Source of the DNA: Pseudoalteromonas rubra
Lineage (GTDB): Bacteria > Pseudomonadota > Gammaproteobacteria > Enterobacterales > Alteromonadaceae
Assembly (NCBI RefSeq): GCF_001482385.1
Contig: NZ_CP013611.1
Span: 3,293,501 to 3,357,500 of the forward strand
Reading direction: 5' to 3'
Length of the DNA: 64,000 bases
The notes beneath the pieces are model-generated. The model saw nothing but the letters and a program-made list of their open reading frames with translations, made no database searches and was not told the origin of the DNA. This document shows positions 1 through 64,000 of this stretch, piece after piece. Within the stretch, counting starts at the first letter, position 1; each line of letters begins with the position of its first letter. A program made the translations under genes and the position numbers.

Positions 1-555
1 GTACATATTGACTCTCCTTTGGCATCACGTGAAGCGGGAATAGAAACGGTGTTTCAGGACCTGGCCATGGTGCCGGAGTTCGATATCACAGAAAACCTGT
101 TTCTTAACCGAGAGATCCGTCATAAGAATCCAATCTTACGCCGACTTGGCTGGCTGGATAAAAAAGCCATGGAGAAGCGTGCGAAGAAAGCCCTGAACAG
201 ACTGAACAGTCGTATCCCCAGTTATCAGGAACAGATCCATCGCCTGTCTGGTGGTCAGCGTCAGGCTGTTGCCATTGCTCGTGCGGTGAACTGGGGAGCT
301 GACATTGTGATCATGGATGAGCCGACGGCAGCGCTGGGGGTTGAGCAGAGTGCGCAGGTCAATGAACTGATCAATGTGATCAGCTCTCAGGGGGTTGCCG
401 TTCTGCTGATCAGTCACAACATGCAGCATGTGGTCGAAACCTGTGATCGTGCGGTGGTTTTGTATCAGGGGCAGTCAGTGGCAGATGTGTCGGTCAGCGA
501 TGTGACCAAAGAAGACTTGGTCGGGCTGATCACGGGCGCTAAATCCGCCGCCTAA
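1..555 (+). CDS. Sugar ABC transporter ATP-binding protein (5' truncated)
   Basis: The reading frame is open from base 1, so the N-terminus, including the Walker A loop, lies outside the window. Visible ATPase motifs in order are a Q-loop (VFQDL), the ABC signature (LSGGQRQAVAIARA), Walker B with catalytic Glu (DIVIMDEPTAALG) and the H-loop (LLISHNM). The wording around the Q-loop and Walker B resembles the single-domain or half-domain ATPases of the ribose/fructose (FrcA/RbsA) class, which energise import of monosaccharides through an inner-membrane permease. It ends about 200 bases before the GH3 gene on the same strand, which would fit uptake of a sugar released by that enzyme. Substrate is inferred only; the permease and binding protein must lie upstream. 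Confidence 0.85.
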   Translation, partial: VHIDSPLASREAGIETVFQDLAMVPEFDITENLFLNREIRHKNPILRRLGWLDKKAMEKRAKKALNRLNSRIPSYQEQIHRLSGGQRQAVAIARAVNWGADIVIMDEPTAALGVEQSAQVNELINVISSQGVAVLLISHNMQHVVETCDRAVVLYQGQSVADVSVSDVTKEDLVGLITGAKSAA

Positions 556-752
556 CACAGTGTCTGTCCGGGCTCATGCCTGGCCAACAAGCAGAAGGTG
601 GAAGCGTATTGCTCCGCCTTCTGGCCAGGCTAGGTATATAAACGGATCAGTTTCACCCGCGAGGTGCCAGACAGGCGCTTCCTTATCTGAACGAATAATA
701 AATCGGTGCCGTGGCGCTGAGGGCTTTGTTTTGCCAAAAATCAGAGGGCAGT

Positions 753-2351
753 ATGGATATTGAAAAGAAAGTAGCACAGCTTATCGACACACTTTCTATC
801 GAAGAAAAGGTTGGACAGCTGTTTGTTCTGGCATTTGCCGGAGAAGATCGTGATTACGCAAAGACGCTGGTCAAGGAGCGGCATATTGGGGGCTTTTACA
901 TTACCGATGATAATGCCGCTAACCCGGCCAGTGCAGCGCAGTTAGCCCGTGAGTTACAGCATGAGGCGGCATTGAGAGCCTGCGATGCGCCTTTACTACT
1001 GGCCGTTGATCAGGAAGGTTCCTGGGGGATCCTGACTCAGTATACCGATCTGGGACCGGGTAACCTGGGTCTGGGTAAAGCGGACAACACGGCGCTGACG
1101 GCAGACATGTATCAGGTCTTTGCTGAGCAGATGCAGGAAGTTGGCTACAACACGCTGCTGTCACCCTGTGCGGATGTGAATGCCAACCCAGATAACCCGA
1201 TCATTGGTTTGCGTGCCTTTGGTGAGCAGACTCACCATGTTGCCCGTCATGTTGCTGCTGCGGTGCGTGGCGTGCAGCGTAGTGGTAGCCTGAGTTGTGC
1301 CAAACATTTCCCGGGTCACGGAGATACCCACAATGATTCGCACCAGACACTGCCCGTGGTTGATAAGTCTTTGCAGCAATTGATGCGCGAGGACTTGCTG
1401 CCTTTTAAGGCGGCGATTGAGTCTGGTGTTCCGCTGATCATGACCAGTCATATCAGCTACCCGCAAATCGATGCCGACTATCCGGCGACCTTATCGTCCA
1501 CTATTTTGCAGGGCGTATTGCGCCAGCAGTTAGGGTTTAACGGCATTATTATCACCGACAGCATGAATATGTGGTCTATGCGTAAGAACTATGCACCAGA
1601 AGAAGCGGCCATCCTGGCATTACAGGCAGGTGCTAACCTGGTGATGCTCAGTGAAGAACACTACGAAAACAGTACGACCCCTTACAAAGCGATCCAGGCA
1701 CAAACCATTGATGGCGTAATCGCTGCGGTTAAACAGGGCAGTTTAAGTGAATCGGTTATCGACGCCCGCTTGCAGCAGGTACTGGCATTTAAATATCAGC
1801 ATTTTGCCACCTCATCGCAAACAACGGCCAGTGTGCTGGAAAGCGCGAATGAACTGGCGCGCGAGGCGGCAAGTTCGGCCATTCGGGTATTACGTAATGA
1901 CGACCAGCAGTGGCCACTTGAGGGTCGCGCATTTACGCTGGCATTTGCCGCTGATCCCAAAGGGTACGACAACATTGTTAATAGCCGGGGGATCGGTCCT
2001 AACGATCCGAACTCAGCCCGGGATGTGATCCTTGAGACGCTGGCAGAGCGCGGGCGGGAATATCGACTCTGGCAGCATGAGCAATTTATGGCTGCGCTGC
2101 AGGCACCCACCGAACCGCTGGCTGAGCCCTTGGTGTTGATCACTGAAGATTACCCCTTACCGGGAGAAAGCTTCGATGTGGCAGACCAACAGCAACGTGT
2201 CCAGCAGGCACTACAAAAATGGCCTGGCAGGGTCATAGTGATCGCCATGCGTTCCGACTACGAATTATCGCAATATGCTGATCTATCAACTTATGTTTGT
2301 GCTTACTCGAGCAGGGCCGTGAGTGCCCGGGTTATCGCAGAGCAACTTTAA
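753..2351 (+). CDS. Glycoside hydrolase family 3 protein, beta-N-acetylhexosaminidase-like
   Basis: 532 aa. The ATG at 753 is chosen because AGAGGG lies just upstream; a longer frame reaches back to 711 without a good ribosome site. The GH3 N-terminal barrel carries the KHFPGHGDT motif at about residue 184 followed by DSH, the Asp-His dyad typical of NagZ-type beta-N-acetylglucosaminidases. The likely nucleophile is Asp269 in ITDSMNM. After about residue 370 a second alpha/beta domain resembles the GH3 C-terminal domain, so it is a two-domain enzyme like Bacillus NagZ rather than the short Gram-negative NagZ. No signal peptide is visible, so it is probably cytoplasmic and splits imported GlcNAc-containing oligosaccharides. 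It sits between a sugar ABC ATPase and a TonB-dependent receptor. Confidence 0.85.
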   Translation: MDIEKKVAQLIDTLSIEEKVGQLFVLAFAGEDRDYAKTLVKERHIGGFYITDDNAANPASAAQLARELQHEAALRACDAPLLLAVDQEGSWGILTQYTDLGPGNLGLGKADNTALTADMYQVFAEQMQEVGYNTLLSPCADVNANPDNPIIGLRAFGEQTHHVARHVAAAVRGVQRSGSLSCAKHFPGHGDTHNDSHQTLPVVDKSLQQLMREDLLPFKAAIESGVPLIMTSHISYPQIDADYPATLSSTILQGVLRQQLGFNGIIITDSMNMWSMRKNYAPEEAAILALQAGANLVMLSEEHYENSTTPYKAIQAQTIDGVIAAVKQGSLSESVIDARLQQVLAFKYQHFATSSQTTASVLESANELAREAASSAIRVLRNDDQQWPLEGRAFTLAFAADPKGYDNIVNSRGIGPNDPNSARDVILETLAERGREYRLWQHEQFMAALQAPTEPLAEPLVLITEDYPLPGESFDVADQQQRVQQALQKWPGRVIVIAMRSDYELSQYADLSTYVCAYSSRAVSARVIAEQL

Positions 2352-2380
2352 AAAGATCAGCAAAACGAAATAATAAGTGC

Positions 2381-2395
2381 TTGACAATTAGTCAA
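2381..2395. promoter_or_regulatory. Palindrome over a possible -35 box upstream of the TonB-dependent receptor
   Basis: TTGAC-AATTA-GTCAA is a perfect inverted repeat whose left arm with the next base reads TTGACA, a consensus -35 hexamer. It lies about 125 bases before the receptor gene in an AT-rich stretch. It could be an operator overlapping the promoter; no convincing -10 box with ideal spacing was seen, so this is tentative. Confidence 0.35.
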
Positions 2396-2517
2396 AATGA
2401 TTTAATAAATACTTAGTATATCAATTTTACTAATAAAAAATGACAGTTTGATAATAACACAAGCCAGTCGACTCACTGGGAATGAACGGCTTGGGAAAAG
2501 GCAAAGGGGAGAAGAGC

Positions 2518-5121
2518 ATGAAAAATCAGGGCTCAAAGGTAAAAACCAAGTATATGAATAACTATCTGAAATCCAGTTACGTGGCAGTATGTGTAGCAAC
2601 AGCGTTGTCGGGTATGTCGTTTGGTGCTGCGGCTGAGGAACAGACTGGTGCGAATCAGGCAATTGAAACCATTGAAGTAAGAGGGATCAGACGTAGCCTC
2701 ACGGAGGCGCTGAACACCAAGCGTTTCGCCAACTCTGTTGTCGACTCGATTTCGGCTGAAGACATCGGTAAATTCCCGGATAAGAACATCGGTGATGCGA
2801 TGCAGCGTATTCCGGGTGTGACTGTGGTCAGAACCTTTGGTGAGGTCAGCGGTGTAACAGTGCGTGGTACTGCGCCTGAGCACAGCATGGTGTTGCTGAA
2901 TGGCCAGAACGTTGCCAGTGTCGGTTGGTTTGACCTGGGTGGTGTGAACCGTAGCTTTAACTTTGAAATGCTTGCGTCAGAACAAATCTCCGGTATGGAT
3001 GTGTATAAGTCGGTTGAGTCGGATATCAACGAGGGCGCTATGGGTGGTACGGTTAACCTTAAAACCCGCAAGCCTCTGGATATGGACTCAGGTACCGTAT
3101 TTGCGTCCGTAGAAAATGCCTATCATGGCAACGCCAAAGAGTGGTCGCCAGCCTACTCAGGTCTGGCAAGCTGGAAAAACGAGCAGGAAAACTTTGGTAT
3201 CCTGGTTGCCTATTCAAATGAAGAGTCGAAGGTATATCGCGAGACGTTATCCACATTCGGCCCTCCTGGTGCAACGACACTCGAAGACAGTAATGGTGTA
3301 CTCAGAAAAACGTCTTGTTGTGCGGCATCTATTCTGTTCGATGAAGACAGAGAACGCAGCAGTAGCCAGATCAGTGTTCAGTATGCGCCGAGCGATGCGC
3401 TGACACTTGGCCTGGATTACAATTTGTTCGAACTGGAAAACGACCACATTAACTCGGCTCTATTCACCATCATGGATTACGGTACCTTGCAGGGTGATTC
3501 GGTCAGAGTGAATGAGCAAGGGATTGTTACCGCAGCAACGGTCACAGCCTCAGGCCCAGGTCGCGCTCCTCTGTTCAACAACACGGTATTGCGTACGCCA
3601 GATATGCAAACGGATGTTATTAACTTTACTGCGAATTATCAGGCAGAGTCCTGGTCTGCCGACTTTGTCCTTGGTCAGTCAACCGCCCAAGGCCGAATTG
3701 GCCAGACAAGTACCTGGTGGGGTGATATCAGTGAGCGTGCCAATTCAGGTTTTTCTTATGATGTGAGCGGCCCGTTAGAGCTTATTCCGGTCAACCCGGA
3801 TTATATGAGTAGTCATGATAATTTTGAACTGTTCCATGAATATACCTATATCAATTATGAACGCGATAATGAGATAGATTACATTCAGGCCGATTTTACC
3901 TTTGAGCTGGATTCACCTGTGATGACTTCAATCCAGGCTGGTATTAAGTTCCAGGAACAAGTGTTTTCATACCAGGAAAATAACCAGGATCTGAATGTTG
4001 ACGCCATCCGTGAAGGGGGGGAACGACTGACTCTTGGCGACTTTAACGGTGGTTTTGTGTCGGGCCTGCATAGTGCCGAAGGGCGTGCGGGTAGCTTATC
4101 AGGTTTTCCAATCGGTACTCGCGGGTTGTGGGACTATGCGCGTAGCAATGCGCCGGGCACTGTCACAGTGAAAGATGCCTTCTCTATTGAAGAGGACATT
4201 GCCGCTGCGTACGTAAAAGCCAACTTCTCAGGAGAAGGCTTCCGCGGTAACTTAGGCTTGCGTGTAGTCGAAACCGATATTCTCTCCAAAGGTGAAATCA
4301 ATGGGGTGAAGGGAGAAGTCGATAAAAGTTATACGAATTATCTTCCCAGCCTGAACCTGGCGATCGATCTGAGCGAAGACATGATCTTCCGATTTGCGGC
4401 GGGATCAACGGTATCACGACCAGACTATGACGACATGAAAGTTGCGGACATTATTTCAGAGAGCTTTAAAACAGCGAATGTCGGTAGCCCGGATCTGGAC
4501 CCGTATAAGTCAGACCAATACGACATGGGTGTCGAATGGTACTTCAACCCGTCTTCCGTGCTAGGTGCGACCTTGTTTGTGAAGAACATCAGTGACTACA
4601 TTGAGCAAACGACTGCTGCTGAGTTCTACCCAGGATGTGGTGAAGGGTGTCTGGTGACGCGTTCGCGTAACGTCGGTACAGCCGATGTACGTGGTATTGA
4701 ATTACAGTATCAGCATGCGTTTGAAAACGGCTTTGGTATACAGGCAAACTACACCTATACCGATAGCAGCCGCACTGACTCGACGGGTAAGGAAATGCCC
4801 ATCGAAGAAGTATCACAAAACTCCTATAACCTGTCGGGTTACTATGAAAACGACCTGTTCAGTGTGCGCCTCGCTTACAACTACCGTGATGACTGGGTAC
4901 GCCAGTATAACGGCAGCAGCCTGGATAGCCTGAACGATGCATACGATCAGGTTGATGCCTCGGTGGTGTGGCATGTTACCGACAACGTTGATGTGTCGTT
5001 TGAAGCGATTAACCTGCTCAATGAGGCGCTGGTGCTAAGACAGCCAACAGCAGGCAATATCGTCCACGCTGTCGATGAGTTTGGTACGCGTTACTTTGTG
5101 GGTGCCAGTGTTCGCTTCTAA
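2518..5121 (+). CDS. TonB-dependent receptor (oligosaccharide-type)
   Basis: 867 aa from the ATG at 2518, which has AGGGGAG at a good distance; an in-frame ATG at 2482 lacks one. The first 40 or so residues form a long signal peptide ending near FGAAAEE. A TonB-box-like stretch (IETIEVRGIRRSL) is followed by a plug domain (DAMQRIPGVTVVR, then VTVRG and INEGAMGGTVNLKTRKP) and a beta-barrel ending in aromatic ASVRF. The RGIRRSL start and barrel wording are those of the large TonB receptors of Alteromonadales, Caulobacter and Xanthomonas that import oligosaccharides across the outer membrane. Placement between a GH3 enzyme and a chitin-binding secreted protein suggests a chitin or GlcNAc-oligomer substrate; that is inference. 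Confidence 0.9.
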   Translation: MKNQGSKVKTKYMNNYLKSSYVAVCVATALSGMSFGAAAEEQTGANQAIETIEVRGIRRSLTEALNTKRFANSVVDSISAEDIGKFPDKNIGDAMQRIPGVTVVRTFGEVSGVTVRGTAPEHSMVLLNGQNVASVGWFDLGGVNRSFNFEMLASEQISGMDVYKSVESDINEGAMGGTVNLKTRKPLDMDSGTVFASVENAYHGNAKEWSPAYSGLASWKNEQENFGILVAYSNEESKVYRETLSTFGPPGATTLEDSNGVLRKTSCCAASILFDEDRERSSSQISVQYAPSDALTLGLDYNLFELENDHINSALFTIMDYGTLQGDSVRVNEQGIVTAATVTASGPGRAPLFNNTVLRTPDMQTDVINFTANYQAESWSADFVLGQSTAQGRIGQTSTWWGDISERANSGFSYDVSGPLELIPVNPDYMSSHDNFELFHEYTYINYERDNEIDYIQADFTFELDSPVMTSIQAGIKFQEQVFSYQENNQDLNVDAIREGGERLTLGDFNGGFVSGLHSAEGRAGSLSGFPIGTRGLWDYARSNAPGTVTVKDAFSIEEDIAAAYVKANFSGEGFRGNLGLRVVETDILSKGEINGVKGEVDKSYTNYLPSLNLAIDLSEDMIFRFAAGSTVSRPDYDDMKVADIISESFKTANVGSPDLDPYKSDQYDMGVEWYFNPSSVLGATLFVKNISDYIEQTTAAEFYPGCGEGCLVTRSRNVGTADVRGIELQYQHAFENGFGIQANYTYTDSSRTDSTGKEMPIEEVSQNSYNLSGYYENDLFSVRLAYNYRDDWVRQYNGSSLDSLNDAYDQVDASVVWHVTDNVDVSFEAINLLNEALVLRQPTAGNIVHAVDEFGTRYFVGASVRF

Positions 5122-5354
5122 CACTGACTTTGTGCACGGTATCCCATGCCGTGCGGCCTCAGAATAAGGGAAGTGCCCGCTTCCTTTAGACCAGTTCGGT
5201 TTTAACTGGTCAATCCGCACATCACCTGGCAAGGAGGGTTGCCCAGGTGTGCGGATAAGGGGACATTCACTGAATGCCCTGGCACTGTTTGCCGGGCTGG
5301 TGCGATGTGCCCACACTTCTACTCGGTTAAGGCAAGTTTGCCCGGCTTGCCTTA
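5106..5354 (+). repeat. Tandem run of hairpins after the TonB-dependent receptor
   Basis: At least seven separate inverted repeats follow each other: CAGTGTT/AACACTG (5106-5126, spanning the stop codon), GCACGG/CCGTGC (5134-5154), GGAAG/CTTCC (5169-5184), GACCAGTT/AACTGGTC, a long bulged stem 5214-5255 with outer arm TCCGCACA/TGTGCGGA, GCCCTGGCA/TGCCGGGC, and TAAGGCAAG/CTTGCCTTA (5328-5354). None has a clear U-tract. They may form a structured 3' end that stabilises or ends the receptor mRNA, or be a decayed intergenic mobile repeat. Confidence 0.6.
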
Positions 5355-5662
5355 TTTCATCTGTTGTCGCCTGATTTTACCCGTGAAACTTTATTGCAAT
5401 AAATTTTGTAAAAACGATTGACTTATTATTTTGCGAACGCTAGCTTGTATATTAGTTGAGCAAATAGAAATGCCTGTTTTGTAGATTCAGCAAGATAGGT
5501 TAGCTCACTGCTTCAGCGATATAAACCCGGTGTGGATAACTAATGCGGGTTTATTGGTAGGCGGCTTAGGGTTGGGTCGCGGATGTTCATTAAAATTGTT
5601 GCCCTGATCGGGTTGATATTGCTGGATTTGTTTCGATTAAAAAAATAATGAGGAAACACCTA
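5355..5662 (+). promoter_or_regulatory. Leader/promoter region of the chitin-binding secreted protein
   Basis: Non-coding stretch of about 300 bases. It is AT-rich at the start, with TATATT near 5450 as a possible -10. It contains a 9-bp hairpin, ATAAACCCG at 5521-5529 with CGGGTTTAT at 5546-5554. No open frame with a ribosome site was found. Confidence 0.35.
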
Positions 5663-7837
5663 ATGAAATTGAAAATGACAGGATGTGCAGTAGCCGTAAT
5701 CTTAAGTTGTTCTGCGTCAGCGGGAACAGGCGTACAGGACTTTTTGGATAGCTTAAGAAACTTCGAATCGGGTATTAACCCTGCTCTGGCTGACTTTTAC
5801 CTTGAGAACCTGAATAACCCGGTTTACAAGTATGCCAAAGTGTCAGCGCCTGGTCGTATGGTACGTGACTGTTCAACAGGCAGCATGATCCCGGAAGATA
5901 CCACCATTAATCAGTTCTTCACTAAGCTGGGCATTGACGGCATCTACAACTCACAAACTCCGTATAGCGCCGAGATGTTCAAAACCATGCAGTATAACTC
6001 GATGAATGCCTGGGGTTTCGTGGGTTATCAGCTGGGTGAAGCGGTACTGATCGATGCTGGTTACTATAGCCCGAAAGTAGTGACAGTGGATGGTAAGGAA
6101 TACGACAGTTTCTATGTGTTTGTGGAAGACAGCACCTGGATTGGCTGTAAAACGGAAGCCCTGGTTGAGATCGTCGGCTCAGGCGGTAACCAAATCCAGG
6201 CAACGGATGTAAACCGCTGGGAAGGAACCTTTGTTGGTAAGAATGGCGTCAACTCGTTTGCTGATCTGCTGATCCCGGATAATCAGGAACTGGTGATGCG
6301 CGATGCTATGCGGTTTAACTATGGCGTGATGACGCAGTTGCTGACCGATGCCAACATGACCTGGGAGCAGGCACTGGCTAAGAGCTGGCCTGGCACAGAC
6401 GACAATGGTAACGCCATCACAGTACAAGCAACCATGTCTGGCCTGCTGGCTGCGGCACACTTACGTGGTGCCTGGGGTACAGCACGCTTGCTGACCAAGG
6501 ATGAAATCACCTGTGATGAACTGGGTACCTGTATCACCAAATATGTACATAAGTTCGGTGGCTACAACACCATCTTCGACACGCCAGCAGATGACGTTAT
6601 CGAAGGTTCTAAATACGATGAAAAGCTCTCCGCGGGTTGGGGGAACGACTTAGTACTGCCAGGCGGTGGTGCAGACACCATTGAACTGCACGAGCAGAGC
6701 GGCTCAGTGACCACAGTACGTGATTTCACTGTTGGCGAAGATCGCATCATCTTGCGTGATTGGCAGGCTGCTGCACCACTGAGTAACCTGTCTGTGTCAG
6801 ATGTTCCTGCCGGTGTTGAATTAGCGTTTGCTGGTCAGCGTGTGGTGCTCGAAGGCGTATCGGCTGCGGCTGTGAACGTTAATACCGAAGCGGTGATCGC
6901 CCAGTCGGATATCTATGAAATTGCGTGGTCTGGTAAGCAAACCGTGACGGGCTTCAATCCTCAGTTGGATAAGATCCGTGGCACCGCAGGAATTGGCTTT
7001 AAGCACCTGAAAGCCTACGAAACAGACACCGCTTTGGTCGTCGGCGTACAGGCTAAAGATGGCGGTATTTACAGCTCGGTTGAGCTGGTAGGCCTGACAG
7101 TGGCTGATCTGACGCCTGAGATGTTTGATAACGTCACTGGTGGTTATGACCGCCTGGGCTTCATCGTGCCACTGAACAGCCGCAACTGGGGCTGGAATAT
7201 GTCACTGACGGTTAACAGCTTCGACCCTGCAAAAACTGTGATCAGCATGCCACTGTTCAACTACACCTTCTCTATGCTGGTGCTAACGCAGGAAGGTGCT
7301 GATACGGTTATCACGCTGGATGAAACGGCATCAAAAGGTGACAAGAAGCGCCTGGTACTGAAAAACACCGATCTGAACAGCCTCAGCGCTGCAAACTTCG
7401 ATTACGTATCGGGTAACTTTGTTGATGCAGTGATTGACGTGCCGGTATTCTACGATATCACGGCAACGGTTGTGGGCACGGGTGGTAGCATTTCACCAGC
7501 GCCGGATGCAAGTGGTGTGATCAGCGCGAAAGGCAACACCGACTTTACGCTGACCTTTGTACCAGACAGTGGTTATCGTGTCGCCACTCTGAAAGTCGAT
7601 GGCGTGAGTGTGACAGCGCAGTCAAGCTACACCTTCCCGGCATTGTCTGCGACGCACAGCGTACAGGTGACCTTTGAACCTGGCAATTCTTGCCCGGCAC
7701 CCTGGAATGAAACTCAGGTATACACCGGCGGTGATCAGGTGACCTTTGGCGGTAAAACCTATGAAGCGAAGTGGTGGACTCAGGGCAACAACCCGGCCTC
7801 ATTGGGCCCATGGAAAGAAATTGCCAATTGTCAGTAA
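5663..7837 (+). CDS. Secreted modular protein: lysozyme-like N-terminus, RTX-like segment, InlB-type repeat, chitin-binding CBM5/12
   Basis: 724 aa from the ATG at 5663, preceded by GAGGAAA; an ATG five codons earlier overlaps that site. A signal peptide runs to about SASA (residue 20). The N-terminal domain (about 25-290) has NFESGINP with Glu35 and later MNAWGFVGYQLGEA, which recalls lysozyme/transglycosylase-fold chitinases; the catalytic role of Glu35 is inferred. Residues 300-350 have glycine/aspartate-rich turns (ADDVIEG, GWGNDLVLPGGGADT) like RTX calcium-binding repeats. A divergent InlB B-repeat-type domain (about 600-675) precedes a C-terminal CBM5/12 with AKWWTQG flanked by cysteines. 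It probably binds and cuts chitin outside the cell and feeds the receptor upstream. Confidence 0.75.
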   Translation: MKLKMTGCAVAVILSCSASAGTGVQDFLDSLRNFESGINPALADFYLENLNNPVYKYAKVSAPGRMVRDCSTGSMIPEDTTINQFFTKLGIDGIYNSQTPYSAEMFKTMQYNSMNAWGFVGYQLGEAVLIDAGYYSPKVVTVDGKEYDSFYVFVEDSTWIGCKTEALVEIVGSGGNQIQATDVNRWEGTFVGKNGVNSFADLLIPDNQELVMRDAMRFNYGVMTQLLTDANMTWEQALAKSWPGTDDNGNAITVQATMSGLLAAAHLRGAWGTARLLTKDEITCDELGTCITKYVHKFGGYNTIFDTPADDVIEGSKYDEKLSAGWGNDLVLPGGGADTIELHEQSGSVTTVRDFTVGEDRIILRDWQAAAPLSNLSVSDVPAGVELAFAGQRVVLEGVSAAAVNVNTEAVIAQSDIYEIAWSGKQTVTGFNPQLDKIRGTAGIGFKHLKAYETDTALVVGVQAKDGGIYSSVELVGLTVADLTPEMFDNVTGGYDRLGFIVPLNSRNWGWNMSLTVNSFDPAKTVISMPLFNYTFSMLVLTQEGADTVITLDETASKGDKKRLVLKNTDLNSLSAANFDYVSGNFVDAVIDVPVFYDITATVVGTGGSISPAPDASGVISAKGNTDFTLTFVPDSGYRVATLKVDGVSVTAQSSYTFPALSATHSVQVTFEPGNSCPAPWNETQVYTGGDQVTFGGKTYEAKWWTQGNNPASLGPWKEIANCQ

Positions 7838-7865
7838 TGACACGTTAGTACGGTTTGATTAAGAG

Positions 7866-7900
7866 AAAGCCATGGCACGCACAAGCGGCCATGGCTTTTT
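7866..7900 (+). terminator. Rho-independent terminator of the chitin-binding protein gene
   Basis: Perfect 11-bp stem AAAGCCATGGC / GCCATGGCTTT (7866-7876 and 7888-7898) followed by T residues to 7900, 28 bases after the stop codon. Confidence 0.85.
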
Positions 7901-7923
7901 GTTCTGTGTGGCATGGCACCTGA

Positions 7924-8831
7924 TTACAGCGAATCTGGCTGGGGTGGGGGTGCCATTTCGTGGAGATCCTCGGTGATCAGCCATTGCGGCAGATAAGGGT
8001 GATCTGGGATCAGATAGCCTTTATTGCGATAGGCCAGGCGAGCAGACCCGAGCAACTTTAATGCAAAGTGCTGAAAGATTTCGTCCTCGTCATGTGCTTT
8101 TTTACATATAAGCCAAACTTATCCAGCGCGTCGCACATCTTTGCGCAATAGGTTTGTTCGTCCTCATGGCAAAAGACGCTGAACAGACAGTCGATTTTCG
8201 GCAAAGCGATGTGTTGCGTATAAAACGCATCATCACCGGTCAAATTCGACAAGTCTACTTGCATATAGGCCTGGATGGCCTGCACCAGATCCCGGGATTG
8301 CGGCTTTAAAATGGCTTTGACAATGTGAAACTCAGCCAGCTGTAAGGGCTGAATAAATCGGGCGTTAGCGTCGTATTCCATCGCCTGCTCGTCAAATTCA
8401 TCCAGCCAGGCCAGTGCTTCACCGTCGTTGTAAGCCAGTGCCAGCATAATGGTGTCGTACCAGCCCGACGGATGAATGCCGTGACTGAGTCGCTCCCCCG
8501 GGCGGCTGATAGCCACGTCGTCAATACGCAGCTCATGGCGCTGTTGCGGGAATAAATGGCGCTTAAAGTGCACTAGCTGGTAATTGTAAGCTTGACGTAA
8601 AAACCAGCGTGCTTCGTTGTGCGGGCGTTTGGCATGCAGGGCAAAGTTAAATCCGTCTTCCCAGCTTTTTGACTGTGAATATTCATAGCTACTACCAGTT
8701 GAAGCTTCTAGATGTTCTTTGTGGGCAATAAAAGCTGACTTTGCAAAATAGGCTCCATCTACGCAGTCTCGGTAAATATCTAAGTAAAAGTCATGCTCTC
8801 TGAAGCTGCCATAATGGTGTACTTGTGTCAT
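7924..8831 (-). pseudogene. Imm49-family immunity protein, frame broken (or shifted) at an A-AAA-AAG tract
   Basis: The frame from ATG 8831 (MTQVHHYGSFREHDFYLD) runs 257 aa to a stop at 8058. At the run of six A residues (8098-8103 on this strand) a -1 step restores a further 57 codons (AHDEDEIFQHFALKLL to PQPDSL) ending at TAA 7924. These match the usual Imm49 C-terminus (PYLPQWLI). The full product would be 302 aa. EARWFLRQAYNYQL in the middle is typical of the family, which neutralises polymorphic toxins. An earlier ATG at 8939 is rejected because it lies inside the fbp terminator. No toxin gene adjoins. It is either a single-base deletion, a sequencing error, or a real frameshift site. 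Confidence 0.75.
8097..8103 (-). other. dnaX-like slippery heptamer A-AAA-AAG
   Basis: On the minus strand the codons read GTA AAA AAG, so A-AAA-AAG is in the phase needed for -1 slippage, and slippage leads exactly into the frame encoding the missing Imm49 C-terminus. No strong stem-loop or Shine-Dalgarno stimulator was seen next to it. Confidence 0.5.
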
Positions 8832-8914
8832 TGTTCGGCTCAGTTTACCATGGTGCAGAAGGGGTTGTGAGAGGCAGGTTGCAGTGACGGTTATGATGAG
8901 AAAAGCAGGGAGAT

Positions 8915-8944
8915 AAAAACGCCATGGCGAACTCACCATGGCGT
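8915..8944 (-). terminator. Rho-independent terminator of fbp
   Basis: On the minus strand the stem CGCCATGG / CCATGGCG (8920-8927 and 8936-8943, plus one A-T pair) is followed by TTTTT (8919-8915). It lies 27 bases past the fbp stop. Confidence 0.85.
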
Positions 8945-8970
8945 ATAAAGTGTGTCGCTAAATAAGGGGG

Positions 8971-9939
8971 TTACTTATGATATCCAAGACACGCTTCGAC
9001 TTCGTTTTTCGAGCCTAAGATCACCGCTACGCGCTGGTGGATATGCTCCGGGTCGATATCCAGAATGCGTTGCTCACCGGTATGGGCCAGGCCGCCGGCT
9101 TGTTCTACCAGCATGGCCATCGGGTTGGCTTCGTACATCAGGCGCAGTTTGTATGGCTTTTCCGGGTTTTTGGTGTCGGCCGGGTAGGTAAACAGGCCGC
9201 CGCGACATAGCACGCGGTGTACATCACCTACCATGGCTGCAATCCAGCGCATGTTGAAGTTTTTACCGCGCGGGCCTGTGTCGCCTGCCAGCAGGTCGTT
9301 GATGTAGCTTTGCATGGCCGGTTGCCAGTGACGCTGGTTTGACGCATTGATGGCAAATTCTTTAGTGTCTTCCGGGATTTTGGCAAATTCTTCTGTCAGC
9401 AGGAAACTGCCGTGGGTTTTATCCAGCGTGAAGATACGTGTGCCTTTACCTGTGGTCAGTGCCAGTGTGGTGCACGGGCCATACAGGACGTAGCCAGCGG
9501 CTACTTGCTTGTGGCCCGGCTGCATAAAGATAGCCGGATCAGCCGGATCCGCGTCTTCCGGGGCTTCCATAATGGAGAAGATGGTGCCTACCAGCGAATT
9601 GATATCGGTATTAGAAGAACCGTCCAGCGGATCGAATGCGACAATAAATTTGGCATCCGGGCTGCCTGCTACCGTGCCTTCTTCTTCTTCTGAGGCAATG
9701 GCTTTTACATAGCCAGATTCCAGCAGAATGTCTTTGAGTAGCTGGTTAGACAATACGTCGAGTTTCTTCTGAGTTTCGCCCTGAATGTTTTCATCCAGCG
9801 TTGAGCCCAACACGCCTGACAGCGCGCCCTGACCTACGCGGAAAGAGATTTCTTTACAGGCAGCCAGAATGGTTCGGATCAGAGAAACCAGTTCACGGGA
9901 ACAGCCGTCTTCAATTAACACCGGTGGAAGTCTACGCAT
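8971..9939 (-). CDS. fbp: Fructose-1,6-bisphosphatase class I
   Basis: 322 aa, normal length for the class I enzyme, which hydrolyses fructose-1,6-bisphosphate to fructose-6-phosphate in gluconeogenesis in the cytoplasm. The metal and phosphate site FDPLDGSSN is at residues 102-110, with the acidic SEEEEG stretch before it at about 83-88. [18 protein letters not shown] and [18 protein letters not shown] in the C-terminal half are typical substrate-site segments. It stands alone with its own terminator and an upstream AT-rich region shared divergently with the metalloprotease gene. Confidence 0.97.
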
Positions 9940-10098
9940 AAATTTTAGTCCTGATAACGGTTATGTTGCAGCCCTGATAGAGTGAGAGAGCAGGCCACAA
10001 ACAGCGCTGAATTTTGTCCTAAATAACTGTATTTTGTATACGATTTAATATACAAATGAGGTACCAGTCATCTAACCTAACACAACAAAGATAAGAAA
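9940..10098. promoter_or_regulatory. Divergent promoter region between fbp and the metalloprotease gene
   Basis: 159 non-coding bases between divergent genes. AT-rich words such as TTGTATACGATTTAATATAC lie at 10034-10053, and AAGATAAGAAA is the likely ribosome-site area for the plus-strand gene. No specific operator was recognised. Confidence 0.4.
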
Positions 10099-12525
10099 AT
10101 GCGAAAAACACGCTTTGCACCTCACATGCTCTCGGCTTTGCTGCTTGCTATGATACCCCAAGCGCACGCTGCAATTAAGTCTATTGATGAATTTACTGAC
10201 AAACTCAACCATTTCCCTGGGTTTTATGCGTTCTACAGCGACCCTGCCAGTGGTAAAATTTACCTGGATGTGGATAAACTCTCGCAGCCATTCTTACTCC
10301 AGCATAGCCTGCCGTACGGTGTCGGATCCAACGACATTGGATTAGACCGTGGTCAGCTGGGCAGTACTTACCTGGTGCAGTTCGAGCGCTTTGGTGACAA
10401 GGTGATGCTGCGTGCTCTGAATACCTATTTTCGTGCCAGTGCCGACAATCCGGCAGAGCAGCAAAGCGTGAAAGAGGCGTTTGCCTCCAGCATTTTAAAT
10501 GGCTTTAAAGTGGTCGCCGAAGATGATGACAGTGTCTTGATTGATTACACCCCTTATCTGTTGTCGGATGTCCACGGTGTGTCGCGGACGCTGGCAGCGC
10601 GCAAGCAGGGCAGTTACAGCCTGGATTCCAGCCGCAGCGCGACTTATATGCCACGCTCAAAAGCCTTTATGAAAAACACCGAGCTGGAAGCGGTCCTGAC
10701 TTTTAAAGGCAGCAAGCCCGGTGAGTATGTGAAGCAGGCGACGGCCAACCCCTATGCGGTGACAGTCCATCAGCACCACTCGCTGATTGAGCTGCCGGAT
10801 GACAATTATCAGCCCCGCGCATTCCATCCGCAGTCGGGTTACTGGAGCATTGAGCATAAGGATTACTCAGCGCCGCTGAGCGAGTCTATGTATGTGCGTT
10901 ATATTCCTCGTCACCGTTTGAATAAGAAAGACCCGACTGCAAAAGTCTCTGAGCCGGTCGAGCCCATTGTATATTACCTGGATCCGGGCGTGCCCGAGCC
11001 GGTGAAGACTGCACTACTGGATGGTGCGCGCTGGTGGGATCAGGCCTTTGCTGCGGCGGGTTACAAAAATGCCTTTCAGGTCAAAGTACTGCCGGAAAAT
11101 GCTGATCCTATGGACATTCGTTACAACGTGATCCAGTGGGTCCACCGCGCAACCCGTGGTTGGTCATATGGAGCATCTGTGATAGACCCGCGGACTGGTG
11201 AGATCATTAAAGGCCATGTCACCCTGGGCTCGTTGCGTGTGCGCCAGGACATTCTGATTGCCGAAGCGTTAGCTGCGCCATTTGTAAAAGGTGATGAAGT
11301 GACCGCGCATCTGCATGCCATGGCGCTGGACCGTATTCGTCAGCTCAGTGCCCACGAAATTGGTCACACATTGGGGATTGCCCATAACTTCTCGGCATCT
11401 GTGAAAGACCGTGCCTCCGTAATGGATTATCCGCATCCGCTGGTGGGCATGAACGATCAGGGTGAGCTGGACATCAGCAAAGGCTACGCATCAGGCATGG
11501 GGGAGTGGGATACCCAAGTGATCAAGTATGGCTACAGTGACTTTACCGCACAAGACGAAGCTCAGGCACTGGCGGCGATTCTGGCTGAAAACAAGAGCAA
11601 AGGGCTGGAGTTTATCTCGGATGCCGATGCCCGTCCTAAGGGCGGTGCACATCCGACTGCCCACCTGTGGGATAACGGCGGTGACCCGGCAGCTGAATTA
11701 ACGCGGGTGTTGGATATTCGTCGCAAGGCGCTGACCCGCTTTGGCCTGAATAACATCAAAACCGGTGAAGCCTTATCTCAGCTGGAAGAAAAGCTGGTGC
11801 CGTTGTACTTGTTCCATCGTTATCAGGTGGAATCGGCAGTGAAACTGATCGGTGGTGTAGACTACGACTATGAAGTGCGTGGCGCGCAGACTGCGAAAGG
11901 TGCACAAGTGGTAGGCAAGGCGCAGCAGCAAGCTGCACTCTCAGCCCTGCTGGATACCTTGTCTCCTGAGCAGCTGATGATCCCGGAATCGGTGCTGGCG
12001 TTGATCCCGCCTAAAGCCTATGGTGAGTATAAAACTCGTGAAAGCATCAAAGGCCGTACCGGTCTGACACTGGATGCGATGGCGTTGCCAGAAGTGGCGG
12101 CTCAGCATACTTTGAGCTTATTGCTGAACCCGCAGCGGCTGAATCGATTGGCGCAGCAGGGGGCTCGTAATCATGCCAACCTGAACAGCGACGATCTGCT
12201 GAACACGGTATATCAGCATGTTTTTCAGCCGAAAGCAGAGTCGGGCATGGCTACAAAACTGGCGCAGCGTGTGCAGTTTTTAACAGCTTATCGCCTGGCA
12301 GAACTGGGTAGCAGCGATAAGCTGGCACCGGAAGTCCAGGCTCAGTTGCGTTACTATCTGAGTCAGCTGGTAGAACAGTACAGTGACGACTCTCTGTTTG
12401 GTGGCAGCAGCAAGGCCGATGCATTCGACACTTATCTGGCGGACTTAGTGGCGCAGTATCTGGAAAGTGGTCAATGGCCGCAAGGCTTTAAAGCCCTGCC
12501 GATGCCGCCAGGCTCGCCTATCTAA
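10099..12525 (+). CDS. Secreted zinc-dependent metalloprotease (DUF5117/DUF4953 type)
   Basis: 808 aa with a signal peptide ending at AHA (about residue 25). The extended zinc motif HEIGHTLGIAH starts at His419: His419, Glu420, His423 and a third ligand His429, as in metzincin-like proteins. The upstream region (GVGSNDIGLDRGQLGSTYLV) and the DPRTGEI...RVRQD segment before the zinc site are typical of the large DUF5117/DUF4953 family of predicted exported proteases in marine bacteria. The C-terminal third is helical with no recognised domain. It is probably periplasmic or extracellular, with an unknown protein substrate. Single gene followed by a strong terminator. Confidence 0.88.
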   Translation: MRKTRFAPHMLSALLLAMIPQAHAAIKSIDEFTDKLNHFPGFYAFYSDPASGKIYLDVDKLSQPFLLQHSLPYGVGSNDIGLDRGQLGSTYLVQFERFGDKVMLRALNTYFRASADNPAEQQSVKEAFASSILNGFKVVAEDDDSVLIDYTPYLLSDVHGVSRTLAARKQGSYSLDSSRSATYMPRSKAFMKNTELEAVLTFKGSKPGEYVKQATANPYAVTVHQHHSLIELPDDNYQPRAFHPQSGYWSIEHKDYSAPLSESMYVRYIPRHRLNKKDPTAKVSEPVEPIVYYLDPGVPEPVKTALLDGARWWDQAFAAAGYKNAFQVKVLPENADPMDIRYNVIQWVHRATRGWSYGASVIDPRTGEIIKGHVTLGSLRVRQDILIAEALAAPFVKGDEVTAHLHAMALDRIRQLSAHEIGHTLGIAHNFSASVKDRASVMDYPHPLVGMNDQGELDISKGYASGMGEWDTQVIKYGYSDFTAQDEAQALAAILAENKSKGLEFISDADARPKGGAHPTAHLWDNGGDPAAELTRVLDIRRKALTRFGLNNIKTGEALSQLEEKLVPLYLFHRYQVESAVKLIGGVDYDYEVRGAQTAKGAQVVGKAQQQAALSALLDTLSPEQLMIPESVLALIPPKAYGEYKTRESIKGRTGLTLDAMALPEVAAQHTLSLLLNPQRLNRLAQQGARNHANLNSDDLLNTVYQHVFQPKAESGMATKLAQRVQFLTAYRLAELGSSDKLAPEVQAQLRYYLSQLVEQYSDDSLFGGSSKADAFDTYLADLVAQYLESGQWPQGFKALPMPPGSPI

Positions 12526-12540
12526 GCTTGTAAAAAAGAA

Positions 12541-12569
12541 AACCGGACTGATGTCAGTCCGGTTTTTTT
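12541..12569. terminator. Bidirectional rho-independent terminator
   Basis: Perfect 11-bp stem AACCGGACTGA / TCAGTCCGGTT with a TG centre, followed by T residues on the plus strand and preceded by an A-rich tract that serves as the U-tract on the minus strand. It separates the convergent metalloprotease gene and the minus-strand operon. Confidence 0.9.
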
Positions 12570-12582
12570 ATGTCCGCTGCAC

Positions 12583-13560
12583 TTAGGCCTTTTTGACTAA
12601 GGTATTGGTCGTGATGTGCGGGAAGGTGACGAGCTGGCTCTGAATGGGGATCTCCATGGTGATATTTTGCGAGTACTGCAACTGGGTAAAGTTATCACTG
12701 CCATCGAGTGATTCCAGCCAATAGCTGATGGCGTAACGGCTGACGTTGGCGTGTTGCTGTTCAAAGCCAATGTTGGTGACCGGAATGCCGGAGTGCGCGG
12801 TATCGACTTCCAGCAGAATAAACTTCTTAGGCGGTGAGACTTCCAGTGCATTATTCAGTGGCTGATTGGGGTTCAGGGTAAAATCCGGATTCAGGTTACC
12901 GACACTTTTGGTGCTGTACTGATCGGTGCTGACATCATGGGGCAGGCCCATGGGCAAGACGTCGCTCTTGCTCAGCATCGGAATGGTGGGCACACCTGTG
13001 CCTGACTGAAAATGCCCGCTGGCCAGAATAGAGTTACCATGTGGTACCGACATTTGCTTGATAAAGTCATAGGCTTGTGTGGGTGGTACACTGTTAGGTA
13101 CTGTTTCAGTTCCGATCCCTGGCTTTTCCCCGTTGCCATAAGGCCCCAGCAGTTGTTTCTGATCGGTCAGGAACAGCAGTGAGCCATTTTCGGCATGCAC
13201 CAGCTGATCTTTTGCCGGGCCATCGGCAAAGTAGACGCGCTGCTCGTAAAACAGGGTGTTGGCAACTTGCGTGCCTAAGCCTCCGCGGTTGGGGGCCGTG
13301 CCGTGAATGGCCGAAAAGGTTAATTCTTCATAGTAAGCAAAGTTTTTCAGGATATAGCTGGTTTCCTGAGGCAGTGGCATCAGGCAGTAAGAAAACGGTT
13401 TGTCCGTTCCCCCCATGCCGGAGTTACCCAAAGGTTGATTGGTCCAGGTACCGACCAGGTGTTGTAGCGGGCCCAACTCTGTTGTTGGCGCTGGCGGGTT
13501 TTCCTGTGCCGGGTCGATCAGCAAAGGTTTTGAAAGATCTGGGGGCGTTACGTCAGTCAT
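12583..13560 (-). CDS. Uncharacterised protein with LVGTW start, possible lipocalin/nitrobindin-like barrel
   Basis: 325 aa. The ATG at 13560 is used because GAGGAAA lies just upstream; an extension to 13614 has no such site. No signal peptide or membrane segment. After a proline-rich start, LQHLVGTWTNQPLG at about residue 31 resembles the opening strand of lipocalin/FABP-type heme- or lipid-binding barrels (nitrobindin and relatives), and the rest is rich in short beta-like segments. That assignment is weak. It is the last gene of the five-gene minus-strand operon, about 170 bases behind the phosphoesterase gene, with a hairpin in the gap. It may bind a ligand or product of the upstream oxidoreductase. 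Confidence 0.5.
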   Translation of the reverse strand: MTDVTPPDLSKPLLIDPAQENPPAPTTELGPLQHLVGTWTNQPLGNSGMGGTDKPFSYCLMPLPQETSYILKNFAYYEELTFSAIHGTAPNRGGLGTQVANTLFYEQRVYFADGPAKDQLVHAENGSLLFLTDQKQLLGPYGNGEKPGIGTETVPNSVPPTQAYDFIKQMSVPHGNSILASGHFQSGTGVPTIPMLSKSDVLPMGLPHDVSTDQYSTKSVGNLNPDFTLNPNQPLNNALEVSPPKKFILLEVDTAHSGIPVTNIGFEQQHANVSRYAISYWLESLDGSDNFTQLQYSQNITMEIPIQSQLVTFPHITTNTLVKKA

Positions 13561-13638
13561 GATGGTTTCCTCATTAATTGCTACTGGCACCCTGGGGGGT
13601 TCCCAAAGTGCCATAGGCTGATCCCTACAGTGACTGCT

Positions 13639-13668
13639 CGAAGGCGGCGGGATCCCTGGCTGCCTTCG
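13639..13668 (-). other. Intercistronic hairpin in the dehydrogenase operon
   Basis: CGAAGGC (13639-13645) pairs with GCCTTCG (13662-13668), and the inner bases pair further with one mismatch. No U-tract follows, so it more likely processes or attenuates the message than terminates it. Confidence 0.4.
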
Positions 13669-13727
13669 TCTGTACTTACTGATTCATCTTAAATCGATTG
13701 TCATTGTTAGTTGCCTCTGCATGACCT

Positions 13728-15701
13728 TTATGTAGCGCGATGATCTGTCGATAAGTAAGCGGCTACATGGGCCCGCAACTGCTGGTCATGGCTACTCATA
13801 TAGAAGCACCAAAGCTGATCCTGATAGCGCGTAGCGCACAGCGGGGTGCCTGGGTCGCGATGGGCGTTGTTGAGCATCTGTTGCTCACTCCAGCCTGCTT
13901 CGGCCATAGTGCCATAGCCGTTGCTGGTGGTATCGGCTTTAGCTGGATCGTAGGAGACTGCCTGCTGACTGGTGAGCACACCCGGAATAGAAAAGCAGGC
14001 GCTCAGTAGCTGCTGGCTGTTGGGAGCATTGTGAAACAAGTGGAGCACACCATCGAGCGTTGCTGCGGCCAGATTGCCTTCACTCTGATAACTGTGTTCC
14101 TGCGGCTCTGGCTCATCGGGCGTCAATTTACAGGGAGCCTGTGAAAAATGGCCAATGCCAAACCCATTGGTAGACCACTGGTGACTTACTGCATTATCTT
14201 GTGGTCCGGCATAGCTGCTGTTACTCACATCTGTGACATTAAATTCTGCACTGTTATAGCTCAGACAGGCCAGCGCCTGACCATTGCCTTCGCGATATAT
14301 CAGCAGGGTATTGCTGCCCAATGAGGCTAAAGTGAATGGGCCTGTGGGTTTGCACACCAGAGGTTGTGGCTGAGGTTGCCACTGTTGCTGGGCATAACGC
14401 TGTGCTTGCATGCAGCCCTGCTGATCGCGATATACCACTAGCAAGTCGTGGCTCTCTGGTAACACCTGTAATGCCAGGGCTGATATGCTTTCATTGCTCG
14501 GAGCAGATAAGGTTTGCCAGCCCTGATCGGTTGATAGGGTGTGCAGAGTAATACGTAAGTCCATATCACGATATCCCAGCACCAGTGTATTGCCCTGCGC
14601 ACTGAGCTGAAGCTGATCTTTACAATTCGCCTGAAGCTGCAATGGCGCTGACCAGCTATGGCCGTCAAAGCTGGTGCAGTACAACTGACCGGGCTGATCA
14701 TGTCGTGTATAGAAGAGGTAAAGTTGCTCATCCAGGCTGGCGGCTTGCAGCTCGCAGACCTGTTCCAGCTGCGGCACCGACTGAGCTCGTTGCCAGTGCA
14801 GCGATTCATCCCATAAAAAGCGGAAATAGTTCGCATGGCGGTCGTTCTTGCCCAGCGTACCGAGCGAAAAGTTTTCTTCGATGGTCCGCAACAAAGAGTA
14901 ATGGTTGTACCCTTCGTGTTGCTGTGAGGGGGTCAGGGTATCGCCCAGTAACACCGTATAAATCTGATTCGGCCCGTCGTAGTAATATTTGTACTTCTGT
15001 TTGGTGTCATAATCCGACTCAAAATCGGCCTCGTCGTAGGTAACGACCACCAGGGTGTTGTCGGGGAGCTTGCTATCCGGGCCGGGGAAATTAATCGAGG
15101 CAAAAAACGACTTCAGCCAGTCTGCCTGCTGATCCACCAGCACTGGCGCACGCTCGCCTTTGAGGTCGTTGTCTTTGGTGCCAAGCAAATAATGCCCATC
15201 GTGCCACATGTTGGGAGTAAACCAGGCAAACTCGGGCAGGTTATCGTTGAGTAAATCCTGGTAGAACTGTGCCTCGTTACCAATTTTCTGCCAGCGCGCT
15301 TCGCTGTCGAGAATGCGGGCAAATGACGAAAAGGGGTCGTGCTTGAGTACATACGGATAGCTGTCTATGGGCGTGAAGTTGTTTGCTTTCCAGGGCGTCC
15401 AGCCCGCCACATAGCTTTCCATGTAGGCACGCCAGTCGAGGTTTTGCGCTGAGTCCTCTATCAGGTCAACCAGGGTGCGTTGCGGTAACCTGGGTGGCAC
15501 TTCATCGTCGGTCACATTGCACAGCTCACCCGCGAGTGAGGCGATATAATTGGTTTGCGACGGGTGCATCACGCCAAAACTGTTGGTCAGTTCAACGCCC
15601 TGTGCGGCCAGGTTGCGCATGTAAGGGTTATTCATCACATAACCACGATACTGGTTTTCAAACATGATCACGATAATGTGATCGAAGCGTCTTGTGGTCA
15701 T
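13728..15701 (-). CDS. Phosphoesterase-family protein with C-terminal propeller-like domain
   Basis: 657 aa. The N-terminal half begins RRFDHIIVIMFENQ, with the metal/nucleophile region FGVMHPSQTNYIASLAGE and later VVVTYDEADFE, as in the phospholipase C / acid phosphatase phosphoesterase family (PF04185). Residues from about 330 to the end form repeated strands (LYLFYTRHDQPGQLYC, HDLLVVYRDQQG, NTLLIYREGNG, DGVLHLFHNAPNS, DQLWCFYMSS) spaced about 45-60 residues, suggesting a lectin-like beta-propeller. Secreted relatives carry Sec or Tat signals; here the protein starts directly with the catalytic domain. Its start is one base after the stop of the ferritin-like gene (TGATATG), so translation is probably coupled. 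The substrate is unknown. Confidence 0.75.
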   Translation of the reverse strand: MTTRRFDHIIVIMFENQYRGYVMNNPYMRNLAAQGVELTNSFGVMHPSQTNYIASLAGELCNVTDDEVPPRLPQRTLVDLIEDSAQNLDWRAYMESYVAGWTPWKANNFTPIDSYPYVLKHDPFSSFARILDSEARWQKIGNEAQFYQDLLNDNLPEFAWFTPNMWHDGHYLLGTKDNDLKGERAPVLVDQQADWLKSFFASINFPGPDSKLPDNTLVVVTYDEADFESDYDTKQKYKYYYDGPNQIYTVLLGDTLTPSQQHEGYNHYSLLRTIEENFSLGTLGKNDRHANYFRFLWDESLHWQRAQSVPQLEQVCELQAASLDEQLYLFYTRHDQPGQLYCTSFDGHSWSAPLQLQANCKDQLQLSAQGNTLVLGYRDMDLRITLHTLSTDQGWQTLSAPSNESISALALQVLPESHDLLVVYRDQQGCMQAQRYAQQQWQPQPQPLVCKPTGPFTLASLGSNTLLIYREGNGQALACLSYNSAEFNVTDVSNSSYAGPQDNAVSHQWSTNGFGIGHFSQAPCKLTPDEPEPQEHSYQSEGNLAAATLDGVLHLFHNAPNSQQLLSACFSIPGVLTSQQAVSYDPAKADTTSNGYGTMAEAGWSEQQMLNNAHRDPGTPLCATRYQDQLWCFYMSSHDQQLRAHVAAYLSTDHRAT

Positions 15702-15702
15702 A

Positions 15703-16791
15703 TCAGCATGCTCCCGGACGTTTATCTATGGGGATGTAGCGCCAGGTGGGGGCTGCGTGATGACCGCTGCCATCAGGCAGTGGCACGCGCATCATATTCT
15801 GGGCTTTTTCTTTGAGTCCAAACATAGTGCCTACCGCAGCAACCAATATGTCAGGCTGGCCATTGAATGCGAGGTGAAGTTGATCCAACAGCAGGCTCAG
15901 GGTCAGGTTAAATTCCGTATCTAGCCGGGCGATGGCCTCGAAGGGTTGATAGCTTTCTGGCTGAGGATTTTTCAAAACTGGATAAACCTGCCGATAATCA
16001 ATGGGAATAGCGGGACCAGTTGGTCCCGAGTTGGGCGTATTGCCTTGCACGTAGCGACAACCCAGCAGCAATTCATTAAAGCGATAATAGTGAGACAGCT
16101 CACGGGGTTGCATGAAGAGCTGATGGTCGCCGCTGTCTATGCCTGTGGTTTCCCCAAGCGGGAAAGGTTGTTCTGGGTTCCAGTGTTTTTCTGGTACGCC
16201 TTCACCCTGGGCAACAATGGCATTGAGTGCAAAATTGGCCGAGTCCAGATCGGTGATCGGCGTGATCTCTCCGCCGCCGCCATAGTAATACTTATGCGCG
16301 ATTTGTTTGTCATGGCAATCTGCAGGGAACAGCGCGGGGCCATAGCGGTTATGCAGAGCTTCTAAACCTCTCTCAATACCGACATAGAATTCACCTATGG
16401 TGATATCCCCCGCTTTTGCCAGATCGGCGGGCATTTCAATTTTGAGAAAGTTTCGCAGTGCTGTCGGGCTGAACTTTTGCAAGTCTGCTTCAAACCAGGT
16501 CTCGCCGTCAGGCAGTTTAGTCGGAAAGGTGGGCAGAAACTCCGGGCTATTAATCGCGGGGCTGCCTCCGGTGGCGATCAACAGATTTGCGGCATTGGTC
16601 AGGTGAAACATCTCCTCCATCACGACTGAGCGGATCACTGTGTAGGCGCACTGATTAGTGCCTTCTTTTATGGAATATAAGGCGGTGAGATAGACCGGTA
16701 GTGTGGAGAACTCCAGTTCAATGGCCAGTTGCAGGTCATGATGCAGCTGTTCGAGCGTTTCTATTGGGCGTTTTTGCAGTTTGTGATACAT
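15703..16791 (-). CDS. Ferritin-like protein, VioB-type domain (PF12902-like)
   Basis: 362 aa, no signal peptide. The first helix pair has IELEF (Glu25, Glu27) and MEEMFHLTNAANLL (Glu59, Glu60, His63), the carboxylate/histidine pattern of ferritin-like di-metal proteins; HYYRFNELLLGCRYV later offers another Glu/His pair. The wording (LPVYLTALYSIKEG, AANLLIATGGSP) matches the domain found at one end of VioB/RebD-type iminophenylpyruvate dimer synthases and in many stand-alone proteins of unknown role. It lies 13 bases behind the GMC gene and directly before the phosphoesterase gene. It may be an oxidase or oxygenase partner of the dehydrogenase, or a metal/peroxide handling protein. Confidence 0.75.
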   Translation of the reverse strand: MYHKLQKRPIETLEQLHHDLQLAIELEFSTLPVYLTALYSIKEGTNQCAYTVIRSVVMEEMFHLTNAANLLIATGGSPAINSPEFLPTFPTKLPDGETWFEADLQKFSPTALRNFLKIEMPADLAKAGDITIGEFYVGIERGLEALHNRYGPALFPADCHDKQIAHKYYYGGGGEITPITDLDSANFALNAIVAQGEGVPEKHWNPEQPFPLGETTGIDSGDHQLFMQPRELSHYYRFNELLLGCRYVQGNTPNSGPTGPAIPIDYRQVYPVLKNPQPESYQPFEAIARLDTEFNLTLSLLLDQLHLAFNGQPDILVAAVGTMFGLKEKAQNMMRVPLPDGSGHHAAPTWRYIPIDKRPGAC

Positions 16792-16804
16792 GGCTGGTCC
16801 CTCA

Positions 16805-18640
16805 TCAATACTGGTCGAGTGCGTTTAACACGTTGTCAGCAGCCCAGAAGGTCAGTGCTGCCATGGTTAAAGTCGGATTACTGGTCGCAATGGTGGGCAT
16901 ATTGCCGCAGCCAACCAGGTAGAGGTTGGGGTGATCCCAGCTGCGCTGATCGCGATTAACCACTGAGTCTGTCGGGTCCTTACCCATCAGGTGTGTCCCA
17001 ACCAGGTGTCCGGCACCGTTGTAGACATAGCCCTTGCCCTGATATTGCACATAGCCCGGATCGCTGGTTTTGTACTGGGTGAAGGGTTCTACACCAAGCC
17101 GTTGGAAAATGGCATCCGACACTTCTTTGGCTTGTGCCATCCCGGCGCGCGTGTAGTCTGTCACTTTGTAATGGATCACGGGTCGGTAGTTGCCCAGCTG
17201 ATCCCGGTATTGATCGTCTATGGTGACGCGGTTATCAGGATCTGGTAACTGCTCGACCAAAAAACCAAAGCGGAACATGCGCGGGTATTCCTCTGCGATT
17301 TTGTGACGCAGTGCCGGGCCAAATAACCCTTGTTTGTCGATCAGATCAGGCACCGTGGCAATGGGGGCGCCTTCTGGCCAGCTCCAGCCCCAGTTGCCTA
17401 TCTCAATGCGAAATGCGGCCTGATCGGCACGAAATGCGCCACCGCGCAGCGACGGGATCCCGGACGTTGAGCCAGGTCCCCGGAATGCGCCAATTTTGCA
17501 TGGCATCAGACCCCAGGTCAGCATAGTTGGATGGTCCATCAGGTTGCGACCAACCTGATCACTGGAGTTAGCGACATTGGAGGCCAATAAGAGTTTGGCA
17601 TTTTCGACGGCATGGGCGGCAAGGACCACGATTTTGCCTGTCACGGCTTTATCTTCGAAAGCCGCAGAATCTGTAGAGTGGTAGCGCTTGTAGTGCACTT
17701 TGGAGATGTTCTGGGTGTTGTCATCTACGGCCAGGTGATAGGCCACTGCCTGTGTTTCTATGGTTACATTGCCAGTCTGTTTGGCTTGCTCCAGTGTTTT
17801 TAAGGCAGAATATTTGGCCTGAATAGGACAAATGGGCACACAGTTTGAGTTACCTGCGCAGCGCTGGCCAAGGTCTGGATTACCGACAGCCCCCACCGGG
17901 CGATAATCACCGCGTGGCATGCCGTTGCGCCCTTGCGGTGTTGCGACGACATCAATGGGGTAGGTGTGATCATCAATGTTAACTTGCATACCTTGCAGCC
18001 CTTTGGCGAGGTACTGATCGAGAAAACTCTGCGGTATTTGCTCCATCGGGTAATTGTAATTTTCTGCAAATGGTAACTGCACACTGGGATTGTCAATCTG
18101 ATGATAGTTTTGCACGTCGGCATTTGCCGAGACCCCGATATGCTGCTCTGCTATTTCGTACCAGGGTTGTAATTCCTGATAGCTGATTGGCCAATCCCGG
18201 CCCCGGCCGAACCGGCTTTGCAGTTCAAAGTCTTCAGGCAGCATACGCAAACAGGTGCCAAGCCAGTGCAAAGTTGTACCACCTTCGCTACGGGTATAGG
18301 TGCTGGCAAAGGGATCCGGGCCATACTGGACAAAATACCCATGGTCGCTAACGGGTTTATCGAGCGGTGGCTTCTGAATATCTGTCACTAAGGGTTGAGG
18401 GGCATTGGGGTTATTGGGATAGGGCGCATTGGGGATCTTAGCCATGGCAGTAAAAAAGCGCTCCATGTAGGATTCATAACCCTGTTCTTTACCCTGATCG
18501 AAGAAACGTCCGTCAGTGCCTGTACCGGCTTCCAGGACCAACACGTGTTTGCCTTGTTCACCCAGTTGTTTAGCCATAATGGCACCTGCAATACCGGCAC
18601 CGACGATGACAACGTCGTAGTCGTTATGATGATGTGTCAT
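16805..18640 (-). CDS. GMC-family FAD sugar/polyol dehydrogenase, large subunit with Fe-S type Cys motif
   Basis: 611 aa from ATG 18640, which has AAGGAGCC upstream; the longer frame to 18772 overlaps the preceding gene. FAD-binding VVIVGAGIAGAIMA is at residues 10-23 and EGGTTLHW at about 119. The catalytic His lies in VGTHLMG and the Asn in ATSNPTLTMAAL near the C-terminus. Cys261, Cys267 and Cys271 in RCAGNSNCVPICPIQ match the segment that holds a 3Fe-4S cluster in FAD-glucose dehydrogenase alpha subunits. It should oxidise a sugar, polyol or sugar acid. The small-subunit gene lies just upstream, as in such dehydrogenases, but no cytochrome c subunit follows and no Tat signal is seen, so electrons must go elsewhere. 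Confidence 0.88.
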   Translation of the reverse strand: MTHHHNDYDVVIVGAGIAGAIMAKQLGEQGKHVLVLEAGTGTDGRFFDQGKEQGYESYMERFFTAMAKIPNAPYPNNPNAPQPLVTDIQKPPLDKPVSDHGYFVQYGPDPFASTYTRSEGGTTLHWLGTCLRMLPEDFELQSRFGRGRDWPISYQELQPWYEIAEQHIGVSANADVQNYHQIDNPSVQLPFAENYNYPMEQIPQSFLDQYLAKGLQGMQVNIDDHTYPIDVVATPQGRNGMPRGDYRPVGAVGNPDLGQRCAGNSNCVPICPIQAKYSALKTLEQAKQTGNVTIETQAVAYHLAVDDNTQNISKVHYKRYHSTDSAAFEDKAVTGKIVVLAAHAVENAKLLLASNVANSSDQVGRNLMDHPTMLTWGLMPCKIGAFRGPGSTSGIPSLRGGAFRADQAAFRIEIGNWGWSWPEGAPIATVPDLIDKQGLFGPALRHKIAEEYPRMFRFGFLVEQLPDPDNRVTIDDQYRDQLGNYRPVIHYKVTDYTRAGMAQAKEVSDAIFQRLGVEPFTQYKTSDPGYVQYQGKGYVYNGAGHLVGTHLMGKDPTDSVVNRDQRSWDHPNLYLVGCGNMPTIATSNPTLTMAALTFWAADNVLNALDQY

Positions 18641-18650
18641 GTGTGGCTCC

Positions 18651-19139
18651 TTAATCCAGGTTGTGTGTTTTTGCTGTGTCTCCGGGGAAGGCCCAGGTAC
18701 CATATCCAGGCTGTTTAGCACCCATAGGGTGACTGCCCAGTGCATTCCAGACCAGGCCCTGAATATAGGCATTGCTTGAGATCACATAGTCTTCAACGGG
18801 TTGTTTATCGGCGCTGAAATCGTCGACCCCATAGAGGGCATTCCAATCAGCTGGCAGCTGATACCAGATGGAGAGGTACCACATTTTGATAATGTTTCTG
18901 GCAACGGGCCCGAGTTTGGCGCTATTCCAGATCTGGTCGTAAAAGCGTGCCTGACTGGCATCATTGTCGAGTGCACCAATCTGCTCTGCCTGAGCGTAAA
19001 GTGCCTCAATGACGTCCTGGCGGACCCATTTACTGAGTGTCTGACAGTAAACAGAGCCGACGCCTGTGCCTTGTAACTCGACTTCTTCGTAGCCAGTTAG
19101 TGCGGCACTGAGGCGATAAAAGTCGCTCAGTCTGTACAT
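18651..19139 (-). CDS. FAD sugar dehydrogenase small (gamma-type) subunit, without Tat signal
   Basis: 162 aa from ATG 19139 with AGGGGC upstream. YRLSDFYRLSAALTGYEEVELQG at the start and WYQLPADW ... ISSNAYIQGLVWNALGSHPMGAKQPGYGTWA near the end are typical of the small subunit of membrane-associated sorbitol/gluconate/glucose FAD dehydrogenases (PF12318-like). In those enzymes this subunit is a chaperone and usually carries the Tat signal that exports the catalytic subunit. Here the signal is absent, so the complex is predicted to stay in the cytoplasm. First gene of the operon; the GMC gene starts 10 bases after its stop. Confidence 0.8.
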   Translation of the reverse strand: MYRLSDFYRLSAALTGYEEVELQGTGVGSVYCQTLSKWVRQDVIEALYAQAEQIGALDNDASQARFYDQIWNSAKLGPVARNIIKMWYLSIWYQLPADWNALYGVDDFSADKQPVEDYVISSNAYIQGLVWNALGSHPMGAKQPGYGTWAFPGDTAKTHNLD

Positions 19140-19538
19140 AAGTTTGCCCCTGATAGTGTAGTGAGAAAAATCTGCGAGCGGCACGCATCAGAGGAAGGAG
19201 ACAAACATAACTGGCAGCCATATGCCAGCCGAGACGAACACGGCTAAACACATAGCAGATGCTAGCTGGATTGTGATGATAAGAGAGTAGATTGCACATC
19301 TTTTGCCCCCTTCCTTGTCAGTAGACCAATACTGCGGTGTCCTGTGCTGACAGTCGATGGCCCCGAACGGCCGGGGTGAGCCGCTGCTATAAAGCAAACG
19401 GCACACCTTTACAGGTAAAAGTCTGTCGAGATACGATTGACGGGTTGTATCTCGACAGGCTGATACCGACTATGTATTACATCTGTTCAGGTATAGTCGT
19501 TGAGGAGGCGTCTTTCAATTACATGTTATTACACTGCG
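19140..19538. other. Intergenic region with a long hairpin between argE and the dehydrogenase operon
   Basis: About 400 non-coding bases that must hold the operon promoter and the end of the argE message. They contain a perfect 12-bp stem CTGTCGAGATAC (19423-19434) / GTATCTCGACAG (19447-19458) with a 12-base loop, a smaller CGACTAT/ATAGTCG pair (19467-19473, 19493-19499) and a GC-rich CCCCG/CGGGG pair near 19361. No T-tract follows the 12-bp stem on either strand. No open frame here looks coding. Confidence 0.5.
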
Positions 19539-20711
19539 CTATGCTGAACAGGTAAAACACTGCTGCTTGATCAGCTCAGTCAGGATCTGCTGACTGGGTT
19601 TGATTTTTTCCATCGCGAGATATTCATCTGGCTGATGTGCTTGAGCAATGGAGCCCGGCCCCATAACAATGGTTTCGCATCCAAGCTGCTGTAAGAACGG
19701 CGCTTCCGTACAATAGTTCACGGCAACGGCCTGTTGACCTGAAATTTTTTCAGCCAGTTTCACCAGTGCGCAATCCCGGGTGCCATGAAACGCGGGAATG
19801 GGATCATGCAAGTCTATGACTGATACGCTGTCTGGATAGCGCTTATTGATGGGCGCAACAGCCTGCATTAACAAGGCCTGTAGCTCGGTAATGCTGAGTC
19901 CGGGCAGTGGACGCAGGTCGATATGTAGCTCGCAACAGCCGCAAATGCGGTTGGCATTGTCACCCCCATGAATATGACCTAAATTCAAGGTCGGGTAGGG
20001 AATGATGAAATCAGAGAGTGAATATTTATTCTTTAAATCTTCTTTTAACTGTAACAGATTAGCAATTACTTGCTGCATGACTTCAATGGCATTGAGACCA
20101 CGATCCGGGTCGGAACTATGACCAGAGCGGCCAGTGATCCGAATGGCTGAAGACATGTGTCCTTTGTGCGTATAAACCGGCACCATATCGGTTGGTTCGC
20201 CAATGATACAGCGTGCTGGTTTTAGGTTGCCGTGGCGTGCGATTTCTTGTGCACCTGCCATGGTGATCTCTTCATCTGCAGTTGCCAGGATCATCACCGG
20301 GGCACTTTGTTGTGCTTCTTGCAACTCCTCTAGTGCTTTCAACACAAAAGCAAAAAAGCCCTTCATATCAATGCTGCCTAAGCCATATAAGCGGTTGTCT
20401 TTTTCACTAAGCTGGAAAGGATCAAAATTCCAGCGACTGTCGTCAAAGGGCACGGTATCTGTGTGTCCGGCCAGCATCAGCCCCCCAGTTTGCTCCGCCA
20501 AACCGGGTGGACACTTGCGGGCGAGTAGATTGAATTTACCGGGAGCGCTGTGTAGCTCGGTGATTTCGGTGCTAAAGCCCAGTTGTTCACACCAGTGTGC
20601 AAGCAGTTCAATGACTGCGCGGTTACTTTGATTGAGGCTGGGATCGAGCGCACTGACAGAGGGGCGGGCGATGAGCTCGCTGTACATGGTTCTAAAGTCG
20701 GGTAGTGGCAT
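19539..20711 (-). CDS. argE: N-acetylornithine deacetylase
   Basis: 390 aa M20-family zinc peptidase-fold enzyme that removes acetate from N-acetylornithine to give ornithine. Metal-site motifs are LAGHTDTVPFDD, GLGSIDMKGFFAF (bridging Asp), ATADEEITMAGA (catalytic Glu pair) and a late AQAHQPDEYL with the last His ligand. The dimerisation domain sits between. It is divergent from argCBFGH across a 173-base region with ARG-box-like palindromes, the standard arrangement in Vibrio and Alteromonadales. Probably repressed by ArgR with arginine. Confidence 0.95.
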   Translation of the reverse strand: MPLPDFRTMYSELIARPSVSALDPSLNQSNRAVIELLAHWCEQLGFSTEITELHSAPGKFNLLARKCPPGLAEQTGGLMLAGHTDTVPFDDSRWNFDPFQLSEKDNRLYGLGSIDMKGFFAFVLKALEELQEAQQSAPVMILATADEEITMAGAQEIARHGNLKPARCIIGEPTDMVPVYTHKGHMSSAIRITGRSGHSSDPDRGLNAIEVMQQVIANLLQLKEDLKNKYSLSDFIIPYPTLNLGHIHGGDNANRICGCCELHIDLRPLPGLSITELQALLMQAVAPINKRYPDSVSVIDLHDPIPAFHGTRDCALVKLAEKISGQQAVAVNYCTEAPFLQQLGCETIVMGPGSIAQAHQPDEYLAMEKIKPSQQILTELIKQQCFTCSA

Positions 20712-20722
20712 TTATTTATCCT

Positions 20723-20784
20723 AAAATATTTATTCAAACCTGTTGCATAAAAATCTATATGTATGTAAGGTGAATATCAATTCA
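20723..20784. promoter_or_regulatory. ArgR operator (ARG boxes) between argE and argC
   Basis: TGAATATCAATTCA at 20771-20784 matches the 14-base core of the ARG-box consensus TGAATwwwwATTCA except for one C in the centre. AAAATATTTATTCA at 20723-20736 matches 12 of the 14, and TGCATAAAAATCTA at 20744-20757 is a weaker third copy. They lie in the only control region shared by argE and argC, so ArgR repression of both directions is likely. Confidence 0.75.
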
Positions 20785-20884
20785 TTTTTTTAGCATAAAT
20801 ATAGAGGGTGCAACAATGCGACGATAACATCATCAATAGCAGATTTACATGGTCTTTGTGTTTACTAATTTATAAGAGTTATCG

Positions 20885-21895
20885 ATGTTTAACGTAGCAA
20901 TTGTTGGCGCCAGCGGATATAGCGGCGCAGAGTTGGCCAGTTTGGTGGCCCGTCATCCGGGTTTGCACCTCAGTGGCTGTTATGTGTCCGCACAGAGTTT
21001 AGATAAAGGGAAGTATCTGAGTGAGTTATATCCTGAACATACAGGTTTACTTGATGTCTCCCTGCTCCCTTTGACGGATGAGACGTTTGCAGGCATAGCC
21101 GACAGTGATGTCGACTATGTCTGCCTTTGTACCGATCACAAGGTGAGCGTTGAGCTTGCCCAGACTTTCCTGGCCATGGGTAAAAAGGTCTTCGACCTCT
21201 CCGGGGCTTATCGACTTAAAAGCAGCGCTGATTACGAACAGTATTATGGCTTTAGCCACCCTTATTCGCAGTGGCTCGATAAAGCACAATATGGTCTGGT
21301 GGAGTGGTACGGTGACGCTTTGAGCGAGGCACAGCTGGTGGCGGTGCCCGGCTGTTATCCAACCGCTGCATTGAATGCGCTGAAACCCCTCAAACAGGCA
21401 GACTTACTGAGCGATGACACCATCATCATTAATGCGGTGTCAGGCGTCACGGGGGCCGGGCGTAAAGCCAGCCTCACAACACATTTTTGTGAAGTTTCGT
21501 TGACGCCTTATGGGTTGTTTAATCACAGACATACGCCTGAAATCGAGCGCTACCTTGCGCATCCGGTGTTGTTTACACCCCACCTGGGAAACTTCCCCCG
21601 TGGGATCCTCGAAACCATTTATGTTTCGCTTAAACCGGGAGTATCTGACCATCAGGTGGCTCAGGCTTATCAGGTGCTGGCAGACGAGCCACTGATCCGG
21701 CTTAAGGGTGCTGCACTGCCTTCAATTAAAGGCGTGGCAAACCGGGCTTTTGTCGATATTGGCTGGCAGCAACAGGGGCAGCAACTGATTGTCACAGTGG
21801 CCATTGATAATTTATTGAAAGGTGCGGCAGGACAGGCGCTGCAATGTATGAATCTGGCCAGTCAGTATCCGCATGAACAAGGGTTGATGGGGTAA
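20885..21895 (+). CDS. argC: N-acetyl-gamma-glutamyl-phosphate reductase
   Basis: 336 aa. The NAD(P) motif GASGYSGAEL starts at residue 8, and the catalytic cysteine is Cys157 in VPGCYPTAA. It reduces N-acetylglutamyl phosphate to the semialdehyde, the third step of arginine synthesis. First gene of argCBFGH; argB starts 3 bases after its stop. Confidence 0.97.
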   Translation: MFNVAIVGASGYSGAELASLVARHPGLHLSGCYVSAQSLDKGKYLSELYPEHTGLLDVSLLPLTDETFAGIADSDVDYVCLCTDHKVSVELAQTFLAMGKKVFDLSGAYRLKSSADYEQYYGFSHPYSQWLDKAQYGLVEWYGDALSEAQLVAVPGCYPTAALNALKPLKQADLLSDDTIIINAVSGVTGAGRKASLTTHFCEVSLTPYGLFNHRHTPEIERYLAHPVLFTPHLGNFPRGILETIYVSLKPGVSDHQVAQAYQVLADEPLIRLKGAALPSIKGVANRAFVDIGWQQQGQQLIVTVAIDNLLKGAAGQALQCMNLASQYPHEQGLMG

Positions 21896-21898
21896 TTC

Positions 21899-22681
21899 AT
21901 GACAAATAAAAAAACCTGGGTGATCAAACTCGGTGGTGCTGTGCTGAATTCAGATCACGCCGCGCATGATTTGTTTATTGCGCTTAAATCACTGGCTCAG
22001 CAAGGTCGTCCAGATAACTTTGTGGTGGTACATGGCGGTGGGGCGCTAGTGGATAGCTGGCTCAGTGATGCCGGGTTTGCGACCGCTAAACATCAGGGGC
22101 TGCGGATCAGCCCTAAAGAGCAGATGCCATACATAGTCGGTGCACTAGCTGGGTGCGCAAACAAACAGTTGATGGCACAGGCAATTACTGCGGGTCTGAT
22201 GCCGGTTGGGATCAGTTTATACGAAGCTGGCCTGCTGACTACGCAGAAACTCAAGGCGCTGGGGCAGGTTGGCACCTGTGAAGCAGCTCACGAAAGCCTG
22301 GTCCCTGAACTACTCGCAGCAGGAAGAATTCCCTTAATCAGCTCGATTGGCATTGGTGCAGACGGCGCGTTGTTTAATGTCAATGCGGATGAAGCAGCGG
22401 CAGCGCTGGCACATCAGCTCGGTGGTGAGCTGATTTTTATGACGGATGTTGAAGCTGTGCTGGACGGCGCAGGTCAGCCATTAGCGCAACTCAATAGTGA
22501 CCAGATTGAACAACTAATAGCACAGAAGGTGATTGTGGGCGGGATGGAGGTCAAAGTTAAGACCAGTCTTCACGCTGCCCGACATTTACGACGTGGGGTG
22601 TATATCTCAAGCTGGCAGAAGCCAGATAACCTGCTTGCCCTGATTGAGGGGCAGCACGTCGGAACCCATATTCTACCGTAG
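21899..22681 (+). CDS. argB: N-acetylglutamate kinase
   Basis: 260 aa amino-acid-kinase fold. The phosphate-binding start is WVIKLGGAVL, the glycine-rich VVVHGGGALVD follows, and the late segment FMTDVEAVLDGAG leads to GGMEVKVKTSLHAA. It phosphorylates N-acetylglutamate, step two of arginine synthesis. Short length without an N-terminal extension suggests the dimeric E. coli type that is not arginine-inhibited, leaving control to ArgR and to the synthase. Eight bases separate it from argF. Confidence 0.96.
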   Translation: MTNKKTWVIKLGGAVLNSDHAAHDLFIALKSLAQQGRPDNFVVVHGGGALVDSWLSDAGFATAKHQGLRISPKEQMPYIVGALAGCANKQLMAQAITAGLMPVGISLYEAGLLTTQKLKALGQVGTCEAAHESLVPELLAAGRIPLISSIGIGADGALFNVNADEAAAALAHQLGGELIFMTDVEAVLDGAGQPLAQLNSDQIEQLIAQKVIVGGMEVKVKTSLHAARHLRRGVYISSWQKPDNLLALIEGQHVGTHILP

Positions 22682-22689
22682 GAAGCCTT

Positions 22690-23610
22690 ATGTCGAGTCA
22701 CTTTATTACTGGTCTGGAGTTTGATAAAAGCCAGATCCTGAAACTGCTTGCGCTTGCAAGTGACATCAAACAACAACCGCAGGAATTTGCCCACGCACTG
22801 GCGGGTAAATCTGTGGTCACGCTATTTGAAAAACCCAGCCTCAGAACCCGTTTGTCATTTGATATTGGGATCAACAAACTCGGAGGGCACGCGGTTTATT
22901 TGGATCAGCAAAACGGTGCCATGGGCAGCCGTGAATCGGTGCAGGATTTTGCATTGAATATCGCCACCTGGGCAGATGCGTTGGTCGCTCGGGTTTCTTC
23001 ACACCACACTTTAGAGGTGCTGGCTGAATATTCTGATATTCCGGTGGTGAACAGTCTCTGTGATTTATATCACCCTTGTCAGGCGTTGGCTGACTTTTTG
23101 ACGTTGCAGGAGGTATTTGGTGATGTCAGTCAGATCAAATTGGCTTACCTGGGCGAAGGCAATAATGTCTGTCAGTCTTTATTGTTGCTGGCCGCGACTC
23201 TGGGGGCCGACTTTGTTGCGGTTTGTCCTAAAGGACATTCTCCTGATGCCCAGATTGTTAAGCAGGCAGAGCAAATTGCGGCCGTAAACGGCGCATCAGT
23301 GCTGATCAGCGATCGTATCGAAGCCGCAGCAGGTGCCAATGCTTTGTACACAGATACCTGGGTATCTATGGGTAGTGACACCTCACTGGAGCAGGCGAAA
23401 GCGACTTTTATGCCGTATCAGCTCAATCAAACATTGTTCGACCAGACCGGGGCTAGCACGGTACTACACTGTCAGCCTGCTCATCGTGGTTATGAGATCA
23501 CATCTGAGGTGATGGACGGGCCTAAAGCACGGATCCTGCAACAGGCCGAAAACCGTATGCACGCACAAAACGCCCTGTTACTCGCGCTCATGAACAAACA
23601 GATCGTCTGA
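22690..23610 (+). CDS. argF: Ornithine carbamoyltransferase
   Basis: 306 aa. The carbamoyl-phosphate motif is [12 protein letters not shown], followed by [11 protein letters not shown] (the HPxQ motif) and VSMGSD in the ornithine-binding (SMG) loop. The usual HCLP motif near the C-terminus reads HCQPAHRG, a Leu to Gln change. It makes citrulline from ornithine and carbamoyl phosphate. AGGAAG is a good ribosome site. Given argE next door, ornithine rather than acetylornithine is the expected substrate. Confidence 0.93.
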
Positions 23611-23641
23611 ACCAATCGAATTAAGTATTAAGGTAAATATT

Positions 23642-24856
23642 ATGAAAAACATTAAAAAAGTAGTGCTGGCTTACTCCGGTGGTTTGGATACTTCAGCAAT
23701 TGTGCCTTGGTTAAAAGAAAACTATGGCTGTGAAGTGGTCGCGTTTGTGGCCGATGTGGGCCAGGGTGACGAGGAGCTTCAGGGCGTAGAAGAGAAAGCC
23801 CTGGCATCGGGCGCCAGCGAGTGTCATATCGTTGATCTGAAAGCTGAACTGGTCAGCGAGTATATTTATCCGACTTTGCAAAGTGGTGCGGTGTACGAAG
23901 GCACCTATTTACTGGGCACTTCGATGGCTCGACCTATCATTGCTAAGGCGCAGGTAGAAATTGCCCGTAAAGTGGGCGCAGATGCACTGTCTCATGGCTG
24001 CACAGGTAAAGGCAATGATCAGGTGCGGTTTGAGTCCTGCTTTGCTGCGCTGGCACCCGATCTGGCAGTGATCGCACCATGGCGTGAGTGGTCTTTGTCT
24101 AGTCGTGAATCTTTGCTGGATTATCTGGCTGAACGCAACATACCGTGTGCAGCTTCAGCAACCAAAATTTACAGCCGTGATGCCAATGCCTGGCATATTT
24201 CTCATGAGGGCGGCGAACTGGAAGACCCCTGGAATCAACCGAGCGATCAGGTCTGGACCTGGACGGCTTCGCCTGAGCAGGCACCCAATGAAGCCGAGCT
24301 GGTGAGTGTGCAAATTGAGTCTGGACAGGTGGTGGCGGTGAATGGCCAAGCCCTGACTCCCTATCACTGTTTACTCACACTCAACGAAATTGCCGCAAAG
24401 CATGGCGTGGGTCGTATTGATATTGTCGAAAACCGCCTGGTGGGCATGAAGTCACGTGGGTGTTATGAAACGCCGGGAGGCACAGTGATGGTGGCCGCAT
24501 TACAGGCCATTGATGAGCTGGTGCTGGATAAGGCGAGCCGAAAATGGAAAGAAACCGTTGCCAGTGAATTTGCCCATCTGGTGTATGACGGGCGTTGGTT
24601 TACGCCGTTGAAAGACTCTTTGCTGGCCGCTGCACAGTCTTTGGCCCAGGTGGCGACGGGTGAAGTAGTACTGAAGCTATACAAAGGGCAAGTCAGTGCA
24701 GTGCAAAAACGTTCTGTGAACAGTTTATACAGTGAGGACTTTGCGACTTTTGGAGAGGACGATGTGTACGATCAGTCTCATGCCGAAGGCTTTATACGCC
24801 TGTTCTCTTTATCCAGCCGTATTTCGGCACTGAACAAACAAAAATCGGTCAAGTAA
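23642..24856 (+). CDS. argG: Argininosuccinate synthase
   Basis: 404 aa, the short type-1 form. The ATP pyrophosphatase loop is [12 protein letters not shown] at residues 9-20, with [13 protein letters not shown] in the citrulline/aspartate site and the conserved [13 protein letters not shown] stretch. It joins citrulline and aspartate using ATP. Part of the argCBFGH operon. Confidence 0.97.
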
Positions 24857-24880
24857 AGGTAATCAGAGGAGTAAAGTAAC

Positions 24881-26746
24881 ATGGCATTGTGGGGTGGGCG
24901 CTTTTCGTCTGGGCCGGATGAGGCCTTCAAACAATTTAATGATTCCTTGCCGTTCGATTATCAGCTGGCTGAGCAGGATATTGTTGGCTCGATTGCCTGG
25001 GCAGGGGCACTCAAACAGGTTCAGGTCCTGACCGACGATGAGCATGCCCAACTGGTTGCGGCGTTGCAGGCGCTGCTCGAGGAAGCCAGTGCTGATCCGC
25101 ATGCCATTGCTACGGCCGGGTATGAAGATATTCATTCTTATGTAGAGGCGCGCTTGATTGAAAAAGTCGGCGACCTGGGCAAAAAGTTGCACACGGGTCG
25201 TAGTCGTAATGATCAGGTGGCCACCGACTTTCGCTTGTGGTGCCGAGAGAGTAGCTACAAAATACTGGACGCACTGACGATGTTAAAAACGGCTTTCGTT
25301 GCGTTGGCAGAGCGTGAACTGGGCACTATTCTGCCTGGTTATACTCATTTGCAACGGGCACAACCCGTGTTGTTCAGTCACTGGTGCATGGCTTACGTGG
25401 AAATGCTGGAACGTGATGCGTCGCGTCTGCAAGATGCCATAACACGGCTGAATGAATGTCCGCTTGGCAGTGGTGCGCTGGCAGGCACTGCCTATGCTAT
25501 CGACAGAGAGCGGCTGGCTGCTGAGTTGGAGTTCAACTGTGCCACCCGCAATAGCTTAGATGCCGTCTCAGACAGGGACTTTGTCCTGGAGCTTCTGAGT
25601 TGTGCTTCCATCTCTATGCTGCATCTGTCACGTCTGGCCGAGGATATGATTTTTTATAACTCCGGTGAGGCTGGCTTTATTGATTTGGGTGATAATGTGA
25701 CATCTGGCTCTTCTTTAATGCCTCAGAAGAAAAACCCTGATGCGCTAGAGCTTATCCGAGGCAAAACGGGGCGCGTGTTTGGTGCCTTCAGTGCCATGAT
25801 GATGACCTTGAAAGCGCTGCCTCTGGCCTATAACAAGGATATGCAGGAAGACAAAGAAGGGGTGTTTGACGCTATGCCAACCTGGCTGGCAGCACTTCAT
25901 ATGGCTCAGTCTTGCATTGAAAGTGTGAAAGTGAATGCAGATAAAACCAAACAAGCGGCACAGGGAGGGCATGCCAATGCCACTGAGCTGGCCGATTATT
26001 TGGTGGCGAAAGGGATCCCTTTCCGTGAAGGCCACCACATCGTGGGGCAACTGGTACAGCTGGCGCTGAGTGAACAAAAAAACCTTGAAGACCTTAACCT
26101 GGCACAATTTCAGTCTGTGTGCACGCACATCGAACAGGATGTTTACCCGGTATTGCAACTCGATGCCTGTATTGCAGCGCGCAGCGCGAAAGGGGGGACG
26201 TCAGTCACTCAGGTTTCTGCGGCTATCGGCGCGGCGAAAAAAAAACAGCAAATCACGGTACGTGATGCCTCTTTGAATGATGTGGAGGCCATCGCGGGGT
26301 TGATCCAATACTGGGCGAAAGTGGGTGAAAACCTGCCTCGTGCCAAAAGTGATATGATCCACAGTATCAATGAATTTGCTGTGACTGAGGTCGATGGCAA
26401 GGTCACCGGTTGCGCATCGCTTTATATTTACGATACAGGGTTAGCTGAGATCCGCTCACTGGGCGTTGATCCGACGATCCCTGTGAAAGGCCAGGGACAG
26501 CAGCTCGTTGCGCACCTGCTGGCTAAAGCCAAACGCCTGGCGTTAAAGCGGGTGATTGTACTGACTCGGGTGCCAGGCTTTTTTGACAAGCAAGGGTTCA
26601 GTGGGTGTAATAAAGACAGTCTGCCCGAAAAGGTCATGAAAGATTGCGAGTTGTGCTTGCGCAAAAACAACTGCGATGAAGTCGCCATGGAATACATGTT
26701 ACAGGCTGCGGAACCTGCGCGGATCCCGTGTCAGTTTGTGGCCTGA
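24881..26746 (+). CDS. argH: Bifunctional argininosuccinate lyase / N-acetylglutamate synthase (ArgH-ArgA fusion)
   Basis: 621 aa. Residues 1-455 are argininosuccinate lyase: start [27 protein letters not shown], and the family signature [12 protein letters not shown]. After KKKQQ (about 452) a GNAT acetyltransferase domain begins ([18 protein letters not shown]) with the acetyl-CoA loop [13 protein letters not shown]. This ArgH(A) fusion is known from Vibrio, Moritella, Shewanella and Pseudoalteromonas relatives and supplies both the first and the last step of the pathway. GAGGAG precedes the start. Last gene of the operon. Confidence 0.95.
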
Positions 26747-26768
26747 GTGTTTGGTGACTGTTTCAATG

Positions 26769-26795
26769 AAAGTGCCCTGTCGGGCACTTTTGTCA
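26769..26795 (+). terminator. Terminator of the argCBFGH operon
   Basis: Perfect 9-bp stem AAAGTGCCC / GGGCACTTT with a TGTC loop 22 bases after argH; T residues follow but the tract is short (TTTTGTCATTT). Confidence 0.75.
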
Positions 26796-26958
26796 TTTCT
26801 GGACCCATGCTAACCATGACGCACAAAGCATTTGCACAAGGCTGGTCAAAGTGTGGCAGTGTTTGCTAGAGTAACGCCACACAATAAGAGTTTGAAATAC
26901 ATAACGAAGCCTAAATGGCTTGGCCTATGTTCTGACAAACCACAAAACAGCGATATTT

Positions 26959-27477
26959 ATGTTATTTGACTATTTTGGCTTAAGTACTGGTGCCATGGTG
27001 CTCTGGGGCTTTTATATGGCTTTTTTGCTCAGTGCCGGGTTGGCGGTGCTGGGTATAAACACGAACAAGCAAGTTTTTTCTGCCTCTTTGATCCTGTCGC
27101 TGTCGTATAGCCTGAGCGATCTTTTTATGTCTATCGATATGGTCGCCAGCGATTTTATTTATTGGGCGAGTTATGACGTCCTGACCGTGGTGGCCTTGTT
27201 TATTGCTCGGTACAAATGGTTCAGGCATGCACCGCAGCAACCTGCTTTCTTCTATTGCGTGTTGGCGCTAAGCATAAACGCCTCGATGTTTTTCATGATG
27301 TACGTGGACTCCTATTTGCTTGGTACCAGGGACCCTTGGATGTTATGGTACGTTTATTCCTGGACAGTGATCAGTGCTGACTTTGTGATGGTGGGGGCCC
27401 TGATAACGAATCGTGATTTTTTAGCCCTGTATCGTTTGTTTTATCCGCAACCGTATACGGCACAAAGGGCAATATGA
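26959..27477 (+). CDS. Small multi-pass membrane protein, unknown function
   Basis: 172 aa from ATG 26959; a TTG 13 codons earlier is possible and neither has a strong ribosome site. Five hydrophobic segments at about residues 10-32, 40-60, 68-84, 95-116 and 126-147 indicate an inner-membrane protein. Several Asp and aromatic residues sit within or near the membrane (SLSDLFMSIDMVASDF, MMYVDSYLLG). It has no recognised family. It is a single gene between the arg operon terminator and a convergent wzi-like gene. Confidence 0.65.
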   Translation: MLFDYFGLSTGAMVLWGFYMAFLLSAGLAVLGINTNKQVFSASLILSLSYSLSDLFMSIDMVASDFIYWASYDVLTVVALFIARYKWFRHAPQQPAFFYCVLALSINASMFFMMYVDSYLLGTRDPWMLWYVYSWTVISADFVMVGALITNRDFLALYRLFYPQPYTAQRAI

Positions 27478-27496
27478 GCGATTTGGGTAGAGTCGG

Positions 27497-27521
27497 TACC
27501 GCCCGAATAGATCGGGCGGTA
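27497..27521. terminator. Hairpin between convergent genes, possible terminator
   Basis: TACCGCCCG / CGGGCGGTA, a perfect 9-bp stem with a 7-base loop, lies between the membrane-protein stop (27477) and the wzi stop (27527). No real T-tract follows on either strand, so termination is only inferred from position. Confidence 0.45.
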
Positions 27522-27526
27522 AGGGA

Positions 27527-29403
<1,877 letters not shown>

Positions 29404-29546
29404 TTATCAAGCTTACGACACAATATCACTGGTCTGATTTCAAAATGAAAATTTAATGTTATTCCCATTTAGTGCTATTTTCACTGTGCGTTATAACCGA
29501 AAGGTCAATATCGCTTCATTAATTACGTGTTATCAGAGAACCGAAT

Positions 29547-30203
29547 ATGAATACCAAGGAAAAAATTATTCGTACCAGTATCGCCTTGTTTAATTTACAT
29601 GGCGAGCGAACAATCACCACTAACCACATCGCTTCTAATATGGGGATCAGTCCTGGTAATTTGTATTACCACTTTAAAAATAAAGAAGACATTATTCGTA
29701 ATATTTTTGCGCTATATAGTGAGCACCTAAGTACCCACTTTAAGCCATTAGCAGCCCATGATGAGCCTGTTGAGCAGTTGACTCAGTATCTTGACTCGCT
29801 GTTTGAGCTAATGTGGCGCTACCATTTCTTCTACGATAACCTCAATGATATTTTGGTCCGCGACGATGTCCTTAAGAAGGATTATATTGCGTTTCAGGCG
29901 CGGTTGTTTGAACAGGTAAAAGCGGTCGTTATTGGTCTGCGAACGGCTGAAGTCATTGCGATCAGTAATGAAGATGCCAATGAGCTGGCCCATATGCTGA
30001 AAATGGTGGTGAGCTTTTGGACGCCGTATGTTAAAGCACGCAGAATGACTGGAGTGCTGGAGCAGCAGGATATCTATAATGGTATTGTTAAAGTCCTGAT
30101 GCTGTTTAAACCCTACGCGACTTCACTGAGCCGGGACAAAATTCAACACTTGCAGCAGCATTATCAGACAATGGCGGATGCGTCTTTGCCCAGCATAGCT
30201 TGA
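29547..30203 (+). CDS. TetR/AcrR-family transcriptional regulator
   Basis: 218 aa. The N-terminal helix-turn-helix domain reads IIRTSIALFNLHGERTITTNHIASNMGISPGNLYYHFKNK with the typical NLYYHFKNKEDI recognition end. The C-terminal part (about 60-200) is an all-helical ligand domain of the type named TetR C-terminal bacterial repressor. It is divergent from coaD-wzi across 175 bases and may control itself or a distant target; the ligand is unknown. Confidence 0.88.
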   Translation: MNTKEKIIRTSIALFNLHGERTITTNHIASNMGISPGNLYYHFKNKEDIIRNIFALYSEHLSTHFKPLAAHDEPVEQLTQYLDSLFELMWRYHFFYDNLNDILVRDDVLKKDYIAFQARLFEQVKAVVIGLRTAEVIAISNEDANELAHMLKMVVSFWTPYVKARRMTGVLEQQDIYNGIVKVLMLFKPYATSLSRDKIQHLQQHYQTMADASLPSIA

Positions 30204-30263
30204 TCCCACAGACCAGAAAAGCTGGTTATCCTCTGTATATTTCCTAGTCTTTAATAAGTCTGC

Positions 30264-30291
30264 TATAATCGCGCGCCCGTTGTCGGCGCGC
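30264..30291 (+). promoter_or_regulatory. thiI promoter -10 and leader hairpin
   Basis: TATAAT at 30264-30269 is a consensus -10. It is followed at once by a GC-rich hairpin, GCGCGCC (30271-30277) / GGCGCGC (30285-30291), about 40 bases before the thiI start. The hairpin would be at the extreme 5' end of the mRNA. Confidence 0.6.
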
Positions 30292-30328
30292 CAATTGCGC
30301 ATTCATGTCCAAACCAAGAGTGACTTCT

Positions 30329-31786
30329 ATGTTTAAATTTATCGTCAAATTGCACCCCGAAATCGTGATCAAAAGTAAATCGGTTCGCAAACGCTTTACT
30401 ATGGTACTCGAACGAAACATCAAACTGGTGCTGAGCCGCTTTGACGAAAAAGTGACGGTAAAAAATAACTGGGACAACATCACGGTGGTAACGCATAGCG
30501 ACGATCCTAAGATCCGCAAAGCGTTTATCAGTGGTTTGGGCCGTATTCCTGGCATAGTGCAGTTTCTTGAAGTGCAGGAAACCACTTTTGAAACGCTGGA
30601 CGACATTTATCAAACCGCACTGCCTTTGGTGGGCCCACAAATCGAAAATAAGACGTTTTGCGTTCGGGTGAAACGTCAGGGGGATCACGACTTTACCTCC
30701 AGTGATGTAGAAAGATATGTCGGCGGCGGTCTGAACCAGAATGTGCCGGGCGCACGGGTGCAACTGCGCAAGCCTGAGGTCACGGTTAAAATCGAAGTAA
30801 AAGGCGATCGCGCCTATATCGTAACGACTAAACACCTGGGAATGGGTGGTTTCCCACTGCCAACACAGGAAGATGTACTGTCTTTGATGTCAGGTGGCTT
30901 TGACTCCGGTGTGGCCAGCTACCAGATGATCCGTAAAGGGGCGAGAACCCATTTCCTGTTCTTCAACCTGGGTGGTGCGGCGCATGAGATCGGTGTAAAA
31001 CAGGTGAGCCACTACTTGTGGAAGCAATATAGCTCAACCCACAAGGTGCGCTTTATCACGGTGGACTTTGAGCCGGTGGTGGCAGAAATCCTTGAGAATA
31101 TCGAAAACAGCCAGATGGGCGTCGTGCTCAAACGTATGATGATGCGAGCCGGTTCCGCCGTTGCTGAGCGCTTTGGTATTCAGGCGCTGGTAACAGGTGA
31201 GTGTATTGGTCAGGTGTCGAGTCAAACACTGGCAAACCTGAACGTGATTGATCGTGTTACTGAAACCCTGATCTTACGCCCTCTGATCCAATATGATAAA
31301 GAAGAGATCATTCGTATTGCGCGCCAGATTGGCACCTGTGAAATGGCGGAGTCAATGCCTGAGTACTGTGGTGTGATCTCGAAAAAGCCGACGGTTAAAG
31401 CGAAGCTGGAAAAAATCGAAGCTGAAGAAGGCAAGTTTGACTTTGATGTGCTGGATACCGTGGTGGAAAATGCCATCGTGAAAGACATTCGCGAGATTGA
31501 AGCAGAGGCAAAAGAAGAGGTTAAAGAAGCTGAAAATGTCAGCGATCTGCCTGCCGGTGCCGTGGTGGTTGATATTCGTTCCCCGGAAGAGGAGGATGCG
31601 GATCCGCTTGAACTGGAGGGAGTTGAAGTGATCCACCTACCGTTTTTCCGCCTGGCGACGAAGTTTGGCGATTTACCACAGGACAAAGATTACTACCTCT
31701 ATTGTAACAAAGGCGTGATGAGCCAGCTGCAGGCTCTGATCCTGCACGAAAATGGCTTTGCCAACGTCAGAGTATATCGCCCATAA
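30329..31786 (+). CDS. thiI: tRNA 4-thiouridine sulfurtransferase
   Basis: 485 aa from ATG 30329; an in-frame ATG eight codons earlier is less conserved. Order: N-terminal ferredoxin-like and THUMP region (to about 165), PP-loop [10 protein letters not shown], and a C-terminal rhodanese domain with active Cys in [10 protein letters not shown]. The partner Cys of the catalytic disulfide is in PEYCGVIS. It makes s4U8 in tRNA and contributes sulfur to thiamine thiazole. Convergent with the operon that follows. Confidence 0.97.
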
Positions 31787-31802
31787 GGATTACCCCCTAA
31801 AT

Positions 31803-31830
31803 TGTGGCTGAGCAACGGCGCTCAGCCACA
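31803..31830. terminator. Bidirectional terminator hairpin between thiI and the Tat operon
   Basis: TGTGGCTGAGC / GCTCAGCCACA, 11-bp stem with a 6-base loop between the convergent stops. T-rich bases are present but short on both sides. Confidence 0.65.
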
Positions 31831-31837
31831 CCACATT

Positions 31838-32851
31838 TTACCCCAGCGTTACTTTTTTTAATGCCACACCGGAACGGCTCAGGGCTGATTCAACCAGCCG
31901 AATAGTCAGCGGATCGCGGCTGCTGCCATGTTGCATCCAGACTAATGACTGAGCAGTGCGCGCTGTGACCTGTGTATTATTGTGCAGCGCACTGAGGTAA
32001 TGACGCGCGAACACCGCCTGGCTGGTCATATCATTAGAGATATTCAGGATCCCCGGATGGACACATTTTTCCTCGCACTGCGCAGTATCTGTGGTTGCGA
32101 CAAATCGCGTTGCGTTGTTTGCCACTAACCTGACTTTGGCAAACACCGCACGGTTGAGCACGGAGATTTTGGTGACATCATCCAGTTGCCCGGCATACTG
32201 AGCCAGCCCATCAGCAGCCAACAGGGTTTGTGCAATGGCATGCTCAGGTATGACAGGCTGACCATGTTGATCGGTCAGCTGACCCAGATACACAATATGA
32301 TCTGCACGCTTAGCACTGCTCAAAACGTGTAAACCCGGCAACCCCTGGGGGAGCGTCAATGTCTCCCAGTGTGTATTACCCAGGGTATTAACAAAATGCT
32401 CTGGTTTAAATGCCTTGCCCAGCGCCTTGCTTGCCGAGACCACCAGTGACGAGGTCGGTTGGAGGTCGTGTTTACTGCGATAAGCAATGGTGATTTGCTG
32501 CGCTTTCACCCCTTGTGCCAGCAGATGCATCAGGCTTGCATGCAGGAGTTTACTGTCAACACTATAAGGAAATGGTTTATCCGACACGACGCCCAGGACT
32601 ATCAAAACTTGATGCCCTGTCCGGATCGGCAAATCCAGCGTGTCTGCCAGTGCTATGTATTGATCCTGCATGTGCGCTTGTTCTTGCAAGCCTGCATTTT
32701 TCAGTGTGGCTGTGGCGACGACGCCCTGATGCACATCAATGGTGTTTTGCCAGGCAAAAGTAGAAGTGCTGGTTGCCAGCGCGCCCAGTCCCAGCCCGGT
32801 TCCTTTTAAAAAGGAACGCCTGGACACAGTGGTGTGTTGCTGATTTTTCAT
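31838..32851 (-). CDS. Tat-exported protein, DUF362-like
   Basis: 337 aa. A twin-arginine signal SRRSFLKGTGLGLGALA is at residues 10-26. The mature part starts with a segment (VLIVLGVVSDKPFPYSVDSKLL ... LLAQGVKAQQITIAY) that resembles the opening of DUF362 proteins. CEEKC lies in the second half; no full ferredoxin motif is present. Tat export implies folding or cofactor loading in the cytoplasm. Last gene of the amino-acid-oxidase operon, 3 bases after the other Tat gene, so the pair is probably co-translated. Function unknown. Confidence 0.6.
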   Translation of the reverse strand: MKNQQHTTVSRRSFLKGTGLGLGALATSTSTFAWQNTIDVHQGVVATATLKNAGLQEQAHMQDQYIALADTLDLPIRTGHQVLIVLGVVSDKPFPYSVDSKLLHASLMHLLAQGVKAQQITIAYRSKHDLQPTSSLVVSASKALGKAFKPEHFVNTLGNTHWETLTLPQGLPGLHVLSSAKRADHIVYLGQLTDQHGQPVIPEHAIAQTLLAADGLAQYAGQLDDVTKISVLNRAVFAKVRLVANNATRFVATTDTAQCEEKCVHPGILNISNDMTSQAVFARHYLSALHNNTQVTARTAQSLVWMQHGSSRDPLTIRLVESALSRSGVALKKVTLG

Positions 32852-32854
32852 AGA

Positions 32855-33787
32855 TTAAGAAACCTTTTGATAGAGAGCCAGGTATTCAGGAAGCGCCTGG
32901 TGTGAGTTCAGCGTGTGCATATCGACCAGTTTGAACCCATATTGCGCCATTTCCCGGTGCCATGTTGTTGCGGAGCGTAGTCGTGTGCGTTGTGCTGCTG
33001 CTTGCTGCCAGGATTGCCCTTCAAACAGATTGGTCCAGTCATTCAGCACTGCCGCAAAGTGTTGTTGCACTGGCTTTTGTACGTCATAAAGGCGCATGGC
33101 AAGGTGGCCGCCGGAGGTCATTTGTCGACTCAGCCCTGACATCATTCCGGTAAACACCTCTTGGCTGTAACAGTGTGGGCCGTCATAAATGGCAGCCAGT
33201 TGCAAATGAGCGTCTTTGTTCAGCGCCAGCGCGTGCTGATCTACTTCAGTGGTTGTGGCAATACTGATCACATCGGAGCGCGCGATGGGGCTGTAACTTG
33301 CCGGCATAGGCCGGGTAACAGTCAATTTGCGACCACTTACCTGTGGCAACAGAGCAATGGGATCAAAGCTGCTGTTGGGCAAGCCAAAACTGATGTAACC
33401 GTCTACCGGGACTGCAGTGATGAGATCCTGTAATGACTCAATACACTGGATTTGACGATCCTGATAGCGATGCATGTTGATCAGATTCAGGTTCATTGAG
33501 TCCTGCGCCACCAGTTCGTGAAGGCGCGTGTAGATGGCGTGCTCACTCTCTAGTTGCGCGATACATTGGATCGCCTGTGTATGGATCTCTGCATCCTGAT
33601 AAAGGTGTAATTGCTGAGCCAGAATAGGCAGCAATTCAGTCAGTCGGTTTTTGTCCAGGTAGAGTGCATGATAGCTATTCTCCTGATTTAACAAGGCCCT
33701 GACTAACGGAGAGGCTGCCACCTGACAACCAGTCAGTCCTGCAAGTGCGAAACTGCTTTTTAAAAACGTACGCCGCGACAATGTCAT
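32855..33787 (-). CDS. Tat-signal lipoprotein of unknown function
   Basis: 310 aa. LSRRTFLKSSFALAGLTGC has both a twin-arginine motif (Arg5-Arg6) and a lipobox LTGC with Cys21, so it is predicted to be a Tat-exported lipoprotein. No catalytic domain was recognised; the body is helical with DLITAVPVDGYISFGLP and HCYSQEVFTGMMSGLSRQM as notable stretches. It is translated just ahead of the DUF362-like gene and 70 bases behind the decarboxylase gene, with a hairpin in that gap. Perhaps an exported partner of the DUF362-like protein. Confidence 0.6.
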   Translation of the reverse strand: MTLSRRTFLKSSFALAGLTGCQVAASPLVRALLNQENSYHALYLDKNRLTELLPILAQQLHLYQDAEIHTQAIQCIAQLESEHAIYTRLHELVAQDSMNLNLINMHRYQDRQIQCIESLQDLITAVPVDGYISFGLPNSSFDPIALLPQVSGRKLTVTRPMPASYSPIARSDVISIATTTEVDQHALALNKDAHLQLAAIYDGPHCYSQEVFTGMMSGLSRQMTSGGHLAMRLYDVQKPVQQHFAAVLNDWTNLFEGQSWQQAAAQRTRLRSATTWHREMAQYGFKLVDMHTLNSHQALPEYLALYQKVS

Positions 33788-33805
33788 CCTTATACCCTTG
33801 TGCTG

Positions 33806-33825
33806 AAGAGGCGCAAACGCCTCTT
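33806..33825 (-). other. Intercistronic hairpin before the Tat gene pair
   Basis: AAGAGGCG (33806-33813) / CGCCTCTT (33818-33825), a perfect 8-bp stem with a 4-base loop in the gap between the decarboxylase and the first Tat gene. There is no T-tract on the transcribed side, so it may set mRNA stability of the two halves of the operon. Confidence 0.45.
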
Positions 33826-33857
33826 GAAACGATTAAAAGAATTAATATCTGATTGAC

Positions 33858-35552
33858 TTAAATACCCAAGAAAGCGCGGTTCTCAGCCGGCAGATCTTTC
33901 ATTGGGATCTGTGCTGCAATGACACAGGGTTGATCCGGACGAGCATGTGCGTGACGCAGCGCGCCCAGCAGATCATCATAACTGGTGACTCTGAGGCCGA
34001 TCCCGCCATTGTAGACATGGGGCATGTTTTCGTACTTCCAGCCGTTGAGCATCACGTAGTCCAGTGGTGCTTTGTTCGGTTCAGTAAAGAAAGTACCGTC
34101 GATCAGGAACTGTTCAATGGCATATGAACCGTTGTCGATGATCACTATGATGCCAGGTATCTGATTCTGGACGAATGACGAGAAGGCTTGCGACACCATT
34201 TGGAAACCGCCATCACCTGTCACTATCAGTGGCCGTTTGCCAGTTGCAAAGTAAGCGCCGATTGCGGCAGGTGTGCCCTGACCGATTGACAGCCAAATGG
34301 GGTTTGCCAGGAAGCATTGGGTATCCAGTACCGGAATATCTGCTCCCGGGAAACTGGCCAGACAGGTATCCAGGCTGATGTAATAAGGGTCGGGCTGCTC
34401 CGTTAGGAAGTCACCAATCGCAGCAAAAATGCCGTCGTGACCGAGCGTGCCGTTATACGGGTCATCACCTAGTTTGGATTGCCAATGCGCACGGCGATCC
34501 TGATACGTTTGTCCCGCTACGGTAGGGATTTGGCGATCTGTGCGGGTCAACTCAGGTAATTGATTCAGTGACTCTAAAGAGGCGCCCAGTGACAGTTTAG
34601 GCAGCACCTCGGTCCCTATCATGGCTTTATTGAATGCGACACGAAGCAGTTTGTCGCCCAAAGAGGTGACCATGTAGCGATGGTCGATACCGAATAAACA
34701 CCCAAGCGCAATGACGCAATCTGACGATTCAACGCCCTGAGTCACAGTGGACGGTGCCAGATCGCTATCATAAACGCCGCAGAACAGCGGGTGAGATTCA
34801 CTGACCAGCGACTTGGACAGCAAGGTGGTATAAAACGGCAAGTTTTGGGCTTCAACAAAACGCATGGCTTCATCGATCAGACCGAAGCGCACCAGCTCAG
34901 CCCCTAACAGGACGACCGGGTTACTTGCCTGCGCAAGTTTGTCGGCGACGGCTTGTGTGAATGGCCGTGCTCCTCGCTTAAAGCGCTTCGGACTGTAAGC
35001 CAGATTAGGAGAAAAATGACCAATCGGTTGTTTCCAGAGATCCTGTGGGATCTCAATATAAACCGGGCCTGAGCGTTCAATGGCCATGATCAACAAACGA
35101 TCGATGCGGTCTGCTGCGCCTTCCAGAGTGCGGATTTCCGCTGCACCCAGAGTCAGCTTGCGAAACACTTTCAGGTCGGTTTTGCCAAATCCGGTTGAGT
35201 GGGAGAAGAGGACGTCATATTCAGCTTCCAGGCGTAAATCCTTGTCTGTCGGACCGCCATTGATCACGGCCAGTGGTACGCGTTCAGTGAGGGCACTGGC
35301 AATACCGTTTGCCATACTGAGCGTACCAACACCATACGCGACCGATACCGCACCGATTGCCCCTTGTCTGCCGTAACCATCAGCAGCATAGCCGGCTTCC
35401 AGCTCGTTGACTGTATTCACAAACTGCATATCCGGGTCGGCTACCAGACTATCAATGAAATCTGAGCATGAGGTGCCGGGCACCCCAAATACGTGATAAC
35501 AACCAAGTTGCTTTAGTCTGAGTGTAATAAACTCAGCAACAGTATAAGACAT
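33858..35552 (-). CDS. Thiamine-diphosphate-dependent 2-oxo-acid decarboxylase-like enzyme
   Basis: 564 aa, the size of pyruvate/indolepyruvate decarboxylases. N-terminal VFGVPGT and NELEAGYAADGYGR carry the ThDP-activating Glu50. The C-terminal ThDP/Mg motif is GDGGFQMVSQAFSS (Asp447) ending in IDNGSYAIEQ. The His-His pair of pyruvate decarboxylases reads FSHST (Ser117-His118), so one His is lost. It should decarboxylate or ligate a 2-oxo acid; the gene just upstream could produce that acid from an amino acid. No signal peptide. A phenylpyruvate/indolepyruvate decarboxylase, an acyloin synthase or an acetolactate-synthase relative are all possible. Confidence 0.8.
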   Translation of the reverse strand: MSYTVAEFITLRLKQLGCYHVFGVPGTSCSDFIDSLVADPDMQFVNTVNELEAGYAADGYGRQGAIGAVSVAYGVGTLSMANGIASALTERVPLAVINGGPTDKDLRLEAEYDVLFSHSTGFGKTDLKVFRKLTLGAAEIRTLEGAADRIDRLLIMAIERSGPVYIEIPQDLWKQPIGHFSPNLAYSPKRFKRGARPFTQAVADKLAQASNPVVLLGAELVRFGLIDEAMRFVEAQNLPFYTTLLSKSLVSESHPLFCGVYDSDLAPSTVTQGVESSDCVIALGCLFGIDHRYMVTSLGDKLLRVAFNKAMIGTEVLPKLSLGASLESLNQLPELTRTDRQIPTVAGQTYQDRRAHWQSKLGDDPYNGTLGHDGIFAAIGDFLTEQPDPYYISLDTCLASFPGADIPVLDTQCFLANPIWLSIGQGTPAAIGAYFATGKRPLIVTGDGGFQMVSQAFSSFVQNQIPGIIVIIDNGSYAIEQFLIDGTFFTEPNKAPLDYVMLNGWKYENMPHVYNGGIGLRVTSYDDLLGALRHAHARPDQPCVIAAQIPMKDLPAENRAFLGI

Positions 35553-35570
35553 GTTTTTTCCTTAAAATAG

Positions 35571-37064
35571 TTATGCTTTTTGACTTATGTACTGGACGGC
35601 TTCCAGCGCCGATACCAGGGCACCCTGGATCCATGAGTGGTAAAGGGAGCAATGTTCTCCGGCGAAACATAAGCGCTGTTCAGGCTCGCTCATCAGTGCG
35701 TAATAATCCTGATGGTCTCTGGGGTTAAAAAAGGCGTAAGCGCCTGCTGAATGGGTGTGATTCGTCCAGCTCCAGCGCAGCACACTCAAAATATCGTCGC
35801 GTTCGATATAGGGATGCACTTTCTTCAGCTCAGTGTAAATAAATTCTTTAAGCTCGAAGTTATTCAGTGTATCGACCCGGCGCGCATGCTGGCCCCAGGT
35901 GTAAGATGCCAGCAAATAACTGGGAGAGCGCGATACCTGCGGATCTTTGCGTTGCGCGTTGTCTGCCGGGAACCAGGTATGACCCAGGCCCACATCGTAG
36001 ATGGTGCTGCCGCCATAAATGCCTTCGTTGAGTTCCCAGAAACGGTTTTTCGTTCGGATCAGCACTTTGGTCGCCGAATCATAATTGACCTGTGCAAATG
36101 CTCGGGACTTGAGCGGGTTGATGGACTGCTTAAAGTCTACCTTGCCGAGTACACCAAAGGGCAATGTACAAATTACAAAGTCTGAACGCAGTGTGTGTTT
36201 AGAGCGATCTCTGAGCTGGTAAGTGACAGCAACGCCACTGGCCTGGTTGTCTATGGCGATTACCCGCGCGCCCGCTTTAAACTGCACGCCATGCTGGATT
36301 TTTTCGAACAGTTTGCGAGGCAGTAAATCGGTGCCCCCAACGACTTCGTCGAAACCATCAAACCAGACGCGCTCCAGCTCTTCTCTGAGATGCTCGGAAA
36401 AGGACGTTTGCATCAGTGTGGATACGCCATAAATGGCACTGACGTATTCCAGTGCATCGAGGCTTAACCCGGCCGCAACGAACGCGTCTTTTAACGACAT
36501 GTCATCCAGTGCTTTGAGCTTCTCACTGTCTAATGTTCTGTTATAAAGCGCTTTTTTTTCATCGCTGCTGAGTGAATTGAGGACCTCAGTGACCGCAATT
36601 TCCCACATGTTATCGGCGGACATTTTTTGCTCTGCCGGTCTGAGGGAAAAATGCTGTTTTAACTGTTCGAACCCGGCTTCACTACGGGGGACTTTCTGAC
36701 CTCGGATCATGGCAAAGGTCTTGTCATTTTCCTGAACAAAATGACGCATTTCCAGTCCCATTTCGCGGATGTAATGACGCGTCAGGTGGTGCTCTGTCGG
36801 GATCCGCATTGCCCCCAGCTCCGCGTATAATTTGTCAGACTCTCGCAGTGTTCTGACACGTCCGCCAATGTGACTGGGGTCTGCTTCCAAAAGGGTCACT
36901 TTTGCCCCCAGTCTGAGCAGCTCATAGGCCGCACTGAGGCCTGCGACACCGGCACCAACGATAGTCACAGTCGGTTGCGAGGCAAGGCTGTTGTCTTGCA
37001 ATGCCCGCACGCTATTGAGCACAATCATTGGATCGGGAATACTGTTTGAAATACCTTTTTGCAT
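35571..37064 (-). CDS. Flavin amine oxidase family, L-amino-acid oxidase-like
   Basis: 497 aa from the ATG at 37064 (AAGGA ten bases upstream); a TTG at 37073 lies too close to that site. The FAD dinucleotide fold is VTIVGAGVAGLSAAYELL at residue 33 on, followed by LLEADPSHIGGRVRT and ELGAMRIP. The C-terminal FAD segment is LCFAGEHCSLYHSWIQGALVSALEA. This matches bacterial L-amino-acid oxidases, which yield a 2-oxo acid, ammonia and hydrogen peroxide, or the tryptophan monooxygenase branch. No signal peptide is seen. The decarboxylase gene follows after 18 bases. Substrate not readable from sequence. Confidence 0.85.
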   Translation of the reverse strand: MQKGISNSIPDPMIVLNSVRALQDNSLASQPTVTIVGAGVAGLSAAYELLRLGAKVTLLEADPSHIGGRVRTLRESDKLYAELGAMRIPTEHHLTRHYIREMGLEMRHFVQENDKTFAMIRGQKVPRSEAGFEQLKQHFSLRPAEQKMSADNMWEIAVTEVLNSLSSDEKKALYNRTLDSEKLKALDDMSLKDAFVAAGLSLDALEYVSAIYGVSTLMQTSFSEHLREELERVWFDGFDEVVGGTDLLPRKLFEKIQHGVQFKAGARVIAIDNQASGVAVTYQLRDRSKHTLRSDFVICTLPFGVLGKVDFKQSINPLKSRAFAQVNYDSATKVLIRTKNRFWELNEGIYGGSTIYDVGLGHTWFPADNAQRKDPQVSRSPSYLLASYTWGQHARRVDTLNNFELKEFIYTELKKVHPYIERDDILSVLRWSWTNHTHSAGAYAFFNPRDHQDYYALMSEPEQRLCFAGEHCSLYHSWIQGALVSALEAVQYISQKA

Positions 37065-37088
37065 ACTTTTCAATCCTTGTTTGCGTGT

Positions 37089-37919
37089 TTAAAGTTGCAA
37101 GGCCTGAGTGATGACCTCAGCCAGTTCAAGTGGTTTGGTGAGCATCGGCAAATGGCCGGAATCCAGGCTATAGGTTTGAGTAATACCGATGGATTCAGCA
37201 ATTTTCTTTTGCGAGGACAGGGAAATAATTTTGTCCTGAGTGGCAAAAACATAGGCTTTGTTAATGGGTGCCAAAGTGGTTTTGCTCAGCATCACTTTGC
37301 CATCTCCGGTGATGGCTGGCTCATCGACTGAATTGTCCAGTACAAACTGTTGCTGGGTTTTGCTGTGCGCTTCAGTGAACGAAGATAAATAGGCAGACTT
37401 GTCGGAAATCTTCATCCAGCCATCTTCATACGTGATACCGGAAAAATAATGCTCTTCGTCCTGTTTACTTAGTAAGGCAAAAGGCTTTGCGCCTTCTATC
37501 GGTGCAACGGCGCTGACGTAGATGATGTCGCTAATGTTGACATCACTGCATAGCGTGATGGCTTTGTGGACAATAGCACCGCCCTGGCTATGTGCGACCA
37601 GTGCCTGTGGTTGGGGATACGATCGTAAATGTGTACATAAACTTTGAGCTGCGTGATCCAAGGTGATGGATTTAGGATCTATGGTGGTTTTGCGCCCAGG
37701 TAAGTCAACGACGTAGTTTCTGATCCCCTGTTTTGTCAGTTGAGATTGTACTGTCGACCAGGCTGTTCCTTTAGAATGCGCACCATGAATAAATATGACT
37801 GATTTTTTTAGAGCGTCTGTCTCTTGAGCAAGAGATTGCACTGGTGCTTGTTGAGAAATGCTATTACAGCCACTCAAAATAACAGCACAGCACAGCGGCA
37901 ACCAAACCTTTGAGTTCAT
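37089..37919 (-). CDS. Alpha/beta hydrolase lipoprotein
   Basis: 276 aa. Signal peptide and lipobox are LSGC (Cys18), so it is probably anchored to a membrane facing the periplasm. Fold motifs are the oxyanion start FIHGAHSKGTAW, the nucleophile LVAHSQGG (Ser111) and a late SGHLPML with the catalytic His. The wording resembles the methylesterase/hydroxynitrile-lyase-type alpha/beta hydrolases. First gene of the operon; the oxidase gene begins 24 bases downstream. The substrate is unknown; an ester, lactone or cyanohydrin of the pathway product is speculation. Confidence 0.8.
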   Translation of the reverse strand: MNSKVWLPLCCAVILSGCNSISQQAPVQSLAQETDALKKSVIFIHGAHSKGTAWSTVQSQLTKQGIRNYVVDLPGRKTTIDPKSITLDHAAQSLCTHLRSYPQPQALVAHSQGGAIVHKAITLCSDVNISDIIYVSAVAPIEGAKPFALLSKQDEEHYFSGITYEDGWMKISDKSAYLSSFTEAHSKTQQQFVLDNSVDEPAITGDGKVMLSKTTLAPINKAYVFATQDKIISLSSQKKIAESIGITQTYSLDSGHLPMLTKPLELAEVITQALQL

Positions 37920-38508
37920 ATTAAATCCTTCTTGATTAAAGTAAAGGCTGTTGAAATCGCGGGCATGGTAGCAAAAAAATTTCCCAATATTAAGTACGGT
38001 TTATACTGTGTTTTCTTGTTGTTTACATTTCATAAACCTTTGAATTGCGTATTCTGTTTTCAATGCTGGTTGAATGGGTGAATATATATTACCTCACACA
38101 TGGGTAATTATTCAGTTGGGTTCAGGTGTTACAAAATAGACTTTTGTCTAATCGATAAGAAAAAATATTTCATGTTTGCCGTATCTATAGTTGGACTGGA
38201 TACTAAATTAGTCTCCATTATCGAACCATTTACATGCTCTTTATTCACGCGCATCATTTGACAATGAATAATTCATGCATGGTCTGTAGCGTGACAAATG
38301 TGTCATTTTATTGCTTAACGTGCGCTGTTGGTCTGGGTGTGCATAAAGTGACGCTGCATCATGAAAGACGATTGTTGTAAAAACTGCAGATAATCTAAAT
38401 AAAAATCATTATCTAAAAATTTGAATTTTATGAGTCCGGGGTGCTTTTTGGGCGCTCAGGTTACTTTTTACAGAATAAAGTCGTGAAAATAGAGCACTGT
38501 AAACGGGC
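37920..38508. other. AT-rich non-coding region upstream of the oxidase operon
   Basis: 589 bases with no plausible coding frame between two minus-strand genes. It contains the palindrome ATGAAT-A-ATTCAT (38264-38276) beside TTGACA, and at 38395-38413 a 19-base word that agrees at 14 positions with the Fur-box consensus and ends in ATCATTATC. Either could regulate the operon starting at 37919. Nothing like a tRNA or terminator was seen. Confidence 0.4.
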
Positions 38509-39423
38509 TTAATACGACTTATTGATGGTGTGCAGTGACTGTACCTGCTTGAGCAGGCGAGCATTGTGCGGGGCTGTGATCCCTAATTGTATTGCCAGCT
38601 CGTTGACATAACCACACATAGCATCTATTTCTGTACGTCTGTGGTTGCTGACATCCTGAGCCATTGAAGAAAAGTTGTCAGCCGTCAGGGTCATGACCTG
38701 GTAAGCGCGCGTCAGCTCTTCGCTGAGTTTTAGTGGTACGCCAATATGATTGGCAATCGTGCAGGCCTCATTTAATACAGATAATACCAGGCTGGCATAG
38801 CAAGGCGCACGTAGGCGACCATTTTTGAGTCCGGTAAGGGCACTGAGTGGATTGATGGCCAGGTTGACACACAGCTTTTGCCATCGCAATAGCTGAATAT
38901 CATAGGTCAGCTCTGCGCCTTGCAATGCAGGTTCAACGAGATGCTTAAATACCCTTTGTGCGCGCTGCTGTGCCACTGGGTTACAGGGGCCGAATAGGCT
39001 TTTGCCGGGGCCGGTATATTCAACGGTTGTACTGTCAGGCTTCCACCCACCCATACTGGTAGAAAGAAAAAACAATCCCTGCTGAGCGTCAAGTGTCTCG
39101 ATGATGGGCGTTAACGCCTGGATCCCGTTGTGGCTCAAAATGACATTGGCATTCTGAGTAAGGTGAGGCTTCAGAGACATAAAGGCATGAGTAAGCTGAT
39201 AGGATTTAACCGGAATAATACACAGTGAAACAGGCTGTTGTTGTTGCGCCAGAACTTGCCAGGTCACGCACTTCACGGCCAGCTGCTGGCGCTTTAGATG
39301 CGTTTGAAAAAATACCGCCTCAGTAGGTGTTCGGGTGATTAGGGTAACCTGATGGGTACTCGCCAGTTTTTCGGCCAGCAACAGGCCTACTGCCCCTTTG
39401 CCGACAATAAACAGCTCAGCCAT
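38509..39423 (-). CDS. panE: 2-dehydropantoate 2-reductase
   Basis: 304 aa from ATG 39423; the open frame runs further upstream but that overlaps the vanZ-like gene. The NADP motif is FIVGKGAVGLLLAEKL, IIPVKSYQ follows, and the C-terminal domain contains KLCVNLAINPLSALTGLKNG, the conserved substrate/catalytic Lys region. It reduces ketopantoate to pantoate for coenzyme A. Its start overlaps the vanZ-like stop by 8 bases. Paralogues acting on other 2-oxo acids exist, so the substrate is probable rather than certain. Confidence 0.85.
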   Translation of the reverse strand: MAELFIVGKGAVGLLLAEKLASTHQVTLITRTPTEAVFFQTHLKRQQLAVKCVTWQVLAQQQQPVSLCIIPVKSYQLTHAFMSLKPHLTQNANVILSHNGIQALTPIIETLDAQQGLFFLSTSMGGWKPDSTTVEYTGPGKSLFGPCNPVAQQRAQRVFKHLVEPALQGAELTYDIQLLRWQKLCVNLAINPLSALTGLKNGRLRAPCYASLVLSVLNEACTIANHIGVPLKLSEELTRAYQVMTLTADNFSSMAQDVSNHRRTEIDAMCGYVNELAIQLGITAPHNARLLKQVQSLHTINKSY

Positions 39424-39781
39424 ATGATTTGCCTGTTTTGCGATAATAAATCCAATAGGCAACAAAGTAGCTGACAGCGCCCGCAAGATCGGCAATAAAG
39501 TCACCCCAGGAGGCTTGGCGATAGGGGAGTGAATCTTGCATCCACTCAATGCCAGCACCGTAGAGTGTTAACAGCACGAGATGAAACCAGATCTTAAAGC
39601 GAAACGCATGGTGAGAGAAAAATGCCAGGATGAAAAACACTCCAAAGTGGGCGACTTTATCGGCGTGTTCAAATCTAACAATTTGATTGGTTTGGATCTC
39701 TTTGGCAAACAAAAAGGTGCACACGGCCAAAGAGAGTAACAACAGGCATTGATAAAGTCGACGCGCCACAAATACTTCCAA
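39416..39781 (-). CDS. VanZ-like small membrane protein
   Basis: 121 aa with about four hydrophobic segments. ADKVAHFGVFFILAFF and LYGAGIEWMQDSLPYRQASWGDFIADLAGAVS carry the DK-H-F, E-Q and D-N/D pattern of VanZ-like proteins. The physiological role of these proteins is unclear. It is co-translated with panE (8-base overlap). Confidence 0.8.
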   Translation of the reverse strand: MEVFVARRLYQCLLLLSLAVCTFLFAKEIQTNQIVRFEHADKVAHFGVFFILAFFSHHAFRFKIWFHLVLLTLYGAGIEWMQDSLPYRQASWGDFIADLAGAVSYFVAYWIYYRKTGKSYG

Positions 39782-39938
39782 ATCATTAGGGGTGAAAAAT
39801 CCAGTATATCATTGAAATCTGAAAATGGGATGAAGCTACGTAATTCCGTTCCGAATTATAAAACGTGTGTTCAAAGGGTAGTCGCGCCGTGGCCCTTGGG
39901 TTGCTATAATCCGGGAAAACATTATCCAGGAGCTAGAT

Positions 39939-40421
39939 ATGCCTTCTTTTGACATTGTGTCTGAAATTGATATGACTGAGGCGAGAAACACTGTTGACAA
40001 CGCTGATCGTGAACTGAGCACGCGTTTTGATTTCCGTGGTGTAGAAGCCTCATTTGAGCTGAACGACGAAGTGATCACGCTGAAAAGTGAGTCAGAACAG
40101 CAGGTGATGCAATTGTTCGATATGCTGGTTGGGAAAGCCGCAAAACGTGGTCTGGACGTTGCCAGCTTCGAGCTAAAAGCGGTTGAAAAGTCGGGTAAGT
40201 ACGTGTCACGTAAAGTGATGCTGAAGCAAGGTATCGACAAAGATATGGCAAAGAAAGTGGTTAAGGCCATCAAAGATTCGAAGATCAAAGTGCAGGCTTC
40301 AATTCAGGGCGAAACGGTACGTGTGACTGGTAAAAAGCGTGATGATTTGCAAGAAACCATGCAGTTGATCCGAGGCGCCGAGCTTGGTCAGCCTTTCCAG
40401 TTTAAAAACTTCCGGGATTAA
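39939..40421 (+). CDS. yajQ: YajQ-family nucleotide-binding protein
   Basis: 160 aa, standard length. [11 protein letters not shown] and [17 protein letters not shown] at the start, and the end [15 protein letters not shown] are diagnostic. YajQ relatives bind cyclic di-GMP in Xanthomonas and have been linked to nucleic-acid binding elsewhere. AGGAGCTAGAT gives the ribosome site. Confidence 0.97.
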
Positions 40422-40535
40422 TCACGTAAGTTCCACCTTTCTTGTGTTTGGCATGTTAAAGATCAATAAATATTTTTAGCATGCTAGACGTCCGTTGCTT
40501 TTTATTCCCAAATCTCCGACAATAGCGCCAATTTT

Positions 40536-40697
40536 TCAGGGTGTCAGATCAGGAGCCTGGAGTCTCTTAAAGATCTGAATAATCGGGAAGCTGGTGCATG
40601 CCATAGGAACAGGCATTAGTCCGGCACTGCCCCCGCAACGGTGAGCTTATCGCAACCAAGAGGTTGTGGTAGGTAAGTCCGGAAACCGGCCCTGAAG
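40536..40697 (+). ncRNA. Cobalamin riboswitch
   Basis: The core words GGGAAGCTGGTGCATGCC, CGGCACTGCCCCCGCAACGGTGAG and AAGTCCGGAAACCGGCC appear in the order of the AdoCbl riboswitch (Cobalamin class). A closing stem TCAGGG (40536-40541) / CCCTGA (40690-40695) can form. It lies 50 bases ahead of btuB; CACGC/GCGTG (40719-40733) next to the ribosome site is a possible expression platform. Cobalamin binding should turn btuB off. Confidence 0.93.
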
Positions 40698-40747
40698 CAC
40701 ACTCATATAGTTGTAGTTCACGCGGTGGGCGTGGATCAGGGGAACCC

Positions 40748-42619
40748 ATGTTTAAAAAATCTACTTTAACCACGGCCATGCTGGCTGTGCTGCCTTTCTC
40801 TGTGTTGTCAGCGCAAGACATTGAACATATCACGATTACAGCGAACAAATTTGAACAAGCCAGTGTGGATACGTTGACCTCTGTGGCGGTGGTTGAGCGT
40901 GCTGAAATTGAGCGTGCTAATGTGCGTGATGTGCCCACCTTGCTTAACAATTTAGCAGGCATTGATGTGGTGCGAAGCGGTGGTTATGGCCAGAAGACCA
41001 GTGTCTTTGTACGTGGTGCTGCCACTAAATATACCTTAGTGTTAGTGGATGGCGTGCGGATCAGTGATGCCAACTCGGGCGATGTATCTTTTACGAATAT
41101 TCCGGTAAACAGCATTGAGCGCATTGAAGTACTCAAAGGCGCACGTGCGGCCATTTATGGCTCTGACGCCGTTGCCGGGGTGATTAACATCATTACCCGT
41201 GAACAGAAGGGCCATCAACTGGCACTGACTTCGGGCAGCCGTAACTATGGCGGCGCTCAGTTGGCTGGCCAATTTGAGGCAGATAAGCTGACAGTGAATT
41301 ATCATTTTGGTTATGAGAGCACTGATGGTTATGACGTGACAGCCAAAGATCCCGCAGCACCGCGCTCTAAAGAGCATGACAGTGACGCTTATGACAACAC
41401 CAATATGGGCATTAAACTGGGCTACGACTTGGCGCAATACGGCCAACTTGCGCTCTATGCACAGCGTAGTGAGGGAGAAGCGGATTACGATGCCTCCTTT
41501 GGCAATGATGCGTACAAGTTTGATAATCACACCACTAAGCTGGCGTGGCAGAAGCAATCGGACGTATTGATCCAGGAAGCGTCTATCAGTCTGGCCCAGG
41601 AAGAAAATACACAATTCCTGTCGGTTGTACCAGATGGCACACAACCACCACCCAATGATGTTTACAGCACTAAGCGGGATGAAATTGAATACCGCGCACG
41701 CTACAAAATGACACCAGCTGTTCAGCTGATGGGCGGTGTGAGTCGTCTGAATGAGGACCTGTCTTCATCAAGCGCGCAATTCTCGATTGCAGAGCGCGAT
41801 AATACCGCTGTATTTGCCGCTGCATTTTACGACGACAAGCGCTGGTTGCTGAATGCAGTCGTGCGCAGTGATGACTATGAACATCACGGACGTGCGAATA
41901 CGTATACGGCTGATGTTGGCTTCAGAGCATCCGACATCGTCACCTTTCGGGTAAATCATGGCACTGCATTTCGTGCCCCCAGCTTAACCAATGCGTTTGT
42001 CAAAGACAGCCCCTGGTATTTGCCTAACATCGAAATTAAGCCGGAAGAAGGTACCTACAATGAGTTAGGTGTGACGGTGGAAACGGCCTCGGTACGCTAT
42101 GATGTGGCCATCTTCGATAACCGCATTGATAACCTGATCAGCAACGAATTTGACGCGCAAACAAACAAGTACATTCCTGCTAATGTGGGCCGTGCGCACA
42201 TGAAAGGAATTGAGTTAAGTGCACAATTTTCGGCGCTGGGCCTGGAGCATGCAGCCAATCTGACCTTTCTGAATGCCAGAGACAAAGAAAAGCGCGAAGA
42301 CTTGCCTCGCCGCGCTGGCAAAGCGTTTAACTATGTTCTGTCAAAGCAGTGGGACAAGCTGGATGTGAGACTGGCGATGCAATACCGTGATAAGCGTCCG
42401 TCGATCAGCTACTTTGATACCGATCTGCCGTCTTACACTGTCTTTAATCTTAGCGCCAACTATCAATTGCTTGAACCCGTTGCACTGACAATGAGACTGG
42501 AAAACCTGACTGATAAGGAATACTTTACCTCAGTGGCCAGTAAAACGGCCGACGGTACCTTGTTACCTTATGAACCGCCGGGCAGACAGGTCTATGTAGG
42601 TACTCGGATCACCTTCTAA
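40748..42619 (+). CDS. btuB: TonB-dependent vitamin B12 receptor
   Basis: 623 aa outer-membrane receptor. Signal peptide to about LSAQD, TonB box IEHITITANK, plug with TLLNNLAGIDVVRSGGYGQKTSVFVRGAATKYTLVLVDGVRI and GSDAVAGVINIITRE, then a barrel ending in VGTRITF. The sequence is of BtuB type and the upstream cobalamin riboswitch supports vitamin B12 uptake. Single gene followed by a bidirectional terminator. Confidence 0.95.
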   Translation: MFKKSTLTTAMLAVLPFSVLSAQDIEHITITANKFEQASVDTLTSVAVVERAEIERANVRDVPTLLNNLAGIDVVRSGGYGQKTSVFVRGAATKYTLVLVDGVRISDANSGDVSFTNIPVNSIERIEVLKGARAAIYGSDAVAGVINIITREQKGHQLALTSGSRNYGGAQLAGQFEADKLTVNYHFGYESTDGYDVTAKDPAAPRSKEHDSDAYDNTNMGIKLGYDLAQYGQLALYAQRSEGEADYDASFGNDAYKFDNHTTKLAWQKQSDVLIQEASISLAQEENTQFLSVVPDGTQPPPNDVYSTKRDEIEYRARYKMTPAVQLMGGVSRLNEDLSSSSAQFSIAERDNTAVFAAAFYDDKRWLLNAVVRSDDYEHHGRANTYTADVGFRASDIVTFRVNHGTAFRAPSLTNAFVKDSPWYLPNIEIKPEEGTYNELGVTVETASVRYDVAIFDNRIDNLISNEFDAQTNKYIPANVGRAHMKGIELSAQFSALGLEHAANLTFLNARDKEKREDLPRRAGKAFNYVLSKQWDKLDVRLAMQYRDKRPSISYFDTDLPSYTVFNLSANYQLLEPVALTMRLENLTDKEYFTSVASKTADGTLLPYEPPGRQVYVGTRITF

Positions 42620-42632
42620 GTAGAAGGGGAGT

Positions 42633-42659
42633 AAAAAAGGAGGCTTAGCCTCCTTTTTT
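42633..42659. terminator. Bidirectional rho-independent terminator (btuB / msrA)
   Basis: AAAAAAGGAGGC - TTA - GCCTCCTTTTTT: perfect stem with A-tract and T-tract on the two sides, between the convergent btuB and msrA genes. Confidence 0.95.
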
Positions 42660-42676
42660 GATCTGAAGTACTGAAT

Positions 42677-43210
42677 TCACGAGTCGAGATGCTCAGCAAA
42701 CTTCTCAGCGAATGCGGCTAGTTTGGGGGCTATCATCACGCTACAGTAACCCTGGTTGGGGTTATTGGTGTAGTAATCCTGATGATACTGTTCTGCCGGG
42801 TAAAAGTGCGTGTTGGCCGTCACTTCGGTAACTATCGGCGCACTCATAGTGGGGGATAATTGCTCAATATAGTGCTGAGTTAATGCCCGTTGCTCTTCTG
42901 AATGATAGAACACTACGCTGCGATACTGAGTGCCAATGTCATTGCCCTGACGGTTCAGCTGGGTTGGGTCATGGAGCGCAAAGAACATAGCTAATAAAGC
43001 TGAAAAATCGATCTGCTGAGGATCAAAGCTGATCTGGACCACCTCGGCATGACCGCTTTGGCCGGTGCAGATCTGCTCGTAGCTGGGGTTGTCGGTGTGG
43101 CCGCCGGCATAACCAGAAGCCACGTTCGTGACGCCTTTAACTCTGCGAAAGGCGGCGTCGATACACCAAAAACAGCCTCCACCAAAGGTGGCAATACACT
43201 GATTCATCAT
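42677..43210 (-). CDS. msrA: Peptide methionine sulfoxide reductase MsrA
   Basis: 177 aa. The catalytic motif GGGCFWC is at residues 10-16, with GYAGG and the C-terminal YCSVMIAPK supplying resolving Cys. It reduces methionine-S-sulfoxide in proteins. The start codon overlaps the stop of the RND pump gene by one base (TAATG), so it is translated as the third gene of that operon. A second ATG follows directly. Confidence 0.96.
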   Translation of the reverse strand: MMNQCIATFGGGCFWCIDAAFRRVKGVTNVASGYAGGHTDNPSYEQICTGQSGHAEVVQISFDPQQIDFSALLAMFFALHDPTQLNRQGNDIGTQYRSVVFYHSEEQRALTQHYIEQLSPTMSAPIVTEVTANTHFYPAEQYHQDYYTNNPNQGYCSVMIAPKLAAFAEKFAEHLDS

Positions 43211-46200
43211 TATATCTCCCGTTCCTGTTGTGTTTGAGGGTGAGCATCATGTTGTTCAAGCAGCTTGTCACTGGTGGCCTGTGGTGACTGAGTGCGGCGT
43301 GCAAGCATGCTGTACGCACAGGGGATCACAAACAGGGTTAAGATGGTTGCGACACTGACCCCGGCAAACACCACCACCCCAATCACCATCCGGCTTTCTG
43401 AGCCCGGACCCGACGCCAGCACCAGTGGGATGGCGCTCATTACCGTCGTCAGAGAGGTCATAATAATGGGTCTGAGTCGCTGTACAGCAGCATCAATAAT
43501 CGCCTGTTCGAATGCAACCCCTTTGTCTCTAAGCTGGTTGGCAAACTCAACGATCAGAATACCATTTTTAGCACTGAGGCCAATCAGCATGACAATGCCT
43601 ATCTGGCTGTAAATATTCAGTGAGCTGTCAGTGGCGTACAGACCAAACATGGCACCCACCAGGCCCAGTGGCACCGTCAGCATGATCACCAGAGGGTGAA
43701 CAAAGCTTTCAAACTGCGCAGCCAGCACCAAGAATGTCACGGTCAGGGCCAAAATAAAGACATAGGTCATGGCCGATGCCCCTTCATAAAACAGCTGGGA
43801 TTCGCCCTTATAGTCGATGGCACCGTCAATGTCATTTTCTTCTGCAGCGACCTGGTTCAGGAAGTCCAGCGCCTGCTCCAGTGTGTAGCCAGGTGCGAGG
43901 TTAGCCGTGATGGTGATTGCACGCATTCGATTGTAGCGATTCAGGCGAGAGGCCGTGGCTTCTTCACGAATGGTGATCAGGCTATCCAGCGGCACCAACT
44001 GATCGCTACGCGAAGTAACATAAATGTCAGCAATGTCATGGGGGGCGCTGAAATCGGCCTTAGTTCCTTTGAGGATCACATCGTATTCCTCACCTCTATC
44101 TATGAAGGTGGTTACACGACGCTGGCCCAGCATGGTTTCAAGCGTGCGGCCAATGTCACTGACAGAGACGCCCAGATCGGCGGCCTTTAGCTTGTCGATA
44201 CTGATTAAAAATTGTGGAAAGGTCTCTTTATAATCGTGGTCGAGTCTGACCAGGCCCTGGTTGGTGCGTGCACGTTTTAGGATACGATCCCGCCAGTCGA
44301 CCAACTCGTCGTAGTCATTGCCTTGCAACACGAACTCGATGGGACGAGACTGACCCCCACCCCCTATGCCACGACGCATGATAGCAAAGGCGCGCACATC
44401 GGTGACATCACGCATTTTACCGCTTATTTCACCCATGACTTCCCAGGTTGAACGTTTACGTTCGTCCCAATCTGGCATGCCCACAATCGCGACGCCGCCA
44501 CGGCCTCCCCAACCAGGCACCCTGACCAGCACGCGGCTCAGTTCTTCCTGTTCAACATAAGGCAGTAAACGCTGCTCAATTTCCGCCATATTAGCCGCGT
44601 TGTTTTCGTAACTGGCCCCTTCAGGGCCATTCATCATGATGAAGAAGGTGCCGCGGTCTTCTTTGGGCGTTAGTTCTGAGGGGATCTGTTGAAACAGCGC
44701 AAAGCTGGCAAAACCGGCCAGTGCAAGGGTCAGGAGCAGGCTATAGCGTCGGGTGATGTTGTCGCTGATCACATTGCGATAGCCAGACTCGAGGCGGCTA
44801 AACTGTCTGTCCATCCACTGCGAGAATTTGCTTTCTTTATTACTGGCCTTCAATACTTTAGAACACAAAGCTGGTGACAAGGTGAGCGCTGTGATACTCG
44901 AGAAAATCACCGCCGCACTGACGGCTAAGGCAAATTCGGTAAACAAGGCACCAATGCGTCCTTCCATAAATACCAGCGGGACGAACACCGCCACTAACAC
45001 GAGTGTGGTGGCGATAATCGCAAATCCGACCTCGCGGGCGCCCCGGTAGGTGGCCAGCAATCTGGGTTCACCCAGTTCGATCCGGCGATGGATGTTTTCC
45101 AGCATCACAATGGCATCATCAACCACCAGGCCGATGGCGAGTACCAGTGCCAGCAGAGTGAGTAGATTGATGGAATATCCCATGGCGAACAGGAAGGTAA
45201 AGGTTGCGATCAGTGCAATCGGCACCGTGATAGCTGGGATCAGAGTAGCGCGAATGTTACCGAGGAACAGAAATATCACCAATACCACCAGGCCCATGGC
45301 TATACCCAAGGTGCGATACACTTCAATGATGGACTCGCGAATAAACACCGATGAGTCATAGCTGTCCTGAATGGTGGTCCCTTCAGGCAGGTTACGTTTG
45401 ATTTTTTCCAGTTCCTTGCGGGCATTGTCGACCACATCCAGGGTATTGGCCTTAGCTTGTTTGACAATGCCCAGGCCTATCATGTTTTTGCCGTTACCAC
45501 GGAAGGTGCTTTCCACATCGGCCGCTTCGAGGCGCACATCGGCGACTTCACCCAGTCTGACCAGGTAGCCCTGTGCACCGCGTTTGATCACCAGGTTGTC
45601 AAAGTCTTCCTGAGTTTTGTAGCTACGTGCAATACGCACCGCGAAGTCACGATCCAGAGACTCAATTTCCCCGGCGGGAAGCTCGACATTTTCGTTCCGC
45701 AATACTTGCTCAATGTCGCTGGCGGTGATGTCTCGGGCTGCCATAGCACGCCGATCCAGCCAGATCTTCATGGCATATTTACGTTCACCACCGATACGCA
45801 CGTTTGAAACACCATCAACCACCGCCAGTCTGTCAACGATAAAGCGCTGAGCGTAATCGGAGAGTTGCAGTGTATCCATGGTCTCACTATTGAGCACAAA
45901 CCAGGCTATCGGACTTTCATCGCTGTTCGACTTGGACACCTCCGGCGGGCGCACTTGCTCGGGTAACCGGTCCAGAGCACGTGATACACGTTCTCGCACG
46001 TCATTGGCTGCGGCGTCGATGTTGCGGTCTATGTTGAATTCAATGGTGATATTCGAGCGACCATTGCGGCTGGAAGACGTGATACTTTTTATGCCTTCAA
46101 TGCCTGAAATGCGATTTTCCAGTACCTGGGTGATCTTGGTTTCAACCACTTCGGCAGACGCGCCGGTGTAATCGGTGCTGACACTAACAACAGGGGTTTC

Positions 46201-46320
46201 GATATCGGGATATTCGCGCAGCGGCAACATGGTAAAAGCCACTAAACCAAAGGTGAGCAGTAGCAGGTTGATTACGATGGCAAAAACGGGCCGCTTTACG
46301 GCAGTATCTGTGATCCGCAC
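43210..46320 (-). CDS. RND multidrug efflux permease
   Basis: 1036 aa HAE1-type inner-membrane pump. It starts with RITDTAVKRPVFAIVINLLLL and the PDIETPVVSVSTDYTGAS strand of the porter domain; GLVVDDAIVMLENIHR in the TM4 region holds the Asp pair of the proton relay. Twelve membrane segments and two large periplasmic loops are as expected. It works with the adaptor gene 3 bases upstream and an outer-membrane channel encoded elsewhere. Confidence 0.95.
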   Translation of the reverse strand: MRITDTAVKRPVFAIVINLLLLTFGLVAFTMLPLREYPDIETPVVSVSTDYTGASAEVVETKITQVLENRISGIEGIKSITSSSRNGRSNITIEFNIDRNIDAAANDVRERVSRALDRLPEQVRPPEVSKSNSDESPIAWFVLNSETMDTLQLSDYAQRFIVDRLAVVDGVSNVRIGGERKYAMKIWLDRRAMAARDITASDIEQVLRNENVELPAGEIESLDRDFAVRIARSYKTQEDFDNLVIKRGAQGYLVRLGEVADVRLEAADVESTFRGNGKNMIGLGIVKQAKANTLDVVDNARKELEKIKRNLPEGTTIQDSYDSSVFIRESIIEVYRTLGIAMGLVVLVIFLFLGNIRATLIPAITVPIALIATFTFLFAMGYSINLLTLLALVLAIGLVVDDAIVMLENIHRRIELGEPRLLATYRGAREVGFAIIATTLVLVAVFVPLVFMEGRIGALFTEFALAVSAAVIFSSITALTLSPALCSKVLKASNKESKFSQWMDRQFSRLESGYRNVISDNITRRYSLLLTLALAGFASFALFQQIPSELTPKEDRGTFFIMMNGPEGASYENNAANMAEIEQRLLPYVEQEELSRVLVRVPGWGGRGGVAIVGMPDWDERKRSTWEVMGEISGKMRDVTDVRAFAIMRRGIGGGGQSRPIEFVLQGNDYDELVDWRDRILKRARTNQGLVRLDHDYKETFPQFLISIDKLKAADLGVSVSDIGRTLETMLGQRRVTTFIDRGEEYDVILKGTKADFSAPHDIADIYVTSRSDQLVPLDSLITIREEATASRLNRYNRMRAITITANLAPGYTLEQALDFLNQVAAEENDIDGAIDYKGESQLFYEGASAMTYVFILALTVTFLVLAAQFESFVHPLVIMLTVPLGLVGAMFGLYATDSSLNIYSQIGIVMLIGLSAKNGILIVEFANQLRDKGVAFEQAIIDAAVQRLRPIIMTSLTTVMSAIPLVLASGPGSESRMVIGVVVFAGVSVATILTLFVIPCAYSMLARRTQSPQATSDKLLEQHDAHPQTQQEREI

Positions 46321-46323
46321 GAT

Positions 46324-47373
46324 TTACCCCTTAACCACAACGGCACTGCCGTTACGAATTTTGGTGGTGCCTTCGGTGATCACTTGCTGGCCTGCAGACA
46401 GGCCATCGACAGCAACCCAGCCCTGGAAACGAGATAGCACACTAACTTGTTGTTGTTTGGCTTTGCCTTCACTGATGGTATAGATGAAATGTTTGTCCTG
46501 TCTTGGGATCAGGCTCTTCTCCGGTACCATCAGCGCGTTAAGCTCACCCAAAAACAGCGATACGTGTAGCAACATGCCGGGTCTGAGCTGGTCTTGCGGG
46601 TTGTCAAAGCTGGCTGTGACGCGAATACTGCGAGTGCTGTCATCAATACGCGGGTCGATATGTGTAATGATGCCTTCAAACGTCTTATCAGGGTACGCAT
46701 CACTGGCGGCCGATGCACGCATCTTAAGCTGGAGCTGTGCCAGATATTTTTCCGGGACCTGAAAATCGACTTTGATGATGCTGATATCATCCAGTGTCGC
46801 CAGCACACTGTTGTTGTCAACAAAACTGCCTACAGACACCAAACGTTGACCCAATATACCGTTGAATGGGGCATAAATGGCCATTTCGGCGAGTTTAGTC
46901 CGTGCTGTTTGCAACTGAATTTCCAGCGCATCGACGACGGCATGCTGGCTGTCGAGTTGGGAGCGGGCTGCGGACTGGGTTTTGGCCAATTCTGTCAAGC
47001 GTGTTAACTGACGGTGTTCTTCTTTAAGGTTGACCTCTAACTCTTGCACTGCCAACTGTTCTTTAAGATCTTGCAGCTGGGCAAGTTTATCGCCACGCTT
47101 CACTCTGTCTCCGTCATCAAAATACAACGCACTAATGTAATCGCTTTGTGCGCTGGTGACATTCAGAGCATGATTGGCGCGTGCTGAGCCAATGGCATTT
47201 ATTGTAATATCCCGGCTCTGTTGTTCTATCGTGACAGCGGCTACTTGAGTTGGTGCGCCAGAAAATGATTTACTATTACCATTACTGGCGGGCAAATAGA
47301 GATAGCCGCAAAGGGCAATAAGCACTAAAATTATAAAAGGAAAGAGGGCTTTACCCGATTGACTGGCGCGCAT
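46324..47373 (-). CDS. RND efflux periplasmic adaptor
   Basis: 349 aa membrane-fusion protein. A single N-terminal membrane anchor (FIILVLIALCGYLYLP) is followed by the beta-barrel/lipoyl/alpha-hairpin order: VKRGDKLAQLQDLKEQLAVQE lipoyl half, a coiled coil at about 95-150, and IYAPFNGILGQRLVSVGSFV as the second lipoyl half. It links the pump to an outer-membrane channel. Confidence 0.94.
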   Translation of the reverse strand: MRASQSGKALFPFIILVLIALCGYLYLPASNGNSKSFSGAPTQVAAVTIEQQSRDITINAIGSARANHALNVTSAQSDYISALYFDDGDRVKRGDKLAQLQDLKEQLAVQELEVNLKEEHRQLTRLTELAKTQSAARSQLDSQHAVVDALEIQLQTARTKLAEMAIYAPFNGILGQRLVSVGSFVDNNSVLATLDDISIIKVDFQVPEKYLAQLQLKMRASAASDAYPDKTFEGIITHIDPRIDDSTRSIRVTASFDNPQDQLRPGMLLHVSLFLGELNALMVPEKSLIPRQDKHFIYTISEGKAKQQQVSVLSRFQGWVAVDGLSAGQQVITEGTTKIRNGSAVVVKG

Positions 47374-47521
47374 AATTGATTCTCGTTGACTGCGGGGCTT
47401 TAGTGTACAAAAATTCCAAATAGAGCAAATCGTCGAACGTCCTGTATATTTGTGCGTTAACCGAAAAGCGAGTTCCCAAGTTCGTTAAATGTGGAATTTT
47501 GTACCCAAAAATTAAGGCGTT
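47374..47521. promoter_or_regulatory. Divergent promoter region with a spaced inverted repeat
   Basis: GTACAAAAATTCCA (47405-47418) and TGGAATTTTGTAC (47492-47504) are inverted copies, differing by one A, separated by 73 bases and placed between the RND operon and the microprotein/DUF2982 genes. Each could be a half of a paired operator. No regulator gene adjoins. Confidence 0.5.
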
Positions 47522-47626
47522 ATGAAAAAATCCAAGCCATGCCCAAGATGTTTGAAAATACGTAAAATGGTGTTCTGGGGGATCATTATGTACGGTTTTT
47601 ATTTGTGGTTTTATAGTTATGGTTGA
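47522..47626 (+). CDS. 34-aa CPxC membrane microprotein
   Basis: Short frame from ATG 47522, preceded by TTAAGGCG. The product MKKSKPCPRCLKIRKM is followed by a single hydrophobic helix (VFWGIIMYGFYLWFYS). CPRC could bind a metal or be redox-active on the cytoplasmic side. Its TGA lies inside the start of the DUF2982 gene (ATG at 47619, 8-base overlap), so the two look translationally coupled, which is the main reason to call it a gene. Confidence 0.55.
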   Translation: MKKSKPCPRCLKIRKMVFWGIIMYGFYLWFYSYG

Positions 47627-48335
47627 GCCGGTCAGATTACGTGCGCTGGCTAATCGCCACAGCATTGAGTTTATGCTGGTTGGTGCAATAGCGCTGATTG
47701 TTATCATGGTGTTTGTCACCTTAAGGGCGACGCCGATCTCTGTGCTTGAAATTGCACTGGCGAGTGCCGCGATTGTTGCGATTATGCTGGGCTTCCTGAA
47801 GAGCCAGCAACCCTATTATAGTATTGAAATGAGCCCCGGGCAGCTGGTGTATCACCACAAATTTGGTGAACTCTTACTTGAGCATAGTAATTTTCATTCC
47901 AGTGGGGTGCCAAGTGTCACTCAAGGAGTTGAAACGCTTGAGTTAAATGTCGTAGGTATTAAACTAAAGGATATTGATGTATTTTTATCCCACCTGACGC
48001 CCAGGTTGGCTGGAAAATTACTGATAGAACAGCGGAATATTTTTTTACAAGCTGTTAAAATACATTGCAGTAATGGCAATTGCCCATCAGAATGGTTGAT
48101 AGAAGAGGCGAGTTACACCTCAGAAAACGGTCAGCATTATTCTGGATTAATGGCGATGTTTGCAAACCGGATGCAAAACTTTAAGATGCTGACAGGCTAC
48201 GATTTAATGTTGCCTGCCAATGTACTGGACAGGGATATCTGGCAATTTGCCACTGTCATGAATCGTTGGAAGTTAACACCCGAAGAGGTGGTCAAGAACT
48301 TGCATAGTGAGTTGGCTACCTCAGCAATGAAGTAA
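47619..48335 (+). CDS. DUF2982-family membrane-anchored protein
   Basis: 238 aa. Two membrane helices (FMLVGAIALIVIMVFVTL and ISVLEIALASAAIVAIMLGF) are near the N-terminus, then a cytoplasmic domain with DLMLPANVLDRDIWQFATVMNRWKLTPEEVV typical of DUF2982 from Vibrio, Shewanella and Pseudoalteromonas. Function is unknown. Follows the microprotein by overlap and precedes another small gene by 12 bases. Confidence 0.7.
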   Translation: MVEPVRLRALANRHSIEFMLVGAIALIVIMVFVTLRATPISVLEIALASAAIVAIMLGFLKSQQPYYSIEMSPGQLVYHHKFGELLLEHSNFHSSGVPSVTQGVETLELNVVGIKLKDIDVFLSHLTPRLAGKLLIEQRNIFLQAVKIHCSNGNCPSEWLIEEASYTSENGQHYSGLMAMFANRMQNFKMLTGYDLMLPANVLDRDIWQFATVMNRWKLTPEEVVKNLHSELATSAMK

Positions 48336-48347
48336 CAGGATAGATAG

Positions 48348-48680
48348 ATGAGCTTTGATAAAGCTTTTATTAAAAGTGGTCGCAATACCCTTATCCATAA
48401 AGAGAAAAAGCTCGATTTAGTAGTCGTGAACGGAGAGAATCACCCGAAAATTAAGGTGACTCCTACTGGCTTGCTGCCGTTTAAAGAAGAACTGCCAAGA
48501 AACCGTCGCGAGGCAAAAGAGCGTTACTTAGAGGTAGTTCACGTGGCCAGCGTGGATGTGTTCGGTGAAGTTAAGAGGCTGTTGTTTATTCAGGCGCTTG
48601 ATGGGCGTGAGTATAAGGTAGATTACAGCAAGATAGGCACAAAGTTGTTTGTTCGTATCCACCAGGATAGTTATCTCTAA
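48348..48680 (+). CDS. Small conserved-looking basic protein, unknown
   Basis: 110 aa, rich in Lys and Arg, no signal peptide or membrane helix. It begins MSFDKAFIKSGRNTLIHKEKKLD and has a PRNRREAKERYLE stretch. Family not recognised. It follows DUF2982 after 12 bases with an in-phase ribosome site (AGGATAGATAG), so it likely belongs to the same transcript. Confidence 0.6.
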   Translation: MSFDKAFIKSGRNTLIHKEKKLDLVVVNGENHPKIKVTPTGLLPFKEELPRNRREAKERYLEVVHVASVDVFGEVKRLLFIQALDGREYKVDYSKIGTKLFVRIHQDSYL

Positions 48681-48821
48681 GCTTTTCAAATGTTCACCAC
48701 TTTGCACGTACAGTAGAGGCGAGCCTCGTCTGTTGCGCACACTCCCCTGGCATAGACCAACTATTTTGTTGGCAGTGAACACATCACTGTGCAACGAATA
48801 AGTAACTTTTTAGGAGTTACC
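48681..48821 (+). promoter_or_regulatory. Leader of the DUF1566 lipoprotein gene
   Basis: 141 non-coding bases with small hairpins (GAGGC/GCCTC near 48717; CCAAC/GTTGG near 48758) and TAGGAG directly before the start at 48822. No T-tract, so no clear terminator of the preceding gene. Confidence 0.35.
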
Positions 48822-50507
48822 ATGCTGAAGAAATCAGTACTGGCTTTAGGGCTTACAAGTGTCTTAAGTGCATGCGGCGGGGGCTCTGATGGTAATGAAA
48901 ATCCGACAATCAGTGTTAGCGTTAACGCCGGCTCGGACATTACCGTCAACGAAAAGACAGAATTTACACTTAAACCTTTGGGTTCACCTTCCGGTGGGGT
49001 GTTTAGCTGGCAGATTGTTTCTGGTCCGGCTGTGGAAGGCTTTCCGCAAGAAGGTGAAGAGCTGGCGGTCACTGCGCCGGATGTAAAAGGAGACAGCGAA
49101 ATAGAGCTTAAGGTGAGCTATATGGCACCTAATGGCACGTCGGCCAGTGACACTCTTATCGTGAAGGTGCTGTCAGTTAATTTACTACCAAGCGCCAAAA
49201 TTACCCAAACTGCACCTGAAGACGGCACCGCAAAATATGCCGATACCATTACCTTGTCTGCGGCAGACTCCAGTGATAATGACGAAAATGGCCGCATCGT
49301 GGCGTACCAATGGAAAATGCTTGAAGGACCCGCCACGGTTAAAGCTGAACGCACCGATCAGGTTACGCTGAGCTTTGTTCATCCCTTATTAGCTGAGGCG
49401 GATACTGTAAAGTGGCAACTAACTGTCACAGATGACGAAGGTGCCAGTGCAACCTCAAGCACGCAACTCTCTTTGGTGGCCAATGATGAATTAGTACTGG
49501 CTAATGCCGGGAGTGATCAACAAGTGCAGGAGCTGGACACCGTAACGCTTGATGCCAGCAAAAGTGTCACGGTTGATGGCCAGTTTTCTTGTCTGTGGGA
49601 GCAGGTGAGCAATGGCAGTACAGTGACGCTGGCTGATGAGCGAGCTTGTAAAACCACGTTTATGGCGCCGCTCAAAAGTGGCAATCAGGCCACCTCAATT
49701 GATTTTAAAGTGACGGTAACCGACAGTGCACAGCGCACTGGTTCAGATACGGTGAACATTGAAATTCTGCCCAAACCCCTGGGTAAGTTGAATGATACCG
49801 GGACCGCCAAGTGTTATAACAACAGTACAGAGATCAGCTGCGGGGACACCGATTTTCCTGGTCAGGACGCCGAGCTCGGACGTGACGCCGTGGTGCAGTT
49901 TCTACCTAAAAGTGGCCAGGGTAACCAGGCCTTTGACTTTACCAAATTCAGTGCTGAATTTGAGCCGTTGACAGCCGATGCCACAGACTTCAGTTGCGTA
50001 CTGGACAACGTGACAGGCTTGATTTGGGAGGTCAAAGAGGTCACCGCAGGGATATTGCCCAATACCAGTGAACGCAATGCGCAAAACCATTATACCTGGT
50101 ATCTCACCGAGGGGGCCAATGTGACACCGGGTGCCGCAAACTCAACGTGTCCACAAGACACACACTGTGGTGTACAAGCTTTGATTAGTGCCGTTAATGA
50201 CGCCAGTTTCTGTGGTGGTAACAACTGGCGTTTACCGACCTATATGGAACTGGCTAATTTGCTGGATCATAATAGTAGTGGTGATTACTTACTCGACCCT
50301 GATTATTTCCCGCATGTTCCGGCTGAAGTTTTGTTAGGCCACCAGTATTACTGGACTACGCAAACCAGTGTGGACGGCACCGATGGCAAAGATGATAACC
50401 TGGTTAGGGCGCTCGTCATTGATATGAAAACAGGTAATGATGTAACACGCAATAAGTCACAGACTGCCTATGTCAGGCTGGTTCGTCGTTACGGGGAGGA
50501 TGACTAA
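48822..50507 (+). CDS. Lipoprotein with three PKD-like domains and a C-terminal DUF1566 domain
   Basis: 561 aa from ATG 48822 (TAGGAG upstream). Signal peptide with lipobox LSAC, mature start CGGGS. Three PKD/cadherin-like beta domains follow, each opening with an NAGSD- or PSAKI-like strand and ending in a VTVTDS-like strand, covering about residues 25-340. The last 200 residues hold a DUF1566 (Lcl-like) domain: GLIWEVKE, then Cys-rich, then NWRLPTYMELANLLD and YVRLVRR. Probably a surface adhesion-type lipoprotein; function unproven. Its stop overlaps the next start (TAATG). Confidence 0.8.
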   Translation: MLKKSVLALGLTSVLSACGGGSDGNENPTISVSVNAGSDITVNEKTEFTLKPLGSPSGGVFSWQIVSGPAVEGFPQEGEELAVTAPDVKGDSEIELKVSYMAPNGTSASDTLIVKVLSVNLLPSAKITQTAPEDGTAKYADTITLSAADSSDNDENGRIVAYQWKMLEGPATVKAERTDQVTLSFVHPLLAEADTVKWQLTVTDDEGASATSSTQLSLVANDELVLANAGSDQQVQELDTVTLDASKSVTVDGQFSCLWEQVSNGSTVTLADERACKTTFMAPLKSGNQATSIDFKVTVTDSAQRTGSDTVNIEILPKPLGKLNDTGTAKCYNNSTEISCGDTDFPGQDAELGRDAVVQFLPKSGQGNQAFDFTKFSAEFEPLTADATDFSCVLDNVTGLIWEVKEVTAGILPNTSERNAQNHYTWYLTEGANVTPGAANSTCPQDTHCGVQALISAVNDASFCGGNNWRLPTYMELANLLDHNSSGDYLLDPDYFPHVPAEVLLGHQYYWTTQTSVDGTDGKDDNLVRALVIDMKTGNDVTRNKSQTAYVRLVRRYGEDD

Positions 50508-51046
50508 TGAATAAAGTGATTCTATCTATCGTCGCGCTGGGTAGTGTGAGCGTTAGTCAGGTCGTCAGTGCATCGCAAATTTGTGCGTCTGAAGGGCCTG
50601 TGCCAGACACAACGCCTTCGGAGCAGTTTGTGGTCAATGCCGATGGCACGGTATGTGATAAACAAACTAATTTGATGTGGCAACGTTGTACATTTGGCCA
50701 GGTGTACAATAGCGAGAGTAGCAGCTGCGATAACGTTGCACAGGAGTTAAGCTGGCAGCAGGCATTACAAATCGCCAGTGCCCAGGAATTTGCGGGTTAC
50801 AATGACTGGCACTTGCCGAATGTGAAGGAGCTCGCCAGTATCGTTGAGCATCGCTGCGTGAAGCCTTCCATTAATGAAACCATTTTTCTGGCGACATTGG
50901 AAAAAAATTACTGGTCCAGTACCACCGTTGAAGGGACACCAACGAATGCCTGGTTGTTTTCTTTTGGGGATGGCAAGGTCAGTAATGTGTTTAACAAAAG
51001 CGCTCAGGCCTATGTCAGGTTGGCCAGATATGCCTTCTGTGAATAG
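50507..51046 (+). CDS. Secreted DUF1566-domain protein
   Basis: 179 aa with a signal peptide (SVSQVVSASQI). The DUF1566 domain has NLMWQRC, NDWHLPNVKELASIVEHRCV, NYWSSTT and AYVRLARYAFC, the same order as the larger protein before it, with several Cys that may form disulfides. Translated by overlap with the lipoprotein gene, so the pair probably act together on the cell surface. No enzymatic motif seen. Confidence 0.8.
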   Translation: MNKVILSIVALGSVSVSQVVSASQICASEGPVPDTTPSEQFVVNADGTVCDKQTNLMWQRCTFGQVYNSESSSCDNVAQELSWQQALQIASAQEFAGYNDWHLPNVKELASIVEHRCVKPSINETIFLATLEKNYWSSTTVEGTPTNAWLFSFGDGKVSNVFNKSAQAYVRLARYAFCE

Positions 51047-51171
51047 CAGCTCCGGTTAATCGTCCTGTGTTCATGCCGTTAGGCGCAAAAATTGGCCAGT
51101 CCTGCCGCAAACTGGTGGGTTGGCCGCATTAAATTTGCTACGCTCACGTTATCTTAAGGTGGAGGTAGCAC

Positions 51172-51948
51172 GTGTTCTCCCTACGTATAATACAATTCCT
51201 ATTACTACCCGTACTGTGGCTGATGTCCACATCGCTTCAGGCTGCCGGAAAATGTGATGTTGAGCTGGGCCATGGTCTGATCATCACGGATTCAGAGATC
51301 CGGATTGTGGATAAAAACCAGACCCGGGTGCAGATTAATAATGACAATCAGCTGCTGATTAAGGGAAAGTGGATCCGTCTGAGTGATCAGGATACGCAAC
51401 TGCTGAACGAGTATGCGCTTGGGATCCGCGATACTGTGCCTGAGCTGGTTAATCTGGCCACCGATGGTGTGAATTTGGGTCTGAGTGCAATAGAGCAGGT
51501 CGTTGAGGGGATGTCTGACAACGACCCTGAGGTGTTAAAAACTCAGCTGCAATATGTTGAGCGTGCCTTGATGGACAAGTTTAAGCGGGGCGAGGACTTC
51601 TATTTTATTGCCCCTCAGTCGCTGTCCAAAATTGATGACTTTTTTACTAAAGAGATCAGCGAGCGTATCCACTCTGCGGTACATGGTTCTTTGGGGGCAA
51701 TTTTAGTGTCGGTAGGGGACGCATTCAAAGCTCGGGAAGGTAACATAGAAGATCGTTTCAGTGATATGGGTCAGCGTATGGAGATCATCTCCAGTGAGAT
51801 AGATAAATCTCTGAAAAAGAAGGCCTATCAGCTGGAAGAAAAAGCCGACGAATACTGTGAGTGCCTGAATGCGCTGGATAAAACAGAAACCCGTCTGCAA
51901 AGCATCGTGCCCAGTCTGGCGGCCTACGATTTAGTTAAGATCCGTTGA
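51172..51948 (+). CDS. yggN: YggN/DUF2884-family periplasmic protein
   Basis: 258 aa starting at a GTG with a strong AAGGTGGAGG six bases away. Signal peptide ends at SLQA (about residue 24). GKCDVELGHGLIITDSEIRIV and the helical region to EEKADEYCECLNALD are typical of YggN. Role unknown. The stop overlaps the convergent amidohydrolase gene by 14 bases. Confidence 0.85.
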   Translation: MFSLRIIQFLLLPVLWLMSTSLQAAGKCDVELGHGLIITDSEIRIVDKNQTRVQINNDNQLLIKGKWIRLSDQDTQLLNEYALGIRDTVPELVNLATDGVNLGLSAIEQVVEGMSDNDPEVLKTQLQYVERALMDKFKRGEDFYFIAPQSLSKIDDFFTKEISERIHSAVHGSLGAILVSVGDAFKAREGNIEDRFSDMGQRMEIISSEIDKSLKKKAYQLEEKADEYCECLNALDKTETRLQSIVPSLAAYDLVKIR

Positions 51949-52777
51949 ATCCATACCAGCGTTTGGCATTGGCATAACTGAGCTGATGCCACAGTTGCTC
52001 ATCGTGTTGGCACAAGGCCTGGTAGCGTTGCCAAAGCGCTTCATAACTATGTTGAATAAGACATACCGGATGGTTTGACGCAAACATCACCCGCTCGTGG
52101 CCAAACAGGGCCAGTAAGCTGTCTAGTTGGGCTTGCAACGGCAAGGACTGGTTCAGCAATTCGTGCCCGGAAAATTTGATGGCGCAGTGCGGTAGCCGTG
52201 ACAGCTTTTTGGCATTGTCCTGCCAATTATCGCCCTGACCGACTAAGCCGCTGTGGTTGAGGACAATCCGCAGTTGTGGCAGTTGGTGCCCAATGTCATA
52301 CAGACGTTGCACTACGTCCTGGCGGGTGAGCTCAAACTGGGCTTCAAAGTGCAACCCACACTCACTGAGATAAGCCAGGTTATCGGCAACCTGGGGATTG
52401 AGCAGGCGTATTGCATCCTGACCTTCAGTAATATCCCGAATGGCAACCAGGTTAGGGTGTTTCAGGGCATCCAATTGGGTGCGAAAGTGTTTGGCCGAGG
52501 CATCTATCTGCGCGTAGCTTACCGCTTTGTAGCGCGGGGCTGGTAATATCTCAGCCAGCCACTCGAGTTCACGTCTTGGCTGGTCGTTATCAAACCCCGC
52601 CTCGATATGTACACACCCCTCAAGGCTAAAACCGCTCAGGTTAAATAGCGCTTCGGGGAGGTGGTCCTGACGGATCAGATCCAGGTTTGGCCAGGGGGGC
52701 GGGGAGTGTTTCAGCCAGTGATATTGACCCTGCTGGAGTGAAAAGAAATGGAGGTGCGGGTCAATAATCTTATTCAT
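51935..52777 (-). CDS. Amidohydrolase-family lactonase-like protein
   Basis: 280 aa TIM-barrel hydrolase. The metal motif is IDPHLHFF near the N-terminus, and HSGLVG and FASNHPVCL near the end match the metal/acid positions of the L-fuconolactonase / L-rhamnono-lactonase branch (PF04909). It overlaps the preceding SDR gene by four bases (ATGA), which suggests a sugar dehydrogenase that makes a lactone and this enzyme that opens it. The sugar is not readable. Confidence 0.75.
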   Translation of the reverse strand: MNKIIDPHLHFFSLQQGQYHWLKHSPPPWPNLDLIRQDHLPEALFNLSGFSLEGCVHIEAGFDNDQPRRELEWLAEILPAPRYKAVSYAQIDASAKHFRTQLDALKHPNLVAIRDITEGQDAIRLLNPQVADNLAYLSECGLHFEAQFELTRQDVVQRLYDIGHQLPQLRIVLNHSGLVGQGDNWQDNAKKLSRLPHCAIKFSGHELLNQSLPLQAQLDSLLALFGHERVMFASNHPVCLIQHSYEALWQRYQALCQHDEQLWHQLSYANAKRWYGFNGS

Positions 52778-53502
52778 CGTGCTGTATATCCGCCGTCTAT
52801 GGTTTGCAAACTGCCAGTAATAAAGCTGGCGTCGGCACTGAGTAAAAACGCCACCAATGCTGCAACTTCATCCGCCTGACCGAGTCGCCCCAGAGGCTGA
52901 AGCGCGGCTTCTTCGGCAACAATCGCTTGCTTATCCGCCCCACTTTTGTCGCAGTAACGGTCGATGGCCTGATGAAACAGGGGGGTCTCTATGGTACCTG
53001 GGCACACTGCATTTGCACGAATATTGTAGCTTGCGTAATCCAGTGCGGTGGTTTTTGCCATAGATGCCAACGCTGCCTTGGTCAGATTGTATGCAAAAGA
53101 GTTAGGTTTGCCAACCAGCGCCTGATCCGAAGAGATCAGTACGATACTGCCATCACCTTGTGTCTTCATGGTTGGCAGCACTGCCTGAATGGCGCTGTAT
53201 GCGCCTTTGACATTCAGGGCAAAAAGTTGATCCAGGGTGTCTTCATCGGTGTCTTCTATGGTGGCGCTGAGATGCTTACCGGCATTCGAGACGAGCGCAT
53301 CAATGCGTCCTGTGGTGGCAATAATCTCAGCAATGGTGCGACGTACAGCGTCGACGTCACTGACGTCACAGTGACGATAGTCACCATGCGCTGCGCTTTG
53401 AATGTCCAGATTAAAAACCTGATAACCCTGATTGAGCAGACGTTCGGCAATGGCTTTACCAATGCCGACGCTGCCACCGGTTACAATGGCAACTTTTTGC
53501 AT
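52774..53502 (-). CDS. Short-chain dehydrogenase/reductase
   Basis: 242 aa classical SDR. The cofactor loop TGGSVGIG is at residues 8-15, NAG follows, catalytic Tyr and Lys are in YNLTKAA, and VCPGTIETP is after the active site. Close in style to sugar dehydrogenases such as L-fucose or glucose dehydrogenases. Co-translated with the lactonase-like gene. Confidence 0.8.
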   Translation of the reverse strand: MQKVAIVTGGSVGIGKAIAERLLNQGYQVFNLDIQSAAHGDYRHCDVSDVDAVRRTIAEIIATTGRIDALVSNAGKHLSATIEDTDEDTLDQLFALNVKGAYSAIQAVLPTMKTQGDGSIVLISSDQALVGKPNSFAYNLTKAALASMAKTTALDYASYNIRANAVCPGTIETPLFHQAIDRYCDKSGADKQAIVAEEAALQPLGRLGQADEVAALVAFLLSADASFITGSLQTIDGGYTAR

Positions 53503-53511
53503 ATCTATTCC

Positions 53512-54006
53512 TTAATGGCTGTGACCGCAACCGCCTTCGGCATGCACATGACCATGTGCGACTTCTTCGGCTGTAGCTTCACGCACAGAGAGAATCTCGA
53601 TGTCGAATGTCAGTGTTTTACCAGCAAACGGGTGGTTCAGATCGCAATCTGCATTGAAGCGGCCCACTTTGATGATTTGTACCTGGTGACGACCCTGATT
53701 TGATTCAACGATCGCGGTCATACCTGGCTTCCAGACTTTGTTGTTGCCCAGACCTTGCAGGTGTTTGATTGGGATGCGCTGAGTCAGTCCTTCCTGGTAT
53801 TCGCCATAGGCGTCTTTTGGCTCCAGCGTTAAGGTCAGTTTATCGCCCGCGGCTTTGCCTTCCAGCCCCGCTTCCAGTCCAGGTAACATGCCTTCGGCAC
53901 CGTGCAGGTAAACGAGTGCGTCTTGTCCGGTGCTGGTTTCCAGCTGCTCATCTGCTTCGCTCAGCGTGTAGTGGAACTCAACCACCGTATTTTTTGCGAT
54001 CTGCAT
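53512..54006 (-). CDS. slyD: FKBP-type peptidyl-prolyl isomerase SlyD
   Basis: 164 aa. N-terminal FKBP core with VVEFHYTLSEADEQLE and ALVYLHGAEGMLPGLEAGLEG, inserted flap domain (about 70-125), and a histidine-rich metal-binding tail (AHGHVHAEGGCGHSH). It is a cytoplasmic folding catalyst and nickel/metal chaperone. Confidence 0.95.
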   Translation of the reverse strand: MQIAKNTVVEFHYTLSEADEQLETSTGQDALVYLHGAEGMLPGLEAGLEGKAAGDKLTLTLEPKDAYGEYQEGLTQRIPIKHLQGLGNNKVWKPGMTAIVESNQGRHQVQIIKVGRFNADCDLNHPFAGKTLTFDIEILSVREATAEEVAHGHVHAEGGCGHSH

Positions 54007-54047
54007 AGTAATCTCTATATTTTCGTAGTGTTGTAGTGACAGGCATT

Positions 54048-55541
54048 CTACGGATCGCGTTTCGGCTTGACCAGTGTTTTTAACTCATCCAGGTAATCTT
54101 TAGAAGCGTCAGTCCCGGCACCTGCTGGTGGTGTTGAAGCGGCTTCAACCGGCAAATGCAGGATCAGTGTATCGCCGGGAGAAAGCAGGCTTTGTGTAGT
54201 CAGCTGATTCCAGTCGAGCAGATCTTTCATTGGTACCTGATACTGACGGCTGACAGCCCACAAAGAATCGCCATCCTGGATCACATGATGCTTTTCATAG
54301 GTTGCCACTTTTGCCGGTCGTTGTTGCTGCAGATAGGGGCTAATCTCATAATCCACTGTAAGATCGTCCTTCGCACGGGCTCTGTGAATAAGGAGCATTT
54401 CGCCAACTCGGATCAGATCCCGGGTTTTGTTATTGAGCTGTTTAAGCTGTGCCACACTGGTATTATGGCGTCTCGCGATGCCATACAAGGTGTCATTGAG
54501 CTTAACCTGATAATGCGTACTGAACTGGCGACGATAGAAGTCAGTGGCAAACAACTGTTGCTGATCCATGGGCAGCAGGACCTTAAATGGGCCATTGGTC
54601 GGGCTTTGGTGGCGCAGATATCCGGGATTGAGTTGATGTAGCCGTTGCTTATCAATATTGAGTAAGCTGGCAAGAATACCAAAATTAAATGGTTGCCCGA
54701 CATCCAATACCGTTGTTTGTGCCTGATTCGCCAAACTGGGGCGTTGCAGCCCGGTCTGGGGGTGTTGCAACAGGTAGCTCAGCGCCAGCAACTTGGGTAC
54801 ATAGTCGGCGGTTTCTCTGGGTAACTTCAGGTCCCAGAAGTGGCTAATGCGATTGTGCTTTTGATTGTAGCGAATGGCCGCTTTGACGCGCCCCTCGCCA
54901 CTATTATAGGCCGCCAATGCATGTAACCAGTTGCCATTAAACCTTTGTCGCAGATACTGTAAATAGTCGAGTGCAGCGTCGGTTGCAGCCAATACGTCCT
55001 GACGCCCATCATACCAGTCATTACTTTGTAACCCGAAGTGGTAAGCGGTGGCATCGACTAACTGCCAGACACCGACAGCCCCCTGGGAAGAGCGTGCCGT
55101 CGGTCGAAAGTCACTTTCGACAAAGGGCAACAAAGCGAGCTCCATAGGTAACTTACGCTGTTCGACTTTCTTCACTATGTGGTAGAGATAAGGGGCAGCA
55201 CGCTCATTGACACTTAACAGGTAATTCGGTTGTGACAGGTACCATTCGACGCGTTTTTGCAGTCGTGCATTGGGCGAGATATCAAAGCTCAGATTCGCCG
55301 CGATGTATTGCCACAACTCCTGATATGCTTGTGACTGCTCGGTGATCGCTGGTAAGGGGGGCGGAGTTTCCGGTTGTGTTGTCACAACGGATGGTGCTGC
55401 CTGGGCTGGCTGATTCAATACCTCAGTGATCTCAGTCGGGGTTGCGTGCTGAGGTGCAGTGCTGAGACATGCCGTCAGCAGCATTGAGCATAATACGATG
55501 ACACCGCAGCGTAACGGGCTAAATACGCGCCACCAAGACAT
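54048..55541 (-). CDS. mltD: Membrane-bound lytic murein transglycosylase D
   Basis: 497 aa lipoprotein (lipobox LTAC, about residue 25). The SLT domain has catalytic Glu in LPFVESDFRPTARSSQGAVGVWQL and AAYNSGEGRV. Two LysM domains follow: YQVKLNDTLYGIARRHNTSV and HVIQDGDSLWAVSRQYQVPM. It cleaves peptidoglycan to give 1,6-anhydromuropeptides. Confidence 0.93.
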   Translation of the reverse strand: MSWWRVFSPLRCGVIVLCSMLLTACLSTAPQHATPTEITEVLNQPAQAAPSVVTTQPETPPPLPAITEQSQAYQELWQYIAANLSFDISPNARLQKRVEWYLSQPNYLLSVNERAAPYLYHIVKKVEQRKLPMELALLPFVESDFRPTARSSQGAVGVWQLVDATAYHFGLQSNDWYDGRQDVLAATDAALDYLQYLRQRFNGNWLHALAAYNSGEGRVKAAIRYNQKHNRISHFWDLKLPRETADYVPKLLALSYLLQHPQTGLQRPSLANQAQTTVLDVGQPFNFGILASLLNIDKQRLHQLNPGYLRHQSPTNGPFKVLLPMDQQQLFATDFYRRQFSTHYQVKLNDTLYGIARRHNTSVAQLKQLNNKTRDLIRVGEMLLIHRARAKDDLTVDYEISPYLQQQRPAKVATYEKHHVIQDGDSLWAVSRQYQVPMKDLLDWNQLTTQSLLSPGDTLILHLPVEAASTPPAGAGTDASKDYLDELKTLVKPKRDP

Positions 55542-55590
55542 AGAAAAATCGGCCTGAAATCCTCATAAGCTTCACTATACTGGCTGACGA

Positions 55591-56556
55591 TTATTTATTC
55601 AAAGCCTTCTTGTGGCTGAGTACTTTAATAGCCTGAGTAAAATGTTGCGTCAGTTGCACTTCATTGTATGCCTGGTTCTGGTACAGAGTAGTAACACGCT
55701 GTGGCATCTGAGTGTTGCTTTGGGCCTGTTGTTGTGCCAGATCCATAAATGTGATTGGCAGTGCCAGTTGTTGTGCTTTGTAGGGCTTACCAAATGCGGG
55801 CATGACCCATTTTAATGTGGGTATGCTTTGCAGGGCTTGCAAACTGTGTTGCCAGGTGGCGTGGCGCACATAGGGAAGCAGGTTTGCACTGTGTCCGGCA
55901 AACAGTGCGCCGTGCTGCGCACTGAATATACTGAGATCATGGCCGCTTTGGCCTTTAAACTGGGTAAGTTGAAGTGTCAGACCACCGAGTTCAAGTGTTC
56001 GGGGTTGTAAGGATGGGGCTGTCAGGGCGATACTCTGGAGTGTTTGCCAGCGGGCCAGCCGTTGCTTGGCTAGCGCTACGCGCTTTTGCCACGGAGTCTG
56101 TTGCTCTGCCGGAAGTTTACTGAGCCGCTGTTCACTGAGTTCGATGCTTTTCGCAAAGTTGGCGAGCTGTGTGTCTAGTGCTGTGCGCATCGTGCGTTCA
56201 TTCAGCTGTGGAGCGTCTGGCAGGTGGACACTGGCATCCGGAAAGGCCTGTTTAAGCAAAGCCAGCCCGGTGAGCTGGCGCGTCTCGCTTGACGTCGCAA
56301 TCAGATGACAGAGCGGGGTAGTGAGGCGCGCCTTAAGTTCATTGATCAGCTGCTCCAGTGCAACAAAATCGCCGTGGCTGTCAATTAGGGCACTGCAGGT
56401 ATTGCCTTCGATTAAAGCCATATTGGGCAAGATATTGCGCGCTTTGGCTTCGGGGGCGATGAGTGTGATCTGTGGGGAAACCGTGTGCCAACTGGCGGCG
56501 ATGACGGGGGGCGTCAGTGTTAGCAGGAGAATGAAAACAGAGAGCAGGCGAAACAC
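55591..56556 (-). CDS. Exported degenerate metallo-beta-lactamase-fold protein
   Basis: 321 aa starting at GTG 56556, directly after the zapA stop, with a signal peptide (about 1-21). The layout resembles quinoprotein-relay metallohydrolases: NMALIEGNTCSALIDSHGD, then a position where HxHxDH is expected but reads ATSSETRQLTG, then GQSGHDLSIF and LFAGHSANLLPYVRHATW in place of the GD...G segment. The main zinc ligands are missing, so it is probably not a zinc hydrolase. Role unknown; it may be a binding protein evolved from one. Confidence 0.55.
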   Translation of the reverse strand: MFRLLSVFILLLTLTPPVIAASWHTVSPQITLIAPEAKARNILPNMALIEGNTCSALIDSHGDFVALEQLINELKARLTTPLCHLIATSSETRQLTGLALLKQAFPDASVHLPDAPQLNERTMRTALDTQLANFAKSIELSEQRLSKLPAEQQTPWQKRVALAKQRLARWQTLQSIALTAPSLQPRTLELGGLTLQLTQFKGQSGHDLSIFSAQHGALFAGHSANLLPYVRHATWQHSLQALQSIPTLKWVMPAFGKPYKAQQLALPITFMDLAQQQAQSNTQMPQRVTTLYQNQAYNEVQLTQHFTQAIKVLSHKKALNK

Positions 56557-56844
56557 CTAATTGCTCTCTACTTGAGTACTGATACGTTGCGTGAGTTGCT
56601 GCAGCGTTTGCTGGGCTTGTTGGGTATCACTTTGCAGTGCCAGCAACTCATGACACAAGTGCAATGCAGCAAGCAACAGGGCGTTGTGATCGCTGCGCAC
56701 GGTGTCGCGTTGACGCATTTCGTCAACCCGGCCATTTAGCAGGTCGACGGCGTCAATCAGCGCTTGTTGTTGTCCTGGCGTACAGGAAAACTGATGGCTT
56801 TTTCCCAGCAGGGTGACGGTGACCTGTTCGGGCGACTCTGACAT
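56557..56844 (-). CDS. zapA: Cell division protein ZapA
   Basis: 95 aa. VTVTLLGKSHQFSCTPGQQQALIDAVDLLNGRV followed by a long C-terminal coiled coil is the ZapA layout. It bundles FtsZ filaments at the septum. Its start overlaps the stop of the TIGR02449-type gene (TAATG). Confidence 0.93.
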   Translation of the reverse strand: MSESPEQVTVTLLGKSHQFSCTPGQQQALIDAVDLLNGRVDEMRQRDTVRSDHNALLLAALHLCHELLALQSDTQQAQQTLQQLTQRISTQVESN

Positions 56845-57086
56845 TAGCCTGCCTGACTAGCACTCTGCAGTTTTTCTAGCAGCCCACTCAGCGTTGAGCT
56901 GGTTTCTTTTTGTTTTTCTTCGCTTTCTAGCACTTCCAGCTGAAGTGTCTCATTTTCGTCAATTAGCTTGCTGTTTTGTTCTTTCAGTGAGTTTACCTGT
57001 TCGGTCAGTGTATTGTTTTGTGCAATAAGTTGATCAATCAGTTGCTCGAGTTGAGGGAGAATTTCTTTCATATTAAATGCGCTCAT
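56844..57086 (-). CDS. TIGR02449-family / ZapB-like coiled-coil protein
   Basis: 80 aa from ATG 57086 (an ATG at 57071 is equally possible). Almost the whole protein is coiled coil with heptads (LEQLIDQLIAQNNTLTEQVNSL). This small gene directly before zapA is typical in gammaproteobacteria and it is thought to be a division-associated partner. Confidence 0.75.
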   Translation of the reverse strand: MSAFNMKEILPQLEQLIDQLIAQNNTLTEQVNSLKEQNSKLIDENETLQLEVLESEEKQKETSSTLSGLLEKLQSASQAG

Positions 57087-57294
57087 TATCACTGTGTTTA
57101 TGTCATGCAAATGTAAAGCAAAGTGGGCTGCAAAGCTAGTGATTAGGGCAGGTTATGCTGATTTTTGTCTCGTTTTGAGCGATAATGACAAATACTAACT
57201 AATTTGTTCATTTATGGTTCAGCTATTGAGGTAACAAAGTGCCTCTACAGGCGCCTATGAGATGAACAATGCCCACCTAAATTAGGAACGGATA

Positions 57295-58131
57295 ATGCTC
57301 AGTTATCGACATTCATTTCATGCAGGTAACCCTGCCGATGTTATTAAACATCTGGTACTGGCACAAGTGCTGGAGTACATGACACGTAAAGACAAGCCTT
57401 TTGATTATATAGACACGCATTCAGGTGCTGGACTGTTTGAACTCGCGGCCAAAGATGCACAAAAGACGCAAGAGTATTTACAGGGCATTGCCAAGTTGTG
57501 GGCGTATGCCGGTCAGGTCAATGCCATTCGTGATTATGTGGATGTCGTCAAGTCACTGAACCAGGATACACTGGCGTATTATCCTGGATCACCAAAAGTC
57601 GCTGAACAGTTTCTGCGTAAACAGGATAAAGGTTGGTTTTTTGAGCTGCATCCGCAGGATCTGAAGTTGCTGGAAAAAAACACCGGGCATAAGCGTTCTT
57701 TGCGTGTGAAAGGCGAAGATGGTTTTAAGGGCTTAATGGGACTGGTACCCCCTCAATCTCGCCGTGCCTGTGTGCTGATGGACCCGCCTTATGAAATAAA
57801 GTCGGATTATGAAGTGGCTGCTCGCTCAATCATCAAAGCGCACAAACGTTTTGCGTCAGGTACTTATATGATTTGGTATCCAGTGGTCGAGCGCGCCCGG
57901 ATCGATCAGATGGAGCAAACCCTGATTGAATCTGGGGTGCGGAATATTCAGTTGTTTGAACTGGCTACTGAAGCCGATACTGAGGAACGGGGTATGACGG
58001 CGTCGGGCATGATAGTTATCAACCCACCCTGGACCCTTAAAGCGATAATGGATGAAGTGCTGCCTGAGCTTGTTCAGCACCTGTCTTCAGAAACGGGGTT
58101 TTTCCGCAGCGAACAGCTGGTGGCGGAATAA
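57295..58131 (+). CDS. rlmJ: 23S rRNA (adenine-N6)-methyltransferase RlmJ
   Basis: 278 aa. LSYRHSFHAGNPADVIKHL at the start, FDYIDTHSGAGLF as SAM site and the catalytic VLMDPPYEIKSDY (DPPY) identify RlmJ, which methylates A2030 of 23S rRNA. AAATTAGGAACGG is the ribosome-site area. Divergent from zapA across about 200 bases. Confidence 0.96.
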   Translation: MLSYRHSFHAGNPADVIKHLVLAQVLEYMTRKDKPFDYIDTHSGAGLFELAAKDAQKTQEYLQGIAKLWAYAGQVNAIRDYVDVVKSLNQDTLAYYPGSPKVAEQFLRKQDKGWFFELHPQDLKLLEKNTGHKRSLRVKGEDGFKGLMGLVPPQSRRACVLMDPPYEIKSDYEVAARSIIKAHKRFASGTYMIWYPVVERARIDQMEQTLIESGVRNIQLFELATEADTEERGMTASGMIVINPPWTLKAIMDEVLPELVQHLSSETGFFRSEQLVAE

Positions 58132-58134
58132 GTT

Positions 58135-58938
58135 TCACTTGTTGCCCGGTGTCTGTCCGGTAGCAACGCGTTGCAGGTAGTCGGTTTCGATCCGGGTGAT
58201 TTGCCCGGTGTCGCGCAATGTCTGGATCGCCCTGTTGAGTGCCGGTAACAGGTGGGCGTGTTCAGCGCGCAGGCGAATATGTAAGGCACCATGAGAATGC
58301 AGCTGGTTAAAATGCAGCGCTACATTATTCTGAGCAGACCAATATTGGGCGGGCAGATCGCCTATAATAGCGATATCGATCCGCCCTTTGTTTAGCGCTT
58401 GGATTAGGGCGCGCTCAGACTCAAAGTCAACCCGGACAAACTCATTGTCGTCATGGTAATAATAACCTCTTACTGTGCCCACTATCCTACCCACCAAACT
58501 GTTAATTGGGGTCGTGGCGACGCGTGTGACCACATACTCACGAATGGGCAGCATGGGGTCAGAAAAAACAAATTGTGGATCGGTGAGCTGTGAGGCTTTC
58601 AGCCAGGCTGGGCTGATCAGGTCAAAGTCAATTTTGCCTGATGCCAGATAGCGGTTAGTACGCTTTGTGGGTAACACAATATTTTCGCCTTCAAGTGCCG
58701 ACTGCGTGAGGATCCGTGACACTAACTCAGGCAGTATACCTGGGTGCTGTGGGTCGTTGGTGAAGTAGGGGTAGAAGGTACCTGAGCCACTGATACTGTA
58801 TTTTAAAGTGACTGCTTCGCGAGTGGCGGGTGTGTCAGTACGCTGGTCAACAGGTGCGGCGAGGACGCCCTGGCCAGATAAAAGCCACGAAGTAAGTAAA
58901 AGCAGGATGCAAAAAGGCGAAATAAGTGTAAAACTCAT
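58135..58938 (-). CDS. Periplasmic solute-binding protein, family 3-like
   Basis: 267 aa with a signal peptide ending at VLAAP (about residue 28). YSISGSGTFYPYFTNDPQHPGILPELVSRIL and FVFSDPMLPIREYVVTRVAT follow the two-lobe family 3 binding-protein pattern, used by polar amino acid ABC systems and by some sensors. No transporter gene is adjacent, so it may be a stand-alone or a sensor-associated binder. Three bases separate its stop from that of rlmJ, and no terminator is visible. Confidence 0.75.
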   Translation of the reverse strand: MSFTLISPFCILLLLTSWLLSGQGVLAAPVDQRTDTPATREAVTLKYSISGSGTFYPYFTNDPQHPGILPELVSRILTQSALEGENIVLPTKRTNRYLASGKIDFDLISPAWLKASQLTDPQFVFSDPMLPIREYVVTRVATTPINSLVGRIVGTVRGYYYHDDNEFVRVDFESERALIQALNKGRIDIAIIGDLPAQYWSAQNNVALHFNQLHSHGALHIRLRAEHAHLLPALNRAIQTLRDTGQITRIETDYLQRVATGQTPGNK

Positions 58939-59093
58939 AAGACCTATGATAGTAAAAGAGAGGCGGTCCCGGCAACTGCCTGATGCACACTTTCATGTTC
59001 CCCCAAGTAGTGAGAAAATAGTTTGCTCAGGGGCCTGAGTTTTCATATGCTGGGACAATGGAAGCCTTTAAAGTACAAGAGTTAAGGATGTTA

Positions 59094-60365
59094 ATGAGCG
59101 GTCATATTGCCAAGTCAAAAAAAGACGCGGTGCAATATATTGCACGCCAGGCCATTTTCAATCGTGAACAGAGCGTGGCTGCCTATGAATTGTTGTATCG
59201 GGACTCACATAATAACGCCTTTCCAATCGGGGTCAGTGATGGCCAGGCGACAGGACGGTTGTTTTTTAACTCTCTGCTTTTTATTGGTGTAGAACGGCTT
59301 GCCGCAGGCGTGCCTGCATTTATCAACTTGTCAGATGAAACTTTGCTTCAGGAGCTTCCAAAGTTACTTCGGCCTCAGGGACTGGTGATTGAAATCGTTG
59401 AACGTTCAACCAATCTCGATGAGCTGGTGATGACCGTCACGAAACTGAAAAAGTTAGGGTATCGCTTTGCGTTAGATGATTACGACGGTGACGAGCGTTG
59501 GGAAGTCTTATTGCCGCTGATGGATTACATCAAAATCGAAGTACTTGAGCCGGTGATTAAAACCACCATGATGCTGAAAAAGCTTAAGCGACGTTTTCCC
59601 TCCACCAAAGTGATTGTTGAGCGTATTGAAACCCTGGAGCACTACAGTTTTATTAAAAGTGCCGGGGCTGATTACTTTCAGGGCTTCTTCTTTGCGGTGC
59701 CTGAAATGCTTAATCATGGTAACGTCGAGCCCTCTAAAATGGTAGTGCTTGATTTATTGCGTTGTACCGCCAAAAAATCCCTGTGTTTCAAAGAAATCCA
59801 ACAAAGAATTGCCAAAGATCTCAGCCTGACCGCGCGGGTACTAAAACTGGCCAATGCCAAAGCCGGGGAAGATAAAATCGAGATCCGCTCGATTGCACAG
59901 GCTGTGGTCTATCTGGGCGAGGATGCAATTCGTCAGTTTGTTAAAGTACTGGCTTTAAGTGAGTTGGGGGCAGATAAGCCCAGTGAACTGACGAAGCTGG
60001 GTCTGGCGCGGGCGAAGTTTCTTGAACAATTCTTGCTGCCGGGTGGCGATGAAATGGCACAACAAGGCTATCTGATTGGTCTGATGTCGGTGCTAGATGC
60101 GGTGCTGGATGTGGAGTTGTCGGTTATTGTCGATGAGTTCTCACTGGATCCAGATCTCAGCAGTGCGTTGCTGAGTTATAAGGGGTTGATAGGTGGCGCA
60201 TTGCGCCTGGCGATTGAAGTTGAGCGCAATAATATTCAGGAAGCTGAGCTGATCCTCAATGCGATCCGCCCGGCATCCAGCCTTGAACTCCTCTTCTGCC
60301 TGGCGTTGGACAGCCGGGTCTATGCCGATGAAATTTATGCTGTCGTGAAAGAGGAAGTCGCCTGA
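59094..60365 (+). CDS. EAL-HDOD protein (CdgJ-like) with degenerate EAL
   Basis: 423 aa from the ATG at 59094 (AAGGA six bases upstream; ATGs at 59058 and 59088 are alternatives). The N-terminal EAL-like domain has AAYELLYRD where EAL would be and FALDDYDGDE where DDFG is expected, so catalysis of cyclic di-GMP is doubtful. An HDOD domain follows (about 190-400) with LTARVLKLANAKAG and ELILNAIRPASS. Vibrio CdgJ-type proteins of this layout affect motility. Probably a signalling scaffold. Confidence 0.85.
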   Translation: MSGHIAKSKKDAVQYIARQAIFNREQSVAAYELLYRDSHNNAFPIGVSDGQATGRLFFNSLLFIGVERLAAGVPAFINLSDETLLQELPKLLRPQGLVIEIVERSTNLDELVMTVTKLKKLGYRFALDDYDGDERWEVLLPLMDYIKIEVLEPVIKTTMMLKKLKRRFPSTKVIVERIETLEHYSFIKSAGADYFQGFFFAVPEMLNHGNVEPSKMVVLDLLRCTAKKSLCFKEIQQRIAKDLSLTARVLKLANAKAGEDKIEIRSIAQAVVYLGEDAIRQFVKVLALSELGADKPSELTKLGLARAKFLEQFLLPGGDEMAQQGYLIGLMSVLDAVLDVELSVIVDEFSLDPDLSSALLSYKGLIGGALRLAIEVERNNIQEAELILNAIRPASSLELLFCLALDSRVYADEIYAVVKEEVA

Positions 60366-60381
60366 GCCCGCTAACCGGGCT
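60365..60381. terminator. Possible terminator hairpin between CdgJ-like gene and ppx
   Basis: AGCCCG / CGGGCT stem with a CTAAC loop, starting at the stop codon, between convergent genes. The T-tract is weak (TTGAG). Confidence 0.4.
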
Positions 60382-60389
60382 TGAGTCTG

Positions 60390-61877
60390 TTAGCCCACGG
60401 AGGGGAACATCAGCGTCATATTGAGGGTTTTCCAGTAGGCTTGCTCCTGTTGAAGATCAGCCACAAACAGGGAATGTTGGGCGAGCCAGTCAGGCTCGAA
60501 TGTAAGCAGTAAGCTATCGTCCATCGCCTCCAGTGTAAATTTGGCAACCTGATCGATTTGCCGTTTTTGGTGTACCAGAATAGCCAGTCGCAGTAAGGTC
60601 AGTAGACGGGCAAAATGGGTCAGATCGGCCTCGACCATAGTTGACAGTTCAGTGCGTTTGATTTTCTTGCGATGAAAACGGATCAGGGTGCCCAGCAGCT
60701 GCTGTTGCTCCTGAGTAAAACCGGGCAGCTGTGCATTGAGCACGATATAAGCGCTGTGTTTGTGGATCCCTGAAGAGTTAATCGCTAACCCTACTTCGTG
60801 CAATCTGGCGGCCCAGCGCAGCATTTGCAGGTCGAATTCACTGAGCCCCCAGTTCTGGCGCACCATGTCGACCATCTGATGAAGTGTCTCGCAGATATGT
60901 TCAGCATGTTGCTTATCAACGGCATAATGCTCGCCGACTGCACTGATGGTGCGGGTGCGAATATCAAACTCATCATTTTGCGCCATCTCCTGTAACAGGC
61001 CTTCACGCAATGAGTTATCGCAATAGGTTAGCTCGTCAATATTGAGCTGTCTGAATGCCCCGATCAGAATCGCCAGGCCGCCGGCAATGCTGGCATAACG
61101 CTCCTCGGGTAACGCTTTAAGGTTGAGTGTATGGGGAGAGTCGGCCTCAATCAGACGTTGTTTTATCTGCTCCAGCACAGCCAGGGTCAGGGTATCCTGG
61201 GCAAATAACTCCTGGGCTATGGCAGACAAGGTTTTGATGGTGCCGGACGTGCCGATACAGGTTTTCCAACCGGCTTTACGGTAGCTGGCGGAGATGGCCT
61301 CAATGTTTTGTTCAGCTTTAATTTCGGCTTTGGCAAAGCGTTTGGCTGTCATTTTCAGGTCTTGAAAATACCCGTTACTGAGCGTGACACAGCCGATATT
61401 ACGACTGGTGAGTAATTTGTGATCCAGGTGTTTGCCAATGATAAGTTCGGTGCTGCCACCACCAATGTCAATGACCAGGCGGTTATCCTCACTATGAATG
61501 TGGTTTGCTACGCCCTGATAGATAAGGCGGGCTTCTTCCTGACCAGAAATGACGTTGATTTTAAAAGGAAATGCTTTTTTTGCTCGGGCCAGAAAATCAC
61601 GTATATTGCGACAATTGCGCAGCGTGTAGGTCGCGACAACCTGTACGCTGTGCTTATCAAAATCCTGTAAAGTGGCGGCAAACTGTTGCAGTACGTGCAG
61701 CGCCCGTTCAATGGCTTCCTCGCTTAAGTTGAACTGTTCGTCCAGACCGGCGGCCAGAAACACACGCTGCTTTTCTTTGTGCAACAATTGCAGACGACCA
61801 TCGACTTCCCGCGCGACGACTAAATGAAAACTGTTCGAGCCTAAATCAACGGCCGCGATGGAAGGGTATGTGGTCAT
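60390..61877 (-). CDS. ppx: Exopolyphosphatase
   Basis: 495 aa. The actin-like phosphatase core has VDLGSNSFHLVVA (residue 10 on), GQEEARLIYQGV and VIDIGGGSTELIIG; the C-terminal half is an HD-like helical domain. Degrades polyphosphate, or acts on pppGpp in GppA relatives. Starts 10 bases after the ppk stop, so the two form an operon for turnover of polyphosphate. Confidence 0.93.
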   Translation of the reverse strand: MTTYPSIAAVDLGSNSFHLVVAREVDGRLQLLHKEKQRVFLAAGLDEQFNLSEEAIERALHVLQQFAATLQDFDKHSVQVVATYTLRNCRNIRDFLARAKKAFPFKINVISGQEEARLIYQGVANHIHSEDNRLVIDIGGGSTELIIGKHLDHKLLTSRNIGCVTLSNGYFQDLKMTAKRFAKAEIKAEQNIEAISASYRKAGWKTCIGTSGTIKTLSAIAQELFAQDTLTLAVLEQIKQRLIEADSPHTLNLKALPEERYASIAGGLAILIGAFRQLNIDELTYCDNSLREGLLQEMAQNDEFDIRTRTISAVGEHYAVDKQHAEHICETLHQMVDMVRQNWGLSEFDLQMLRWAARLHEVGLAINSSGIHKHSAYIVLNAQLPGFTQEQQQLLGTLIRFHRKKIKRTELSTMVEADLTHFARLLTLLRLAILVHQKRQIDQVAKFTLEAMDDSLLLTFEPDWLAQHSLFVADLQQEQAYWKTLNMTLMFPSVG

Positions 61878-61887
61878 AAAGCTGCCC

Positions 61888-63987
61888 TCATGTATTGGAT
61901 TGATTACTTTCCCACTTTTTCAGATGGTCATAGATAGCTATCTGGGAGCGGATCTTCTTCTTATTACCGCGACGAACATAGAGATTCTTCTGTTCGCTGT
62001 CAATGATCCGAGCTTTGGCCCTGTCCTTGAATTGCAGCTCAAGAATATCGATGATCAGTTGCTTGAGTGATTCATCGTAGATAGGCGCACCCACTTCAAC
62101 CCGGTGATCCAGGTTGCGGGTCATCCAGTCGGCAGAAGAAATGTAGACCTGTGGGTCACCGGCATTTTCAAAGACCATCACCCTGGGATGCTCTAAAAAG
62201 CGGTCGACAATACTGATAACTTTGATGTTCTCACTAAAGCGGGGTAATCCGGGTACCAGGGCACACATGCCGCGAATGATCATGCGGACTTTCACGCCTG
62301 CCATCGACGCATTGTACAAGGCGTCTATGAGCTCTTTGTCTACCAGGTTATTAACCTTGACGGTGATCTTGGCCGTTTTACCCGCCTGAGCGTTTTTACT
62401 TTCCTGATTAATCAAAGCCAGGATTTTCTCTCGCGCATTGAGCGGAGAAATCATCAGGTGTTTAAAGTTAAAGGGTCGGTAGCTGCTCTCAATAAACTTG
62501 AACACGTCGTCACACTCATCACAGATCTCCGGGTGTTTTGTGAATAAGCTGAAGTCGGTGTAAATACGTGCTGTTTTTTCATGGAAGTTACCGGTGCCGA
62601 TGTGGGCGTATTTCACTATCTGGCCTTTCTCTTTGCGGTGTACCACGCACAGTTTACTGTGTATTTTCAGTGCCGGGATCCCCACCATGACCTTGATGCC
62701 ATAGTCGCTGAGCATTTTCGCCCATTCAATGTTGTTTTGTTCATCAAAGCGGGCTTTGAGCTCGACCATCACGGTGACTTTTTTACCGTTCTTGGCAGCA
62801 TTGATCAGCGAAGACATCAATCTTGAGCGGGACGCGACACGGTAAATATTGACCTTGATCTGAGTTACTTTGGGATCAAAGGCGGCCTGGCGCACATATT
62901 CAAGCATGTGATTGAACGTGTGATAAGGATAATAAAGCAAAATATCTTGTTTGGAGATTGCCCGAAAGATGCTTTGGTGTGCATTGAAGGCTTCACTTTG
63001 CAGAGGCGGCAGTGGTTTATTTTCCAGATAGCCACGGCCGACATTAGGAAAGCCGATGAAATCGCGGAAGTTCCGGTATGGACCGCCCGGGATCAGGGCG
63101 TCCTGACTGGTCACGCCAAGGCGTTTTTTCATCACCTTGAGTATCTCTTCTGGCATCGCTTCGTCATAGGTCAGGCGGACAGGCTCAGCATATAAACGTT
63201 GCTTGAGACCCTTCGACATTTTATCCAGCAGGCCTTCTTCTATTTCGTCGTCGAGGTTGTACTCGGCATCTCGGGTCAGTTTTATCTCATAGCCTTCAAT
63301 GCTGTCAAAACTCAGAAAGTTTCTGAATACTTCGTTAAGGAAGAAGCGCACGACTTCATCGAGCATGACAATGGTTTTGTGACGACGGGTTTTTTCCGGT
63401 GGCAACAGAATAAAGCGTTCCAGGCGATCCGTGGGAAGCTCAAGCAAAGCGTGATGTTGTTTATCACCGCGCATTTCGACAAACAGATAGGTCAGTGCGT
63501 CATTGATGTGAGCAGAGTAATCCTTGCTCTCGCTAAGCAAAATCGGACACATGTGCTGTAGTACTTGATCTTGAAAATACTTTGCCAGCCACTGCTGGTG
63601 AAAATCCGACAGCTCAGCAGGTTTTTTGATATGAATGTTGTGTTCGTTCAGATCAACCAGGATCTGATCATAAATATGTGAAAACTTCTTGCCCAGTTCC
63701 AGCACTTTCTTATTCATCTGGTTGAGCAGGGCTTCGTCTTCGTCAAAGTCCGTATCGGGCAGATTACTCAATAATATGCGACGTTTTACGTCAGCAACAC
63801 GGACACGGAAAAATTCATCTAAGTTATTGGAAAATATACCTAAGAATCTGATTCGCTCGATAATTGGGTTACTTTTGTCTTTGGCTTCCTGAAGCACGCG
63901 CTCGTTAAAAGAGAGCCAGCTCAGCTCCTTGGCAAAGTAGCTGATGGTAATGGGATCGTTAGATAATGCCTGCATCTTTCTGTCCAT
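61888..63987 (-). CDS. ppk: Polyphosphate kinase 1
   Basis: 699 aa, complete (starts 13 bases before the window end). N-terminal FAKELSWLSFNERVLQEA is diagnostic, and the two catalytic His regions are in KYAHIGTGNFHEKTARIYTD and SIVDRFLEHPRVMVF. It synthesises polyphosphate from ATP. An ATG four codons downstream is an alternative start. Followed by ppx. Confidence 0.96.
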   Translation of the reverse strand: MDRKMQALSNDPITISYFAKELSWLSFNERVLQEAKDKSNPIIERIRFLGIFSNNLDEFFRVRVADVKRRILLSNLPDTDFDEDEALLNQMNKKVLELGKKFSHIYDQILVDLNEHNIHIKKPAELSDFHQQWLAKYFQDQVLQHMCPILLSESKDYSAHINDALTYLFVEMRGDKQHHALLELPTDRLERFILLPPEKTRRHKTIVMLDEVVRFFLNEVFRNFLSFDSIEGYEIKLTRDAEYNLDDEIEEGLLDKMSKGLKQRLYAEPVRLTYDEAMPEEILKVMKKRLGVTSQDALIPGGPYRNFRDFIGFPNVGRGYLENKPLPPLQSEAFNAHQSIFRAISKQDILLYYPYHTFNHMLEYVRQAAFDPKVTQIKVNIYRVASRSRLMSSLINAAKNGKKVTVMVELKARFDEQNNIEWAKMLSDYGIKVMVGIPALKIHSKLCVVHRKEKGQIVKYAHIGTGNFHEKTARIYTDFSLFTKHPEICDECDDVFKFIESSYRPFNFKHLMISPLNAREKILALINQESKNAQAGKTAKITVKVNNLVDKELIDALYNASMAGVKVRMIIRGMCALVPGLPRFSENIKVISIVDRFLEHPRVMVFENAGDPQVYISSADWMTRNLDHRVEVGAPIYDESLKQLIIDILELQFKDRAKARIIDSEQKNLYVRRGNKKKIRSQIAIYDHLKKWESNQSNT

Positions 63988-64000
63988 GGTAATTTAAAGC

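Follow-up and report, generated by a model that had tools for sequence, protein, structure and literature searches.

A conserved five-gene operon in Pseudoalteromonas joining an L-amino-acid-oxidase-type enzyme and a ThDP-dependent enzyme to a hydrolase lipoprotein and two Tat-exported proteins

Five adjacent genes of Pseudoalteromonas rubra raise the question of whether an oxidase, a ThDP-dependent enzyme, a hydrolase and two exported proteins belong to a single pathway, and what such a pathway could make. They lie on the minus strand between positions 31838 and 37919 of a 64-kb stretch of P. rubra DNA (the whole stretch analysed, hereafter the window). Here, we name them in transcription order as E (hydrolase), D (oxidase), C (ThDP enzyme) and B and A (Tat proteins):

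37089-37919, minus strand: E, alpha/beta-hydrolase lipoprotein of 276 amino acids, first gene of the operon (PF12697 and lipobox)
35571-37064, minus strand: D, FAD L-amino-acid-oxidase-type enzyme of 497 amino acids (PF01593 and solved relatives)
33858-35552, minus strand: C, ThDP-dependent 2-oxo-acid decarboxylase/carboligase-type enzyme of 564 amino acids (three ThDP Pfam domains)
32855-33787, minus strand: B, Tat-exported protein of 310 amino acids with a predicted class I methyltransferase fold without the SAM-binding glycine loop (structure model)
31838-32851, minus strand: A, Tat-exported protein of 337 amino acids with a predicted LarA N-terminal fold without the full set of cofactor-site histidines (structure model)

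The initial annotation had described five same-strand genes with short gaps, and the ORF coordinates agree with it if D starts at the ATG at 37064 (gaps of 24 bases between E and D, 18 between D and C, 70 between C and B and 3 between B and A); an alternative TTG start of D at 37073 is possible. The block measures 6.1 kb and has clean edges. Scans gave no excess of promoters (7 versus a shuffle mean of 8.1) or of terminators (10 versus a shuffle mean of 7.1, s.d. 3.0). Identity in the alignment of the upstream regions was only patchy, and therefore no regulator site is claimed. Elsewhere in the window, a cobalamin riboswitch (RF00174, 72.5 bits) is located at 40527-40708 on the plus strand, directly 5' of a btuB-like TonB receptor gene at 40748.

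Orthologues of each of the five genes were found in the same 10 of 108 Pseudoalteromonas genomes (G000, which is the window genome, G108, G013, G045, G009, G041, G121, G133, G027 and G059). For C, rows at E=0 were taken as orthologues, and the weaker rows, the sole ones in 36 more genomes, are paralogues; for D, the orthologues were ten rows of 74-100% identity, the remaining rows being distant amine oxidases (21-55% identity, mostly short pieces). Because all five orthologues share the same genomes, the arrangement is not due to chance, and the proposal of one operon is upheld. In all seven named loci fetched by C, the order E-D-C-B-A and the strand were kept, and only these five genes were common to all, with no sixth. 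Flanking genes varied among the loci of the P. rubra type, SMS1, P. luteoviolacea, P. phenolica and MSK9-3. In a locus of P. rubra S2471 (97% identity in C), all 13 queried window genes were present, including eight outside the operon. In both P. luteoviolacea loci, a 330-aa ORF lies upstream of the operon (L037:3261-4253 and L038:3801-4793), which we take to resemble a REP-type transposase.

The site occupied in the window proved to be continuous elsewhere. In all seven genomes read that lack the block at this site, thiI and apbA stand side by side; two of the seven (G013 and G009) carry the block at another place. When four of them were compared with the window by blastn, nothing matched between 31786 and 38591. 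Therefore, the block was gained or lost as a whole. Estimates of dN/dS between the window and S2471 were 0.11 for A, 0.08 for B, 0.014 for C, 0.043 for D and 0.060 for E (range 0.014-0.112; rough values, as dS exceeded 1), and all five genes are under purifying selection. As a side observation, the reading frame of thiI in G126 (C2:547539-549016) is broken close to the start, so that the gene spans two frames.

These results also bear on whether the Tat genes form a unit of their own, for instance as exported sensing or chaperone proteins that merely accompany the operon and serve an unrelated purpose. Such a role would be compatible with the loss of the parental cofactor sites in A and B (see below), but both genes share the 10 genomes of C, D and E, and they always stand directly 3' of C, 3-6 bases apart (window and L035-L041). 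We therefore regard an unrelated function of A and B as improbable.

The distribution of the operon is narrow. A search of 5.8 billion proteins at E<=0.01, which finds only relatives with exact five-residue words in common, returned 10 clusters for B and 8 for A, and those with an organism name shown (7 of 10 for B and 6 of 8 for A) were all from Pseudoalteromonas. Weak tblastn matches of A in L013-L017 overlap a metallo-beta-lactamase-like ORF (read for L013) and were judged to be chance. For D, relatives were found in P. fenneropenaei (66% identity), Thalassotalea (47%) and Mucilaginibacter (45-46%), the more distant ones lying outside the genus. In samples of the order (394 genomes, E<=1e-40) and the phylum (398 genomes, E<=1e-70), the D-type oxidase was detected in one genome each, which was G000 itself; about three candidates per genome were scored, and misses are possible. 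Among the titles and abstracts listed by searches of the PMC literature, none describes the five genes together.

We then considered what the first two steps of a pathway could be. D matched PF01593 at 4.6e-65, and its best solved relatives were L-amino acid oxidases (9.2e-62); all 12 solved sequences at E<=1e-50 were named L-amino acid oxidase, ancestor of these, or amine oxidase. Arg87, Tyr388, Lys333 and Trp478 are kept in all 121 rows of an alignment of the window protein with the best 120 of 285 matches, and they probably correspond to the Arg, Tyr, Lys and Trp of the active site. In L-amino acid oxidases, Arg and Tyr bind the substrate carboxylate, Lys positions the catalytic water and Trp sits near the amino group, as described in a passage of PMC9331233. 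Thus, D has both the domain and relatives and the residue set of a snake-type FAD L-amino acid oxidase, and a hydrogen peroxide by-product would follow from this family. No signal peptide was seen by eye, and D is presumably cytosolic.

The substrate pocket offers some indication of specificity. To the side-chain cage, the snake enzyme contributes Arg340, Pl-LAAO contributes Gln359 and L-lysine oxidase contributes Asp315 (passage of PMC9331233). Residue 329 of D, which is Asp in 117 and Glu in 4 of the 121 rows (Asp in all eight operon rows), was placed in the Arg340/Asp315 column because it stands four residues before the catalytic Lys, as Arg340 does before Lys344. Residue 229 (Glu in 114 and Gln in 5 of 121 rows; Glu in two and Gln in six of the eight operon rows) aligns with Gln225, a mutated position of the ancestral enzyme, and we infer that it corresponds to Asp212 of lysine oxidase. 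Together, the two residues favour a basic or polar substrate over an aromatic one. However, pocket residues conserved across so broad a subfamily might instead be structural, and the Gln that most operon rows have at 229 counts against this reading. The L-lysine alpha-oxidase of Trichoderma viride shares with D the acidic residue in this pocket column; however, its sequence is distant (1.4e-19) and the match of the second acidic site is only inferred.

One might suppose that the operon acts mainly through toxic hydrogen peroxide, as Pl-LAAO does, and that the role of C is to remove the oxo acid; antimicrobial activity of a P. luteoviolacea L-amino acid oxidase is described in PMC6316408. However, D appears by eye to be without a signal peptide, and the genome already has a Pl-LAAO-type gene, whose part in L002 matches 7OG2 at 8.2e-263; such a use of the operon is very improbable.

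C contains three ThDP Pfam domains, and its nearest solved relatives are 2-oxo-acid and indolepyruvate decarboxylases. Thus, the family matches of D and C agree with the proposed succession of an L-amino-acid-oxidase-type and a 2-oxo-acid-decarboxylase-type enzyme. Among the best 25 of 52 NCBIfam matches of C, all were far under their cut-offs, including the best, indolepyruvate decarboxylase (207 versus 946 bits) and phenylpyruvate decarboxylase (174 versus 554.5 bits). The cofactor-activating Glu (standard position 51, E50 in C), Glu477 (E480) and the second His are retained. At standard position 28, C has Thr, not Asp, and this Thr27 is invariant in all eight rows. Standard positions 114-115 read SH in the window, L121 and L122 and AH in MSK9-3/L123, such that the HH motif is absent; in C numbering, His118 is invariant in the 8 rows and residue 117 variable. 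Two phmmer alignments disagreed about the lost His, which was settled by an ungapped paralogue clade reading LFHHSTG. Asp28 and Glu477, as well as carboligase side products, have reportedly been the subject of studies. The HH motif is specific to PDC, IPDC and PPDC, and position 28, which is Ala in BAL and Ser in BFD, influences decarboxylase activity (passages of PMC3534367). Because position 28 is Thr and the HH motif is lost, C is, judged by these residues, not a canonical member of the PDC/IPDC/PPDC group, and a carboligase role is plausible. Simple decarboxylation is possible, since Glu51, the second His and Glu477 are kept.

With both enzymes at hand, two further explanations can be weighed. 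The initial annotation favoured an aromatic or indole product (aroma, auxin-like or antimicrobial), in which Trp or Phe would be converted through indolepyruvate or phenylpyruvate to the aldehyde. The best NCBIfam matches of C are to the decarboxylases of just these oxo acids, yet at scores far short of the cut-offs, and C lacks two residues of PDC and indolepyruvate decarboxylase, one of them in the HH motif. In addition, the +4 spacing puts D329 in the column that holds Asp in lysine oxidase and Arg in the aromatic-preferring snake enzyme. The case for an aromatic or auxin-like compound is thus weakened, and we consider such a product improbable. Alternatively, the operon might serve catabolism or nitrogen scavenging: D would deaminate amino acids, C would only decarboxylate the oxo acid to an aldehyde, and A, B and E would be accessory envelope proteins. 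A catabolic role has been suggested for the Pl-laao operon (PMC6316408), and Glu51, one His and Glu477 are kept in C. However, C is without Asp28 and the first His, no aldehyde dehydrogenase- or transporter-like gene is found among the five, the operon is present in only 10 of 108 genomes, and two exported genus-restricted proteins fit poorly. A purely catabolic operon is conceivable but unlikely.

The remaining three proteins would place part of the operon in the cell envelope. E matched PF12697 at 1.9e-14 and 21 solved sequences at E<=0.001, the best being the alpha/beta hydrolase 6TJ2 (9.2e-12) and the others including esterases and hydroxynitrile lyases. Its lipobox Cys and HSQGG, within which the catalytic Ser presumably lies, are present in all eight rows. 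E is therefore an alpha/beta hydrolase lipoprotein as first annotated, and the Pfam and solved-relative assignments of E, D and C all agree with the families originally named. A and B, in line with the claim of two Tat-exported proteins, carry a Tat signal and no other recognisable domain; incidental Pfam matches (E 0.01-0.17) involved at most two members each and were ignored. Tat substrates fold before they are exported, and may do so around a ligand.

The modelled structure of B, which is of modest confidence, has a Rossmann-like class I methyltransferase fold (mean pLDDT 62, 18 related sequences, a low Foldseek TM-score of up to 0.49 by query), with approximately the first 60 residues poorly predicted. 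In class I methyltransferases, the first strand leads into a glycine-rich loop (GxGxG) that binds SAM; in all 18 rows of B, this place is taken by FGLP followed by variable residues. Thus, if the predicted fold is right, B would differ from class I SAM methyltransferases in Tat export, in the missing loop and in six invariant His. B had been called a Tat lipoprotein; it is a Tat protein but not generally a lipoprotein, as the lipobox Cys is present in only 5 of 18 rows.

A is predicted, likewise with modest confidence, to have a LarA-like fold (N-domain; mean pLDDT 64, 14 related sequences, a low Foldseek TM-score of up to 0.43 by query), the first 60 or so residues and the C-terminal quarter being poorly predicted. 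In LarA, His108, His174 and His200 supply the two catalytic histidines and the nickel ligand, and Lys184 and Arg75 serve the cofactor (passage of PMC11770544), and some homologues are without the second catalytic His (passage of PMC12611868). In A, H265 is invariant in 14 of 14 rows and H185 is found in 13 of 14, and therefore the three LarA His cannot be conserved; the cofactor site was judged by this conservation of His over rows. Nickel-pincer cofactor synthesis, judged by the LarC family (PF01969) alone, was not detected in the 10 operon genomes (6 of 14 control genomes have LarC). Tat export, the incomplete histidines and the absence of LarC set A apart from the LarA racemase superfamily. 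The initial annotation had called A DUF362-like. None of the 14 members matched PF04015 at E<=5, a PF04015 search detected the family in one of 99 relatives but not in G000, and a weak hhalign comparison of profiles with two DUF362 proteins gave a probability of 0.3%, which argues against membership. The suggestion was nevertheless close in terms of the predicted fold, as DUF362 and LarA (DUF2088) belong to one Pfam clan (passage of PMC11770544). A viral structure library had no match to A at E<=0.001.

On the basis of these results, the five-gene operon is confirmed and its earlier interpretation partly supported. We tentatively propose a specialised-metabolism operon that is confined to the genus, spreads laterally and is organised around a pair of enzymes found repeatedly in Pseudoalteromonas. 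D would act in the cytosol and oxidise an L-amino acid, with basic or polar ones as likelier candidates than aromatic ones, to a 2-oxo acid, ammonia and hydrogen peroxide. C would decarboxylate this 2-oxo acid through ThDP and, because its active site is changed, would probably pass the bound carbanion to a second carbonyl compound, giving an acyloin or hydroxy-keto product and not only an aldehyde. It should be noted that use of D's product by C does not follow from co-occurrence alone. In the envelope, the product would be handled by the lipoprotein E and by B and A; since both are without the ancestral cofactor site, the latter two would most likely need neither SAM nor a nickel-pincer cofactor to bind or convert this product or a related 2-hydroxy or 2-oxo acid. 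Taken as a whole, this specialised-metabolism reading could quite well be right, although we do not hold it with confidence. The narrower idea that A and B are two new Tat-exported families with racemase and methyltransferase folds, which jointly finish an oxidase-ThDP product outside the cytoplasm without cofactors, is possible but doubtful.

The two-enzyme core itself is widespread in the genus. C-like ThDP genes outside the ten operon genomes are paralogues of approximately 27-36% identity, and we examined the neighbourhoods of 36 of the 61 paralogue rows, hand-chosen to span the groups, together with three C-type loci. In 35 of these 39 loci (32 of 36 without the C-type loci), the ThDP gene is immediately preceded by an oxidase gene of the same orientation, with gaps of -71 to +239 bases. 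The four loci without the oxidase form one clade (L085-L088), and all four have a metallo-beta-lactamase-like gene instead; this lineage is among those closest to C (approximately 33-36% identity). The ThDP tree has four well-separated lineages, distinguished here by standard position 28 and the motif:

C type: Thr, S/A-H
Pl-LAAO type: Asn, S-H
linked to a third FAD oxidase: Asp, HH
linked to the metallo-beta-lactamase-like gene: Asp, HH

L099 forms a long branch beside the Pl-LAAO-type lineage. The Pl-LAAO-type gene of the window genome belongs to a second oxidase-ThDP pair (L002/L105; ThDP gene at C1:1467568-1469253) next to a sensor/regulator-like gene. Overlapping oxidase and ThDP frames (14-71 bases) together with a second FAD-oxidase-like gene were observed in L090-L096, L104 and L118-L120.

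Thus, the operon is real, discrete and conserved, and its interest comes mainly from the two exported proteins, whose predicted folds appear to be repurposed. The oxidase-ThDP pair, which had been described in a single operon of P. luteoviolacea, recurs in several architectures across a genus noted for bioactive compounds, and the present one adds two exported proteins without recognisable domains, which by their predicted folds would be cofactor enzymes stripped of their cofactor sites. If these folds hold, A and B would be, to our knowledge, rare cases of methyltransferase and LarA folds acting outside the cytoplasm.

Among known or related systems, the L018-type clusters of other Pseudoalteromonas species share the two-gene core and have a third gene, which we assume, naming it by eye, to resemble a berberine-bridge-type FAD oxidase. 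They differ from the present operon in the oxidase type (4.1e-167 to 8T8A), in a ThDP enzyme that keeps Asp28 and HH, and in that no Tat proteins were seen. The Pl-laao operon of P. luteoviolacea comprises Pl-LAAO, an indolepyruvate decarboxylase, two Spondin_N-like proteins, a response regulator and a histidine kinase, and was suggested in 2018 to be catabolic (passages of PMC6316408). Like the present operon, it has the oxidase gene directly upstream of the ThDP gene on one strand, in the same genus. However, its oxidase is of another subfamily (7OG2 is not among the best 60 of 114 solved matches of D), its ThDP enzyme belongs to another lineage than C, and the present operon has a hydrolase and two Tat proteins in place of the Spondin_N and two-component genes. 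Because that operon was described in 2018, the core of an oxidase and an indolepyruvate-decarboxylase-like enzyme is already in print, and the present operon is another architecture. Finally, indole-3-pyruvate made by an L-amino acid oxidase has been converted in vitro to acyloins by NzsH, a ThDP enzyme of the neocarazostatin cluster (passage of PMC9822442). This route runs, as proposed for D and C, from amino acid to 2-oxo acid to acyloin, but it is man-made, uses a snake venom oxidase and involves no exported proteins.
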